From Parietichytrium sp. I65-24A (lineage: Eukaryota; Sar; Bigyra; Thraustochytrida; Thraustochytriidae), in the NCBI GenBank assembly GCA_012862575.1, contig BLSF01000096.1:43512-107511 (forward strand): a stretch of DNA of 64,000 nucleotides, in the 5' to 3' direction. Both the position numbers and the translations under genes were made by a program. Shown piece by piece: positions 1 to 64,000 of this stretch. Under the pieces are notes generated by a model. That model ran no database searches. It saw nothing but the letters and a program-made list of their open reading frames with translations, and was not told the origin of the DNA. Within the stretch, counting starts at the first letter, position 1. Every line of letters starts with the position of its first letter.

Positions 1-1412
1 TTGCGCATTGTCTCCCGCGTGTACAGTGGGACACACCTCGCAACCAAAATAATAGTTTGGCGGAGAAACTGAACTGTCACTGGTCCCTTCGTGAGCTTCT
101 CGCGAAGCACGGAGAATCCCTCAAGCTCCGCGAATGCATTTAGCAGCCCGACAATATATTTGGAGGTGGAGATTTGCTTGTTGTATCTTGCAACAGCGAT
201 TACGTCACTCGGGTCTTCGGCGTCGTCCACGAGGCATTCACAATATGTATGATCTACGCTTCGCGGCGGCAGCGGTCCTCTTAACGCGTTTGAGCGAGTA
301 TTCAACGGGGCTAGTCGTAACTCTGAGGCGCGAGAAATTGACTCATCTTTTGCAGCTGAGAATCCTACGTAGGAAACGACCAAGACGTCCGTCAGACTGT
401 TTTCAATATCCAGTTTTTCCACGTCGACAATAACAGCTTGAAACCACTTCCCTTCCGCCGTCCGCGCATCGCACATGTCTCCGGCTTGTAAGCAAAATCG
501 CCAGTCCCGTTCTTCCTGCGAAAGGGCATCCCAATCCACCATTTTCGAGTTCTCTAAACACAGTATTTTCTCCTCCTCTCTCCTCGCTGCAACCTCGGCC
601 TCACTAATTGTGACCGGAGTATCTCCCGTTTCTACCACGCCGCCACCTGTCGGGTCCCGAAACGATTGGGGCTCTTTCGCAAGCCATCTAGACTCAAGAA
701 TTGCAAAGGATGACCCCATCTCTTCATTACTCTCCAAGAATTCCTTGAACTTTAGCACGCCAATGTCAAGTACGTCCACCTCTATCTCCGTATTTGTGGG
801 TGACACTTGGTTCACTCTGCACGGAAGCCATTCGTCCCTGTCCGGCATACGAACGAAAGCATACTGACCTGGGCCCAGCTCCTCTAACCATGGATCAACA
901 GTGCAGTCTGACTCCGAGTCTGAGCAAGCCGATGGAGCGCAGACAGACACCAAAGGATGGCCATAAAGGGTGAAGAAGTTGGTGCTGGGATTGAGTATGG
1001 CAAGCAGCAAGTCCCACTCTCCTTCCGATATCAAGGCATCTTGCAGTCGCTTCGTAAGTACCTCCAATATTTTGAAGAGAAAGGACGCGACAACATCTGC
1101 TTGCTCTGTTCGATAGTGCTTGGCCAGCACCGCTGCTCCAAATTCGGGTATCGCCGTGGTGAAAAAATACTGTTCGTGCTCAGCAGTGCCGTTTCCTTGC
1201 AAGACCCATTGAATCCAGGTGCCAAAGTTCTCCAGCGTCATGACCAAATCAACATTGTGAGTCTTCAAAACGCTCACATATAGCCTGCAGTTGCCTTTGA
1301 ACTCCTCCAAGGAAGCGGCCGAAGCCTTGCTGCGATCAGCATGTGAGTCTTCTTTCCTTGACGCAATTGCATGGTGCTCACTATGCTGACCAGACCAATC
1401 TCCAGACTCCAT
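1..1412 (-). CDS. N-terminal part of a large ubiquitin-specific-protease-like protein (truncated by window edge)
   Basis: The complement of 1-1412 is one open frame of about 470 codons from an ATG at 1412 (reading MESGDWSGQH) that runs off the left edge with no stop. The first 150 residues look helical and armadillo-like. A segment near residues 285-345 (GDMCDARTAEGKWFQ, then VVSYVGFSAAKDESI and SELRLAPLNTRS) resembles the Tudor/MBT-like modules seen in large deubiquitinases. It is followed by a stretch around YIVGLLNAFAELEGFSVL that resembles the scaffold upstream of the catalytic domain in USP9X/USP24/USP34-type enzymes. No catalytic Cys or His box lies inside the window, so the deubiquitinase assignment is inferred from the N-terminal part only. 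The frame is open upstream of the ATG to about 1540, so an extra 5' exon is possible. Confidence 0.5.
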   Translation of the reverse strand, partial: MESGDWSGQHSEHHAIASRKEDSHADRSKASAASLEEFKGNCRLYVSVLKTHNVDLVMTLENFGTWIQWVLQGNGTAEHEQYFFTTAIPEFGAAVLAKHYRTEQADVVASFLFKILEVLTKRLQDALISEGEWDLLLAILNPSTNFFTLYGHPLVSVCAPSACSDSESDCTVDPWLEELGPGQYAFVRMPDRDEWLPCRVNQVSPTNTEIEVDVLDIGVLKFKEFLESNEEMGSSFAILESRWLAKEPQSFRDPTGGGVVETGDTPVTISEAEVAARREEEKILCLENSKMVDWDALSQEERDWRFCLQAGDMCDARTAEGKWFQAVIVDVEKLDIENSLTDVLVVSYVGFSAAKDESISRASELRLAPLNTRSNALRGPLPPRSVDHTYCECLVDDAEDPSDVIAVARYNKQISTSKYIVGLLNAFAELEGFSVLREKLTKGPVTVQFLRQTIILVARCVPLYTRETMR

Positions 1413-2175
1413 AACGTTCACAGGATTCGCCGAACACGCTGTCAGTTCCACTACGCCAACCTTCGAGAGAGCGAATTTCGGGTTTGAAACCGTCGCCTGA
1501 CAGTGAGCCAAAATGAGATCAATCCAAAATCACTGCAGTCGACTTGCTGGCCTAGTTTAGTAATTAAGTGCGATCGAACCACCAAAAATCACTACAATCA
1601 CTGCAATCACCCACGAAATTATGAATCTCCGTCGCACTTTGCTCCACTTTCGGCCCTTTCTCTCTCTCTTTCTCTCTCTCCTATCTGCGCTGCCAACCTC
1701 AACAAAACCAAACTACTTTTCCATCCATCAAGTTGGTCAGGATATACTTTCTCCCCACACACACACACAAGTGCCCAATAAGATCAAGATCATCTCCCAA
1801 GAACTTACGTGCCGCTAGAGTAAACACTATACTCAAGCCTAACACCTCATCAAAACAATGCTCCAAGTATGTATGGGACGTACGTGTGCGTATGTGCGAG
1901 GACCCCGTGACACAAAGGAATCGTGAGCGAAAAAAGATATAGACCTCAACTACAGTAGGAGCGAGCTACGAGTGGTAGTAGGACTCGAAGATCTCGAGGA
2001 ACAGGAGCTTGTTCTTCTTATTAGAACAAAGAGCTGTTCGTTTTGGTATTAACATACCACCGGTATCTGGTACCGGTAAGGAATTATCTTATGCTGAGGG
2101 TAGGAGTTTATGACGAGAATTACAGTTGACAATGTTGACAAATGTTGACAATGTTGACAAAGTATGATTGAATAA
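1413..2175. other. spacer between the USP-like gene and calpain
   Basis: This should hold the promoter of the leftward USP-like gene and the 3' end of calpain. It contains a CT-rich tract (about 1655-1685), a short CA repeat (1756-1769), a TACCGGTA-type palindrome cluster near 2058-2080 and a GTTGACAA tandem repeat next to the calpain stop. I see no convincing gene. Confidence 0.5.
2125..2160. repeat. GTTGACAA(T) short tandem repeat
   Basis: Four imperfect copies of a GTTGACAAT/GTTGACAAAT unit lie 15 bp past the calpain stop codon, presumably in its 3' untranslated region. Confidence 0.7.
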
Positions 2176-5100
2176 CTAGGGGAAAGGATTCCGCGAAGGG
2201 ATCATCCTGACACCTCGGATGCCCTGAGTTGCAATTCCATGATGGCGGCTGTCTTTAGAAAGGCAAACCAGAAGATGGTCAACGAAATCATCAATGGAAA
2301 TGATGTTGTTTCCGGCAGTATCAAAGTGTGTCAAGAGCAGCTCCATATCAGCAGCCTTGATGGTGATTCCAAAGTTGAGAAGCGCGTCTTGGAACTCACT
2401 TGCAGCGATACCGAGATCAGCCTGGTTTGGCTTTGCATTTGCGACCAAAACTTGCTCTAATGAGCGGATTGGCTGCTCTGGTTTGTCTGGGCGACGAGTA
2501 GAAAGCTGCAGTTCGATGGCTTTCACGCAAGCATCCAGCTCCGACTTGTAGGTCGCGAACTCCTTGCCTAGGCGATCTTGCAACCATCTTTCACGTCGCT
2601 GACGCTCCTTCTCGCGTTCCTCCCGAGGGCGACCCATCTTCTCACGATATTCTGTGCCTGAAATTGGACGGAGGGATTGCTTGGCAGACTGCGCCAAATT
2701 CACATGTGCATCAATGTTTGCTTTCTCTACCTTCTTAAGAAGCTCCTGCCTCTCGGAGACCTCTAAACGTAATTTCAACTCTGCCTCTTCGAGTTGGGAT
2801 CGAACCCTCTTGAGATCGCTCTGCAGTCTCGTCTCTCTCGCATCTGTCACGCCCTTGAGCCTCTCATTCTCTACCCTAAGCGACTCAATCTCCCTAATTT
2901 TGGCCTCATGGGTCTGCTGCAGTTTGACGAATTCTTCATAATCTTCATACCTTGCAAACCTTTTCGGGGGTTTTGGCTCCGATTCACGCGTCAACGCTTC
3001 GGCTTCATCCAGTTTGCGACGCTGCAGTTCAATCTCGGACCTAGTGTTCCTCAACCTCTCTTCATTGCTCTTCACTGTATCCTCTAGGCCGCGTCTTGCA
3101 CGTTCAGATTCCGCGAGTTTGGCTTTCGTGTCCATCACCTCTTCTCGTAACCTGGACGCCAGAAGACTCAAGTCTCTTGCAGAACTTGCGTCTCGGAAAG
3201 CCAGATCAGCAGGGTCCCTTTGAACAGCAGTTTCCCTGGAAGCAATTTCCGGAGGAGGCATGCTCTCGTCTCCATTCTCCGTCTTAAAGAGGTCTTCCTC
3301 CACTGCGCTTTGCTCAGTCTCTACAGTGCTCTTCGAGTCGTCAAATCGTATTGAAAAGTGAAACTTGCCCACCTCGACCATCTTGTTGTTTACTATAGAA
3401 AGCCACCGATCAGCCGTGCGCCCTGGGCTATCCGTGATTGCAGAAAGCGGAAACTTGACAGATCCGACGACCTCTCGACCTTCTCCGATCTTGGTGCGCG
3501 TTGTGTTAAGAACAGTGAACTCAACGTGCGGGGTCAAGCAATGGCTGAGTTGCAAGTGACCAAGCACCTTATCCCACGCGTCCTCGTCGTTGTATGGAAA
3601 AGAAGTTCCGATTTTGACGGTTTCTTTTTCCTCATGAATTGGATATGACTTCAAGATTCGCAATGTTTCGCTTTCGTAAATCATCTCCTCCGGCAGATCC
3701 TTTTCCTCAAGCGGCGCTTCATGCTCCATGAAGAAGGTCATTCCAAGAGCCGTGGCGCGAAATTTCCTCTTTGACACCCCTTGGGGCACAAGATGAGATA
3801 GCTGGCCATGCTTTTTACCCTGATAGCCGAACTGCCGCCGCTTCGAGAGCTTCAGGCGATCCCTCTTTTTCACTTTGAGGGAGAACTCATCGTTTGAGCG
3901 AGGATCGTAGGCCACTAGCCCAAATTTCGTGGGGTCATCGGCTAGGTGATGGACAAAGAGGATCACATACGTGTTCTGAACTTTGCAGACCCGCGTAAGT
4001 ACCAAGTTCCGGTTCGCCATTTTCACAGGTGTATACGGCATACTGAAGACGGCATTGAATGCAGGGTTCAGACCACCATCCCGTGCTACTTGGCTGCAGA
4101 ACTGCTCTTTTCCAGGCAAAACTTTAGCTTGCACAAGAGTGTGTCTCCTCTCGGAGATGTACGCAACAAACTCATTCCACGACATTTCTTCTCGAAAGTT
4201 TCCGTGCGTTTGCTCGAATACGACGCGGAGGATGCTTTTGATGGAGCAAAACGAACGCGTCACACGATTTCCCTGAGCTGCCCGAAGGGCTTCAAGAACC
4301 TGATTTTTGCAGTCCTGCAGATTGCCTTGATCAACGAGAAAGCGAATATTCCGCTCCGACACCTGGTAGAAGAACGGCAGTCCGCTACAAGAGTCGAGCG
4401 TCTTACGAATAAACTCAACTTTTGCAGGAGACTCTTTGATTGTTAGCGCCAAACGATCTCCTCCACTCCTCACGTCCTTGTTCAGTGAGAGCCTCTCAAC
4501 AAGATCCTCTAAGAAGTGGCCATACTTGTCGCTTTCTGGCGCCACCCAGGTCGCACCAATTGGAGGCAAGCTGGCCAAATCTTCGTCAGAGATGGCGATT
4601 CCACAGAGCTCGAGCAATCGGCCATTCTCAGGATTATAGGCCTGGATATCAAGCGACGCCGGCTTTCCGGGGGAGTTGGCGTTTTTGTAGTCAAATTTTG
4701 GCGGGTCGTGAGCGAAAACATCGACCAGATACAGAGCCGGTTGCTCGCCGGTTTTGTGTCTCTGACGCAACATGTACCGCAGTTTGAGTTCAACGGCTGT
4801 AACGTTGTCGGGGCGAAGCATCTGGGCAAGAGTAGAGCGATTCACTCTCTTTGCTTTACAGAAAATCAGTGCATCGTCGACCAGCATCCTCATTTGCTGT
4901 GCAAGAGTAAGCTGAATGACTGGAGCACCAGCAACCGCATTATGCGTCGGCTCCACATTCGTGTTGAAGTCTTCAAGAATTTCTTCCAGCCGTTTGGCCT
5001 CCAGCTTTTCTATCTCCTCGGGAGACAAGCCAGGTGTTGGTGCGCCTTTAGGCTTTTCCTCTGCAAGCTTCAGCTTTGCGTGTGATCTCAAAATCGATTC

Positions 5101-8100
5101 CGAGAATTCACTTGCTTTCACGCCGTCGGAAGAAATGTCGCGGCGAACGCCCAACACTTCTTGCACAAACGCCGGAAGGGCAGCCATGACCTTGTCCAAG
5201 TCAATTTTGGAGGCATCCTCCCCAGTGACCGTGACTTGAGTTGCTCCATTCATGGTGGAGAGAATTGATGCCAAAACCTTGCGCGCCGCGTCTGGGCTGT
5301 CGATTGCAGCCCCTGGAAGATGGTTAGCCCTTTCCAAGAACGTGTTCAGCTGTGCGGACTTTTCGAAAAAGTGAGCAACACGATAAACTCTAGGAGCAGC
5401 GACCTTCGCATCCATCGCAAACATAGTTCTATCCTCGCGGTTTGCGCAAGTTTTAGTGAGCAGGCGAAGCTGAGTTGCAAAGTCCCGCAACTTGAACCAG
5501 TCTTGGCCAATTGACCAATCCTCCGTCACCTTACTTCTGTCTCTGCTTGGGCTAGCAATCGCTCCGAGCAACCTCGTCAACGGAATGTTCTCTTCAGCAA
5601 TGCTTGCCGCATCCGTGTCTGCCTGGATAAAGTCGACGAACTCTGCGTGTTCGATGAACCCATCCCCATTTTTATCTAAATGAGTAACAAGGTGGTCGAG
5701 CTCGTCATCTTTCAGCTGCAAACCGAGAGTCTGGAGCGCTTGCCGGAACTCAGAACGGTCAATCATGCCAGTATTGTCCTGGTCGAACATGCGAAACCAA
5801 CCCTCCAGGTCCATGGAGCGCGATAGCTGCTCCTGTAATACTTGCGCTTCACCGCCGATTGGGACTACTCGCGAAAACACATGCCGAGCACCCTTGGAGT
5901 TCTTGCGCTCAACAATTTCAAGCTTGGCTGTGGCCATTGCCGAGATGCTAGCATCGGTCTCCTCGATCCAGGCTCCAGGCTCTAAGTTGTCGCGTCCTAG
6001 GGTTATGGTCTGAAAAACAGTTTCAAACACGGTGGGAAAAATCAGGTCAATCAACTGCTTTTCGCCGAAAGCTGGATCTGCAGGGTGAACCCAAGCATTC
6101 GGATTAGCCGGCAAAGTCGATGGAATTGGAGGCCCGGCAGGTGCAAGCGATGAAGATGAGCCAGCAGCAGCCGCTGCTCTTTTTGCTGCAGACTCTTTCT
6201 TCATGTTGTCGTATTCATCGTTTTGGAAACCAAAATCATCAATGACGGTGGCCTTTGCGAGATGCTTGAGTCGATCTTTTCGCATCTCCTTGGACATTGC
6301 CTTCATCTTTAAAAACTCCTCATTTCTCCTGCGATCTATTTCCAGCGCCGGGCTTGATGCGGGATGGACCACATTCACGACTTGGCCAAGCACATCGTCA
6401 AATTCATCGATCAGATCGCGTGGAGCTGCTGAGGGCACTCCCTTATCTGGCCCCGAGTTTGATGATATTTTTTGAAGAAATTGCTTGTCATCAAAGCCCA
6501 AAGCTTCTTGTCTTTTGAGAGTTGGGCCGCTGTATGTCGGGAAATATGTCTTCAACACTGCGTCAATATACGCAATGCGATTGGGTACGTAAGCTGCAGA
6601 GTTGTTTGGCTTGACCGAATGGTGCGAATACTTTTGCTCTTTCACAGTGTTTTCTAAAGCATCTGGAGCGAGCGTAAAGGTGTCACACCAGATTTTTAGC
6701 TGTTGTTCCCAAAACATGGGCTGCTCAATTTGCGTTTCGTCGACGCGAACATAAGGAGCATCGACAAATCCAAAGTCTTTTCCAGCAAGTAGATCGTACG
6801 CGATTGGAATGCACGGGAGCTCAGGGTGCGAAAAGTACTGCCATGCCCGAACGATAACCTTGCGCGAAGAGATCTCCACAATAGGGCTGGTGTACACAGC
6901 ATTAATTTTCCGTCGGTGGTAGTCTGTGTGAAACCATGATCGCGACTGGTCCGAGTTAGAAAGCATAAGATCTTGAGCTTCCAATGCACTTATGTTGAGA
7001 ACGCCTATGGCTGTTGCAGGCGGCCTGTACACCAGGTCATCCACTGGGACGGGGGGTTTTGAAGCAAAAAGCGACTCTCTGAGCATGTCCTGCTCAAATA
7101 TTGAGCGAATTTTGTCACTGGCGACGGTCGACTCTGGGTAGCAAAGTGTCTCAAACTCCTTATCCGGAATCTCCGATACGCTGAATCCTAACGAGACCAT
7201 CCTCTGTTTGAACTCCATTCGCGAAAGACGGGAGCTGTCCCTGAAAGTCTGCAGCGCGCGCTGTGTGTTTAGCCCCTTAAGCTTGGCTGCATCAAGTAGC
7301 TTCTCTTTAATTTCTTCGGCCTTGATAGCTTTTGCCTTGCGCTCTGTCACAACGTTCGGGTCGGTTTCAACTTCGCCTGGCGTGGTTCCAAGAGCCGGAG
7401 CTTCACCTGAAGCCGGGGCACCACTATCATTATCATTCGCGGGGTTTTTGGAAACTTTTGAGGCCCACCTGGCTGCCCCAATCAATGGGTTCCAGAGGCG
7501 CTCAAAGTCCACGGGCTCCTTTGCGTCATACCCGTGTAAGGAAAGCGCGTTTTCGATGAAAACTGGCTTGTCGAAAAACACAAAAAATGAAAACGAGTCC
7601 GTCACACCCCTGTCCAGAGTATGGGGAACAAGAAAGTAGTCCCCGACGTTCAGCACCACATCCCGGCTACATGTGGGGTGGAAAGTATAAGATGGCTGGC
7701 TCGCTCGCGGATTGCTTCCAGGAATAAAGTCCCTCGAGCTGGGCTTGGCCGGAAGTAAATGGTCTGTTGCATCGGCTTCGCAGATGGAAAAGGAGTACAA
7801 CGTATCGTTGGCATATTTGCTGTTCTCCATGCGCCGATCATGTACAAAAAGGTGTATGAAAACGCGGGTCTGTGCATCGCGCACTCGAAATCGAAATCGA
7901 GGGTTAAGAAACCAAGTTTCCTTATCAACGCTTCCACCAGCGGTCTGCTCAGACCATTTTGATGTGCCAAAATATCCACCTTTCCAGAGAGAAGTGCGAT
8001 CTTTCGCATTTGGATTGCTCTGCGTTGCGGATATCAAAGAAGAAAAGCACTCCAAAAAGTCATTGAACCCCATGAGAAAATATGCAGGGCTGCTGATTTC

Positions 8101-9333
8101 TGCTGGCAAGAAGAGACTCTCTATTTCCTTGATGTTGTCCTTGTACTCCTGGCTATTTTCGCTCCACGGGCCGAGCCATTTCCCGAAATTCCACGGATTG
8201 CGCATCAGCAAGACTTTCTTTCCTCCAATAAGTTTCGCCCCTTTAATGCAATAAGCATGTCGGCGCTCCAACCCCTTGATAGAGCTCGGCAGAATTGTGG
8301 ACTCCGCATGGCTTAATACATCGCTTCTTATTGCTGAGCCACGGCCAAAACTGGCCGCGCGAGAGAAACTCCCGGGCTGGCTAAACAAACGCGAGTCTGC
8401 CCTTCCAGTTTGCTCGATTTGCGAGTTAAGTGCTAACAAATCTTCTGGTTGGGAGATGCACCCCAAAACCGACTCATAATCCAACTGCTCTCGGATGCTC
8501 CGCCAGACATGATCTGCTTCGGGTAGACTTGGGTTTGTGATCTCATGAGAATTAAAGTGCAACAGAGTTCTTTCTGCACAAAGCCCTGTCAACTCCCGAA
8601 GGGCGACGTCCGCCTGGCCACCAGCAAGGCTGTCGTAACTGAAATGGAGTTTGGCGTATGCCTTCTCCAAAAGTGGCAGCCAGAGCTCGCTTTTATCTGT
8701 ACACCTAGCAAAACAAGGCATGCCGTCTCCCGAGTCGAAGACTGGAATGCGATCATCAATCACCACATAGTGCCAAGAGCCATTCTTGAAAAATCTGCAA
8801 ACGAAGATCCCATAGGACTTGAAATCATCCAGCCTCCAGAAGCAAGACTTTATAAGGTCTGCATTGTCCGAGGCAATCGCCACCGCGCTAATAAACCAGC
8901 AGTTCCCCAACTTTCCTTGTATAAGCGCGTTAGAGGCGATTTCTTTCTTGAATAGCTCTCCATTATTGCAAAAAAATCCCTCCTTCCCAGTGTCGGTGTC
9001 CATGCCCTTGATGCCCCCACGATACTTCGGGCGAGCCCATCGAATCTCGTTCATCTTCGGATACCCGGGCACAGCCGCTCGGCCATTACGATATATTGAC
9101 CTTTCGCCGCTGGGGTCGGATTTGGTTGGCCCAAAGTCCGGGTCCTCCCAGCGCTGCAAGCGCTGCTCGTTCATCGTCTTTATGGCACCTTCCACAAACG
9201 TCTTTACTTCGTCTTCCACCATCTTGAGCAGGTCTTCCGCATCCTTTGGATGTTTTTCGCGGCGTACGTCATTGGAGCAAATCACCGTTCTCCGCTTCAA
9301 GTGTACAATATCATCTTGACTTGTGGGCGCCAT
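2176..9333 (-). CDS. giant calpain-family cysteine protease with EF-hands and C-terminal coiled coil
   Basis: An intronless frame of 2385 codons begins at the first ATG (9333); the frame is open 12 codons further but without an ATG. The calpain protease core lies at about residues 80-400. The catalytic Cys145 is in QGKLGNCWFISA, His359 in RRHAYCIKG and Asn379 in LLMRNPWN, so the triad is intact. Beta-rich regions resembling calpain C2-like modules follow. Two canonical EF-hand loops (DQDNTGMIDRSEF and DKNGDGFIEHAEF) lie near residues 1175-1245, and a degenerate EF-like segment (HFDTAGNNIISIDDF) near the C-terminus. A long charged coiled coil covers about residues 2060-2250. There is no signal peptide or membrane segment, so it is probably a cytosolic Ca2+-regulated protease. 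Classical calpains are about 700 residues. The family assignment is firm; the role of the long middle part is unknown. Confidence 0.93.
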   Translation of the reverse strand: MAPTSQDDIVHLKRRTVICSNDVRREKHPKDAEDLLKMVEDEVKTFVEGAIKTMNEQRLQRWEDPDFGPTKSDPSGERSIYRNGRAAVPGYPKMNEIRWARPKYRGGIKGMDTDTGKEGFFCNNGELFKKEIASNALIQGKLGNCWFISAVAIASDNADLIKSCFWRLDDFKSYGIFVCRFFKNGSWHYVVIDDRIPVFDSGDGMPCFARCTDKSELWLPLLEKAYAKLHFSYDSLAGGQADVALRELTGLCAERTLLHFNSHEITNPSLPEADHVWRSIREQLDYESVLGCISQPEDLLALNSQIEQTGRADSRLFSQPGSFSRAASFGRGSAIRSDVLSHAESTILPSSIKGLERRHAYCIKGAKLIGGKKVLLMRNPWNFGKWLGPWSENSQEYKDNIKEIESLFLPAEISSPAYFLMGFNDFLECFSSLISATQSNPNAKDRTSLWKGGYFGTSKWSEQTAGGSVDKETWFLNPRFRFRVRDAQTRVFIHLFVHDRRMENSKYANDTLYSFSICEADATDHLLPAKPSSRDFIPGSNPRASQPSYTFHPTCSRDVVLNVGDYFLVPHTLDRGVTDSFSFFVFFDKPVFIENALSLHGYDAKEPVDFERLWNPLIGAARWASKVSKNPANDNDSGAPASGEAPALGTTPGEVETDPNVVTERKAKAIKAEEIKEKLLDAAKLKGLNTQRALQTFRDSSRLSRMEFKQRMVSLGFSVSEIPDKEFETLCYPESTVASDKIRSIFEQDMLRESLFASKPPVPVDDLVYRPPATAIGVLNISALEAQDLMLSNSDQSRSWFHTDYHRRKINAVYTSPIVEISSRKVIVRAWQYFSHPELPCIPIAYDLLAGKDFGFVDAPYVRVDETQIEQPMFWEQQLKIWCDTFTLAPDALENTVKEQKYSHHSVKPNNSAAYVPNRIAYIDAVLKTYFPTYSGPTLKRQEALGFDDKQFLQKISSNSGPDKGVPSAAPRDLIDEFDDVLGQVVNVVHPASSPALEIDRRRNEEFLKMKAMSKEMRKDRLKHLAKATVIDDFGFQNDEYDNMKKESAAKRAAAAAGSSSSLAPAGPPIPSTLPANPNAWVHPADPAFGEKQLIDLIFPTVFETVFQTITLGRDNLEPGAWIEETDASISAMATAKLEIVERKNSKGARHVFSRVVPIGGEAQVLQEQLSRSMDLEGWFRMFDQDNTGMIDRSEFRQALQTLGLQLKDDELDHLVTHLDKNGDGFIEHAEFVDFIQADTDAASIAEENIPLTRLLGAIASPSRDRSKVTEDWSIGQDWFKLRDFATQLRLLTKTCANREDRTMFAMDAKVAAPRVYRVAHFFEKSAQLNTFLERANHLPGAAIDSPDAARKVLASILSTMNGATQVTVTGEDASKIDLDKVMAALPAFVQEVLGVRRDISSDGVKASEFSESILRSHAKLKLAEEKPKGAPTPGLSPEEIEKLEAKRLEEILEDFNTNVEPTHNAVAGAPVIQLTLAQQMRMLVDDALIFCKAKRVNRSTLAQMLRPDNVTAVELKLRYMLRQRHKTGEQPALYLVDVFAHDPPKFDYKNANSPGKPASLDIQAYNPENGRLLELCGIAISDEDLASLPPIGATWVAPESDKYGHFLEDLVERLSLNKDVRSGGDRLALTIKESPAKVEFIRKTLDSCSGLPFFYQVSERNIRFLVDQGNLQDCKNQVLEALRAAQGNRVTRSFCSIKSILRVVFEQTHGNFREEMSWNEFVAYISERRHTLVQAKVLPGKEQFCSQVARDGGLNPAFNAVFSMPYTPVKMANRNLVLTRVCKVQNTYVILFVHHLADDPTKFGLVAYDPRSNDEFSLKVKKRDRLKLSKRRQFGYQGKKHGQLSHLVPQGVSKRKFRATALGMTFFMEHEAPLEEKDLPEEMIYESETLRILKSYPIHEEKETVKIGTSFPYNDEDAWDKVLGHLQLSHCLTPHVEFTVLNTTRTKIGEGREVVGSVKFPLSAITDSPGRTADRWLSIVNNKMVEVGKFHFSIRFDDSKSTVETEQSAVEEDLFKTENGDESMPPPEIASRETAVQRDPADLAFRDASSARDLSLLASRLREEVMDTKAKLAESERARRGLEDTVKSNEERLRNTRSEIELQRRKLDEAEALTRESEPKPPKRFARYEDYEEFVKLQQTHEAKIREIESLRVENERLKGVTDARETRLQSDLKRVRSQLEEAELKLRLEVSERQELLKKVEKANIDAHVNLAQSAKQSLRPISGTEYREKMGRPREEREKERQRRERWLQDRLGKEFATYKSELDACVKAIELQLSTRRPDKPEQPIRSLEQVLVANAKPNQADLGIAASEFQDALLNFGITIKAADMELLLTHFDTAGNNIISIDDFVDHLLVCLSKDSRHHGIATQGIRGVRMIPSRNPFP

Positions 9334-10904
9334 ATTGCCCTTTCCTGCGGCGTGTGGCAGATTCGCCAATCCAATTACTCTGCCGGTCGACCAACCGTCC
9401 TTCCTGGCGGAAACCTAGTCCCTTCAAACCCACTCGAGATTTCAACTCTGGCGCTGACTCTGCAGAGCAAAGCCGTCCCCGTTGCGATGCAGAGTTCCTT
9501 CCTTCCTTCCTTCCGCTGGTCTCTAAGCACTTTTCCGCGCCCCAGAGAGTTGCAAAGCCCTTTCCCGCGTAACTTCTTTCGTGGCCAGATGCTTGAAATG
9601 ATGGCGTTCGGGTCGCAGCTGACAGACTCACCGCACGGTCTAAGCCTCCTGCCTGCCTCTTTCTTGAGTTCTGTTGGCGGTACGGATGACTTTGTCGACT
9701 TGTTCTTCACAGGGCTCCTCCTCGTCGTCCTTCTTCTTAACGCGATAGCAACCCTGCGGTGTGCTATCCGCCACGGTCTGGGAGACAATAGCAAGTTGAT
9801 GTTGGAAGTTGAACTGGCAAGCAGAGCAAGTGACAAAGGACATGAAAGGTTACAACAGGCGATCGAAAACTTCGAAAAAGCGTCCGTCATGAGACATAAA
9901 GTCGGGGCGAGAGAAAGAGAGAGAGAAGAGAAGACGCAAAGTCAATCTTGGCAGTATTTTTGTTTTACAACTTGCGCAGCATGTATTCTATAGTGTTAAA
10001 CGATTCGTATTGGCTTTTATTCCATCTCGCATGGCTGTCACGGTGATTGTTGTTCTCACGCGCACTGCCACCGTTGTCCTTCATTGTTGAACAATGACTG
10101 TGAGTATCCGTGAGTTATTGATTATTATGTCCACTCCCATACTCCCAATGCAATTGATTCACTGTCACTTCCAAGTCAAAGTCCTTCAACCGGTAAACGG
10201 TCATTTGTCGACCCTGGCTCAAGAAATTCATGTTTTAATTTAGTTTGCCACGTATAAATGGTTATACATATATTAATAGCACATATTTGAAATCAGCAGA
10301 TAGACGTATGACTGCAAGCTCCGCTCAATGCTACACCAGTCCCATGCTTGCAAGTGAATGGGAGATAATTCTATCGAAGGGGGTAGATGTTGGAGTAAGA
10401 TGCCACACCCATTGGAAAAATGTGGAGATGTAAAAATGTGAAATGGAAAGAAATGGAATGTGTCTTGCACATACAACACTTCCGAATACCTCTCCAATAC
10501 TTTCAAATACTTCCATACTTCCAACATCTTCCAACGAGTCACTTTGCTCTAATCATAAAAAGCGTTCCGAGAGTCTATTCTTCCGATAGTTCACTCGTTC
10601 GTTCGTTCATTCACGGAGCAAAGCGGAGAACTTTGTTGATGGGTGCGAAAAACGCACGTGCACGAGGCTTCGTTCGATCCAAGGCATGTACTTGATCATC
10701 AAGTTGCTGGCAAGCCTCGCTTGACTTGACTTTGGTCTTCAGAGACTCTGAATGCATTGTTGCTTCTTTTGCACGAATAGTGGTGGAGACTTTGGCAAGC
10801 CGTAAAAAGGCTCAAAGGCTCGAAAGAAGGATCAAGGCTTCAAAGTTAGCGCACGAGGAGGTTGCGGCATTTGCATTCCAGGTTGAGCAGGTCCCACAGC
10901 GGAT
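9334..10904. other. divergent intergenic region between calpain and the HEAT-like gene
   Basis: The two flanking genes are transcribed away from each other, so both promoters should lie here. The region holds a CCTT repeat (about 9497-9518), a purine GA-rich tract (about 9908-9935) and a possible short membrane-protein ORF listed separately. No RNA gene was recognised. Confidence 0.5.
9589..9993 (+). CDS. possible small single-pass membrane protein (doubtful)
   Basis: From the ATG at 9589 (MLEMMAFGSQ) a 134-codon frame contains one strongly hydrophobic stretch (LFFTGLLLVVLLLNAIATL). A charged helical part (LASRASDKGHERLQQAIENF) and a basic tail encoded by the GA-rich repeat follow. A membrane anchor plus coiled-coil tail is a plausible layout. 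However, I recognise no family, and the opposite strand also has open frames here (for example 9640-9843, with CSAC near its start). The ORF could be chance or the other strand could be the coding one. Confidence 0.22.
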   Translation: MLEMMAFGSQLTDSPHGLSLLPASFLSSVGGTDDFVDLFFTGLLLVVLLLNAIATLRCAIRHGLGDNSKLMLEVELASRASDKGHERLQQAIENFEKASVMRHKVGAREREREEKTQSQSWQYFCFTTCAACIL

Positions 10905-12224
10905 ATGGACAGCGGGGTGGCCTTGAAACTTGCGCAGACCAGCGACAATGAGCTCGTGGTGGCGAACGCTCTGTTAACGCTGGCTTTCGAGGCTGCGAAG
11001 AGTAAAGAGGTTGCTCAAAGTTGCGTGCAGATGTTCAAGCCGCTGCTGGCGCACAAATCTAGGATTGAGAAACACACAGACGCCCTGGTCAGGTTATACG
11101 GCTCGTGTACCGGGCATGAGATTTCGCTGGAGGAGTTTGACGTGGCTCTCGCGAAGCTTTTGCTCTCCGGTTTGCGTTCAAACGACAGTAAGGTTCGCCA
11201 GTTTGCTGTGTTTGGGTTGGGGAACTTATGCTGTGACAACAGACCCGCACGAGATGTGGTAGTCGCTTCGAGCGAGTTTGCTGAGTTATTGGGCGAACAG
11301 AACAAGGACGACAACCTTTTCGGGTTGATTGCAAACATAAGCGTAGACTATCCAAGCGAGGAAATTGCCGCTGTCGTGATACAACATGCCGCGTTCAACG
11401 CAAACGCGGCTTTTTCTCTCGCAAACTGCGCTCGCAGCAAATGTGTAGTCGTAAAACGAGACCTGGTGGAGGAGATGTTGAGATCCACTGACAAAGTCAT
11501 TCAAGCCAGTGCGCTGGACATTGTGGCTTCTAGTCCCGCTTCACAGATAGGGCCTTCTCCTGCGCTGTGCTGGATGACCGAACACGTCGACGGAGACGTC
11601 AAGAGGAAGGCCCAGCGGCAAGTGAATCGTTTCGTGGACGACGATTTGCTGGCCCTGTTAGAGCGCGGATGCGTTCCCGTGCTATGGCAGCTGTCGATCT
11701 CAGCCAAGGCCATCGACAAACTGTCTCAAACCTCTTTCGCGGGATCCGCATTGAAAGCCCTGAGAGAACGGCTGACGGCAACCGTTCACCAACTTCTTCT
11801 TCGCACCATCTCTATGGAGGGAAATCAAGCCCTTCGTGGCCATGTTGCGACGGCTCTAGTCCATCTCGCCCCGAGCGTCATGGCCAACAAGGAGCCACTC
11901 ACGAAGATAATAGACATGCTAGACACTCCGGAGGGCCGTCAACCTGCTCTCATCTTCTTCTCTGCAATTCACGGCAAGATGGTGCTTGGGTATGGCGAAG
12001 GAAACAATGCTACGGAAGGGGAGGGCCCTCTGCTCGATGAAAGCGTCTCCATCCAGGAAATCTGTTTGCTTTTAGGAACCAAAAACCCTGAGCAGAAGAA
12101 AAAGCGAGACGAAGCTTTCAGTTTGCTCTTGGATCGGTTCGATGAGCTCTACTCGTCCAAATCTAAGCAAGGCATCCACAAGGCGTTGTTTGAACTGTGT
12201 ACCCTGGAGCTTGCGCGAAGCTAA
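10905..12224 (+). CDS. HEAT/armadillo-like helical-repeat protein, function unknown
   Basis: An intronless 439-codon frame starts at ATG 10905 (MDSGVALKLA). The protein is built of repeated amphipathic helices rich in Leu, Ala and Val, for example LLSGLRSNDSKVRQFAVFGL followed by GNLCCDN and LEEMLRSTDKVIQASALDIV. This is the look of ARM/HEAT superhelices, which serve as protein-interaction scaffolds. It has no membrane segments, signal peptide or catalytic motif. It is convergent with the phosphatase gene 304 bp downstream. I do not recognise a specific orthologue. Confidence 0.7.
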   Translation: MDSGVALKLAQTSDNELVVANALLTLAFEAAKSKEVAQSCVQMFKPLLAHKSRIEKHTDALVRLYGSCTGHEISLEEFDVALAKLLLSGLRSNDSKVRQFAVFGLGNLCCDNRPARDVVVASSEFAELLGEQNKDDNLFGLIANISVDYPSEEIAAVVIQHAAFNANAAFSLANCARSKCVVVKRDLVEEMLRSTDKVIQASALDIVASSPASQIGPSPALCWMTEHVDGDVKRKAQRQVNRFVDDDLLALLERGCVPVLWQLSISAKAIDKLSQTSFAGSALKALRERLTATVHQLLLRTISMEGNQALRGHVATALVHLAPSVMANKEPLTKIIDMLDTPEGRQPALIFFSAIHGKMVLGYGEGNNATEGEGPLLDESVSIQEICLLLGTKNPEQKKKRDEAFSLLLDRFDELYSSKSKQGIHKALFELCTLELARS

Positions 12225-12528
12225 TGTATGTAGTGATGCGGAGACGAGGTGGTCAACCAGTCTTTGCACGTTTTCGGGCTACTCTTCGAGCTTGAATTGA
12301 CGCGGAGGTCAGCCTCCAGCCCCAGGGGAGCTCGGGGTAAACCATGTGTACTAATTTAACTTTCAATCACTTGATTTGTACTTTATGTCTATTTAATTTA
12401 CTGTTCTGTTGTTGCACAACAGAATCTGGAAGGAAGACAGAAAGCTACGTCAAGGCAAGGACAAATTGTGCAGATTACATACATTCACCAGATCTAACTC
12501 TCTTGGTTGCGGTCACACGGACGACCTC
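12225..12528. other. convergent 3' spacer
   Basis: This is the shared 3' region of two convergent genes. Around 12345-12415 it is AT-rich, as expected for polyadenylation signals. I see nothing else in it. Confidence 0.5.
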
Positions 12529-13209
12529 TCATTCTTGTGCTGCTCTGAGAGGCTCAAGCGCCATTGCAACATTGCCGATTTCCTCTTCATCTTCCTCCAC
12601 AGACTCGAATACTTGTTGCTGTTGCCGAGAGTTCCAAAGAGCCTCCTGCGAGGACCTCTCGAACACGGAAGGCAGCCATGTCGGCGCATACTTCTTCTTG
12701 ACGCGGACTCGGTTCACATCGAATAGCTCAATAAACTGCTGGTCCATGAATCGCGCCTTAGGCTCCGACGCCTTCCTGTATTCGTCCAACGTGGAGCAAA
12801 GCGCCCAGCCGCAAGACTTGCGCAGACATCCTACGAGGCACCCCGTGCGATGTTTTCCCTTGTTGCAGTGGATCAGAATTGGATGGTTGCGCGTGTCGAG
12901 CAAGACCTCGAGGGCCATGCGAATCATATTCTCCGGGATATCAACAAAAGGCTCTTTATTCCCCGGCACTCCAAACTGGAACAGCTCGATGCCATTCTCC
13001 TCATTAAACTTCTGGTTCGCCTCCGGATACTCCTCCAGCACCAGCGTCAGGATGCTCTTCAGGCCGATGTGAATCAAGAACGGCAAGTTCTTCTTCTTCG
13101 GAAACCCTGACCTGTACACCCCAGGGAACACCATCGCAAAATTTTGCGGCGGGATCAGCGTCTCTTCTGGGTGCGTCCCGTCCTTGCCATCTTTATGAGA
13201 CGCTGCCAT
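12529..13209 (-). CDS. Siw14-like atypical dual-specificity phosphatase (PFA-DSP)
   Basis: The first ATG is at 13209 (MAASHKDGKD), giving 226 residues. The signature P-loop HCNKGKHRTG has nucleophile Cys115 and Arg121, and the upstream IPPQNFAMVFPGVYRSGFP is typical of the plant and fungal atypical dual-specificity phosphatases related to yeast Siw14. The family is known to hydrolyse inositol pyrophosphates (5-PP-InsP) and, in vitro, phosphotyrosine. The core ends near residue 185. A C-terminal extension carries an acidic Glu-rich stretch (about residues 204-213). There is no signal peptide, so it is probably cytosolic. Confidence 0.88.
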   Translation of the reverse strand: MAASHKDGKDGTHPEETLIPPQNFAMVFPGVYRSGFPKKKNLPFLIHIGLKSILTLVLEEYPEANQKFNEENGIELFQFGVPGNKEPFVDIPENMIRMALEVLLDTRNHPILIHCNKGKHRTGCLVGCLRKSCGWALCSTLDEYRKASEPKARFMDQQFIELFDVNRVRVKKKYAPTWLPSVFERSSQEALWNSRQQQQVFESVEEDEEEIGNVAMALEPLRAAQE

Positions 13210-13865
13210 CTCCAACGAATGTATGACCCAATCCCACCGTCCCTTTCACGTTAAACGCGATCTCGTGCACGACTACTCCATACATACACACATACAAACA
13301 CATACGCACATACACAATTGCCCCTTTCAAAGTTCAATTACGCGCCCCACAGCTCTTGCGCGTACTGAGTACCATCGCTTCCTTCTTTTCATCCCATCTC
13401 TCTATATCTCTCTCCCCGGACCGAAATCACGCCTCCCACCGGCCAACGACTACTATCAGTAGTAGCCGCACAGTAGGAGCGGCCTCCCGATCGGCGGCAA
13501 GGCGCGAAAATAGTGTCCGCCACTCTCTCCCAGTCTCACTGTCACTGTCATTGTCACACAGTTAGTATCAATCAATTATTGGTCAAGAGGAGAGAGAGCG
13601 ATCGTCAGTGTTTGCCGTAAGGTGGGCACTAGAGTTCTGGTTGTTGTGGTTTGAGTCCAATGAGTGCATTGAAATGCATTGAATGTGAATGTGAATGTGA
13701 GTGAGTGCAATGCAATGAAAGCAAGAGAGAGAAAGACAAAGAGAGAGACAAAGAGAGAGAATTTGGAGACGCAGGTGGAGGGGCGAGCGCGGAGAAGTAG
13801 GGTTTCGTTCGGATTGGGTCAGGCTGGTCTAGGGCGGCTGGTCACCGTCCCTACGTGGTGCGCGC

Positions 13866-13910
13866 ACTCAGTGCAGTCAGTGTAGTTAGTGCAGTCAGTG
13901 CAGTCGGTGT
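13866..13910. repeat. GTGCAGTCA short tandem repeat
   Basis: About four imperfect copies of a GTGCAGTCA / GTGTAGTTA unit lie just upstream of the CTTTGN array. Confidence 0.65.
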
Positions 13911-13954
13911 GGGTTGTCACTCGCGGATCCAACTCAAGAAGGTGTCTGTGGCTC

Positions 13955-14270
13955 TGACTTTGGCTTTGTCTTTGACTTTGACTTCGGCATTGTCTTTGGC
14001 TTTGTCTTTGTCTTTGGTCTTTGTCTTTGTCTTTGTCTTTGTCTTTGGCTTTGACTTTGGCTTTGCCTTTGGCATTGTGTTTGGCATTGTGTTTGGCATT
14101 GTGTTTGGCTTTGACTTCGGCTTTGGCTTTTGACTTTGGCTTTGGCATTGTCTTTGGCATTGTCTTTGACTTTGGCATTGTCTTTGACTTTGGCTTTGAC
14201 TTGACTTTGGCTTTGGCTTTGACTTTGGCTTTGACTTTGCTTTGGCTTTGGCTTTTACTTTGGCGTTCAG
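13955..14270. repeat. CTTTGN hexamer array of about 315 bp
   Basis: Some fifty imperfect hexamers (CTTTGG, CTTTGT, CTTTGA, with ATTGTG/ATTGTC variants) run in one orientation. The strand is almost free of internal A-rich codons, so it translates into alternating Phe-Gly/Leu-Ala or Lys-Pro/Lys-Ala repeats. These are repeat artefacts, not genes. The array lies about 210 bp upstream of the tRNase Z start. Confidence 0.9.
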
Positions 14271-14481
14271 GTGAATGTTAGTTGCTTGATTGGAGAGCTG
14301 GGGAGCGCGAAGCTTGGCCGTCGTTGGCCGCGGAGGCTGCGCAGGTTCCTGCGTTTGCGGTGCGGTTGTCGGTTGTCGGTTCTCGGTCGCGATTGGGGTG
14401 CAGGAGTGTTGGCGAGGTTGCATTGTGGTGATCATTTCTTTTGGTGGGATTTGAGTGTTCTGCGCTCGTGAGAAGGCCGAG

Positions 14482-16985
14482 ATGGAGGTGGGGGTTCGGG
14501 TGGTGGTGACAGGGAATGGAGGGGCGGGGACCTCCCCGAGCATAGTCGTCAAAGTTGACCATGCAAAGTCGTTCATGGCATTGGACAAGATTTTGGCGTC
14601 GGGAAAGCAGAGCGATGAGTTCAAAATGTGGTATAAGTATGCCGCAGGAGCCGCAGGTCAAAGCTGTGTGTGGGCCGCAGTCGTAAACGCCGGAGAAGGC
14701 ACACAGCGGTCGGCTTGCCAATTTGGATGGCTTAGGGGAACCAAGGTGAAGGCCATGCTTGCCACGCAGCTCGAATACTGTGGGGGGCTCGCAGGGCTGG
14801 TATTCGGACTTGGAGAAAGAGGGAGCGGCACTCTAGCGGTTCGCGGTCCCACTGGAATGGAGGAATACGTCAAAGCCTTCGGTAGATTTGTGAAACGCGA
14901 CTGGCCCAAATTGAACGTCAAAGTCTTGCAGAGCTCAGATTGCCATCGGGCCAAATTCGAAGACGACGGTCTGGTGGAGATCCTCACCGTCACTCTTACC
15001 ACTGCAAACGTTGCTCCAGAGTGCCCACTCCCTAACTATTGCCACTGGTGTGGTCTGGACGCTGCTCAGCACCAGTCCGATGAAGAGGTTGAGGAAGGGA
15101 GTGACGACGAAGAGAGTGAGGAGGAGAGCGACGATGAAGAAAGCGAGGAGGAGAGCGACGACGAAGAAAGCAATGAACAGAGTGACGGGGATGATGACTT
15201 GCAAGATGAAAAGGAGGAGAAGCAGTTGGGTGCACTTTGTTACATTCTCCGCTGCTGGAACAAGATTACTTATGACGGGAAATCTCGCGCAAAGGACGCT
15301 GAGGTGTGCGGTTTTTTCGCTGTTGTTGACTGTCCAACCGTTGCATGTATTCCAAGCCTAGTGAAGAGCGTTCACTTTCAAGGCGGGAGGAGCTGCACAC
15401 ACTCTCTTCAAGCAATCTTTCATCTTGGGCCACGAACTGTTATTCAAGACCAGCGATACAAAGAGTGGATGGCTTCCCTCGCGACAACTAGACATATTAT
15501 GGTCCGTCACAATTCCGAGGATATGGACGGCTGTGCAGATCCTTTCCCGTCGTCTCTTCGCTGGGCTGCCAGGCTGCGTACGGGAACGCCGCAGATGTTT
15601 CCGAAGGAGGACACCATCGACCTGAGGCACGCTGATAGAAGAGAGGAAGAGAAGATTGTTCAGCTCGGGGAAGGGAATGCGCACTATTTGAATGGCAGTC
15701 TGAATGTGCAGGTCGAGTTTCGCGCAGCTGTGGATGGGTCCACGGTTATACTCGTCAACAGTTCCGAGGCCGAGACGCCCGTTCGCCAAGCAAAATCAAT
15801 TCGCGAAGTAGAAACCGAAGCCGCAAATTTGGCCGCACGAATATCGGATTCCAACGAGATTGAGATTGAGGACGATTCGGGCTCGGCAAGCCCAATTACG
15901 AAGAGAGCGAAGACATCTAGCCTACGACGCAGTCCTGCGCTCACGTTCCTTGGGACAGGTTCTGCAAAACCATCAAAGTTGCGAGGTTGTAGCGCGATTT
16001 TGGTTCATTTTCGCCATGGGTTCGCCCTCTTAGATGTTGGGGAAGGGACATACGGGCAACTCTTGAGGCTCTACGGCCCAGAAGACACGCGCGAAATCCT
16101 TCGTGGACTACAGTGGATTTGGGTCAGCCATAAGCATTTGGATCACCATGGCGGAATTGGATTAATCATTAAGGAGCGTGCAATGCTGGGCTGCCAAGAT
16201 CCTCTTCCGGTAATCGCTCCTCCGGAAATGGCCCTATTTCTGTCAGAGCATCTTGAATTGCTCTTTTCGTCAACCGAAGCTGCAAAGTCGTCGTACCGGT
16301 TCAGAGACTGTTTGGGGGTTGACAGGGACATTCACGGCGCTCGAAGCTGCCCAGTCTATCACTGCAAAGACGCGTATGCCGTTGGGTTCCCGCTTCAGCT
16401 GCAAGATTTGAGTTGGATCTGGCTAGTTTATTCGGGGGATACACGCCCCTGCCCAAATATGTGGGCACATCTAGGCAAACCTTCTGCGTTCTTGGCATCG
16501 CCGTACATATGTTGGCGATACGCCGCTCTTATTCACGGTAAGTGTTGGTACTGAGAAGCGACGATGTTGCAGTTTCATCCAATACCGCAAGTGATGTGTT
16601 TCAACTGACAACCTTTTCTTCTACGTGGTGAAAATTATCCTTTGTGTTATACTTATATAAAATGCCAAAAGAGGCAACCTTCGATGATAGCATGATAAAG
16701 CATGCCAAGGCGAAGAAGCACAGTACAACTTCAGAAGCGCTCAAAGCTGCAGGGGCGATGGGCTGCGACGTTGTATTCTTGACTCATTTCAGCCAACGTT
16801 ATCCAAGATTTGGCGCGACCGACAGTCGGTCGGGTCACGAGCGCATCCCAACGATCGTTGCGTCCGACCTCATGGTAGCGGATCTTCCGGTGGACATTTC
16901 GTCGCTCTATCTTACAGCTGGGCAAATGGCAGAGGCTGCGGCTCGACTGGAGGAGTTTCAACTGGGGACAAAAGAGGCCGTCTAG
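14482..16985 (+). CDS. ELAC2: long-form tRNase Z (ELAC2-type tRNA 3'-processing endonuclease), two exons
   Basis: Exon 1 is 14482-16537 and exon 2 16672-16985; joined they give 789 residues. The C-terminal half is the catalytic metallo-beta-lactamase domain, starting at LTFLGTGSAKPS. It carries the Zn-binding HKHLDHHGG box near residue 549, the SGDTRPC motif near 650, then HEATFDD, the KKHSTTSEA loop near 698 and LTHFSQRYPRF. The N-terminal half is the degenerate lactamase-like half of the long form and contains an acidic Asp/Glu/Ser repeat (about residues 199-238). The enzyme cuts the 3' trailer from pre-tRNAs in nucleus and/or mitochondria. A stretch of about 14 residues before the splice site (around SPYICWRY) looks inserted relative to the family. 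The stop lies inside the oppositely oriented neighbour. Confidence 0.9.
16538..16671 (+). other. intron of tRNase Z gene
   Basis: The intron is 134 nt with donor G|GTAAGT and acceptor CAAAAG|AG. Splicing restores the family motif HEATFDD across the junction and keeps the frame. A CTGAC branch-site-like motif is at 16605-16609, and the acceptor is the first AG after it. Confidence 0.88.
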
Positions 16986-19308
16986 AGGCTTGGTCCACGA
17001 GTTCTGCGTCCTGGGAGAAGCCAATGATGAGACTAGTCGTCGGGTCACGGATCATGCAGTTGTTCCGCACCCTGACGTGTCCATGATTCCAGCCGTTAAA
17101 GCGCTTGAGCGCTTCCACTGCCCGAGACGAGCCGAAGAAGGGGTGAGCAACGCAGTCATCCGTAAACCGATGGCCCATTGTCACACAGCAAGTGTCGTTG
17201 ATGACCATGGAGTGCCCCTCGTCTAAGCAAATGCTAAATATGGCTTGCAAGGGCATAAGTTGTGCTCGGCACAGGTCGATGGGAAATACCCATCTTCCCT
17301 CCACGAAAACGGGGTGATACGGGGTGATGACAAGCCCTGCCTCAAGTGTTACCATATGCGTTCCCGTTTCAAAATCCAGAACTGTTTCAAGCACACACTT
17401 CACCTCTGCCGTACCTGTCGGACTGTGAGGCGAGTGCACTTTGTCACCTCGCACAAGGGCCCCGACAGGCTTTAGAGAGCCGTCGGCCATTCTGGCGGTG
17501 CAATGGCTGGCAAAACATGGATTCATGCTGTTCAAGAAGAATCGGGCCATGTCATCTTGCACAATTTGCGCTGTGGGTACGCTCCCCTGGCCATATCTTC
17601 CGGTTTCCTTGATCGAGGGTGACGGCGCTGGGATAGTGATGAATGCTTTCTCTGCGTCTTTGCGGAAGTTGTCAAACAATGCTCCATTGCCATACATTTG
17701 AACACCAGGGTCCTTAAAGTTGTTGCAGTACTGAAGTGCATGCGCAAGGAACAGGGAAGGAAGGTAGTGTCTACCCCATTTTTTCATATAATCAGTCCTC
17801 TGTCCTGCAATGGAAATCTGACCCTCAACATCCTTGATGAGCCCTTCTATTTGTTCCTTGTGCGGGGCCAGAGCGGCTGCGGTCTTCAGTTTTTCAAGTT
17901 CTGCTAGAGTTTCAGCAAAAACGGGTGCTTTCACCAACCCGGGGTAGGTGTTTATGATCTTCTGTACACAGTCAAGCAGTTCGTCGCGGGCTCTTGTAAC
18001 CTTGACGAGGCCGCCTAACTGCACAGACAGCGTCTCTCCAGGTTGAATGTAGCAGCTCTGACGCACACGTCTGGCGCTGCTATCTCGTGCGCTGAACCGG
18101 GCGGTCGCTTGTAGTATGGGCTCGTCCCATGCGGAGTCCAACTCCATTGTCTCAACGTCCACGATGAAGGAGCGAGACTGGCCAAAGCACACAGAACCAA
18201 TCCTCACCTCCAAAAGTTCCGACTCGGACAGCGTGGTTGGAAGCTGGGACAACACCGGGGTTCGTGAGCTGATCTTGGCCCCTCCAAGCGCTTGCACATC
18301 TATTATCGTGCTTTGCGAGAACGCCGTTCTTGCTCTCGCATATGCGTGGATGAAGGTGGTGCCCACCATCCCAATTTCTGGAATGAATGAGAATGCTCCG
18401 TCTCCCTCCATGGCAATCGAGTACAGGAGATCGGTGTCTAGAGAATATCCGAATCCAAACGTGCTGATGCTGAAAGGAGGTGAATTTTCTCCAAACTCTT
18501 GTTGAAGGTACCCTTTGAGAGTCTCCATGTGTCCTCGGGGCGGCTCGATGTTTGGTTCACCATCTGTGAGCAAAAAAATGTGGTTCATCGTCCCTTCACA
18601 TTTGGAGGAAGTAACAACCTCCATTCCGGCCTTGAGTCCCGCCCAGAGGTTTGTCGAGTTTTTCGGCTCAAGACTCTCGATTCTGTCAAGAAGGGTGTTT
18701 TTGCCTCGTTCTGTCGTCAAAGTGGGACTGCACACCACAGATGCATTTGTGTGGAACGACACAATGGACATGCTGTCGTCCGGTCCCATCATCGCAAGAA
18801 TTGCTTTCACAGAGTGCTTGACAATATCCAGTCTGGTGAGTCCGAAAGACTCGCTCGTGTTGCCTCCATTTTGAACTTCAGCTTCGAGGCCCATCGAACC
18901 GCTGATGTCAATCACGCAGCAAATATGCGCTGGCTGCAAGTTGCCGACAGCGCGCTGCGAGGGCGGCGCGACATTCACCAAAAAGCTCTCCACATTTGGC
19001 AGCATCGAATATTTGGAGTCCGAACGAGGCAGAGCTGCGACCATCACCTTGAGCGTCGTTTCAGCTGGCAACAAGGAGTCGGCCTCGACGAAGGACCCCG
19101 TGGGCGTCCGGGAGCCATGCTCCTTTAGATAGGTCTCAATACTCTCCCTCTCGTACACGAACCCTTTGCGATCGATTACAGGCTCTCTTGCGCGCTCTCC
19201 CGACATGGAGCAGTAGTACATGGACTCCTCTTCACACTCTGTGTTGTCTGGAGAGCCCGACAGTCGGCGTGGCACCGACCGCCTTGCAATGTTGCGCAAG
19301 AAGTTCAT
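16912..19308 (-). CDS. U-box / von Willebrand A / Vint (VWA-Hint) protein
   Basis: The first ATG is at 19308 (MNFLRNIARR), giving 798 residues. A U-box-like segment lies at about 32-85 (YYCSMSGERAREPVIDRKGF, then YERESIETYLKEHG), which suggests E2-binding ubiquitin ligase activity. A VWA domain begins near 123 with an intact MIDAS motif (VIDISGSM) and LTDGEPN. A middle Vwaint-like region follows. From about 592 comes a Hint-type Vint domain: CFASHCTARMADGSLKPVGA, VRGDKV, VITPYHPVFVEGRWVFP, VTMGHRF and HPFFG. Vint domains are related to inteins and Hedgehog autoprocessing domains, with the first Cys as nucleophile. The order U-box, VWA, Vint is known in fungi and protists but the function is poorly understood. 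No signal peptide is seen. Its 3' coding end overlaps that of tRNase Z. Confidence 0.88.
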   Translation of the reverse strand: MNFLRNIARRSVPRRLSGSPDNTECEEESMYYCSMSGERAREPVIDRKGFVYERESIETYLKEHGSRTPTGSFVEADSLLPAETTLKVMVAALPRSDSKYSMLPNVESFLVNVAPPSQRAVGNLQPAHICCVIDISGSMGLEAEVQNGGNTSESFGLTRLDIVKHSVKAILAMMGPDDSMSIVSFHTNASVVCSPTLTTERGKNTLLDRIESLEPKNSTNLWAGLKAGMEVVTSSKCEGTMNHIFLLTDGEPNIEPPRGHMETLKGYLQQEFGENSPPFSISTFGFGYSLDTDLLYSIAMEGDGAFSFIPEIGMVGTTFIHAYARARTAFSQSTIIDVQALGGAKISSRTPVLSQLPTTLSESELLEVRIGSVCFGQSRSFIVDVETMELDSAWDEPILQATARFSARDSSARRVRQSCYIQPGETLSVQLGGLVKVTRARDELLDCVQKIINTYPGLVKAPVFAETLAELEKLKTAAALAPHKEQIEGLIKDVEGQISIAGQRTDYMKKWGRHYLPSLFLAHALQYCNNFKDPGVQMYGNGALFDNFRKDAEKAFITIPAPSPSIKETGRYGQGSVPTAQIVQDDMARFFLNSMNPCFASHCTARMADGSLKPVGALVRGDKVHSPHSPTGTAEVKCVLETVLDFETGTHMVTLEAGLVITPYHPVFVEGRWVFPIDLCRAQLMPLQAIFSICLDEGHSMVINDTCCVTMGHRFTDDCVAHPFFGSSRAVEALKRFNGWNHGHVRVRNNCMIRDPTTSLIIGFSQDAELVDQASRRPLLSPVETPPVEPQPLPFAQL

Positions 19309-19954
19309 CTTTTCTCTGCACACCAGCCAACAATCCTCGAAGTCTGCCTCTTGTGCAGTTTTGAGTCTGCTTTCACTTTCTCACGCACAACATCATACGA
19401 TTGGATTGCACACCCTTCCAATGCTCAGTACAGTAAGGGAGCTCGTACTAATACAACTAATACTGCCCGCGAATTTTTATTGGAAAAGTTTGATTGACTA
19501 ACCACGTCAGAGCCTTTTGCCTGAAATTGCCTGAATCTGAAGAATCTGAAAATAATCTGAATGAAAACAGTTAGAATTTACAGTTTAAGTTAGTCCAGCT
19601 TTGTGGTAATCTGGGTTGTCCACGTGACGCAAGATCTGCATCTCTTGTCATCTCTTGTCCTCTAAATCCTCTAGACTCTTTTCTGTGAAGGACTACAGAC
19701 TTTTTTTCATTCCAGTACGGTACTTGAGTACAGTACCGATCTTAGTGCGAGTATCTATATCATTTAGCGAGTACTAACATACCTCCCCGAAAGATTTCGC
19801 TTATGCGTTGGAGTAAAAGTCTCGTGGGTTGCCGACCCTTAGCTGCGCTGTACATCGCCCTATGTTCGATGGCCCCAAAAAAATAACACGACGGTCACAG
19901 GATGAGTGATGACATGTTATCATAATTCGTGCAAGTGATTTAAAGTTTGCGTTT

Positions 19955-20000
19955 CAGAAATCCAGAATCCAGAATCCAGAATCCAGAATCCAGAACCCAG
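19955..20000. repeat. TCCAGAA tandem repeat
   Basis: About six copies of the 7-mer TCCAGAA in direct tandem, with one variant at the end. Confidence 0.85.
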
Positions 20001-20359
20001 ATGATGCCGTGGCGGAATTTGGAGTTCAGAATTCAGGATACAGAATTTCACTGGTTCCATGTTTGCACGTGCTTTAGAGTACCAGTATACATATCGGTAC
20101 CGTTGTAGGGGCCAGGAAAGTTTCGTGATGTCCCGCATCTCCCGTGATCTTGAAAAGGACAGAACGTTCGACAAAATTGAGGAATCTTGCTGGCTGGTCT
20201 GTTCGCTGAACTTGTAGCAATGGCGTCATGTGTGGACGAACTTCTCCTTGAACCATTGGACTGTAGTACTAGGAAGAGCAACCTGATTTGCTGAGTTCAA
20301 AGTTCTCTGATTTGGACTACTTCGTAAGCAGCCTGGTTGTGAACATTGTGAAAGGCGTG

Positions 20360-20406
20360 AAGCCACGGGGTGCAGCGTAAACAAACCCTATCGGAAGGTG
20401 GGGTGG
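20360..20406 (+). repeat. dispersed repeat, copy 1
   Basis: The core AACCCTATCGGAAGGTGGGG is preceded by GCCACGGGGTGCAGCGTAAA. Similar copies occur at 41791-41826, 42790-42840 (inverted) and 59622-59646. Confidence 0.8.
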
Positions 20407-20605
20407 GCGAAATCACTATATTTCCGGAAAGGAACCCATCGATAGCAGTATGCATACAGAATAGAGTCAAATAGAGACATGGTCTGTTCGCGCAGATCTT
20501 TGTGGTTTTGTTGCAAAAGAATCAAGGTTGAAGATAGAATTGGAAATAAATTGAAAGTCAGTCAGTCACTTGTCAAGAACATTATTTTATTATATGGTAT
20601 ATAAT

Positions 20606-22711
20606 TTAGTCGACCTGCTCCATCTCGCTGGACTCAAGGCCATCATCCTCAAGTGGTGGAAGGTCATCCAAGTCAGCGACAAGGTCCTCATCATCATCAG
20701 TATCAATGCTGAGTCCGAGCTTGATGAGACGGTTGATGCGGTTTGCAAAGGTGGTTGGCTCATCGAGGGTGAAGCCAGAGGTGAGCAGAGCGCACTCGTA
20801 CAAGAGGAAGACAAGGTCCTTGACGGTCTTGTCCGAAGAGTCGGCCTCGGCCTTCTGGCGAAGAGCAACGATAATAGAGTTGAATGGGTTGAGCTCAAGA
20901 GTCTTCTTGCTGCTCATGTATCCCATCGAAGAGTTGTCGCGGAGAGCCTGGGCGCGCATGATACGCTCCATGTTTGCGCTCCAGCCGTACTCTCCAGTCA
21001 CAAGACTGCAAGGAGAGTCAACCATGCGTCCAGAGACGGTCACCTTCTCGACGCGCTCATCAAGAATCTCCTTCATGAGCTTGCAGAGTGGCTCGGTCTT
21101 GGCCTTCTCCTCCTCGAACTTCTTCTGCTCGTCCTCGTCCTCATCGAGCTTGAGGCCCTCCTTGGTCACAGAAATGAGCTTCTTGCCGTCAAACTCCTTG
21201 AGCTGCTGGACTGCGTACTCATCAATAGGGTCCACCATGTAGAGGACCTCAAGACCCTTCTTCTTGAGGCGCTCAAGGAATGGAGAAGTCTCGACAGCCT
21301 TCTTGGACTCGCCGGTGATGTAGTAGATACCCTGCTGGTTCTCCTTCATGCGGGAAACGTAGTCCTTGAGGGAGGTCATGTCCTCGCCAGACTTGGTAGA
21401 CTGGTAGCGGAGGAGCTCAGCGTACTTGGCACGGTTTGCGCTGGACTCGTGCACAGCGAGCTTGAGTGCCTTGCCGAAGGACTCGTAGAACTTCTGGAAC
21501 TTCTCCTTGTCCTCAGCAATCTCGTTGAACATGTCGAGGCACTTCTTCTCGAGGTTCTTCTTGATCACACGGAGAATCTTGTTCTGCTGGAGCATCTCAC
21601 GGGAGATGTTGAGTGGAAGATCCTCACTATCGACAACACCCTTGACAAAGTTGAGGTACTCTGGCATGAGGTCTTCGCAGTTGTCCATGATGAACACGCG
21701 GCGCACGTAAAGCTTGATGGCGTTGTGCTTCTTCTTGTTGCCGCCCTCGAACATGTCGAATGGAGCGCGCTTTGGCACGAAGAGAAGTGCCCTGAACTCA
21801 AGCTGTCCCTCCACGGAAAAGTGCTTGGTCGCGAGTGGCTCCTCCCAGTCGTTGGTAAGGGACTTGTAGAACTGAGCGTACTCCTCGGTGGTGATGGACT
21901 CTGGCTTGCGCATCCAGATTGGCTTGTTGTTGTTGAGCTTCTCCCACTCGTGGGTCACCTCCTTGATCTTCTTGGTCTTCTTCTCCTTCTCGGTCACGTC
22001 CTCAACCTTTGGGTTCTCGCTCTCCTCCTCCTCTTCTTCCTCCTCGTCGTCGGTGACCTCCTTCTCGGTGGTCTTCTCAACCATCAAGAAGATGTCGAAG
22101 CCGATGAACTCGCTGTGCTTCTTCACGAGGTCCTTGATGCGGCGCTCCTCCAAGAACTCGAGCATGTCCTCCTTCAGGTGGAGAACGATGTGGGTTCCGC
22201 GGCCGATCTTCTCGTAGTCGGTGTCAACTCCGACGGTGAAAGAGCCTCCAGCCGAGGAGGTCCACACGTGCTGCTCGTCGGCGTTGTTCTTCGAGTGCAC
22301 CTCCACCTTGTCAGCCACGAGGTACGCACTGTAGAAACCCACACCGAACTGTCCAATCATCGAGATATCAGCTCCAGCCTGAAGGGCCTCCATGAATGCC
22401 TTGGTTCCGGACTTTGCGATGGTTCCGAGGTTGGTCACCAAGTCAGCCTTGGTCATGCCGATACCGGTGTCGATCAGAGTCAAAGTGTTGTTGGTCTTGT
22501 CTGGCACGATCTTGATCTCCATCTTCTCCTCATGCTCGAGGACCGAAGGGTCGGTGATGCTCTGGTAGCGCACCTTGTCGAGCGCATCGGATGCGTTCGA
22601 GATGAGCTCGCGCAAGAAGATCTCCTTGGACGAGTAAAAGGTGTTGATGATCAGACTCATCAACTGGCTGATATCAGCCGCGAATGCGAACGTCTCTGCG
22701 CCTTCCGCCAT
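20606..22711 (-). CDS. HSP90: cytosolic heat shock protein 90
   Basis: An intronless 701-residue chaperone of the usual family length. The N-terminal GHKL ATPase contains [14 protein letters not shown] (about 34-47), the glycine lid region [18 protein letters not shown] and [12 protein letters not shown] Glu/Lys-rich linker is at about 220-265. The middle domain contains the catalytic-loop region [19 protein letters not shown]. The protein ends in SEMEQVD, a variant of the usual MEEVD tail that binds TPR co-chaperones such as Hop. The absence of a signal peptide or KDEL tail indicates the cytosolic form. Synonymous codons are strongly C/G-ending (AAG, CTC, GAG), as expected for a highly expressed gene. 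Heat-shock-element dyads lie about 390-550 bp upstream. Confidence 0.98.
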
Positions 22712-23103
22712 CTTGCCTGCTCTGTCTTGTCTCTGCTAACTTCCGTCACCTGCTATCGCTTTCTTCTCCCTGCCGATCCAAGTTAGGGGTCTGCTCATCC
22801 TCCATTCTCGCCGCCAACTCTCGCCCGCCGCTCCCTTCCCTTCGCTAGTGTTATGCATAGCCACGCCGCTACTGGCGCACGGTTTTTCACAGTGAATGAA
22901 TGAATATCCTTGTCTCCTCACACTTGCCGCCCCTTCCCAGCTAGGGCGTGGCGTAGGAAGGCGGTAGCAGGATCTTCTCGCTTTGCCCGGACGATGGATA
23001 GAGATTGGGCTAGGTGGTGGGTACGGGTCTGTGGGCCAACCATTTGAGGTTGGAATAAGGTATTGGGTAGATAGGGCGTAATGGGTGTTGAGAAGGAGAG
23101 ACC

Positions 23104-23130
23104 TTCCAGAAGGTCGAAGGGGTTCTAGAA
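23104..23130. promoter_or_regulatory. heat shock element cluster upstream of Hsp90
   Basis: Two perfect nTTCnnGAAn dyads, TTCCAGAA (23104-23111) and TTCTAGAA (23123-23130), flank a further GAA (23116-23118). They lie about 390-420 bp upstream of the Hsp90 start codon. HSF trimers bind such alternating nGAAn units. Their position before Hsp90 supports the reading, but binding is inferred. Confidence 0.6.
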
Positions 23131-23257
23131 TCTCCGGTCGTATCACGTCACGAAGAGGTATAAGTGACTCGTCATTACCCGATGGATCGCGAAACAGAAG
23201 TGTCTTGGTGACGAAGTGGGACGATTACCAGTCGGGAGGGTGCTTTGTACTGGACAC

Positions 23258-23265
23258 TTCTGGAA
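23258..23265. promoter_or_regulatory. additional heat-shock-element dyad
   Basis: TTCTGGAA fits nTTCnnGAAn and lies about 547 bp upstream of the Hsp90 start. A single dyad alone is weak evidence. Confidence 0.35.
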
Positions 23266-23362
23266 CGAGGTGGTCATGTTTAGGCCTTGAATAAGACACT
23301 GCATTTCAAAAATTTGAATCTGATTATGGTTTCCTTGAGATCGGGCTAGTCCACGTCACCTT

Positions 23363-23392
23363 GTTTCTTTCTTTCTTTCTTTCTTTCTTTCT
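23363..23392. repeat. TTTC microsatellite
   Basis: Seven near-perfect TTTC units. Confidence 0.9.
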
Positions 23393-23415
23393 CGCACGTT
23401 CCCAAAAAATGAGTT

Positions 23416-23805
23416 CTGTCGAAGTTTAAAAAAACGTGCTTGAGATTCACGCACAGCAGGGCTGTTTCTGTTTTCGCGACTACGGCCACTGGGTACTGAC
23501 TGCTAAAATACAAAACGTACACAAGTCTAAAACGTTTGGTCGAGAACACTTCCATTCGGAAAAGCCGTTGCCAAGTGAAGCTTTGAAGTTTATTATTTTC
23601 AATGCTAAACAAAATCTGAATTCTGAATTCTGAAGAATTCTGGCCTTTTTCAGAGTCCTTCATGAGGAGAGAGGCCGGAGTTGCGCACCTCCGAAAGCAA
23701 CTCGGCGATTCGCGAAACTAACAGTGGGTGCTATTTTGGACCGAATTCAGCGTCTCGCCGCTACTGATAGTAACTTAGTCGCAAGAACCGGTCGAGAATG
23801 GAACC
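23416..23805. repeat. direct duplicate, left copy (ends at the N)
   Basis: The 390 bp from CTGTCGAAG to GAATGGAACC recur at 23807-24238 with small insertions. The left copy ends exactly at the N and the right copy starts exactly after it, which is the pattern of two overlapping contig ends joined without merging. Confidence 0.85.
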
Positions 23806-23806
23806 N
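23806..23806. other. single N, probable scaffold join
   Basis: One unresolved base sits exactly between the two copies of a direct duplicate. Confidence 0.85.
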
Positions 23807-24238
23807 CTGTCGAAGTTTTTAAATGAATTGTTTCGAACATTTTCGAACGTGCTTGAGATTCACGCACAGCAGGGCTGTTTCTGTTTTCGCGACTACGGCC
23901 ACTGGGTACTGACTGCTAAAATACAAAACGTACACAAGTCTAAAACGTTTGGTCGAGAACACTTCCATTCGGAAAAGCCGTTGCCAAGTGAAGCTTTGAA
24001 GTTTATTATTTTCAATGCTTAACAAAATCTGAATTCTGAATCTGAATTCTGAATTCTGGCCTTTTTCAGAGTCCTTCATGAGGAAAGAGGCTTCATGAGG
24101 AGAGAGGCCGGAGTTGCGCACCTCCGAAAGCAACTCGGCGATTCGCGAAACTAACAGTGGGTGCTATTTTGGACCGAATTCAGCGTCTCGCCGCTACTGA
24201 TAGTAACTTAGTCGCAAGAACCGGTCGAGAATGGAACC
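23807..24238. repeat. direct duplicate, right copy (starts at the N)
   Basis: This 432 bp copy of 23416-23805 differs by two main indels: extra sequence near 23817-23840 and a repeated segment around GAGAGAGGC near 24080-24105. It is therefore not a verbatim duplicate. Confidence 0.85.
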
Positions 24239-24884
24239 CAACCCTCTCAGTCCGGTTCTCTCCTCAAGAACCCACGGAGCGAGCCTTCCCCCGTTCGTCG
24301 GCCAGCACCCCTACACCCGAACGAATACAACGAGAATGCATTTATTGAAAAGCACAAAGTATTGTTCTTTGAAGGATTTACAAGACTCGGCCATACTTGT
24401 ACTTATAGGATTATTCGAGGGCGTTACCTGCCTACTTCACACCGGTGATTTCTGGCGTCCTGCTGACCTTCCAATTGCGGAACCCATTCACCACTGACGT
24501 AATTTGTCATCGCCCTCGGAAGCCCTCGATTCGCACTGTATACCCCTCGACTGACGCTCTACGCCCTCGAATCACGCTCTACAAAGAGGGCATTCGAGGC
24601 GCACATGTCCGAATTGTCGACTTGAAGATTTTGAGAAAATCTGTGTAGCTCCGTTTTCTTTGATTTTGCCCTTTTCTCTCTTCTTATTGCTTGTGTAGCC
24701 CCCCCCAAAAAAAAGCGAGATTTATTCGAAAATGTCGTGTCTTCAGCCTGTTGTTGTCCGGATCTTCGACTTCGCCGTTATGAAATCTTGTAATTTTCTT
24801 GTTGTGGCTGATTAAAGTTCTTCTCTTTCTTTTTGTCTTTTTATATGAAATGTTTTATGATTTGATTTTAGTATTGATGTGGGC

Positions 24885-27343
24885 CTAATTTTTGAGGGTA
24901 CAATCTGAAGACACAAGGATGCCGCGTTCTCTTCCCCACTCACGTATCCTGGTGCGAAGGTGCACAAGGTTCGTCCTCCCCGATATCAGTACCTTGGCTT
25001 TCAAATTGTTGGTCAAGATGTCGACCAGATCATCGCAGTGCATGCGCATAAGCCGTATCCCTGCCGCTTGATAGACCACGTATTTGACGTCGTCGTCTAT
25101 CTCATCTGACTGCTCTGATTCTCCCCGCGGAACGAATGGCGTAGCGTGAGCGACCGTAGCTGGGTCGGCTAAAGGATTGGATGCTTTTGCTCGTGTCCAG
25201 AAAAGTGTTTTCGCGATTTGAAGACGGTAGGAGATCGGACAGGTTTGCGATATTGCCATTTCAAGGCTCGCCGCAACGAAGCCCAGGTCGCGATCATCAC
25301 ATTTCGCAACAGTGGAAATACAGAGAGCCACAAGAATTCCAGAATCCGTCGGTTCGTGCGCCTTAGGGTCGACGTTTGCACCAAGAGGGTGGGAAACTTG
25401 CCAGTCACCACCAAGTAAGCCACACAAATACTCCATTGACTCCGTCGCTCCAACACCGTTCGCGTTCGACAAGAGCATGGCTTTGCTCCTGAAGTCAAGC
25501 ACGATGAGGTTCCATTCGCCGCCGACATGGTCATGCACGGGGACAAGTACCCGACACTGTTCTCTTCCCAGAGCCATCAGCTCTTCACGAGCTGCTGGGC
25601 TTCGAAGGAGGCGGTCCCATAAGCTAATGTCCAGGACGCAAGAAGAATCTTTCCTCTGATTGATGGTGACAGCATGGGCGGCCAACACGGAGCTGTCTAG
25701 TACATTCCCTGGCATCAATGTCTCGAAAGCGTCACCAGTCAGGCCAGCTGTAGTGGTAAACACCATCTCTCCTTCGCTAGCGCGAACACTTGCCACAGTG
25801 CGTCTGAGCTCCTCTAAATCTTCTTCAGCCTCTCTGCTGCGCCTCTCCTCGGCCAAAGCACTTATTTCCTCCAACCTGGAGTTTGCCTCCGCAGATTCCT
25901 TACTGAAGGCTTCTGTGCTGAGAAATCCTATCTGGTCCCCTCCATCTACAGCAAGCTGCTTGACGCGTTTCCCACTAGCAGCGGCCGTTTTCTCCTTGCA
26001 TGTAGGCATACGCTCAAGCGCAACTTTACTTTGACCTTTGCGGCCCCGTTTATTTTTACGGGTACCTTTCTTGGAAGGATCACCGTACCGGGGCTGCTGC
26101 CGATGCGCAGTCTCTGCATCCGTGCCCATTTCAATCGTTTCGTTCCTTTGCCAAGATATCGCCATCTTCCTCGTGCATTGCTCAATCTGTGCATCAGAGA
26201 TCGAACCATCTTCACTCAGAACGTTGCGGCCCCGTTTCTTGATGGGCTGTTCAGAGTGAAGACCGTCGGGCGACTGCGATCCCTGTACAGTCTCCGCATC
26301 CCTGCCCGCCGCAAGCTGTCTGCGGTTTCTCAGCGATGTCGGCGAGCTCATCATCTCATTGCACAATTTCCTGGCATCCTCAACCAGCTGTTTGAACTTC
26401 AACACGGCCTCGAAGCCCTTATTGGTATTGGCTTCTAAGGAGGCGAGATAGTGAATCTTCTGACCAAAATACCAGAGCGGACCCATCGCTTGCAATATAT
26501 CTGCAGCGTTCTTCTCCATCGTGGCATGGCCTAGAAATACGCCTGCTGACTGCGATTCTGTGGTACCACCAGGGGGTCTCGGTGGGCTGTCATTCTGCGC
26601 CTCTGCGGTAGCGTCAGGACGGTCTGACCTGTTTCCGGCGTCAGGGTCGAGATCGTCATCACTGTTGTGGAACGAAGCAGGGTCGTCTCCGTCGGACTCC
26701 GACCCGGAAAAAGCTTGCTCTGATGTTTGTGGAGGGGAGGAGGAACGCTGGTCAAACTCCAATTGAAGCTTCCTGGTGGTCCAACCCGGATCCATGTCAC
26801 GATCAGTTCGGAAGAGATATTGTGCATAGTACGGCGCCACAGTGTCTTGAAATCGCCGCACGGCAAGTCCTAGACGAATGCGAGAGGTAATAAATTTTTT
26901 CTTCAGCACGCGATGGTAGCTCTCTAAGAAGTCGTTGGTGCGAGCTTGTTTCCCAGTTACAAGCCGGGCTCCATCATCTTGCCTATAAACGAATGACCAC
27001 CGGCTCACCCTCTCAGCTGCAAAGTACTGTGTCTCAAAATACTCCAACAATCTCTCCTGTCCCTGAAGCAGAGCAAGAAACTTAGCCTTCTTCTCCGTGT
27101 ACCCCACTGCCGTTCCTTCATACATCAAATCTTGAAAATGGGAGATGATTAGACTGATCTGCTGTTGCCTCGATTTTTTCGCCTGCTTCTCCACGTAACA
27201 GCTCTGCACCTTGACCTTTATTGCTTTCAGAGTGTGAAAACTGCAGTAAAGCCAACGCACAGGTGTTCCCCAAACCTTTTCAGCTCCATTGTGGGGCGCA
27301 CCATTCATGTCGCTCAAGACTAGTTCCACTCTCCAGTTTGGAT
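24885..27343 (-). CDS. MULE transposase, C-terminal part, with degenerate Ulp1/C48 protease-like domain
   Basis: The frame enters from the N at 27344 (reading PNWRVELVLSDMNGAP) and ends at 24885, about 815 residues. The first 220 residues hold the second half of the MULE catalytic core: the Asp of LSDMNG, a Cys/His pair and the Glu of FLESYH. An acidic, low-complexity linker follows with basic clusters such as KKGTRKNKRGRKGQ that resemble nuclear localisation signals. The last 230 residues look like a Ulp1 fold (RVLVPVHDHVGGEWNLIVLD, then PTDSGILVALCIS). The positions expected for His, Asp, Gln and Cys appear to read Glu, Asn, His and Ser, so it is probably not an active protease. There is no native start in this part because of the assembly break. 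Confidence 0.68.
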
Positions 27344-27344
27344 N
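27344..27344. other. single N interrupting the transposase
   Basis: The reading frame on the two sides differs by one, so this N stands for a gap or an indel rather than a single unknown base. No duplicated flank is visible here. Confidence 0.8.
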
Positions 27345-29346
27345 CAGAGTAACCCATCAGCTCGGGCTCGCGAACTGGTGTGTTGGCCTCGTCAAATAAT
27401 ACCTTGAAATCCGAAGTGACCTGGCATGTCATGCTCGAGCGTCCAAGTTCTTGCGCGGCTCTATATCGCCGCATGTTTTCATCCATGTCAAACCAAAGGT
27501 GCCCATTCCTTGTAGATTCGATTTTGAGTCCACTCTCTTTCGAGGCATCTCCCGCAGACAAAGTGCGCTTGAGTACATTTCGAAGGGCAACCAAGCTGTT
27601 CAGGTGTGTTCTGATTCGCCTATGGTCATTCAGGTTGCTCTTAATGATGGTCTGCTCTGAATTTCTGCTGTAGGTGTTGCAACAGAACTCCTGAGTTTGT
27701 CGCACCGGAATTGTCAAAACTTTGACAAGACACTCTCTAGTTGCGAGAAAGGTGGCGGGATCGGCCACATCCGAAAGACACCTGTAAATCAGGATACATG
27801 CAGATCTATAATTCTTCTGCCGTGCGCCCCGAGATCTTTTTGGTGCAGTTTTCAGATTGTCTTCCAAGCTGGCCAAAAGGTTCGCAAGCAGATCAAATTT
27901 TGGCTCATCTCGATGGGTATCCAAGAAACACTGTGCCTTGGCCAGCTCCGAGCTTTCGTCAGCGATATCTTTACGGAAAATCGAAAACCTTTGACGCTGA
28001 ACCTTCATGAAAATCACCAAACCATCTACACGGCCTTTCTTATAGGCCAAGTCCATCTCGTCGACCAGTTTAATGAGCCCAAGGCGACGACAACGGAGTT
28101 CTCGCTTCTGAAGGGAGCCAACGAGAAATTTAATGTGCCTCTTGACTTTGACTGTTTTGTCAATTTGAAGTAACTTCGCAGCTAGGTCCATAGCTTTATC
28201 GCAGTATGCCTTTGTCGCTGCCAAGGAGTCACTGCCGTCGGATCCCATCCCCTGGGTGTGTAACACGTACCCACCTTGAGTGTCTGGCTTGGGAGCGGAA
28301 GACTTCAGAAAACGGTCAAAGCTGCACATAGTCCAGAAGTAAACGAACGGATCCTCGCCGGGAAAGTCCAAAATGGTGTGATTGCCGTCCTTTGTTATAA
28401 CAGGCATGTATTCCTCGCGAAGGAAGTCTCGCTCTGTCTCTGCAGTACTCGCCTCCGTCTCTGTGTTCATTGATGGCTCACGTGCTGACCAATCTGCTGG
28501 CGATGAGTCAACACCCCCCAGCAACTGATTGTATGGGCTCGGAAGCTCGAACGTCCAGACCTCAAACTCGTCATCACTGCTCATCTCCTCAGTTGATGCA
28601 ACTTCGTGCTCTTCACGAACCAGACGCGCCGAAGTACAACCTCTCCCGCCTACCCCCGATGCAAAACACTCCTCGACGGCTGAAGTACCTCCTGCCAGAG
28701 GCTGTACAACTACGGAAGAACAAACACTTGTGCCCAGACTCGCAGTTACACAACTTTCTTCGTCCAACAACGGGCCTGGCCCAACCTGCGGCACAGCCCG
28801 CTCGCACACGTCAGCAATTGCGACGCCGGCGGCTTCGTCGCCAGCAAGCCTCTTTCCCTCGTGCCCAAATTGAGTCGCGACCTCGGTCGTTGCGCCTTGG
28901 CCCAGCGGCACGCCGTTCGTCTGCCCCTGCCCCATGTTGATACCATATACAATATCGGGATAATACTTCGCAATGCTGTTGTCCTCGCTACCCAACAATA
29001 GAGGCGACCCCATGCTGCGCATAGGTACAGCGCAGCCCTCCAGGTTGACCTGCGGAGAGCTTACATTATTCTGTGGACTCCCCCACCTAGTCTTCATCGA
29101 CTGCAACTGGACGATGGTCGATTCCAGGGTGGCGTCTTTCCCCAAGGTAAGTTTACGACCTTCAAAAAACGCAACGCCATTAAGGTGTAATTGACGCGCA
29201 CATATGATCACATCGCGATGGATTGGCCTCCCAAGCCTCGTCTCAAGGTCAGCTACCACAGCGCTGAGCCTCTCCTCAAGTTCAGCCTCCACAGTGCTGA
29301 TGTCGTCACAATGCTCCTGCCTTGTCCGCACCATTCTGCCTGCCAT
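27345..29346 (-). CDS. MULE transposase, N-terminal part
   Basis: ATG at 29346 (MAGRMVRTRQEHCDD) opens about 667 codons up to the N. The first 330 residues are variable and Ser/Gly/Glu-rich, with an acidic stretch (SSDDEFEVWTF). The rest is helical and charged (VKVKRHIKFLVGSLQKREL) and ends in VTSDFKVLFDEANTPVREPE, which should be just before or within the first strand of the RNase H-like core. The first catalytic Asp probably lies close to the N. It is not a host gene by any match I recognise; the assignment follows from continuity with the downstream part. Confidence 0.6.
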
Positions 29347-30861
29347 AGGAACGTGTCAAAATAATCCTCAGCCAATATCTGCAAGTCTGATTGAGGAGTC
29401 CGAATGCAAGATTCGTCGTTAGCTTCTCGTTGACTGTGAATCAAAGGGTCCGTATGCTGAGCACAACCGATAACTTGTGCAGCTATGAGATCTTCGAGCC
29501 CACGCATATACTTACAAAAATCGCGCGACGGCGGTTTCTCAGAGGAGGTATACTAATTCGTCCAAAAATTCGCTCGCGATGATGAGATCCACAATTGTGA
29601 TGCGTGAAGAGAATGGAGAGGGGGAAAGCAACTAGGAGCCTCGCGAAAGCTGGCCTGATCACACGTGCAGCGACACTCTCCGAGCTGGTTTTACACTCAC
29701 AAAAGACGGACCGTCCCAACAAAGAAGTTAATGGTCAGGAGCACTGCTGGCCAAGGAAGCCGTCTACGCTGGGAACTTACGAAAAGGGAAGAAGGCAAAG
29801 CTAGAGCGTGTCCTACGCAAACAACCCACTTGTCTGCACCTTGCGCGCCACACAGAGTCAGGAAACGGCGACCAGGCCGCTTAAATAAGTTTGCAAAACT
29901 CACGCTCCGCCCGTCTCTGAAACTCACTCAACCAGAATAGAACAGGGTCCCACACCAAGCGAAGGCCTCTTTCGTACCGCCTCTTATCCCCTTCGCAATT
30001 TCGAGTTGGCGCTGGCTGTCTTTTTCCCTCTCGCGCGCGCTTTGCCCTAGTCCAAGCCTGAAAGCCTTTGTGGCTCTTTTTTCATTTTTCTGCCAAGTCC
30101 GTGAAAATTTAACAAGTTTTTTCCCCCTCGTTTGCTGACGTCATATTTGAAAATGATTCGCAGATCAGAAAATTCATCTCAAAACAGAACAAATGATTTC
30201 TCTTAGATCCTGGTCTGGTGATATATGCACAAAAAACAACGATAGAGAAATCTTCGTTTTCTTCGATTTCTGAACCTTTTCTCTCTCGTATTGTGGCTTG
30301 TCCCCTACACCAACACATTGCTGCCCTTACGCGCAGAAAAAGTAACGTTGGAACACGGTAGCCACAATAACCGCAGCACTAACAGTCGCCCGAAGTGCTA
30401 CCTGTACCCAGGTTATACTCTAGGACCGTGAGGGCAGGCAACTAATAATAATTGAAACTGTGGAGGACACAGAGGACAAGTATCAAAACATAGAGTGAGA
30501 GAGAGAGAGAGAAAGAGCGTCCTCGCGTGCATCGCAGAATCAGCCGTCTCCTTTAGCAGCGGGCGGGGACTCATTGACGCAGTTACGGTCGCTGCTACTG
30601 CTACTGCTATTGATACAGCTACTGCTATTGCTGCTGCTATTGCACGGTCGAGAGAGAACGTTTGCGAGGTGTTTGGTTTGTGTGTGTTGAAACTGTGTCT
30701 TCTTCGCTCCAAACATTGGACATTATTGGACATTGGAAATTGAACATTGGAGATTGGAGATTGGGCATTGGAGATTGGACATTGGACATTGGAGAATTGA
30801 AGGATCGACGTGTTGGAGGTTGGGCGTCGTCAAATTCGTGAAATCGTAGTTTGGTGGGAGG
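29347..30861. other. divergent spacer between the transposase and kinesin
   Basis: Contains a GA tract (about 30497-30516), a CTGCTA-type repeat (about 30590-30645) and an ATTGGACATTGG minisatellite directly before the kinesin start. The left part should hold one end of the Mutator-like element, but I could not define it. No gene was recognised. Confidence 0.5.
30714..30794. repeat. ATTGGACATTGG minisatellite
   Basis: About ten imperfect ATTGGA-type units (GACATTGG, GAGATTGG, GGCATTGG) lie 70 bp upstream of the kinesin ATG, probably in its 5' untranslated region. Confidence 0.8.
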
Positions 30862-33800
30862 ATGCTTGGGAATGGAAAGGCCCGCGTGGCTAAGGCGAAG
30901 AAAATGCTGCCGGAAGTAGATGATGACATCTTTAGACAGGCTGTGATGGAGCATGCAGGATATCTCGGAATGGACCCTGTGAAAGACGCACAGTTTTTGT
31001 GGCTGGCCGAAGAGGCGCTTTTGGCACAGCTTCCAGCAGAATGGGAGCTTTGCGATGATAAACATGGAAACCAGTACTATTACAATCACAGAACGTGCGT
31101 CAGCACATGGGAGAACCCGCTCGATGAGCCTTACCGCCAGCTGTTTCAGAAGCTAAAGGCAAACCCCATGGCTGCTGTCGCGCATCAACAGCACCAGCAA
31201 CAACAAAAGCAGCAGCATAAACTCCTCTTAGAGCAAGCAGAGTACCATGAGGAAAAATTAGCACCGCAGAGGACCTCACCTCCTCGCAAGGAGTTTTCTC
31301 ACGGTAAGCGCGTCTTGCCGCCCTCCGTTATTGCAGCGCCTGCTCCTGCACAGGCCAACGGGGATGCTCGGTCGGCTGGCAATGAAGAGAAGGACGAGTT
31401 TTATCGGTGTTTAGATGTGCAGAGTCCCAACAAACAGGACTTTGGTCCTCCCCGACCTCAGCAGCTTTCAACGTTTGCAAAGTCTATTCTCAGCATTGAT
31501 AGCCATCGCACCGTAGCTGGGGACGATGGGCATGAGGTTCTGCAGTACCAAGTCTGTTGGAGAGATGCGTCCAAGGCCGCGGAGTGGCTCACTGGACGGA
31601 TTCTCATCTCAGAAGTACCAGAACTTGTGCATGATTATAATCACAAGATCTTGAGCACGGCCAAGGCCCACAACAAAAGAATCGAGCAGCTCAGCTTGAA
31701 GCTGTCGGCCTCCAAATCGGAGTTGGACGCTGCATTGATAACACAGGACAAAGTGCACCAAAGTGAACTTGAGGACCTTCGCTCGAGTCTACAAGAGAAA
31801 TTGCAAAAGGCGGAAGACGATCTGCGATCGCTCCAGGCCAATTTCACGACCGAAATGCTACAAATGGAGGAGAAGCTAAAGGCTGCTCAAAGTTCTCTGA
31901 CGGAAAACTCATCTGACCGAAACATGAAGCTTGCAAAGATGGAGATTTGCCTGCGCCAGCTCGAGGAAGAACGCGCCGAACTTCGAGAGACCATACAAAG
32001 TCAAAGTGATAAGCTACTCATGTCGGAACAAAAGCTCGAGGACGCCGAAGCCGCAAACAAGTCGTCCGAGAACGATCTTTTGCAATGGAAAGAGAAAGCT
32101 CAGGCTTTAGCACGAGAGAAGGAGCGGGTGGCGGGTGACCGATCCATGTTTGAAACCATGCTCGAAAACGTGAAGAGCGAGCTTAATGTGGAGATTCAGT
32201 CCAATCTCGCGAATTGCAAGAAGATGGCAGATCTGGAAGTGGCACACGAGCAACTGAAACGGGAAATGGCTGGGGCCTCAGAAGCTCACGCGAGAGAGCT
32301 CGGAAAAGTGAAGCAGGAGAGAGCTAGTGCCGACTCCGAGCGGGATCAGTTGCGTCTGGAGCTCGAGAATCTCCGAGACCGGTTCTCGAAGGAGCTTGAG
32401 AATCACGCTTCCCTATCTTCCACCTCAACTGGCTCTTTCAGTCAAGCTGATTTGGATCAAAAGTTGAGCGAGCACATTGCGAACGTTAAAGAGCAACTCG
32501 GCCGGGTACATGCGGATCAGGCCAGCGCTCTGGAACGTCAAATCGCGACGCTTCGTGAGCAAAACTCGAAACTCGAGGACGAGGTGGCCACCAAGTCTGC
32601 TGCGCAGCTCAGCGCGAGGGAAGAATTAGACTCAGCGCAGCGCAAGATAAATCGGCTCGAAAGCGAGCGGAAAGTTCTCGAAGGCTCTTTGGAAACAGTC
32701 AAGGCAGAGATCGAGAAGGAGTTCGAGCACAACAAAACATTACGTCAAGAAGTACATCTCGCAAATGACAACATCAACTCTTTAACACGCAAGGCAAAGT
32801 CTGATCAGCAGCTTCACGAGAAAGAGGTGGCCGACCTAAACAATAGGATTCAAGAACTGCAACACACAGTCACCCAGCTGGAAGGCCAGCTAGACGCAAT
32901 CCCCGCAAGCCGTGACTCTGAGCTGGAGAGTCAGCTAGAAAGCACGCGTCGGGATATGCGACAGCAAATTAACACCCTGAAAGACGAGGTCCAAAAGCAT
33001 CAGTCTGCTGCATCCAAAGCGAAGGTGGAGGCGGAAGAGGTCAACGCTATGTGTGAGAAGCTCCGCGCGGAAACGAATGCCAAGGAGCAGGAGCTTGCCA
33101 AGGCTACTGCTGAGATGCTCATCTCTCGGGAGCATTTTGAAACTATGAATCGAACGATTGAGCGTTTGAATTCCGAGAAGTCCATCTTGGAGAGTACGGT
33201 CGACAAATTGAATAAGGAGCTACAGACTGAGCTTGCAACACAGGATAGGCTGCGCAAGGAAGAGGCAGCATTGCGTGGCGAGCTTGCGAATATGGCCCGT
33301 GAGGTGCACAGGAGCAAACAAGGCGACGAGGCGCGATCTAGCGAGTCTGCTTCTTACAAGAAGACAATCCAATCGCTCAACGAGCAGGAGGCTTCTCTGC
33401 GAGAAGAGCTTTCCCGCAAAGATGCAGAGTTGGAAGCCGCAAAGGTCAAGGCCCAAGACACATCTGCCTTTAAAGAGAAGGAGTCGAAATACGAGAGCCG
33501 AATCAAGTCCTTGGAGCAGTCGTTGTTGCGCTGCGAGAAGGAGATGAAGGCGGCCCTCGAAGCCAACGAGAGCAAGGTCGATGCGGCCCGAGATAAAGCT
33601 CATGCGCAGGCTTTGTTTCAACAAGACGAGCATCACGCGAAAGAGCTTGCTGAAAAGCAAGCTGAAATGGATGCTTTGGCAAAGCGTCTCGGAGAGGAGC
33701 TTGAAGCTGCTCGTAGCAACGTAGTCGTCAAGGCCCTTGAGGCGGAGATGGAGCAATTGCGCGCAGCAGAGCGGCACCACATGGAGATCAAAGCAGAGAA

Positions 33801-35061
33801 TGACCGAATGCGGGCGCTAGTCGCGACTATCAAAAGTAAATTTGCTGAGGAGGTGCAGAAGCGCCGTGTACTGCACAATAAGATTGTGGATCTCCAGGGT
33901 AATATCCGCGTCTATTGCCGTGTGCGGCCAGTCCTTCCACACGAAGTCAAGTCCGGGCAGGCTGGAGTTGTAGTGGACTTTCCTTGCGAAGGAGAAATCC
34001 AACTCAGGCAAAGTATATCTACCCGAGACCAAGAGGACAACTTTGAGTTTGACCAAGTCTTTTCCCCGGAAACCGGTCAAGAGACTGTGTTCAAGGAGGT
34101 GGAGCCTCTCACACAGTCAGCACTGGACGGGTACAACGTGTGTATTTTTGCGTACGGGCAAACTGGCTCGGGAAAGACTCACACCATGGACGGAAGTGTT
34201 ACAGACCGTGGAGTAACCTTTCGCACCTTCAAAACACTCTTTGACGGGATCGCCGACCGTCAGCGCGAAAAGCGTGCCAGCTATCGCGTGAGTCTCTCTG
34301 TGCTTGAAATCTATAACGAGACGATCCGCGATCTGCTTGACGAAAGCAAATCTTCCGCAGCTAGCGGCAAGCGCCCATTGATGAGTGATCCTAAACCGAA
34401 AAAGTTGGAGGTTCGCCAAGGCGAGTTTGGACTCCATGTGCCTGGGCTTACCGAAGCGGATGTCAGCAGTTTGGAAGAGGTGGAGGAGCTGATGGAACGC
34501 GGCGTTCAGAATCGAACAGTGGGTACCCATAACGTGAACGCGCATTCGTCTCGATCTCATCTCGTGGTCACCGTCAACCTGGTTGCCGAGCAGGTAGTGC
34601 GCGATAAAAAGGTGGTCGCGCGATCAAAGTTGCATCTCATTGATCTGGCCGGAAGTGAACGCCTGGACAAAACGAACGCTTCTGGTAGCATGCTGGAAGA
34701 GGCCAAGGCTATAAATAAGAGTTTGTCTGCTCTTGGAAATGTGATACAAGCGCTAGGAAAGAGCGCAAGTAAGGCCGGCTCCTCAAGCTCTCAGCAGCAC
34801 GTTCCCTTCCGCGATTCAAAGCTCACTTTCTTGTTGCAAGATTCCCTGAGTGGCAGCTCAAAGGTTTTGATGTTTGTAAATATTTCCCCTGTGGAATGGA
34901 ATGCCCCCGAATCGCTCTGCTCGTTAACGTTTGCAGCGCGTTGTAGAAAGGTAGCTCTCGGCCAAGCAAAGAAGAACACAGAGTCCGCTCAGGTTTCCGC
35001 ACTGAAGCGCACAATTGAGGACTTGCAGACACAGCTTTCAAGCAACAGCAGGCGAAAGTAG
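30862..35061 (+). CDS. kinesin-14 (C-terminal motor) with N-terminal WW domain
   Basis: An intronless frame of 1399 residues from ATG 30862. Residues 20-90 form a segment like the N-terminus of CEP164-type proteins, ending in a WW domain with Trp61 and Trp83 (AEWELCDDKHGNQYYYNHRT, then CVSTWENPLDEP). A Gln-rich stretch follows near 110-125, then a very long coiled coil (about 260-1000). The motor is C-terminal (about 1010-1375). It has the kinesin-14 neck KIVDLQGNIRVYCRVRP, P-loop AYGQTGSGKT, switch I NAHSSRSH, switch II LIDLAGSE and the FRDSKLTFLLQDSL helix. This architecture predicts a minus-end-directed, dimeric microtubule motor. The WW domain should bind proline-rich partners; the cargo is unknown. 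Confidence 0.95.
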   Translation: MLGNGKARVAKAKKMLPEVDDDIFRQAVMEHAGYLGMDPVKDAQFLWLAEEALLAQLPAEWELCDDKHGNQYYYNHRTCVSTWENPLDEPYRQLFQKLKANPMAAVAHQQHQQQQKQQHKLLLEQAEYHEEKLAPQRTSPPRKEFSHGKRVLPPSVIAAPAPAQANGDARSAGNEEKDEFYRCLDVQSPNKQDFGPPRPQQLSTFAKSILSIDSHRTVAGDDGHEVLQYQVCWRDASKAAEWLTGRILISEVPELVHDYNHKILSTAKAHNKRIEQLSLKLSASKSELDAALITQDKVHQSELEDLRSSLQEKLQKAEDDLRSLQANFTTEMLQMEEKLKAAQSSLTENSSDRNMKLAKMEICLRQLEEERAELRETIQSQSDKLLMSEQKLEDAEAANKSSENDLLQWKEKAQALAREKERVAGDRSMFETMLENVKSELNVEIQSNLANCKKMADLEVAHEQLKREMAGASEAHARELGKVKQERASADSERDQLRLELENLRDRFSKELENHASLSSTSTGSFSQADLDQKLSEHIANVKEQLGRVHADQASALERQIATLREQNSKLEDEVATKSAAQLSAREELDSAQRKINRLESERKVLEGSLETVKAEIEKEFEHNKTLRQEVHLANDNINSLTRKAKSDQQLHEKEVADLNNRIQELQHTVTQLEGQLDAIPASRDSELESQLESTRRDMRQQINTLKDEVQKHQSAASKAKVEAEEVNAMCEKLRAETNAKEQELAKATAEMLISREHFETMNRTIERLNSEKSILESTVDKLNKELQTELATQDRLRKEEAALRGELANMAREVHRSKQGDEARSSESASYKKTIQSLNEQEASLREELSRKDAELEAAKVKAQDTSAFKEKESKYESRIKSLEQSLLRCEKEMKAALEANESKVDAARDKAHAQALFQQDEHHAKELAEKQAEMDALAKRLGEELEAARSNVVVKALEAEMEQLRAAERHHMEIKAENDRMRALVATIKSKFAEEVQKRRVLHNKIVDLQGNIRVYCRVRPVLPHEVKSGQAGVVVDFPCEGEIQLRQSISTRDQEDNFEFDQVFSPETGQETVFKEVEPLTQSALDGYNVCIFAYGQTGSGKTHTMDGSVTDRGVTFRTFKTLFDGIADRQREKRASYRVSLSVLEIYNETIRDLLDESKSSAASGKRPLMSDPKPKKLEVRQGEFGLHVPGLTEADVSSLEEVEELMERGVQNRTVGTHNVNAHSSRSHLVVTVNLVAEQVVRDKKVVARSKLHLIDLAGSERLDKTNASGSMLEEAKAINKSLSALGNVIQALGKSASKAGSSSSQQHVPFRDSKLTFLLQDSLSGSSKVLMFVNISPVEWNAPESLCSLTFAARCRKVALGQAKKNTESAQVSALKRTIEDLQTQLSSNSRRK

Positions 35062-35391
35062 ATTCGCAGTTTGATACTCTGTACATCAAATTGGTTTTTG
35101 TGATTGTTTTAAACTGCAGACGTCCAAACAAGATGGAGAGATAACCGTCGTGTTCTTCTTAGATTATTATTTTTTTAAATTAGAAAATATATGTGTGCTT
35201 TTCACAATAAGAGCATTTTTATAACCAGCCTCTTCCCCCCCTGCACAAACGATTCCTACAGAATCAAAAAGTTCCACGTTGCCCCCGTCCACCGGAGTAG
35301 AGGAGTAATATGACCACGCTCGTTGTTTCGCGAAGACAAGGAAACCGAACGCAATCCTCTAGAGATTGTGTAAAATACATTTTGCAAACCC
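35062..35391. other. convergent 3' spacer
   Basis: This is the shared 3' region of kinesin and the siroheme methyltransferase. It includes an AT-rich stretch near 35165-35225 suited to 3'-end formation. I see nothing else. Confidence 0.5.
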
Positions 35392-36405
35392 TCAGCGAGA
35401 GATTGCGGAGGTGATTTTATCGACAGACTGGCTCCAAATTTTACCATCTTCTGAGGACAGTTCGAGATCACTTACCCCTCCAGACCCCAGGGATGCAAGC
35501 TGTATGCCGTTCAGCACATTGCACACTTCGCCCAGGACAATGACGCTCGGCGACTTTACGTGTTCCGCAATGTCATCCACTGCGCCCAAGGTGCTCCTCC
35601 AGACCTGCTGTTTCGGCGTCGCAGCATCCTTGACAGCCGCGAGCGGGACGGTGGCCGGCCAACCTCGCTCTTTCTGCAAGAATTCGCAGATAGCGCAGAG
35701 ATTTTTCGTGCCCATCAGGATCACAAGCGTGAAGTTCTCCCACGTCCCAACGTTTGCCCAATTCGCGGCTCCTTTTGCGCCTGGAGCTACATGACCAGAC
35801 ATCACAGTGAATCCTGCAGACACTGACTTTTGCGTCATTGGAATCCCGGCCAGGGCAGGTGCGGCCAGCGCGCTGCTCACGCCAGGCACAACTTGGCAGC
35901 TCACTCCATGCTCCGCAAGAGCGGACAGCTCCTCGCCGCCGAGCCCGAAAACGAACGAGTCGCCGCCTTTCAGTCTCACGATGAGAGCGTCGTCGCCCAG
36001 CTGCCCATCCCCACTGTCCCCACTGCTTTCGTCGGGAACTGCATCGCCAGCGCCTTCTTGCTCGACGTTGCCATCATTGCAATCATTGCAATCATTGCCA
36101 TCATTGCCATCGTTGGCATCACCGCTTTGCCCGGTCTCCTCAGCTCGATCATCTTGTTCCATGCGGCCTTTGGTGGCCAGCTGCACGAGAATGTCCGTGA
36201 CCACTTTCTGCTGCAAGCGCTCCTTCGAGTCCGACTTGGCCGCGTTCACCAGCAGCGCTCCCGCCTTCGTTTGTCCAAGCAGCGCCGGCGACACCAGCCT
36301 GTCGTACACGACGGCGTCTGCGCGCTGCAGCAGACTGAGCCCGCGCACTGTGATCAAGTCTGGCGCACCTGGCCCCGCGCCCACCAGCGCCACCTGCCGC
36401 GGCAT
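35392..36405 (-). CDS. UPM1: uroporphyrinogen-III C-methyltransferase (siroheme synthesis)
   Basis: The first ATG at 36405 (MPRQVALVGAGPGAPD) gives 337 residues; the frame continues four codons upstream without an ATG. Family motifs are clear: VALVGAGPGAPDLITVRGL near the start, AVVYDRLVSP, VRLKGGDSFVFGLGGEE, VVPGVSSALAAPALAGIPMT and FTVMSGH. The enzyme adds two methyl groups from S-adenosylmethionine to uroporphyrinogen III to give precorrin-2, the branch point to siroheme for nitrite and sulfite reductases. It stands alone, without CysG-type dehydrogenase or chelatase domains, as in plants and algae. An Asp/Asn/Gly-rich insertion of about 60 residues (near 90-150) is encoded by a tandem repeat. 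Location is probably plastid or cytosol; no clear transit peptide is seen. Confidence 0.93.
   Translation of the reverse strand: MPRQVALVGAGPGAPDLITVRGLSLLQRADAVVYDRLVSPALLGQTKAGALLVNAAKSDSKERLQQKVVTDILVQLATKGRMEQDDRAEETGQSGDANDGNDGNDCNDCNDGNVEQEGAGDAVPDESSGDSGDGQLGDDALIVRLKGGDSFVFGLGGEELSALAEHGVSCQVVPGVSSALAAPALAGIPMTQKSVSAGFTVMSGHVAPGAKGAANWANVGTWENFTLVILMGTKNLCAICEFLQKERGWPATVPLAAVKDAATPKQQVWRSTLGAVDDIAEHVKSPSVIVLGEVCNVLNGIQLASLGSGGVSDLELSSEDGKIWSQSVDKITSAISR
36070..36122. repeat. 9-nt-type tandem repeat inside the methyltransferase gene
   Basis: Repeats of TTGCAATCA / TTGCCATCA encode alternating Asn-Asp-Gly or Asn-Asp-Cys residues in an insertion between conserved blocks. Confidence 0.8.
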
Positions 36406-37170
36406 TGCAACTTGCAACTTGAAACTTGAAACTTGAGACTTGAGACTTGCGGCCGACCGTGCGAGATCGATGGATGTCTCTCTTTTGCTCTTTGAGGTCT
36501 TTGAGGATTGATTGATTGATTGAATTGAGTGATTAGATTGATTGATTGATCAATCATAATCTCAAGTCAATCGACTCGCAGTCAGATGAAGTAAGCAAAT
36601 GTGACTTACTCTGTGTATCTCTGTGTGTGTATGCGTGTTGGGGGATAATGGAAGTAAGGACCTGGTGCCGGTATATGCCGGTATGGTTGGTGGGAACTTG
36701 AAGGACAGATGGGAGCGATGGGAGAGTGCGCGAATGGAATCAGTGCTGCTTCACATGGACAAGTCTCGCAGTTCGTTCAATGGAATGGAAGATAGGGGCT
36801 TTGGTGTTTGTACGGGTTTGCTGTTCACGAGTTATGGCGCAGGGGTTTGACTAGGTAACTTGACGGGGTTTGGTTCGTACGCGTAAATTGCGGAGGTGTT
36901 GAGGATCATGTGTATCGGTGAAGCGAAATGGGGTTCTCTTAGTTGTGGCGAGTTCGATGGAAATGCGGCTTTAACGCTTTTTTCTCAATAGCCGCGCCGC
37001 TATACTATCATGAAAAAATAGTTTATGACCATGCGTGAGAGATTTGCGCTAGGTGGAGGCGCTGTCATATGTAAAAAGAATAATTATACCAATTCGGTTT
37101 AAAGGTGTAAGTTAGTTGCGTGCGAGGCAAACTTTCGCAAAATCAATCTGGCGAAGCTCTGCGCCGAGAC
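36406..37170. other. spacer between two leftward genes
   Basis: Contains the GATT repeat (36507-36556), a pair of GCCGGTAT motifs (about 36663-36681) and GT-rich sequence. It should include the methyltransferase promoter. No gene was recognised. Confidence 0.5.
36507..36556. repeat. GATT microsatellite
   Basis: Two GATT runs, the second ending in the palindrome TTGATCAATC, about 100 bp upstream of the methyltransferase start. Confidence 0.85.
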
Positions 37171-38548
37171 TCAAGGGGACTCCAAGACTTGTTTGACGGA
37201 GCGCTCGAATATCTCGGTGGCTTGGTCTATTTCGGATGTTGATACAGTCAGGGCTGGAATGAACCGCATGGTCTCATAGATGGAGCAGCCCAGGATGAGC
37301 ATGCCGTTTTCTGCGCAAGTCTTGGACACCTTGCCTTTGAAGCCAGGTTTGACTGTGTTTGCGTTGAACTCCAGCCCCAACATGCATCCCAACCCACGCA
37401 CGTCCGCAATCAAGTCCGGAAACCTGGTCTGGAGGTCCAGAAGGTTGTTGCGAAGGTACTCGCCTTGTTTTTGTACATTTTCGAGCACGCCTTCCTCGCG
37501 AATGACTTGCTGCGTGGCAATCGCCGCGGCGCAAGCAACGGCGTTTCCACTGTAGGTGCCTCCCATTGTGCCCGGGTCCTGAGAGTCAGTGATACTCTTG
37601 CTGGCAAAGACTGCAGAGAGCGGAAAGCCATTCGCGATTCCCTTTGCAGTAACAAGAATGTCAGGCGTAATGTTGCCGTAGTACTCTGAATCGCAAGCAA
37701 AGTACGTGCCGGTCCTGCCGTATCCGCTCTGTACTTCGTCGCATATCATGAGTATTTTGTTCTTGTTACAGAACCCTTGCAGTCGGCGCAAAAAGTCTGG
37801 AGGAGCTGGCACGTAGCCGCCTTCTCCCAACACAGGCTCGATGATAATCGCAGCGACTTCGTCAGGGTGCAATTGCTGCTTGAAGAGAGCCTCCAGTTCC
37901 GCAATTGCCAGGTCAGAGTCGACTCCGTGAAATTCGTAAGGAAATGGAGTGACGTGGACCCCGGGCAACAGAGGGCCAAATTTTTGCCGGTAAATGCGAC
38001 TGCTTGTGGTCATTGACATTGTGCCAAAGGTTCGGCCGTGATAGCTGCCTCTGAAGACCACGATTTCAGACTTGCCTGTAGCGTGGCGCGCCATCTTGAT
38101 CGAGTTTTCAACGGCCTCGGCGCCAGAGTTTGTATAGAACACCGTATCAAGCCCCTTGGGAACCACGGGCAGTAAAGTCTCCGTGAGTTCAAGCATCTTG
38201 TCGTGGTGCGCAATGTTCACCTGCCCATGGATCAGTTTGGCGCACTGCTCCTGCGCGGCTTTGACGACCTTTGGATGCCCATCTATCCTCCCGAGCGTCC
38301 AATTGGGAGCAATAGCAAGACACACATTGTAAGCCATCCAGTTTCCCTGCGCGATCTGCGTTTGTCCATGACAACAACCATTAAAACTTACGGCCCAGGT
38401 TTGTAACGCCAATCCCCATGCTCATGTCCAGGTACTTGCCTCCGCCTTGCGCGTACATGTACGACCCTTGGGCCCTCTCCATTACCAGGTCCGTCAACCT
38501 CCCCACTCCACGAGCAATGTGGCTCTTCATGGCATTGCGCTGCGCCAT
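37171..38548 (-). CDS. class III PLP aminotransferase (4-aminobutyrate/AGXT2-like), two exons
   Basis: Exon 1 is 38548-38392 (MAQRNAMKSHIARGVGRL) and exon 2 38282-37171, giving 422 residues. Splicing creates the continuous family motif NLGHGHPKVV. Other signatures are YTNSGAEAVENSIKMAR, FRGSYHGRTFG, IIEPVLGEGGY, ICDEVQSGYGRTG and the PLP Schiff-base lysine in TAKGIANGFPLSAVF. Class III enzymes transfer an omega-amino group (GABA, ornithine, beta-alanine) to an oxo acid. The sequence resembles GABA transaminases and AGXT2-like enzymes; the substrate cannot be fixed from sequence alone. The N-terminus is short, with no obvious mitochondrial presequence. Confidence 0.92.
38283..38391 (-). other. 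intron of the aminotransferase gene
   Basis: The intron is 109 nt with donor GGCC|GTAAGT and acceptor GATAG|ATGGGC on the minus strand. Without splicing the second exon is preceded by a frame that does not match the family; with it, NLGHGHPKVV is restored. Two upstream CAG sites exist but would break the motif. Confidence 0.88.
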
Positions 38549-39576
38549 CTTGCCCGCCCAAGTCCAAAGCGTTCACAAGTCGCCAAAAGAAAAAAATTGA
38601 CGTTTCGTTTCACCAACAGCACGCAACTAGCACGTTGCGCTCTTTTCACACTGCACTTTACGGCTCTCAGCTTCCCAGCAGCTGGAACGCTACAATTCGT
38701 TAGAATCTTCACGTAGGACTTAAGACGTACGTGTACGCGCACGGTGCTCGAGTACCAAAGATTCACTGCCAATGCACTCATTTTACACGTCCAAAGAGTC
38801 GTCAAAGCTTCATCCCAAAATTTGTCCTTTTGCAATGTATCTTTGCTATCTTTAGCCTAATTACCGTTAAGCGAGCGTAGGACCCATCTCCCCTACTCTT
38901 AGTTGATATTCTTATTATATTTGGTAGCCATGGCACGATGGGTTGATGGTGGATGAAGAAAAGTGTCTGCTACACATCGGCTACGCACTCCTGTAGAAGT
39001 GAAGGATGCGGAACGTTTTCTCACTGAAGACTGGACGAGATGGTAGGGAAGCATAATGGGGCTTACTAAAATGGAGGATTTTAAGCACAGTCAGATACAG
39101 TCAGAGTGAACCAGCTTGAAATTGAAAACTGAAAACGAAAGTATCGAGCTCTTTCGGGTCTAAAGAGTCTAAAGTGAATCTCAATTCACTTCGGTGAGAG
39201 GGTTGTTGTTGAAATGTTCAAGTGGTCGGAGATAGAAAGATGATGAGGATTGGCAGAGGTCACGCAAGAAGCAGAGGCAGTAAACGTACGAGCGTGAAAC
39301 TGGCGGGTGAGTGACACAGGTTCAGAACATTTTTATTGGTTATATTTATAAGGGAATCTCTTTCCATGGCAAAAGGAGAAAGAGCGCAATGCAGGATGAA
39401 AATTGGCGCCGATGGTATGACCTTCAACGCGTCAAAATATGCAAATAGTCAACAAGAGCTGCGTGGCTCGGCAGGCACGAGGCGATGCGATAAAGCAAAG
39501 CACTTAAAAAACTAGAGAAATCTAAACGAGAGGCAAAACAAACGCTGAGATCCGACGCTGATCGCTGGCCCGGCGC
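38549..39576. other. spacer upstream of the aminotransferase
   Basis: About 1 kb holding the aminotransferase promoter and the 3' flank of the small hypothetical gene. I see no repeats of note and no convincing gene. Confidence 0.5.
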
Positions 39577-40050
39577 TCAGTCCATCTGAAAGACATGATC
39601 AGAAAGACTGCCCCCCATTTTGGCTTTTGGCTTAGCGTTCTCCTCCGGAGAGCTTGAGAAGAACCTCTTAGCGGCTTGTCCGCGAGGCGAGATGATGGGC
39701 ACCGGCCTCGACGGTGCTCTTGGTCTGCCATCGAGCTCCGCGGGTCCCTCCTCCGTCTTGAGATCGAGCTGTCCAGCGGCGGGCAGCAGAATCTCCGGCT
39801 CGGCAGTTGCGGCATGGCAAGCCTGAACTTGCAGCACTTTGACGAACTCTTCCACACCAACCTGGTCCACATGTCTTTCGTACCACGGCCTCACTGCGCT
39901 CTTTGAAGCCTTGGTCCCCATCTCTTCTGCGCGGCCGTCGTCTCCCTGGACACTTTGCACGTTCCGAGTCTTCTGCGCCTTCTGACACTTCTGAGTCTTC
40001 TGGGTCACCGCGTACCTGGTCGGGTTGAAGAAGAGTGGCGATGCGTGCAT
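39577..40050 (-). CDS. hypothetical protein, 157 residues
   Basis: ATG at 40050 (MHASPLFFNPTRYAVTQKTQ) opens a frame with a Lys/Gln repeat near residues 16-30. It continues through a middle block RPWYERHVDQVGVEEFVKVL and a Pro/Ser-rich C-terminal half (APSRPVPIISPRGQAAKRFF). I recognise no family. The balanced composition and the helical middle block make a real gene plausible, but other frames are also open here (39668-40108 minus, partly overlapping). There is no signal peptide or membrane segment. Confidence 0.42.
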   Translation of the reverse strand: MHASPLFFNPTRYAVTQKTQKCQKAQKTRNVQSVQGDDGRAEEMGTKASKSAVRPWYERHVDQVGVEEFVKVLQVQACHAATAEPEILLPAAGQLDLKTEEGPAELDGRPRAPSRPVPIISPRGQAAKRFFSSSPEENAKPKAKMGGSLSDHVFQMD

Positions 40051-41790
40051 CTGACTGACTGTCCGTGCGCTGGCGCAGATTGGGTGACTGCCGCTTCGGC
40101 TGTTCCAAGGACTTTAAGGGTCTAGCTCCTGAGACTTTTCAGACCTGTGAGCGGCCAAACATGGCCAAACAAACAAACAGGCGAAACACACCACAGCCTA
40201 CACAACTTACCGGCGTTTGCTATCAGTACTGCACGAAACAAAGCGAGATCCACAGAATTCACAGAATACTTGTGCACAGAATGCACGGGTTGGCTGGTGC
40301 TCTTTCGTTGTTTCGCATTGCTTGTTCTCACAGTCGATGTTGATCGAAGCCAAGTGAATTAATTTGAGCGATGATACTGTGTGCTTTTGCAATTTATTCA
40401 TCCATTCATCCATTCATTTACGCTACGCTCTCTCTGGTCAAAAGTTTTCCTCGATCTGAGTTCCGTATTTCTGGTTGAATTTTAGAACTTTAGAATTTAG
40501 GAGGAAGAGAAGAAGAAAAGAATGTGCCAGAAATGGCGCTTGATTTACTCAGTTCACTCCTTCCTTTTGGTGTGGCCGGCCAGGTGCGCACTGACCATTG
40601 CTAGCGCTAATCTATAACAGTCTGCGGTGGTACAACTTTGGATTTACAGCGCTCTTCGTAGCGCTGCACTAAGTGACCGTAGGAAGAACATGCGGCGACG
40701 AGCAGAACTGGCGATGCTATTGTGCCAGCCAATGTGGCGCTCAAGGTCAAAGCATGTCAAAGCTCCGATTCCCTTTCTGAAGTGAATGAAGTATAAGTTC
40801 AAAGTTTGTGACTTTTTCCAACGTGCAGAGTGCTCAGTAAGTTTACTCCTTTCCCCATCGCAGCCTAAAAGAGGTGAATTACAGCTTTTGAAAGAAACAA
40901 AATCAGAACAGAATTCATGAGAATTAAAAACATAAACAGTTCTGAATATATTCTGAATTCTGAATTTCTCGAATCCTCGACTCGTGGGGCTGGTCGACGC
41001 TAATTGTTCATTAACTGAATCTGTAGGCCTCTCAGCCAGAGCAGGTCAAAGCGGCCAGCGAAATTTAGAGCCAGCCACAGCCAGTCATGAGTACTAGTGA
41101 CCGTTTACTACAAAAGGTAGGCTCTCCGAAGAGAGCCTTTGCGAGGCGTCAACCACCCAATTGATGAATTACCTGTTCTGAAAAGTAATCAATTGCTTCT
41201 TGGTTGTTAAATTGTCTTGGTTTGTCTTGTGTTGCCTTGTGTGCCTTGATGTGTCTTGTGTGGCGACGCAGAGGACGCAGAGTGGCAGTTAAACTAGTTG
41301 AACGGCGAAACACATTCAGCAACGCAGCAAAGACAGCAAAGAGAAAGAGGCAAAGTACAAAGCAGGGACACACTCTGGCAAACTCCACACCGCACTCGAG
41401 CCTCCAGCATTGCCTTTTTTGTCTCGATTTTTGTGTGTCCAGCGAATTTGTGCTACGACGCATTACCTGCCTGCCAAGCAAAGCACGAGGAAAACGGCGC
41501 GTTTTTTACCGCTTTTTGGCTCTTCTGATTCGGACAACAAGTCTCTTGCACTGTCAGCCGCTCGTCTTCTGAATTAATTCTAAATTCTCAATTCAGAATT
41601 GTGAATCTGTGGTGTCTGTGGTCTCGAAATTCTCGAAAACAGCGGCCTGGCAGATGCAGCTGATGCATCGCGCAATGGTTGGCTTCGAGCACACTGAGCA
41701 CGGGCTGGTTCCGCCCAGCTTTTATTTGTGCATTGTGGCAATCTGTGGCACCTCCTCGCCAATTGCATGCTCAAACACGACGAGGTTACC

Positions 41791-41826
41791 AGTGTAGCGT
41801 AAACAAACCCTATCGGAAGGTGGGGT
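41791..41826 (+). repeat. dispersed repeat, copy 2
   Basis: Same core AACCCTATCGGAAGGTGGGG, preceded by GTGTAGCGTAAACA as in copy 1. Confidence 0.8.
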
Positions 41827-42789
41827 GCTGAGCGTACTCAGACAAGGTCTTCGGAACGCTTTTGCGAAACGCATTTGTGAATCGTTTCTGCGAGATCTGC
41901 GAAACGCAATTAGGGCATCATAATCATAGTAATAGCTAACTAGCTCCGGAATTGTACTATCTTAAATAGGTAACTGAACCATACTGTTCTATGTACGTAT
42001 ATAATCCCCATTACTCCCCACCCTACCCTACTATACAGGGGTTATACGGGGTTATCTTCTCTATCTTCTGGAATTGCTGTAATATTTACTACGAATACGA
42101 CTAGCCAGAGTCTACCTACTATGTAGTAAAGTTTCAAGCGAGCTGAGATGAGCTGAGCAAGATCCGATCACTCAGCTCAGTCTTCAATCACTCGCGAAGA
42201 GATCAGCGGAGGCGAACGACACCTAACAGCTGTTTAGTTAAACTTTGTATCAAGTCTTAGCGAATTAGCGAATTAGCGAATAAAGAGTGGGGCGTTTCAA
42301 AAGTTAAAACTGACTTTTGGTTGAGCTCAACAAAGTCGAAAAAGGTCAATTTGGCTAAAGATTCACAAGATTGGACCAAGCCATACTACCAAGCCCAATC
42401 AACTCCTTCATCTCTTCGTCCTACCAGTGGGGCGTGATTTAAGAGCTCTCCAAAGTTGAATTTAGAATTTAGAATTCTGTTTGTTAAATTTCCCCGAAGT
42501 CCGAAAAATAAAACGTATGTTACTCGACTTTCGAGCAACGGGTACTGAGTAAGCATGGACAACTGTACGAGTGACTCACAGTCAGTGTTCAGTACGTACT
42601 CACTGTCAGTCACAGTCAAAGTCAAAGTGCAGTATGAAGAGTCTTAATAACAGACACGCTCGTAGTATGAGCGTGTGCTTGGCGAGAGCAATGTCACGTA
42701 CGAGGGGTGAGCCAGGTGAGCCCACTCCTCATTCTTTTGATATCTTTTTTGACTTTGATTGATTTGATGTTTATCTTGATCTCAAGATA

Positions 42790-42840
42790 AACAAACCCCA
42801 CCTTCCGATAGGTTGTGTTTACGCTGCACTTCGTGGCTCC
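42790..42840 (-). repeat. dispersed repeat, copy 3 (inverted)
   Basis: The reverse complement carries GAGCCACGAAGTGCAGCGTA, ACACAACC and CTATCGGAAGGTGGGG. It faces copy 2 about 1 kb away in inverted orientation. Confidence 0.8.
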
Positions 42841-43200
42841 GAATAGAAAAACATCTGCGGCTCGGAGGAATTCAATTCGGCGTCGTGCATATTCGTGCAT
42901 TGTGTTTACGACTGTAAGAAAGACCAAGCCGATCGATCGCTGAGCAGGGAGGGATAAGATAACTCTTTGACTTGTACAGATTGGACAGCGGTGTCTCTAG
43001 CCAACCTAAACTAACACAGAACAAAGCAGTGTCCACATCGCAAGCAGACCCCAAACGATCGCGGAGAGGGATTGGCAGGTGGCTCAGTGACTCTTCATCG
43101 GACAACGCAAACGAAACGCGCAAGGCATAGCTAGCGCAGGGATCGAAGGGTTGGCTGACTGTGTGTTTTGGATTCCAAAGTCAGAGCTCCGGACGGAAAG

Positions 43201-44265
43201 ATGACCAAGTATACCAGCAAAGCGGTGTGGCTCAAAGACGCGCTGCCGATCGGCATGCCTGGACCTGAGCACTTTGAGATCATGGAGAGTACCGTCGATT
43301 CTGAAAGCGACGTTCCCAGCGGACAGATTCTGGTACAAATCAAGTTCATGAGTGTGGACCCATATTTGCGTATGCGCATCAAGGCCGGCGAAGGCCTCCA
43401 ACCCATGGCGGGCTTCGTATCAGGAGTGGTCCTGGAGAGCAATGGGTGTGAAATGTGGAGCAAGGGGGACCTCTTCGGAGCAAATCTGCCTTTCGCGACA
43501 TTCCAGGTCATGGACCCTGCAAGCTCACTTATGTGGAAGCTCAGTGGAATCGTGGACGAGGACAAGTTGAGTTACGGAGTGGGCGTCCTGGGCATGACTG
43601 GAGCAACCGCGTATAGTGGCGTGGTTGGCACTCTTCGCCCAAACAAGGAGAAGAAGGGCGAAGTAATATTTATCTCCTCTGCGTCCGGCGCTGTCGGCTC
43701 TATTGCTGGGCAGATCTCCAAGAACGTGTACGACCTCAAGGTCTTGGGGTCTTGCGGTGGCCCTGACAAGTGCGAGCTCATCAAGAAGAGCTTTGGGTAC
43801 AACGAGGCAATTGACTACAAGACGATTGACACGAGCGGCGCTGATGGAGGCGTCGAGAACCTGGAGAAATTGATCCGCGAGTTCTCCCCCGAAGGCATTG
43901 ATATGTACTTCGAAAACGTCGGAGGGTACTTCTTCGAGGCAGCCATGAAGACTCTTCGCCCTGGCGGCAGGATCGCGGTTTGCGGAGCCATCACGGGTTA
44001 CAACGATGAAAAGGCAAAGATAAACAAAATCGATATTACCCAGATGGTCTATACCCAGCAGCGCATCGAAGGCTTTCTTTCGACAGAATGGCTCGTTGGT
44101 GCAAAGGGCAACTTTCTCAAGGATATGGCTGAGTGGGTCAAGGATGGCAAAATCGCCAACGTTCAGGAGACCTTTTACGATGGTGTCGAAAACTGGCCCG
44201 TCGCCTTCCAATCGCTGTTCAAAGACACACACAGGAACAACGGCAAGGTCGTTGTTAGAGTATAA
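43201..44265 (+). CDS. zinc-independent MDR-superfamily NADPH reductase, copy 1
   Basis: ATG 43201 (MTKYTSKAVWLKDALP) is chosen because the second copy begins at the equivalent codon; an ATG 33 bp upstream is not conserved there. The protein has 354 residues. It belongs to the medium-chain dehydrogenase/reductase group of leukotriene B4 12-hydroxydehydrogenase/alkenal reductases. Markers are the N-terminal domain, MTGATAYSGV, the cofactor loop ISSASGAVGSIAGQISK, the nicotinamide-region YFENVGGYFFEAAMKTL and PGGRIAVCGAI. These enzymes reduce alpha,beta-unsaturated carbonyls with NADPH and need no zinc. The catalytic-Zn Cys/His ligands are absent. It probably detoxifies reactive aldehydes in the cytosol. 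Both flanks are duplicated at the second copy. Confidence 0.92.
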   Translation: MTKYTSKAVWLKDALPIGMPGPEHFEIMESTVDSESDVPSGQILVQIKFMSVDPYLRMRIKAGEGLQPMAGFVSGVVLESNGCEMWSKGDLFGANLPFATFQVMDPASSLMWKLSGIVDEDKLSYGVGVLGMTGATAYSGVVGTLRPNKEKKGEVIFISSASGAVGSIAGQISKNVYDLKVLGSCGGPDKCELIKKSFGYNEAIDYKTIDTSGADGGVENLEKLIREFSPEGIDMYFENVGGYFFEAAMKTLRPGGRIAVCGAITGYNDEKAKINKIDITQMVYTQQRIEGFLSTEWLVGAKGNFLKDMAEWVKDGKIANVQETFYDGVENWPVAFQSLFKDTHRNNGKVVVRV

Positions 44266-46448
44266 AATCGTCAACCTATTCTTTCTTGCATTTCGCACCA
44301 ACTTGATCTTGGAAAAAGCGCATACCACAACCTTCCTTTCTCGCAGTCTCACCTCGGGGTTGACTCGTAGACAGAACTCTTGCGCACAATTTAATCCGCG
44401 CCCGCTCTGCCCGAGACAGTCACGATTGTCAACCAAGGAGTGCGAGTCCAGCTGCCTACTATGTGAGTACCTTTGCAGTGCTCGCGACACTGCGCAACAT
44501 TCAGAGTCGAGGTCAGAGGTCAGAGGTCAGAGGTCAGAGATGAGAGCGAATTTTAGAGCCGGCTGCGGCCAGCCATTACGGAAGGTTGGCTGTTCGAAGA
44601 AAGTCTGCCATTGCGAGACGTCGACCACCCAAATTGAGCACAAGTACATGCTGTATTAGCACCAAGTACTTGCTCCTCATTTAATCTCGTTCTCGACAGC
44701 CTTTCGTGGTGGACGCAGGCAGCGCTCGAGCCTCGCCAGCATCGCTTTGCCCGCAGGTTCTTGTGGAAAGTTGTCTACTGTGTGCCCAGCGATATTTCCG
44801 CTCTGCTGCCATTCACTGTCAGAATCAGTAAAGTGATGGCGCATGGAATTGGGCACGGTCCTGTTTTGACCGGCACGCAACTTGGCTCTTCAGCAAAGCC
44901 TTGCTCCCACAGTGCACAAGAGGTCTCTATCAACGGGGCTCGCTCCTCGTTCGAATGACTGTGATCTTTGAAACAACGGCCACCACCACAGTGTTAAAAC
45001 CCGAGTCGGCATCCTGAATCACCTGGATCTGGCAACTGCATCGTGCAAACATTGGCTTCCGAACATACTTCCGAGTCGGCATTCTGAATCAACTCTGGCA
45101 AATGTATCGTGCAAAGGTTGTCTTCCGAACAAATTTCAACTTGCATTGTGGCCGCCATGGCACCTGTGGCAGCTGTGGCAGCTCGCCTTCAATCGCTTTC
45201 TCCGCTGACTCCGCCAGAAACCGTCGCACGCTACTGGGACCGCCCCACGAGGTCCTCGGAACGCAATTGCAAAACGCATTTGCGAAACGCAATCCACGCA
45301 TCAGTCCATCAGTCCGCCCCCGAAGAGCACAACAAGCACAAAATAATTGCCCAAGATAGACAATGATGGCACAGAGATGGCACAAAGATAGCACCTCCAA
45401 TCATCTCCAATCAGCGCAAGGAAAACCACAAAAACCAAACGAAAAGGACGAAAAGGAAACGAAAGAAACATAAAGCACAGAGAACAGAAAGCTCCCGGCC
45501 AAACTCTCCGATTTCATCGCTTCCAAATCTTTCCAAAGTAGATTGTTAGTCGGCGAAGCGGCACTTCTCGGCGTCCGTCTCAGAGTCTCCGTACCAGTAC
45601 AAAGTGAACGTCAAAAGCAAGAACAAGGATGGTGAACTGTCAATCAACTGTCCATTGATCAAGCAAGACCCTAAGTCGGTTTTGACATGGCCGGTGCGGG
45701 CGTTGCAAGTGCCAAAGTACAAAGAGTACAAAGAAGATCAGGTGGGGGTGGAAGGACTCTACTTACTAGCGAGCGGGTAAGCTTCAGCTGGGTGATTTGT
45801 TGGGTGATGAGTGATAGCGACGAGCAGTGTGGCATCGCATGGGAGTTTGCATTGACATTCAGTGAACACAGAGCGCGAAGTAGAGAGTACTGGTACGAGG
45901 GAAGGCTGTAGAACTCTTTCTTACTTGTTTTGAGAGTCTTGAGAGTGCAGGCCACATGCTTTGGGAAAAGGGCAAACATGTGCATTTGGAAATTAAATCT
46001 TTGGGTACCTTATGATTCTTTGGGAAAAAGAATGGCAGCTAGATGCAGCTGCGAGATGAATGCGATGGCAGTTTGCGCGAACGCCGTTCCATCGCTCTTG
46101 GCGACAGCTCCACGAGCGAGAGGGGAATTCACGTCAACTCAGAATTCTTTTGTCAACTCGAACAACGTTGTGCATGGTGGAACAAGCTGTGAGAAAGACC
46201 GAGCTGGCCACTACAGGTTGGACAGCGGTGTCTCTCTAGAGTAGAGCTAGAGATAGCGCCAACCCAAACCAAAGCAGTATCCAAATCGCAAGCAGACCCC
46301 AAACGATCGTGGAGAAAGATAGACAGACGACTCAGCGAATCTCCATCGGACAACGCAAACGAAGCAAGCGAAGCATAGTCAGTGCAGAGATCGAAGAGTT
46401 GGCTGACCGTGAGTTTCGCATTCCAAAGTCAGAGTTCGGGACGGAAAG
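44266..46448. other. spacer between the duplicated reductases
   Basis: Contains the AGGTCAG array and the upstream part of the right duplication unit. The frames present are short and unsupported; I see no gene. Confidence 0.5.
44510..44539. repeat. AGGTCAG tandem repeat
   Basis: Four copies of the 7-mer AGGTCAG, close to the junction between the two duplicated units. Confidence 0.9.
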
Positions 46449-47525
46449 ATGACCAAGCATACCAGCAAAGCGGTGTGGCTCAAAGACGTGCTGCCGAGCG
46501 GCATGCCTGGACCTGAGCACTTTGAGATCGTGGAGAGTACCATCGATTCTGAAAGCGATGTTCCCAGCGGACAGATTTTGGTGGAGATCAAGTTCATGAG
46601 CGTGGACCCGTACCTACGCGGGCGCATCAAGTTGAAGACTCAGGACGGCGAAGGCCGCCAGCCCATGGTGGGTTTCGTATCTGGAGTGATCCTTGAAAGC
46701 AATGGGTGCGAAAAGTGGAGCAAGGGGGATCTCTTCGGAGCAAATCTGCCTTTCGCGACATTCCAGGTCGTGGACCCTGTACGCTCACTTATGTGGAAGC
46801 TCAGTGGAATCGTCGATGAGGACAAGCTGAGCTACGGAGTGGGCGTCCTGGGCATGCCGGGGGCAACCGCGTATGGTGGCGTGGTTGGCACTCTTCGCCC
46901 AAACAAGGAGAAGAAGGGCGAAGTCATGTTCATCTCCGCTGCGTCCGGCGCTGTCGGCTCTATCGCTGGGCAGATCTCCAAGAACGTGTACGACCTCAAG
47001 GTCTTGGGGTCTTGCGGTGGCCCTGACAAGTGCGAGCTCATCAAGAAGAGCTTTGGGTACGACGAGGCAATTGACTACAAGACGATTGACACGAGCGGCG
47101 CTGATGGAGGCGTCGAGAACCTGGAGAAGTTGATCCGCGAGTTCTCCCCCGAAGGCATTGATATGTACTTCGAAAACGTCGGAGGGTACTTCTTCGAGGC
47201 AGCCATGAAGACTCTTCGCCCTGGCGGCCGCATTGGAATTTGCGGAGCAATCTCGGGTTACAACGAAGAAAAGGCAAAGCCAAACAAGATCGATATTACC
47301 CAGATGATTTACACCCAGCAGCGCATCGAAGGCTTCCTTTCGACAGAATGGCTTGTAGGCTCGAAGGGCAACTTTCTCAAGGACATGGCCGGGTGGGTCA
47401 AGGATGGCAAAATCGCCAACGTTGAGGAGACCTTTTACGACGGTGTCGAAAACTGGCCTGTCGCCTTCCAATCGCTATTCAAAGACACACACAGGAACAA
47501 CGGCAAGGTCGTTGTTAGAATATAA
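46449..47525 (+). CDS. zinc-independent MDR-superfamily NADPH reductase, copy 2
   Basis: ATG 46449 (MTKHTSKAVWLKDVLP) opens 358 codons. It is nearly identical to the copy at 43201. The difference in length is four residues in KLKTQDGEGRQP, where copy 1 has KAGEGLQP. Other changes are conservative, such as VMFISAASGAV for VIFISSASGAV and IGICGAISGYNEEK for IAVCGAITGYNDEK. All cofactor-binding motifs are intact, so both copies should be active. The upstream 250 bp and the 3' flank are also similar, so regulation may be shared. Confidence 0.92.
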   Translation: MTKHTSKAVWLKDVLPSGMPGPEHFEIVESTIDSESDVPSGQILVEIKFMSVDPYLRGRIKLKTQDGEGRQPMVGFVSGVILESNGCEKWSKGDLFGANLPFATFQVVDPVRSLMWKLSGIVDEDKLSYGVGVLGMPGATAYGGVVGTLRPNKEKKGEVMFISAASGAVGSIAGQISKNVYDLKVLGSCGGPDKCELIKKSFGYDEAIDYKTIDTSGADGGVENLEKLIREFSPEGIDMYFENVGGYFFEAAMKTLRPGGRIGICGAISGYNEEKAKPNKIDITQMIYTQQRIEGFLSTEWLVGSKGNFLKDMAGWVKDGKIANVEETFYDGVENWPVAFQSLFKDTHRNNGKVVVRI

Positions 47526-48293
47526 AATCGTCAATCTATTCTTTCTTACATTTCACACCAACTTGATCTTAAAATCAGCTCAGACCGCAACCTTCCTCTT
47601 TCTCTCCCCCGCATCGCGAGCACAAGCCGGAACAGCACCAGCCAGTACCTTTTCACCGAAATTGTCACCAGACCTGACCCGCAGTCTCGACTCGGATCCA
47701 CTCTTAGACAGAACGCTCGCGCACAATTCAATCCGCGCCAGCTTTGCCCGTCACAGTCACGATTCTCGACTTGAAGCCTTGTTGAACCAAGGAGTGCGAG
47801 CGGTCCTCTGTCAGTACCTGTTTTACCTGAATTCTGATGTACTCAGTACCTGTGCAGTGTGCAGTGCTCGTGACGCCAAACATCGCCAAACCAAGCTTGC
47901 AAGCAAGCGATCAATGGCAATGTCTAGCAGGGAGGCTAACTGCACACACCATCACCCATCGCTCACGGTCTCTCTGTCTCTGTCTCTGTACATCTCTATA
48001 CAGGTCAACGTAGAGCTCGTATCGATGGGTTGCAAGTTTGCAGATGTTTGCAGCCACTGCAAGCTCTTCAAGCTCTGCATGCTCTGCAAGCGTGGCCAAG
48101 TCGCCGAGTAGACTCGGTTGTCGCGCGTAGAATCAGTCGCGAGTAAAGCGCAAAGAAGCGCAAGGCGCAAGCCTCTTCGATCGAGTTTGTGACGCGCGTT
48201 CGACGTCCGTGTTGGAGCCTCTGTCGGGGAAGAAGGGGAAAGAAAGGCGCGGGCGAACAACACCGCGACGCTCGGGTCTGAAAGAGGGAGAAA
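47526..48293. other. spacer between reductase 2 and the oxygenase
   Basis: The left half is the 3' flank shared with reductase 1. The right half should hold the oxygenase promoter and includes a TCTCTG-type stretch (about 47975-48000) and a TGCAAGC-rich stretch (about 48030-48100). No gene was recognised. Confidence 0.5.
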
Positions 48294-49361
48294 ATGTCGG
48301 CGGACGCGGGAGCGCGCGTGCAGTTTGACGCCAACGGCGAGTTGTTTAATCTGCATGCGATCGATCTGCGCAGAGATGATGACGAGGCGATTCGAAAGGA
48401 GCTGATGGAGCAGCTGGAGACTGTCGGATTTCTCGTGCTGACACATATCCCTGGATATGACGAGGAAAAGTTTCTCGCTGCGTCAAAGGCTTTGCATGGT
48501 CTGTCGAACGAGCAGAAGCGCAAGCTTTACCTGTCTAAAGACGAACCTTCGAATGTCAACACATATCGCGGCTACCAGCCATTCAAGCCTAACGATGCAT
48601 CGCACAAGGAGTTCTTCGACTTTGGTTGCCCTGTAAAGCCTTTGGAGATGAACAGCTTTCCGCTATACGAAGACACTCCGTTTCCGGACGGCCCAGAAAA
48701 CGAATGGATTCAAAACGTTTTTATGAGCACCCAGAGCTGCTGGCTGGATGCAGCGCTTCGGGTGGTCAGATTGCTTGCAGAAGGACTGGGCAAGCCCTCA
48801 AACTTCTTCGACCCGTGGTTTGTCGAGGGCTCTCTCAGCACAATGCGCAGTATACATTACTTGCCCCGAGCGTCTGGGGTTGTCGACAGCTCTTCGCTCA
48901 CAGAGGCCGAAGCAAAGCTGACGACGCCGCCACACGCCGACAGCGGGTTTCTTACATTTCTCGCAACATTTGGATATCCTGGTCTCCAGGTGTTGATTGA
49001 CGGAGAGTACAAAAGCGTCGCTCCGGTCCACGACACCTTGGTTGTCAATGTGGGGGACATGTTTGCACGCCTGACAGACTACCAACTCAAGGCGACTTGG
49101 CATCGAGTCCTGGATATTGGTGTGGAAAGGTTCTCGGCCCCTCTTTTTCTGGAACCAAAGTACTCTGCAAAGATTCCTCGTGGTCTTCTCAAGTCTGACC
49201 GGCGCGCTGCCGATGAAGATCTCTCCGATGCTGATATTCTCTTCGGAGACTGGCTTTTGCGGAGGATCACGGCTTCATACGTGGAGTGGAAAAACTACTC
49301 GATCCCGGAAGATCGCCGCAAGCATGTAGAGGCCATTTCGCTTGAGGAATTCAGAAACTAG
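48294..49361 (+). CDS. 2-oxoglutarate/Fe(II)-dependent oxygenase (isopenicillin-N-synthase-like)
   Basis: ATG 48294 (MSADAGARVQFDANGELF) gives 355 residues, normal for the family. The N-terminal DIOX_N-type region includes LETVGFLVLTHIPG. The jelly-roll core has the iron ligands His214 and Asp216 in PPHADSGFLTFL and His270 in KATWHRVLD. A downstream Arg-x-Ser (ERFSAPLFLEP) should bind 2-oxoglutarate. Related enzymes hydroxylate, desaturate or cyclise small molecules such as gibberellins, flavonoids and beta-lactam precursors. The substrate cannot be predicted here. It has no targeting signal. It is convergent with the first GPI-type gene, with only 147 bp between stops. Confidence 0.92.
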   Translation: MSADAGARVQFDANGELFNLHAIDLRRDDDEAIRKELMEQLETVGFLVLTHIPGYDEEKFLAASKALHGLSNEQKRKLYLSKDEPSNVNTYRGYQPFKPNDASHKEFFDFGCPVKPLEMNSFPLYEDTPFPDGPENEWIQNVFMSTQSCWLDAALRVVRLLAEGLGKPSNFFDPWFVEGSLSTMRSIHYLPRASGVVDSSSLTEAEAKLTTPPHADSGFLTFLATFGYPGLQVLIDGEYKSVAPVHDTLVVNVGDMFARLTDYQLKATWHRVLDIGVERFSAPLFLEPKYSAKIPRGLLKSDRRAADEDLSDADILFGDWLLRRITASYVEWKNYSIPEDRRKHVEAISLEEFRN

Positions 49362-49508
49362 TCCCATGGCTTTACAATTTGTACAGAAGTGTAAAGTGCC
49401 GGATCTTGCTTACAGTAAAAGGAAAGACAGAAAAAAGGCATTCTCAATTAAGTTTTCGTTTCTTTTGTTATTTCGACTTACTTTTCTTCGGGCGCGGATG
49501 AAGGTCAC

Positions 49509-50048
49509 TCACATCACCAAACTCAGCATGATGAGAAGAATTGGCAGAACAGCCTGCATCAGCATTCCACTGGAGTTAGCAGAAGAGTTGCGAGTCACCA
49601 TAACCACGTATTCCGTGTTACCGGCCCTGGCTGTTCCTGCCACGACATTTCCAGTCGCAGTGTTGGAGGACTGCGAGTAAGATCCGAAGCTAGAATACGA
49701 GAAGAGATAGCCAATGCTGCTGCCATAGCTGGACAGAAACAGCTGAGAGGCGCTGGTGAAATCGCTCGGTAGATTTGTTGCGAGATTTGCGTTGACGCAA
49801 GAGTTTGCTGCCACCTCCACAGAGAAAGTCCCGGGGGAGGTTGTTGGAGTGATGGTCACTGTGAAATTTCCGCCCACTGAATTCCCCGAACTTGAAGCCT
49901 CTTGCAGCTTCTGGCAATACTCGTCATCGGTCGTTGTCGAACGAGCTGCGCCACCCTCCAACACATGGCTCACTTGTTCTCGCAAGTTGCCCTTCACGAC
50001 CTGCGCAACCACCAGCACCAGACCCACTAGCTGCTTGACGCCCACCAT
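49509..50048 (-). CDS. small secreted, probably GPI-anchored protein (family member 1)
   Basis: The first ATG at 50048 (MVGVKQLVGLVLVVAQVVKG) starts a signal peptide; the frame is open 14 codons upstream without ATG. The 179-residue protein has several N-glycosylation sequons (for example NFT and NSS), a Ser/Thr-rich body and a hydrophobic C-terminal tail (SGMLMQAVLPILLIMLSLVM) without a following charged cytoplasmic end. This is the layout of GPI-anchored surface proteins. The block ANSCVNANLATNLPSDF resembles NTCLSIALPSNSDF in member 2, suggesting distant homology. No known domain is recognised. Confidence 0.7.
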   Translation of the reverse strand: MVGVKQLVGLVLVVAQVVKGNLREQVSHVLEGGAARSTTTDDEYCQKLQEASSSGNSVGGNFTVTITPTTSPGTFSVEVAANSCVNANLATNLPSDFTSASQLFLSSYGSSIGYLFSYSSFGSYSQSSNTATGNVVAGTARAGNTEYVVMVTRNSSANSSGMLMQAVLPILLIMLSLVM

Positions 50049-50436
50049 TTTCACTTTCTTCGCGGTCAACGACGGGATCAACGCCTGCAAGTGCCTCGTG
50101 TCCTCGCGTAATGAGCCTTGAGCGATGCGCTTCAGTTTGGTGACTGACAGTCACATCGCGGTAAATGAATGTGAATGAAGAGAAGAGGAGCCTTTTGGAC
50201 ATCACCTCTATCCCACGAAGTACCGTCACCGTAACCGGTACTACCTTCTCTTTCACGCTGTCTTGCCAGTCTTGTCGCTACACTTTAGTATCTTTGTTGA
50301 CTCAACTCAGGAAACCCATGGTGGATCCTACAGGCCGTTGGTTTTGGCTTTCTTTCTTACTTTCTTTCTGTCCTTCTTTCATCTGTTCAACTGTTCAATC
50401 ATTTGATATCGACTGTCTAAGTTGTTCATCAATTGA

Positions 50437-50465
50437 AATCAATCAATCAATCAATCAATCAATCA
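50437..50465. repeat. AATC microsatellite
   Basis: Seven AATC units. Confidence 0.9.
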
Positions 50466-51969
50466 GTCAATTGAAATAAAATGACATGACAATGGAAGTG
50501 AAGCGGCAAGAGAAAACAGTCCGCTGGTGCACAAGCTCCTAGCTCACAGGCATGTTAGCAAGAAACGTAACGAAATGCTCATGTTCAGCTTGAACATGAT
50601 CTGAAATGAAACCAAAGGAAAAAAGCATAAAGAAATCCTCTCTCTCGCTTTCCTCTGTTTCTGTGCGAGCGCAAGTGTATATGCATCAATGCATCGAATT
50701 CTCTCATATACATCGTGATTCTGTTCTGAATTCTGAATTATTCTGTTTCTGAATTCACAGTGAACTGGTAGTACTATCCCACAGATTCCCACAGGATGCG
50801 GCAGGGACGCTACGCTGACTGTGAATTCGATGAACAGTGGGATTCTGAGGGGAGCAGTTGGGACAGAAGGAACTTGAACTTTGAGACTTTTTAACATGCA
50901 AGTTGAAGGAAGATTAGGAAGATCCGCGAACTCCGAACTCCGTTGAACGGGAATTGGCGGCGTTGTGATCTCGATTCTTGTTCAATGAGTTTTCTCAATC
51001 GAGTTTCAATTGTAAGTTTCAACTGATTCATTTTTTTTTCGCAGTCACACTCAGAAAGAAGAACAAACACAGTTTCAAAGCAAGTTAGTTGTGGTGCAGT
51101 GGACGGACGTTGAATTTCACTCGCGGCCATCGGCATGGGGATCTTGAGGCAGGCGGGAAAGCATTGAGAATTATACAGAATCTCTCTCTGCCTTGCGGTG
51201 GGCCAGTCGAGTCAGGGATCCCTCGTCTCTGCTTCTCTCTCTTCTTCAAGATCCGGCTGTGCGTGCCGTGCATGCTGCGCGTTCTCTTCATCTGCCGTGC
51301 TGTTGACAAACGTAACGTGCTGCCACTCGATGCGTGAGATGCAACGTATGCACACTGTTGATCTGCTGTGACTGTGCTCTGAATTCTGCACCCTTCTCGA
51401 CTGAACTACTTCCGTCAGCGTCGCGAGAGCTTGGCAACCTCGCACCGCTGAAAAGACTCGTACCCTTCTCGATACCTCGTTCGTGCCCTGAGTCTTTTCT
51501 TCTTCCGGGCGCTTCATTCACGGCAATTGCAATGCGCCTAAATCTAGAGCACACGTGAGGTGGTCATGCAGCGCGGCGGGAGTTCTCGAGACGTCAAGAG
51601 GCTGCTCTTGAGAATGGGTTCGGCGGCTTTGCATTCACAAGTGTCGACAGGTCACTCGGCGGTGAGTCTGTGACTCGCGGCGTCATGGTCATTGCCATGG
51701 TCACGGTTTTACGGCCACGATCAAGTTGATCCGGAGGCTGCTGCTGAAAACCGTCACTTGCAGTGCAGTCATGTGCAGTCGATACTGTCGACAGCACTGA
51801 ATCGCAAGTAGATTCGGATAAAGAAATTGTAGTGTTGCTGTACACCAGCTGTAATGATACGCGACGAGATGGAACATGGCAAGAATGAGAATGGCAAGGC
51901 AAACTTGAAACTGGCAAGCGAGCAAACTTTTCGCGCACTGGATCGCTTAGCAACTTCGTGTGCAGAAGA

Positions 51970-52014
51970 GAACGAGAAGGGGAACGAGAAGGGGAACGAG
52001 AAGGGGAACGAGAA
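51970..52014. repeat. GGGGAACGAGAA tandem repeat
   Basis: Nearly four copies of a 12-mer, 50 bp upstream of the chosen start of GPI-type gene 2. In that gene's frame it would read NEKG repeats, so it may be translated if an upstream ATG (51854) is used. Confidence 0.85.
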
Positions 52015-52063
52015 GCGGGTGAAGCGCAGTTTGAATTGTCCAGGCGCTCCTGCGGCAGGGAAG

Positions 52064-52687
52064 ATGGGTCGAGTGTTCGGAAAGTTTGGAGCGCTTCTCG
52101 CAGTCGTGAGCGTGATCGCGCACCAAGTGGAGGCGAGGGAGATAAGTGAGTTCCGCGCCCTCGACGAGATTGAAGACTCCTTGTGCGAAACTTTGTACAA
52201 AAAAGTCAAGGACACGGAAAAAAATTACACATACGAGGCCGTGGAGGTGTTCCTTTTCGAGACAACATACACTTTGGATGGCCAGATCGTCAAGGATGCG
52301 ACCACTTCGGAGGTTGCCAATAACACGTGTTTGTCCATCGCGCTTCCCTCGAATTCTGATTTCGAGAACAGCACATACGTGGCCAGCAACTATCTTGGGA
52401 TGTGGGGCGTCGCACTCGAGTCTCGATACCCGAATGGCACTGTGCTCACTTCTGCCATTACCGTGTCTTCTGCCAGCTCAGGTGTCAGCTTGGACTATTC
52501 CATCCCGACTTTTCGGAACGGAACAACCGTTCCTTATCGAGCAAAAATCGCTGTCTCTACCCCCACTTCTCAGCCGACAACGACCACCATGGCTCCAACG
52601 TCGCAGCCGACACCCAGTTCCAGCGCTTCAATTTCCGGTTCAATTGTGGCTCTCATTGTCGCCCTCCGCGTGTGGGCACTGCGATAA
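52064..52687 (+). CDS. small secreted, probably GPI-anchored protein (family member 2)
   Basis: The start is set at ATG 52064 (MGRVFGKFGALLAVVSVIAH) because it places a signal peptide at the N-terminus; an in-frame ATG at 51854 would add a charged repeat-rich extension ahead of it. The protein has 207 residues, five or more N-glycosylation sequons, a Thr/Pro/Ser-rich stalk (STPTSQPTTTTMAP) and a short hydrophobic C-terminus. The blocks NTCLSIALPSNSDFENST and SNYLGMWGVALES match NTCISMRVPQDPDFVNTT and SNFLGMWGFATET in member 3, which makes the two clear paralogues. No known domain is recognised. A cell-surface location is inferred. Confidence 0.75.
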   Translation: MGRVFGKFGALLAVVSVIAHQVEAREISEFRALDEIEDSLCETLYKKVKDTEKNYTYEAVEVFLFETTYTLDGQIVKDATTSEVANNTCLSIALPSNSDFENSTYVASNYLGMWGVALESRYPNGTVLTSAITVSSASSGVSLDYSIPTFRNGTTVPYRAKIAVSTPTSQPTTTTMAPTSQPTPSSSASISGSIVALIVALRVWALR

Positions 52688-53283
52688 ACAATAAGAGAGA
52701 CTCACATCACAAGTGTCAAATATGGCTGACGATAATACCTTTGGCCAGAGAAGAAGCAATCAATAGTTTTCCAACCTTTCATCTTCTGATTCCTATTTCA
52801 CACAGTCCTCTGTCTTGTATAATACATTCACATTTAAGGAACCGAAGATTGATTTCAACAAAAGTATGAACTCGACAGGCACCGGGCTTTGCCTGGTCGT
52901 CACATCTCAGAAATTTGCACAACGTTGCCTCCCGTGCTTGCCCTCCAGCGTCAACAAAAGTGCCCCAATGTGGTCCAAATTTACTAAATTGCACAGTTTG
53001 GAACAGTCGTTGTTGGTAGAGGGTCCTAAGCGTACGTTAAGATCGAATTCTTATTTTTCAGTTTTCGACGATTTGATTCTTTTTTGCTTCTTTCCTTTTC
53101 AAAAAACATAATCCTTTGTGTTGTAACGTTAACGCAGTTGCTTCTCATACTGTAAAGAGCTGTGCTGCACTCCAGAAATTCTTGCTTTGTTGGATGGAAG
53201 GAACGAAGCAAGGGAAGAAAGAAAGAAAGAAAGAAGTAAAGCGAATTAGCAACGATCACTAATCGAGACCTGCCTGGACGGAC

Positions 53284-53366
53284 TGGACGGACCATGGACA
53301 TCCATGGACCTTGAAAACCGGGACTCAAAACTGTGAGTACCGGTATGTGAATACTCACAAGACATT
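53284..53366. repeat. 83-bp direct duplicate, left copy (ends at the N)
   Basis: Identical to 53368-53450; the two copies abut the N exactly. Confidence 0.92.
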
Positions 53367-53367
53367 N
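53367..53367. other. single N, probable scaffold join
   Basis: Sits exactly between two identical 83-bp copies. Confidence 0.85.
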
Positions 53368-53450
53368 TGGACGGACCATGGACATCCATGGACCTTGAAA
53401 ACCGGGACTCAAAACTGTGAGTACCGGTATGTGAATACTCACAAGACATT
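53368..53450. repeat. 83-bp direct duplicate, right copy (starts at the N)
   Basis: Identical to 53284-53366. Confidence 0.92.
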
Positions 53451-53731
53451 CAGCAAACACAAAATGTCAGAAATTGGTTACTGGAAAACTAGTGAACTTC
53501 GAAGAGGAAATTGTTGTCCCACGTTGGGACCAGACATGTTGGACAGCTGTATGGATCTTTAGTGCGTACCGGTAATTAGACAGTGGACGTCAACGGCAGT
53601 TGAAAGTTGAAAAAGATTCGAAGGACATCATCTTCTTGTCAGACCCCGAACCACAGGCTACGCAAAGTTTCCGTATCCACTATCCATCTCCATCTCCGCA
53701 CCCGCGAAGCAATACAAACTGAGCTCGAAGG

Positions 53732-54328
53732 ATGGCGGCGAGTTTCGCGACATTGACGCTGGCGCTGGCTCTGGCCCTGAACTTGGTTGGGGCAATCAAC
53801 TTGGACAGTCAGCAGGCTGTACTTGGTGGGCGAATGGGCTTGGCAGAGAGCTCGAGTGAAACGACTCCATGCGAAAGGTTGCTCGCGAAAACTGCGAACA
53901 GCCAGGCGAATGTAAGCAATGTTGCTTTCGTTTCTGCCTATGAATTTAACGCCACTTTCAACTGGCTTGGTCAAAAATTTACGGCCTACCAAACCTTCAC
54001 CTCTGGCCCTTCCATTGCGACAAACAACACATGCATTTCCATGCGAGTTCCCCAGGATCCCGACTTTGTGAACACCACTTTGCATATCAGCAACTTCCTC
54101 GGCATGTGGGGATTTGCTACAGAGACGACGGGAGATACCAAAGGCGAGACAATTGGCCACTCTCCAGAAACGGACATAACAACCTACGTGACTTCAAACA
54201 ACGGGGGCCTCAATTATACTTTGCACATGCACATTGCAAAAGTTCCAGATGAGAGCCGGGGGACATCCTCCTCTGTGCCACTATTTTCTATGTTCACCTC
54301 GCTCTTGGTTCTCGCATCAATGTCCTAG
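53732..54328 (+). CDS. small secreted, probably GPI-anchored protein (family member 3)
   Basis: ATG 53732 (MAASFATLTLALALALNLVG) starts a clear signal peptide. The 198-residue protein has multiple N-glycosylation sequons (NVS, NAT, NNT, NTT, NYT) and a C-terminal hydrophobic tail (VPLFSMFTSLLVLASMS) after a Ser-rich stretch, typical of GPI-attachment signals. It shares NTC-x-S...DF-x-N-S/T and SN-F/Y-LGMWG-x-A with member 2 at the same spacing. One Cys in that block and one near the mature N-terminus (TTPCERLL) are shared in position with LCETLY in member 2, suggesting a conserved disulfide. Function unknown. Confidence 0.75.
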   Translation: MAASFATLTLALALALNLVGAINLDSQQAVLGGRMGLAESSSETTPCERLLAKTANSQANVSNVAFVSAYEFNATFNWLGQKFTAYQTFTSGPSIATNNTCISMRVPQDPDFVNTTLHISNFLGMWGFATETTGDTKGETIGHSPETDITTYVTSNNGGLNYTLHMHIAKVPDESRGTSSSVPLFSMFTSLLVLASMS

Positions 54329-54561
54329 ACCATGGGAGAAGAATTTTTGATCTTACTTGAGGTCATCATTCATCAACATCCGCAAAATTAAAATACGAAA
54401 GCCAAAAGTAGTGTCGTCAATCATGATCGAGATGGAATTCTAATTCGTTCGTTTGTGAAAGGAATATACCGCTAATTACAAAATGACACAGGTCTACGCG
54501 CTATTGTTCTGTACCGGCCAAGTCGCGCTGCTTACACCTGCTCTCCTAAGGTAGGTGTTTC

Positions 54562-56013
54562 TCAAAACGCGACTGTTCCTGCGGTCGCCCTTTTGGTGAG
54601 CTGCCGGACACAAAAAAAGATGATCGCATTCGCCGTCACGACTACGGCTGCAACTCGGTACAGAGTCTCGGATCCGACCGTGGCCATCGCCCAGCTTCCA
54701 AGCAGAACACCCGCTCCTGACCCCACAGACTTTAGAGCCATAAGAAACCCTTGGGCAAAATTTTCATACTTGTCCGGCGCAATCTTGGCGATGAACAACA
54801 CCGAGGCCAACTGTGTAGTAGTGAATGTGACACCATGAAGAGGCTCTACAGCCAACAAGAGCCACCTCGTGTCTTCCGTGATAATTGTGTACACAAAAAC
54901 ACGACTGGCATAGGAGAACATGCCGATGAGCATCAGGTTTGCTGGTCCAAATTTCTTCAGGAGATAGCCGCCAATAAAGAAGAGCGGGATTTCAAATGCT
55001 ACCGTGACTACGACTGAAACCCCAAGAAGCAGATTGCTCGCTTCCATGTCGAACCGGAAGAACATGAACACCAGCGACTCAACCTGTGCTTGTCCGATTG
55101 CAAGAATTGCAATCGTTAGCAGGAATGTGAAATTGAAGCACTTGAAGCAACGGATCAAGAAGGCCAAGAGAGCAGCACCTATGCTCTCATCAAAGTCAGC
55201 GTGGCTCATGTCCACTACAGACTTTTCGGGATCAGTGATCGGCGCCCGATCAAAGCCCTCCACTCCTGTTTCTGAAACTGCATCCGCGATCGCATTCTGA
55301 TCCTCTCCCGGAAGGGCGCTCTCTCCATCCGATTCAACGGGAGAGACGCCGCCCTTGGCAGACTCGGCCGGCGTCATCTCAATTCCGCTCAAATTCGAGG
55401 CGACGACCATGTACTCAAGATTTGGAATCTTTACGAGCCACAAGTAAGTCAAAAAAATCACAGACGTGATTGCAAATGTGGGCACCATGGTCATATACGG
55501 CAGGAAAGTGAATAAATAACCGAGAATCAAGTGCATGATGCCCCAGGCAATCGTGCCAAATACTCGAATTCTGCCGTATTGTGCACGCCTCTCGACCTTA
55601 TCTCCGATTGACCCAGACTGCCTCGCCTCGTAGTCCAGGATGCGCAGCGCAGCAGCGTCCATCACAGGAAGCATACCAGAGACAAGTACTGAATGCAGCG
55701 TCCGCACGGTCAAGATCCCCCAGAAATTCCGCACGCTTTCCAGGGTCAAGAGGAAGAACACAACTGCGCCAAGACTGCAGCACAGTGAGAGCACAACTCG
55801 CCACTCAAGATATTTGTCAGCGAGGATGCCCCAGAGGATTGGCATCACCATGTTTGCGAACGTTGGCACTGCAAAAACGGTTCCGATCTCCGTTTCACTG
55901 AGTCCCATCTCCACGAACAACAGGCTCATGAACCGTCCTTGCGACGCCCACACGCACCACCCAAGAAAGAACAGCACGCGCAGGTCCAGCTGCGGTCGAC
56001 ATCCCGACACCAT
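54562..56013 (-). CDS. major facilitator superfamily transporter (MFS_1-like / MFSD6-like)
   Basis: The first ATG at 56013 (MVSGCRPQLDLRVLFFLGWC) gives 483 residues. About twelve hydrophobic segments are visible in a 6+6 arrangement, separated by a long hydrophilic loop (about residues 205-285) rich in Glu, Ser and Asp. Signature pieces are LLFVEMGLSETEIGTVFAVP, ILWGILADKY between the second and third segments, and LHGVTFTTTQLASVLFIAKI in the second half. These resemble the LacY-like/MFSD6 subgroup. Sugar, nucleoside or drug substrates are all possible; none can be chosen from sequence. The 3' end lies 233 bp from the GPI-type gene 3 stop, in convergent orientation. Confidence 0.87.
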   Translation of the reverse strand: MVSGCRPQLDLRVLFFLGWCVWASQGRFMSLLFVEMGLSETEIGTVFAVPTFANMVMPILWGILADKYLEWRVVLSLCCSLGAVVFFLLTLESVRNFWGILTVRTLHSVLVSGMLPVMDAAALRILDYEARQSGSIGDKVERRAQYGRIRVFGTIAWGIMHLILGYLFTFLPYMTMVPTFAITSVIFLTYLWLVKIPNLEYMVVASNLSGIEMTPAESAKGGVSPVESDGESALPGEDQNAIADAVSETGVEGFDRAPITDPEKSVVDMSHADFDESIGAALLAFLIRCFKCFNFTFLLTIAILAIGQAQVESLVFMFFRFDMEASNLLLGVSVVVTVAFEIPLFFIGGYLLKKFGPANLMLIGMFSYASRVFVYTIITEDTRWLLLAVEPLHGVTFTTTQLASVLFIAKIAPDKYENFAQGFLMALKSVGSGAGVLLGSWAMATVGSETLYRVAAVVVTANAIIFFCVRQLTKRATAGTVAF

Positions 56014-57202
56014 TTCTCCCAAGCTTTTGATCAAAAGCGCACCAGCCAGCCACCACCGATTCTAGACCTCAAAAGACGGCTCAAACTGCTCAAACGACTC
56101 CAACTCCACCCGAACTTCCAGCTGCATTCAACAAACAAACACAGAAAGAACTCTCTCTGCCTCTCTCTCTGAGCATATACAAGGTACATACACCTCCCCA
56201 AATCTCTCCTCCAACACTTCAACTTCCAAGGCGCTGCCCACACAGCTCAGTGAGTACACACCTCGTCCGGCCCACAGTTCGCTGCGCTTGTCGTCACTCG
56301 CAAAATGCCTTTCGCGTTTCCCTCAAGTCTCTTGCTTCCTAATTTGCCGGTCGGCAAATTAATAGTCAGAGCAAAGAGTGCAAAGAGAGAGAGAGTTGTG
56401 CAGACAGAGAGAGAGATTGATTGAACATGATTGAACCTATTGAACTTACTGAACCAAACAAACTTGACCCGTAACTGCTATCTTTTGCGCTAATAGTTCG
56501 CCTACCATTCGGGTGTCTGTGTCTTGCTTGGGTGGTGCTCGCCAGGCCCATAGCACTGGTAGAGGTTTCCGCTAATCTCCGTCCAAGTCCCACTTCTGCG
56601 AGCATGCTAGAAGTCGATAGGCAGGTGCTACTTCTCCCTGTTGTCGCCATTTCCTTGGCCTCCTTAGCACCACATAACCATTCATCTAATAATGCAAAGA
56701 TGGGGTAACAGGTACTACCATTTGGATTAGGATGGATTAAATCACCTTTTGCATTAAGCGCTGCTGGAAGGGTGAGCTATGTGAGCACTTAAGGAAAGGC
56801 GTAAGAGGTGGAGTGCAATATTGAGCATGTATGTCGACGCGAATGGCGGCGCTCGAAATATGACAACCAGAGTTGAAGATTTGGGCAATGATGATTTTGA
56901 TGAGTCAGAGATTGATGGACTTACTCAAGCATCGGTGCCATCGGGTAATCGGCAAAGAGAGTGAGTGACTGGAACGCTTGCGTCAGAGAGCCTGTGGGAA
57001 CCGCCGAGATGCTAATAGCTCTCTTGGCAGAGACGGATGACGCTCTTGCCATAAGATAGGGAAGAGGATGCTGAGCGACGGCGCGAGAACGCCGCCCAAG
57101 GTGGACGGCACAGAGTGTGGAGGATTTTGACGGTTTTGTTTGCAATGTGAAAATGATCAGACGAGTGTTTTTTTTTAGAATTCAAATGAGACGCTACGAT
57201 CT
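56014..57202. other. spacer between the MFS transporter and the TRP-like channel
   Basis: Contains GA repeats (about 56383-56418) and one possible short ORF listed separately. It should hold the promoter of the MFS gene. Nothing else recognised. Confidence 0.5.
56827..56964 (+). CDS. possible 45-codon small ORF (doubtful)
   Basis: ATG 56827 opens MYVDANGGARNMTTRVEDLG followed by an acidic part (NDDFDESEIDGLTQ) and a stop at 56962-56964. The acidic composition is more protein-like than chance. A good donor (GTGAGT at 56961) and a pyrimidine-rich acceptor near 57031 raise the possibility of a second exon. No family is recognised. Confidence 0.2.
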   Translation: MYVDANGGARNMTTRVEDLGNDDFDESEIDGLTQASVPSGNRQRE

Positions 57203-59227
57203 CTACGATAATGACCCCAGCGAGCCCCTTCTCTGGATGTGTTCTGGGAACCTGAGTTGAATGTCTTGCATTTGCACCAAGATCGAAATGAGGAGCTCCC
57301 TGGTGTCCTCTGCGTCAGTGCGTTTTACTTGATCGAGATACGGCTTGAAAATATTGTTATAACTATCCTCGAAGTGATACGCGAGGCACTCCACCTCGTC
57401 GTTCCTTTTGAATGGCGGCAGTTCCTCGCTTGGAGCCTCGTCCGGCGATACACCGTAACGATCCTTCTTGCCTCCTTTGCCCTTTTTTAAGTGGCATTGC
57501 GCTTCTTTGTTTGCGGTGTGGCCATAGAAGGGCGCCACCTGGAAACACTCGCGCACGCATACGTACTTAAAACGCCGAAAGGCCCACTCGGCAACGCTGT
57601 TGCGATTGATATCTGTGTACGTGTTGGCCATCATAGCGACTAGCAAGTTGATCGCCAGAACAGGGCCTGAGATTGTGTAAAGTACCACAAGCAAGACGAC
57701 TACATAATCAGTGTTTTCTGTTCCCCATTTGAGTCGAGCAGAGTTGAAGGTGTCCGTTCCAACCAGACTGAACAGCAGCTCGAAAATGCTCGAATGTAAA
57801 GATTGATAGAGTCCCCCGTCCTCATCCTCATATTCATTTGAAACCAAGAGCGAAATAGAGGTTCCAAACGCCAGGAACAGCACACAGAGCACGAGGGCAA
57901 AAGGGATAAAGTCGCGCTTAAACATCTCCACCAACATGATAAAGAAAGGCCCGAACCTGCGAGTGAGACTGACGTAATAGACAACTCTCTCGAACTGCAA
58001 CAGAGATCCTACGGCGAGCAAAAGCAATTGCGGTCGCGGCTTGCTGGCACATGCTCGGAGCATGGCAACTGCTAGAATGCAGACTTGTGCCACCAAGGTG
58101 AAGAGCATTGACGTCCATTTCTCCTTGAATTTATTAGGACGGAGCGGGTACAGCCACGGAAGCGGCAACACTATAATCTGCGATACTTGCAAGTTGACAA
58201 TGATGATTAGCCCGGCCAGAAAACACGACGCACACTCGACAAACAAGCGAAAAATTGCTACTGGCTCGCCAAAGTTATACTTGTTCAGATCGCCGTCGGT
58301 GCTTGCCAGCCGAAGTAGCGATCCAGAACACGTTATACAAGTCATAGTGACAAAGAAGATCTGCGAAAAGTATAAAATCCGTTCCCAGAAAAAGAACTTG
58401 CGCCCAAAACTCTCCCATTTCCAGTGCATTAAAGCTAGAGGCACGTGATGCATCAGCGCCTTGGTGTTGCGCTTCTGAAGCAACACATGCAGAGGCGTCG
58501 AGCCGTAGTTGCTGTACGATCCATCTGGCCACTGTACCCTTGTGCTGGGGGAATCAAGAAGTTCCAAACCTTGTACCTTTACTTTGCACCAGCCATTCGA
58601 GTCTTTGCTGAGGATGGAGCAGGGAATAGCATTTAAAACGGCTTCTGACACTCCGGCGTGATGAGAGGCGAAACAGCCCATTAAAACTCTCTCACCATCC
58701 AGGCCCAACAATCCCAAAAGCTTGCTGACGTATTTAATGTGCTCTCCGGCGCCAATTTTGCTTCCAAAGCAGGCAAAGTAGAATGCGTTGCGGAAATGCA
58801 GATCCTTGTGCAGCGGGTCTGCCCCATTCCCGAGCAAATAGTCAAATAGAAAAAAGTTGCCGTCTTGTAGTGACCTAAGCAGTGGCGTTGTCCCGCCCTC
58901 GAACATTGTTTCATTCAGGTTGGCTCCCAAGCTGGTTGCTTCGTGAACCAACTGAATATCTCCCTCTGTGCACCCGTACTTTAGGAGCTCTTGCGCGCTC
59001 ATTTCGCAGTCTTCAAGGTCCTCATCCTCACCCTCGTTTTTGCCTTCCTCGACAATGGAATCTTTGAGGGGCTTGCCAAACTGCTTCCCATAGAGCAGCT
59101 TTTGACGCTGTTGCAGCTCCCGCTGCACCTCGACATTGCTGGTAACAGGAAGTAGCAGCGCCTTGGACGCACTTTTTGAAATCCGCAAAGAAGAAGCCGT
59201 CCGGCTTCGCCTCAGCCCGTCTTCCAT
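57203..59227 (-). CDS. TRP-like cation channel with ankyrin repeats
   Basis: The first usable ATG is 59227 (MEDGLRRSRTASSLRISKSA); the frame is open 33 codons further but lacks an ATG. The protein has 674 residues. Ankyrin-like repeats lie at about residues 75-150 and 240-260 (for example GGTTPLLRSLQDGNFFLFDY). Six transmembrane segments follow (about 290-570). The pore and S6 region is recognisable: LYQSLHSSIFELLFSLVG, TDTF, then VLAINLLVAMMANTYTDINR, as in TRPV/TRPC-type channels. The cytoplasmic C-terminus is charged. It probably forms a tetrameric, Ca2+-permeable plasma-membrane channel. Gating stimulus is unknown. The exchanger gene that follows in the window may act on the same ion, but the genes are not otherwise linked. 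Confidence 0.88.
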   Translation of the reverse strand: MEDGLRRSRTASSLRISKSASKALLLPVTSNVEVQRELQQRQKLLYGKQFGKPLKDSIVEEGKNEGEDEDLEDCEMSAQELLKYGCTEGDIQLVHEATSLGANLNETMFEGGTTPLLRSLQDGNFFLFDYLLGNGADPLHKDLHFRNAFYFACFGSKIGAGEHIKYVSKLLGLLGLDGERVLMGCFASHHAGVSEAVLNAIPCSILSKDSNGWCKVKVQGLELLDSPSTRVQWPDGSYSNYGSTPLHVLLQKRNTKALMHHVPLALMHWKWESFGRKFFFWERILYFSQIFFVTMTCITCSGSLLRLASTDGDLNKYNFGEPVAIFRLFVECASCFLAGLIIIVNLQVSQIIVLPLPWLYPLRPNKFKEKWTSMLFTLVAQVCILAVAMLRACASKPRPQLLLLAVGSLLQFERVVYYVSLTRRFGPFFIMLVEMFKRDFIPFALVLCVLFLAFGTSISLLVSNEYEDEDGGLYQSLHSSIFELLFSLVGTDTFNSARLKWGTENTDYVVVLLVVLYTISGPVLAINLLVAMMANTYTDINRNSVAEWAFRRFKYVCVRECFQVAPFYGHTANKEAQCHLKKGKGGKKDRYGVSPDEAPSEELPPFKRNDEVECLAYHFEDSYNNIFKPYLDQVKRTDAEDTRELLISILVQMQDIQLRFPEHIQRRGSLGSLS

Positions 59228-61079
59228 CCCTCGAGCAGCCCTTCTCGTCTCTTCTCTCTCTCTTCTCTGAACGCTGGTCACCGGAGCAGCCGCTCCCGCA
59301 ACGGCATCAATGTTCGCGCCCGTCAAATATTGTTAGAGCCGCACCATGAAGACCCTGCCCACACCTTCGAAGTCTCCCACTTCCGCTCAACAGAGTTGCA
59401 TCTCTTGATTGACAGTGAATCCCACATCTTCCTCACCAGCTAGTATGTAACCCGTGCCGCAACCGGTACTGGTTACCGGTACAGAGATTGTAACGTTTAC
59501 GTTGCCGCCTTCAAGTCCGAGTCCAACGTTTTACTAACTTCTCAAGCTTATCGAGTTGCTTGCATGGCTGACAGATGCTGACAGCTACCTTGTACCTTTT
59601 ACCACGAGTCCACCGTGACCGTACAACCCTATCGGAAGGTGGGGTGCGATAAGTTAGCTTCTCGCGCTCGGGGAGGGGTGACGGCACAGGATGATGCACA
59701 AACGCGTCGCTGGAGACATGAGTGAAGTTCAAATTGAGGCAGAAATTGAGCCGGTAGAACAGATGGTGCCGGGTAAGAGATCAAAGGTCCAAGCAAGAAA
59801 CTGTCAGACTCCACAAATGCTGGCGCAGGCTTGGAGCATTTCCACTCGCTTCTTCGGACAGAGGTTGGTGCGGCAAATTGTTTCGACCTTGCACGATCCA
59901 TCGACAACTGGGAAGAAAGCGGCACATGGAGAAAATGACGAAAAGCAAAGCTTCTTTGTTTCCTTTCTTCCTTCTTTCTTTCTTACTCACTGTCAATTCA
60001 CTTCTACCACAGTCCGCATTGTACCGGCAACAACGTCGCATTTCGCGATAGGTTCGAAGTTTCCCGACTGACAGTCCTGCCGCTGGACCAATTCCGTCAT
60101 AAGAAAGTCGTCACATCTCCCCCTAGACCTCCCGCCCCCACATCGCGGTCGCGGCCTATCTCGGGATACAAGGTACAATGAATACAGTGGACTCGATGTA
60201 CCGAGACATTTCATTGAAGAGCACTGACAGCGAACGCAATGTTGTTTGCAATGTACAAGTTAGAATTTAGAATTTAGAATTCACAAACCAATACTGCTGA
60301 GCGAGATCGACTCGTTTGAATTCACTGTCATAGAGTTTGAAAAATTCAATTGTAAATTTGTAAAATTCAACTACACAGTCCATTTGAGCAATGCTGTCAC
60401 TTTTCTTTCTAGCCGCCTCGGTACTAATTACGGTACTAGTACTGACTGTAAATTCAACTATCACAGGAGATAGTGAAAAACATAGGAAACTTGGGAAAAA
60501 AAAGCAGCGTAACGGATCGGGCGGGGTAATAGTTCGTCCTTATGGCTAAAGCTAGCAGTAAGGGGAAAATGCCGGTTGGCAATTTTGGCTCCTTTCTCGG
60601 TCACAACTTGGAGAGCATTCTGAACTCGTAAAGCTCTGAATTCGGAGCCAAGACTGCAGTGCTAGCAGGATCAAAGGGCATTTCTTGTTGGCGGTCTAGT
60701 GCGTTTAATGGTTTGGTGATTCATTGGTTTGGTCGTTTGATTGCTTGATTGCTTGATTCATGGATGGATGGATGGATAGATGAGTGGATAGATGTATGGA
60801 TGAAAAGGAAATGAATTGCTGAGAGCTATCGAAGGAAGTGGGGAATTGTAGAGAGGAAAGCATCAGAGCATTGGGATTAATGAGATGAATTTTGGTTTGG
60901 AGAGCTTTCTTGACTGTGAAGGAATAAGTGCTTCCCTTCGCCACGCCACAACACGAGGCCGAGTATGGCTGTTTGATTGATGGCCGTCCCTGAGCTCCTC
61001 GAGTTGAACTGCAGTTTGACCAAAGGTCAATGAGTTTGGTGTTGTTGGTGCTGACTTTGTCTCTCTGTTGGGCAAGGCG
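59228..61079. other. spacer upstream of the TRP-like channel
   Basis: Contains one copy of the dispersed repeat (59622-59646), TACCGGTA-type palindromes (about 59460-59482), an AGAATTT repeat (about 60262-60282) and a GGAT repeat (about 60760-60778). A 126-codon frame at 59691-60071 (+) has no supporting feature. No gene was recognised. Confidence 0.5.
59622..59646 (+). repeat. dispersed repeat, copy 4
   Basis: Only the core (CAACCCTATCGGAAGGTGGG) is conserved; the GCAGCGTAAAC part is missing. Confidence 0.75.
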
Positions 61080-61504
61080 ATGGAGGTTGGTGAAGGGGCG
61101 GAGTGCAATGATCTCTCTAACCTAGCCTTACATAGCGGACAAGTTGGCGCCGCAATGAGTGAGAACCCGGCTCAACGAACACTTGCAGCTGGCCTGCCAA
61201 GCCGAAAGCCTATGCCAAAGTAAGGCTGGCGCCGCTCCGACTCTAAGTTGCTTTGAGGTTTCGGCACTTTTTTTGTACTCGCAGTCAGTACTGGAAACAG
61301 AAGAAGGAGGCGATCCTTCACTACTCGCGTGCGCTTGCAAGTCGCTGCTCGACCCTGCGAACACTGCGCCGCTTTTGCCCATCCGCGCCGTGCTGCAACT
61401 GTGCGATCGTCCTTTGCTCTTCCAAGACATTCAGCGGGCTGCGAGAAGTTTTGAAAGGAGAGGGGCCGCGGTGGAGGCGCGGTATGACAGCAACGCGAAG
61501 CTAA
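61080..61504 (+). CDS. possible small two-exon gene, 119 residues (uncertain)
   Basis: Exon 1 (61080-61219) reads MEVGEGAECNDLSNLALHSG then AAMSENPAQRTLAAGLPS. A good donor (GTAAGG at 61220) and an acceptor after a T-rich tract (TACTCGCAG at 61284) define a 65-nt intron. Splicing keeps the frame into NQYWKQKKEAILHYSRALAS and on to a stop at 61504. The signals are good, but the product resembles nothing I know and its C-terminal part is unusually Cys/Arg-rich. A different frame (to 61542, containing LLFQDIQRAARSFERRGAAV) looks more protein-like but cannot be reached by these splice sites. It is 147 bp upstream of the exchanger. Confidence 0.33.
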
Positions 61505-61651
61505 AACTGCGGTGGCCAAATCAACAAGTCTTCAACCAGTAGAACGAGGAGCTGCTTTCGGTGCCTTTTCCTACGTGCACTTGCTGTGTGGAGCTGGTTG
61601 TAGCGAAAAGCGTCTTGGGTTGTGCTCTTGTGGCGATTATCTACAAAGAGA

Positions 61652-63238
61652 ATGTCACAAAAGCAGGCAATGTCATGGCGGCACCTGAACAGAAGGCAAA
61701 AGTCCATCGTTCGTTCACAAGCGCGGCATCTGTTGTCCGGGGTCGCGTTCATCGGCACAATTGGCCTGGCAGGATGGGAATTGCACCGATTCAAGGCAGG
61801 CTTGGATTCGCCAACGGTGCGAACAATTGGGCGATCACTTTCCGCAGAGATCAATTGCGAAAGCTATGCTGACGAAGGGGTTGCTCTTGCAATCCCCTAT
61901 TTGCTGGGGATTTTGTATTGCTTTATTTGCCTTGGCATTGTATGTGACAAGTATTTCGAACCATGTCTGCAGATGATCAGCGACAGGATGGGGCTGTCGG
62001 AGGATGTAGCTGGCGCCACGCTCATGGCAATGGGGAGCTCCGCGCCAGAACTTTGCACTTCTCTTATGGACAGCTTCATGGAGCAAAACTCGATTGGAGT
62101 GGGAACAATTGTGGGAAGCGCTATGTTCAACATCTTGGTCATTATCGGCATGAGTGCAATGGTGACCAAGAAGGCTCTGAGAATTGATTGGCGCCCAGTC
62201 ATACGCGACTTGAGCTTTTATCTTTGCTCAATTGCCGCGCTTCTCTTTGTCATCGTCAACTACGATGGCTGCGTCACCATCGAGAGAATCGACACTACAA
62301 TCGCAAGCAACTCAACCTCGACCACATGTTACAAGCCGGTGTTTTTTTACGAGGGACTTGGCATGATGATGCTGTACTTGTTCTACATCGCGTTTATGAT
62401 GTTCAATAATCAAATCATTGAGAGGTTTTGCCCTCGCAGAAGTATTAAAGTGCAAGACCTCTCAAGCGACAGCTTGAAAAACGTTGGCTTGAACCAAGAC
62501 GGATATGGCGAATCATCTGCCACTTCCTCCGGAAAGTCGAACGTAGATACGAGTGGTGATAAGGACAAAGGAGACGGCGAGGGCAAGGAAGAAGAAGATG
62601 AGGAGGAGGAGGCGCCATGGTACCAGCCACCAGAATCGATCAAAGGCAAGATCTTTTGGGCGATTTGCTTGCCCCTAGAACTCGCAATGAAGGTAACCAT
62701 TCCGAATGTCGAGGAGGGGTTCTTCAAAGGTTGGTCCGTGCTTGGTTTCTGCCTCAGCATTGTGTGGATTGGGCTTGCGTGCTATATAATGGTCTTGTTT
62801 GCAACCCACATGGGGTGCATTCTTGGCATTAATCCTATCGTGATGGGACTTGTTCTCTTAGCTGGAGGGACTTCCGTCCCAGACACGATTGCTTCTGTCA
62901 TCGTGGCCCGCCAAGGCCAAGCGGATATGGCTATTGCCAACGCAATCGGCTCAAATATCTTTGACGTTCTCATTGGTCTCGGCTTTCCATGGTTTCTTGC
63001 GCCACTACTGGCGAAGAGCAAGACACAGGTGTTCGACGCAGACGGCGTGGCCCTGTACGCCATCAAGGTGGACAGCGATGGAGTGATAGAGAACATCGTC
63101 ATCTTGGTATGCACGGCAATGCTGTATCTATCAGTGATTGTGCTTAACAAGTGGAAAATGAACAGACGGATAGGCTTCGTCTTCTTCTTCCTGTACGCTT
63201 GTTATGTACTCTTCGCTGTGTTTGGACCTCTGCATTGA
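61652..63238 (+). CDS. K+-dependent Na+/Ca2+ exchanger (NCKX / SLC24-like)
   Basis: ATG 61652 (MSQKQAMSWRHLNRRQKSIV) gives 528 residues; an in-frame GTG lies 30 bp upstream. Two homologous halves carry the alpha repeats. Alpha-1 has LMAMGSSAPELCTSL and GVGTIVGSAMFNILVIIG, and alpha-2 has LLAGGTSVPDTIASVIVARQ and ANAIGSNIFD. These Gly-Ser-rich helices with paired acidic residues bind Na+ and Ca2+. About eleven hydrophobic segments are present, with a large acidic cytoplasmic loop (about 270-345, including GEGKEEEDEEEEAP). Family members export Ca2+ using Na+ (and K+) gradients. The Asp of VPDTI in alpha-2 is the residue linked to K+ dependence in NCKX proteins. It is probably in the plasma membrane or an organelle membrane. 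Confidence 0.94.
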   Translation: MSQKQAMSWRHLNRRQKSIVRSQARHLLSGVAFIGTIGLAGWELHRFKAGLDSPTVRTIGRSLSAEINCESYADEGVALAIPYLLGILYCFICLGIVCDKYFEPCLQMISDRMGLSEDVAGATLMAMGSSAPELCTSLMDSFMEQNSIGVGTIVGSAMFNILVIIGMSAMVTKKALRIDWRPVIRDLSFYLCSIAALLFVIVNYDGCVTIERIDTTIASNSTSTTCYKPVFFYEGLGMMMLYLFYIAFMMFNNQIIERFCPRRSIKVQDLSSDSLKNVGLNQDGYGESSATSSGKSNVDTSGDKDKGDGEGKEEEDEEEEAPWYQPPESIKGKIFWAICLPLELAMKVTIPNVEEGFFKGWSVLGFCLSIVWIGLACYIMVLFATHMGCILGINPIVMGLVLLAGGTSVPDTIASVIVARQGQADMAIANAIGSNIFDVLIGLGFPWFLAPLLAKSKTQVFDADGVALYAIKVDSDGVIENIVILVCTAMLYLSVIVLNKWKMNRRIGFVFFFLYACYVLFAVFGPLH

Positions 63239-64000
63239 CCGCCGAGCCAAAATGGAAGTTCCACATATTTCTTTAAAACATAATTTTTCCAAATAATCCT
63301 TTTTGAGAAGCGCACCTGCACTTGCAAAGCTGAAAAGCTCACAAAAGTTTGGCTGTCCCAACAGGGTTAAGTTTATCTTGCAAAAGAGGAAGAGAAGCTG
63401 CCTAGTCAAAGGTTGTTCTGACAAGGATTCTAGACTCAAGAACGTATCAGCTTGTTCGTCTGATTCAGCCTCAGAATCTTGACCTCTCTCCTTTCCAAGC
63501 TTTTGATCATCCGACTGGAACCAAGATTTCACACAAGCTCATCCTTTCCCTGTGTTCCCCGGATCCTCATCGGGTGGATGTGTGTGTGGTCGAAGTCTAA
63601 CACGATTGAAAATTTCGTATCTACCAGAAATTCAGTAATAGTAGCACGCGAGCCCATTCTTAAGTTGAGCTAATGCATTCCATGGTTGAGCATATTCTGT
63701 TTTTAATATGCGAGGAAGTCACGTGCCAAAAGGAGGTGAAGGATGAAGAAAGAAAATAGGATTCTGATGCCTGCCAGCAAGGCTACTAGGAAGTAGAGGA
63801 AGAGCGAAAGAGGCGAAGGAACCGCAGAACGAATTAAGAATCAAACGAAACAAAATAACAAAACAAAATGAAACTCTTGAGAAGAAGTGCCAATGGAGTC
63901 GACTATCGCACGTGTCGTGTGATTCTACTACTAGTTAGCTATAGAGGACTGCAGTACCAATTCTCTAGAGAACCACTCGGGTATTTGGCAGACATTCTCT
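63239..64000. other. 3' flank to the right window edge
   Basis: Downstream of the exchanger. The frames present are short; I see no gene or repeat of note before the edge. Confidence 0.5.

Follow-up and report, generated by a model that had tools for sequence, protein, structure and literature searches.

Two open reading frames (ORFs) in the 64,000-nucleotide window, which is the whole stretch of DNA analysed here, probably belong to a family of small surface glycoproteins, each with a single domain, that is dispersed in the genome and diverges fast, a reading to which we give a probability of roughly 0.6. Profile comparisons show that these two frames, W2 and W3, share ancestry with seven further genes of this genome that are distinct and intact. 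The window (G000:C96:43512-107511) ends where its contig ends (107,511 bases). All three ORFs that the first-pass annotation had described as a cluster of related surface proteins are present (W1 to W3, its members 1 to 3; Table 1), and hydrophobic stretches at both the N- and the C-terminus were computed in each, as had been claimed.

Table 1 Window ORFs, core signatures and relatives elsewhere in the genome. Names of relatives carry the number of their contig, and their positions are locus coordinates.
Feature	Location	Positions	Strand	Properties
W1 (member 1)	window	49509..50048	-	179 aa, stop codon included; two Cys (45, 84); 3 sequons; signal-like N-terminus and hydrophobic tail; layout like W2/W3, membership not shown
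W2 (member 2)	window	52064..52687	+	207 aa from ATG at 52064; Cys41, Cys89; 5 sequons; signal-like N-terminus, Pro/Thr hinge, hydrophobic tail with two Arg
W2 signature C-x5-P-x13-N-x2-G-x-W	window	52328..52405	+	
W3 (member 3)	window	53732..54328	+	198 aa; Cys47, Cys101; 5 sequons; signal-like N-terminus; hydrophobic tail without Pro/Thr hinge
W3 signature C-x5-P-x13-N-x2-G-x-W	window	54032..54109	+	
C14a	contig C14, L009	4651-5268	-	family ORF
C14b	contig C14, L009	5757-6374	-	family ORF
C14c	contig C14, L009	6963-7577	-	family ORF
C14d	contig C14, L009	8143-8679	-	family ORF; truncated
C14e	contig C14, L009	9123-9728	+	family ORF
C61	contig C61, L011	4752-5339	+	family ORF
C9	contig C9, L021	1474-2106	-	family ORF; four Cys
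C152a	contig C152, L030	1348-2097	-	family ORF; four Cys
C152b	contig C152, L030	2748-3326	+	family ORF; four Cys

W1, W2 and W3 look coding. Codon bias, trained on ten long window ORFs that were chosen by hand and without annotation, favours in each case the frame given in Table 1 over the remaining five, with the smallest margin in W3 (0.077 versus 0.048). The W2 frame is already open from an ATG at 51854, upstream of the start used here. Comparison of the window with Rfam yielded no match.

Cysteine core, kinship and census of the family

A gap-free signature, C-x5-P-x13-N-x2-G-x-[C/W], is present in all 11 family ORFs (W2, W3, C14a-e, C61, C9, C152a and C152b). Outside the family it does not occur in the 322,748 bases examined, a sum that includes the window and counts overlapping loci repeatedly; 20 base-shuffled windows contain none, and the real window contains two, in W2 and W3. 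The two proteins have identical core spacing with Trp at the last position, in agreement with the second matched Cys and the conserved spacing ascribed to them from the first inspection, and the two shared blocks proposed at that stage, NTC-[LI]-S...DF-x-N-[ST]-T and SN-[YF]-LGMWG-x-A, are both found.

Four matched cysteines are seen in C9, C152a and C152b, with C1-C2 spacings of 23, 24 and 22, respectively, and a C3-C4 spacing of exactly 25. The eight two-Cys ORFs have no Cys2, and a Trp occupies the Cys4 position at exactly +25. As the absence of Cys2 coincides with Trp in place of Cys4, this pattern suggests that disulfides connect C1 with C3 and, in the four-Cys form, C2 with C4. A sequon at -3 of Cys3 (NNTC) occurs in C9 as well as in the eight two-Cys ORFs, all eight of which have a second one at +13 of Cys3. 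Abundant N-glycosylation sequons in each window protein, as initially described, were not confirmed: compared with the shuffling expectation, W2 has 5 versus 1.9, W3 5 versus 3.2 and W1 3 versus 2.9. Ahead of the tail, W2, the C14 copies, C61, C9 and C152a have a Pro/Thr-rich hinge, which is absent in W3 and C152b.

Relatives were collected by searching the genome's own assembly (42.5 Mb, 172 contigs). W3 as query retrieved W2, C14 and C61, and W2 retrieved W3, C14, C61 and additionally C9 (E 0.015), which in turn led to C152a (E 3e-7). C152b, noticed first in the ORF list as the neighbour of C152a, retrieved C14 (E 0.007) and C152a (E 0.017) when used as query. C61, C152a and the C152a head as queries delivered no further clear member. 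Kinship was then assessed with profiles from which C14b and C14d were omitted, using as controls 2000 block-shuffled copies in which signal region, body and tail were shuffled apart. With the profile of the seven non-window members, W2 scores 95.9 bits and W3 68.2 bits, and none of the 2000 shuffles scores as high in either case, so that the proposed kinship of the window pair lies far above chance. A profile of C9, C152a and C152b recognizes W2 (32.9 bits), W3 (29.3 bits), C61 (27.4 bits) and C14e (22.1 bits), and the reciprocal profile of six two-Cys members recognizes C9 (15.5 bits), C152a (7.4 bits) and C152b (19.6 bits), again with 0/2000 shuffles as high for each protein.

The 11 signature-bearing ORFs are spread over five contigs, hence a dispersed family. 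Identity between C14a and C14b is 98.55% across 1104 aligned bases that flank a single N, and the two could be allelic or represent a false duplication. For C14d, the 5' leader known from its neighbours leads directly into mid-coding sequence, and the signal peptide and first Cys are absent. Because C14d is truncated and C14a/C14b is a possible assembly duplicate, we count nine distinct intact genes, which is a lower bound since weak genome matches were left unopened. Matches outside the count are C22 at 292009 (W1 query), C28 (C152b query), C35 at 461671, C50, C111 and C110, as well as C55, C30, C57, C71, C11 and others in which the matched part of the query was mostly Pro/Thr repeat. Genome matches that were opened on C13, C22 (two), C23, C62, C35 (at 431080) and C137 are unrelated by eye. 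A single N also lies between W2 and W3, flanked by an 83-base exact repeat, and this join looks like an unmerged overlap. The single-N joins are at window position 53367 and at C14:657422.

Divergence between members and the standing of W1

W2 and W3 are 26% identical, versus 37-39% for W2 and the C14 copies and 30% for W2 and C61; identity among C14a, C14c and C14e is 73-78%. W2 is therefore closer to the C14 copies and to C61 than to W3, which argues against a recent local expansion of the window pair. Judged by these identities, the pair is old and divergent, and the description "locally expanded" does not fit it; the tandem cluster sits on contig C14. Trees have long branches, and strongly supported inner branches number 0/6 and 0/7. 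For this reason we claim no branching order, nor a direction of change between the four-Cys and the two-Cys form.

Substitution patterns were compared between C14a, C14c and C14e, a selection test of three sequences only. Values of pN/pS are low in the signal peptide (0.24), the core (0.21), and the hinge and tail (0.16), reach 0.61 in the N-terminal part, and rise to 1.60 before and 1.16 after the core. None of 5000 column shuffles yields a core pN as low as that observed. Pooled pN/pS is 1.30 in the variable segments (89% of bootstraps above 1) and 0.20 in the conserved part with the N-terminal part omitted (bootstrap 0.10-0.38). The contrast between conserved and variable parts is descriptive, because segment borders were set after the first profile. 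Synonymous divergence (pS) is 0.168 in the core, not lower than in the variable segments (0.167 and 0.239), a result that argues against core conservation being due to gene conversion.

The fast segments could alternatively form loops or linkers in a structural coat protein and evolve under weak constraint, with neither diversifying selection nor a recognition role, and we give this explanation slightly less than an even chance. The bootstrap interval of the variable segments (0.86-2.14) spans 1, as this explanation allows, and the 5' coding part is missing from one C14 copy, as happens with dispensable copies. It fits less well with the finding that all three C14 pairs reach pN/pS values of 1.27-1.39 in the variable segments, against 0.20 in the conserved parts of these genes, and with the difference between variable and conserved parts in a rough Fisher test on halved pair counts with borders placed post hoc (p = 3.5e-5).

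The first-pass annotation had further included W1 as a third member with a looser version of the shared blocks. W1 lacks the signature, and independent profiles fail to recognize it: it scores -1.5 bits with the seven-member non-window profile (1162/2000 shuffles as high) and -2.2 bits with the four-Cys profile (1649/2000), and its whole-genome search returned W1 itself and one weak match (E 0.68), without another relative in the genome. That W1 is a remote member, which would bring the window to three, is consequently unlikely, even though it shares with W2 and W3 the layout (signal, two Cys, tail) and the neighbourhood, and the nine-member profile places it third of the window's frames (E 0.16). 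Its scores of 7.9 bits with this profile (5/2000 shuffles as high) and of 5.8 bits with the profile of six two-Cys members (21/2000) are hints that arise only with profiles containing W2 and W3. After signature, profile and genome searches, W1 is thus rejected as a shown family member, and its likeness to W2 and W3 is one of layout only.

Probable surface display and possible role

Signal-like N-termini were found in 11 of the 12 ORFs examined, the exception being the truncated C14d, and hydrophobic C-terminal tails in all 12, both judged by hydrophobicity alone. By the same measure, W2 and W3 combine a signal-like N-terminal stretch with a hydrophobic C-terminal end that lacks a cytosolic segment, the W2 tail containing two Arg. 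The genome encodes Gpi16, a GPI transamidase subunit, which was matched over the curated cut-off in two stretches of one frame (E 1.2e-47 and 2.0e-29); no Gpi16 was obtained in 14 control genomes. The signal-like N-terminus, the sequons, the hinge, a tail lacking a cytosolic part and the presence of Gpi16 are best explained by GPI-anchored display at the cell surface, which appears rather likely. The designation "probably GPI-anchored surface proteins" is accordingly kept for members 2 and 3 on account of signal, sequons, tail and Gpi16, kinship of member 1 with them not being shown. The further claim that the tails are uncharged has to be corrected: W2 ends in ...IVALIVALRVWALR, with two Arg among the last 14 residues, and six of the nine distinct intact genes (W2, C14a, C14c, C14e, C61 and C152a) have Arg within this distance of the end. 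Arg in the tail end is unusual for a GPI signal and is the main point against an anchor. In a rather unlikely alternative without an anchor, the proteins would be secreted or would be of the type I membrane kind, keeping the tail as a short transmembrane helix, and would act in the medium or the endomembrane system.

Fold models of the window proteins were computed from a three-row alignment that includes W1. Mean pLDDT and pTM are 53.6 and 0.48 for W2, and 43.5 and 0.41 for W3. The two low-confidence models agree in the order of their elements, with a helix at Cys1, then several strands and finally a tail helix, and are compatible with a shared beta-rich fold, which they do not establish. We name no fold because model confidence is too low; structure searches with the two models gave no trusted match, and the models disagree on a known fold. 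Neither of the outcomes named beforehand as refuting the family, unrelated folds for members 2 and 3 or assignment to separate known families, was observed, although models this weak carry no weight as a fold test. In Pfam, searches with eight and then nine proteins produced chance-level matches, none at the curated cut-off (best E 0.076, PT repeat), and a known domain from that library is accordingly rejected. The claim of a family without recognised domain hence stands for members 2 and 3, in a wider form comprising at least nine distinct intact genes on five contigs, to which member 1 is not shown to belong. Among PDB sequences, W3 had no match and the nine-member profile one weak match (E 2.7). 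The seven-member alignment produced 20 pattern matches in viral contigs and 13 in prokaryote genomes, none of them confirmed. Our literature search found general work and nothing on the W2/W3 family. The eukaryote search covered the genome's own assembly, and the family may carry a locus name elsewhere.

For the LAMP domain (lysosome-associated membrane proteins), compared as one of the closest known systems, no Pfam Lamp match is listed, the family proteins have no cytosolic segment after the tail, and LAMP is not among the 50 matches listed for the W3 model, the W2 model being of low confidence. The family resembles taxon-restricted GPI-anchored surface families of protists as a general kind (on trypanosomes, PMC3605285) in signal peptide, sequons and hydrophobic C-terminal tail, and likewise in tandem copies, fast divergence and absence of a recognised domain. 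It differs in that it matches no named family by sequence in the libraries searched, is small (nine distinct intact genes found) and has a predicted anchor.

In the mechanism we propose, the signal peptide would direct the protein into the ER, C1 and C3 would form a disulfide, as would C2 and C4 in the four-Cys form, sequons would carry glycans, and the hydrophobic C-terminal tail would be swapped for a GPI anchor. The product would be a glycosylated, probably beta-rich head at the cell surface, carried by a short Pro/Thr stalk in most members. Variable segments, if exposed, would present a changing face for coat identity or for cell-cell or cell-substrate recognition. The layout, together with the mosaic of conserved and changing parts, suggests a coat or recognition role, which we advance tentatively, as somewhat less probable than not. 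Far more speculative is an undescribed recognition system made up of a compact cysteine-framed domain, a lipid-anchored stalk and loops selected to diversify between tandem paralogues, existing in a two-disulfide form and a one-disulfide form with Trp in the place of Cys. Such a system, a long shot at present, could serve self/non-self, mating-type or strain recognition, or the evasion of a predator or virus.

Surface proteins govern adhesion, mating and encounters with enemies in single-celled eukaryotes, and many of them are unnamed orphans. The present family, so far unnamed, is newly seen yet ordinary in kind, a normal example of a common phenomenon that merits a family name and a structure without being a surprise. 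Because its signature is clear, its cysteine core occurs in two states and its conserved and changing parts are mapped, the family can be named, sought in other protists and tested.

Genomic setting

W2 and W3 are located about 10-12 kb, and the C14 cluster about 7-12 kb, from the end of their contigs; C61 is not near a contig end. No telomere-like repeat was recognized by eye in the last bases of the contigs, and TTAGGG doublets are absent from the 69 loci scanned, the window not being among them. On these observations, we do not claim subtelomeric placement. The genome contains no PfaA-type synthase over the cut-off and, for E values up to 0.001, no chlorophyll-binding protein. Two triosephosphate isomerases are encoded in open frames of 256 and 450 aa, neither being long enough for a GAPDH fusion. 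Many ORFs of the window are long and uninterrupted in one frame, including HSP90-, kinesin- and calpain-like frames named by eye, as in an intron-poor eukaryote.

Near-duplicate and truncated family copies

Elsewhere in the same genome, the stretches carrying the family ORFs C14a and C14b flank a single N (L009 5423) and share 98.55% identity across an alignment of 1104 bases; the two may be alleles or a false duplication. C14d, in the same cluster, is a truncated family copy that lacks both the first Cys and the signal peptide, its coding region being entered midway by the 5' leader. Within the window, the interval between the family genes W2 and W3 likewise contains a single N (53367), flanked on both sides by an exact 83-base repeat, which is probably an unmerged scaffold overlap.

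Coordinates of the features described
Feature	Location	Strand
C14a and C14b stretches	L009 4325-6528 (G000:C14)	
C14d	L009 8143-8679 (G000:C14)	-
Repeat-flanked N	window 53284-53450	
Signature-free secreted-looking protein	L051 1114-1809 (G000:C35)	
757-aa ORF	L032 193-2466 (G000:C62)	
5583-aa open frame	G000:C66:8562-22499	
Quinone-oxidoreductase-like ORFs	window 43168-44265, 46449-47525	
Mobile-element-like ORFs	window 24885-29346	-

Look-alike proteins outside the family

One secreted-looking protein (on contig C35) combines a hydrophobic tail with a Pro/Thr hinge and lacks the family signature; the surface-family layout therefore occurs beyond the family. Judged by eye, a secreted-looking ORF of 757 aa has a start resembling von Willebrand A, followed up by VVAWG-like repeats in series, and it too carries a Pro/Thr hinge.

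Other genes and elements

In the 5583-aa frame, a predicted large modular synthase, the PfaA profile matched ketosynthase regions four times, each time short of its cut-off. By eye, the window further holds two similar quinone-oxidoreductase-like ORFs on one strand, ~2 kb apart, and two long, overlapping, mobile-element-like ORFs with a protease-like part, the latter stretch including a single N at 27344.
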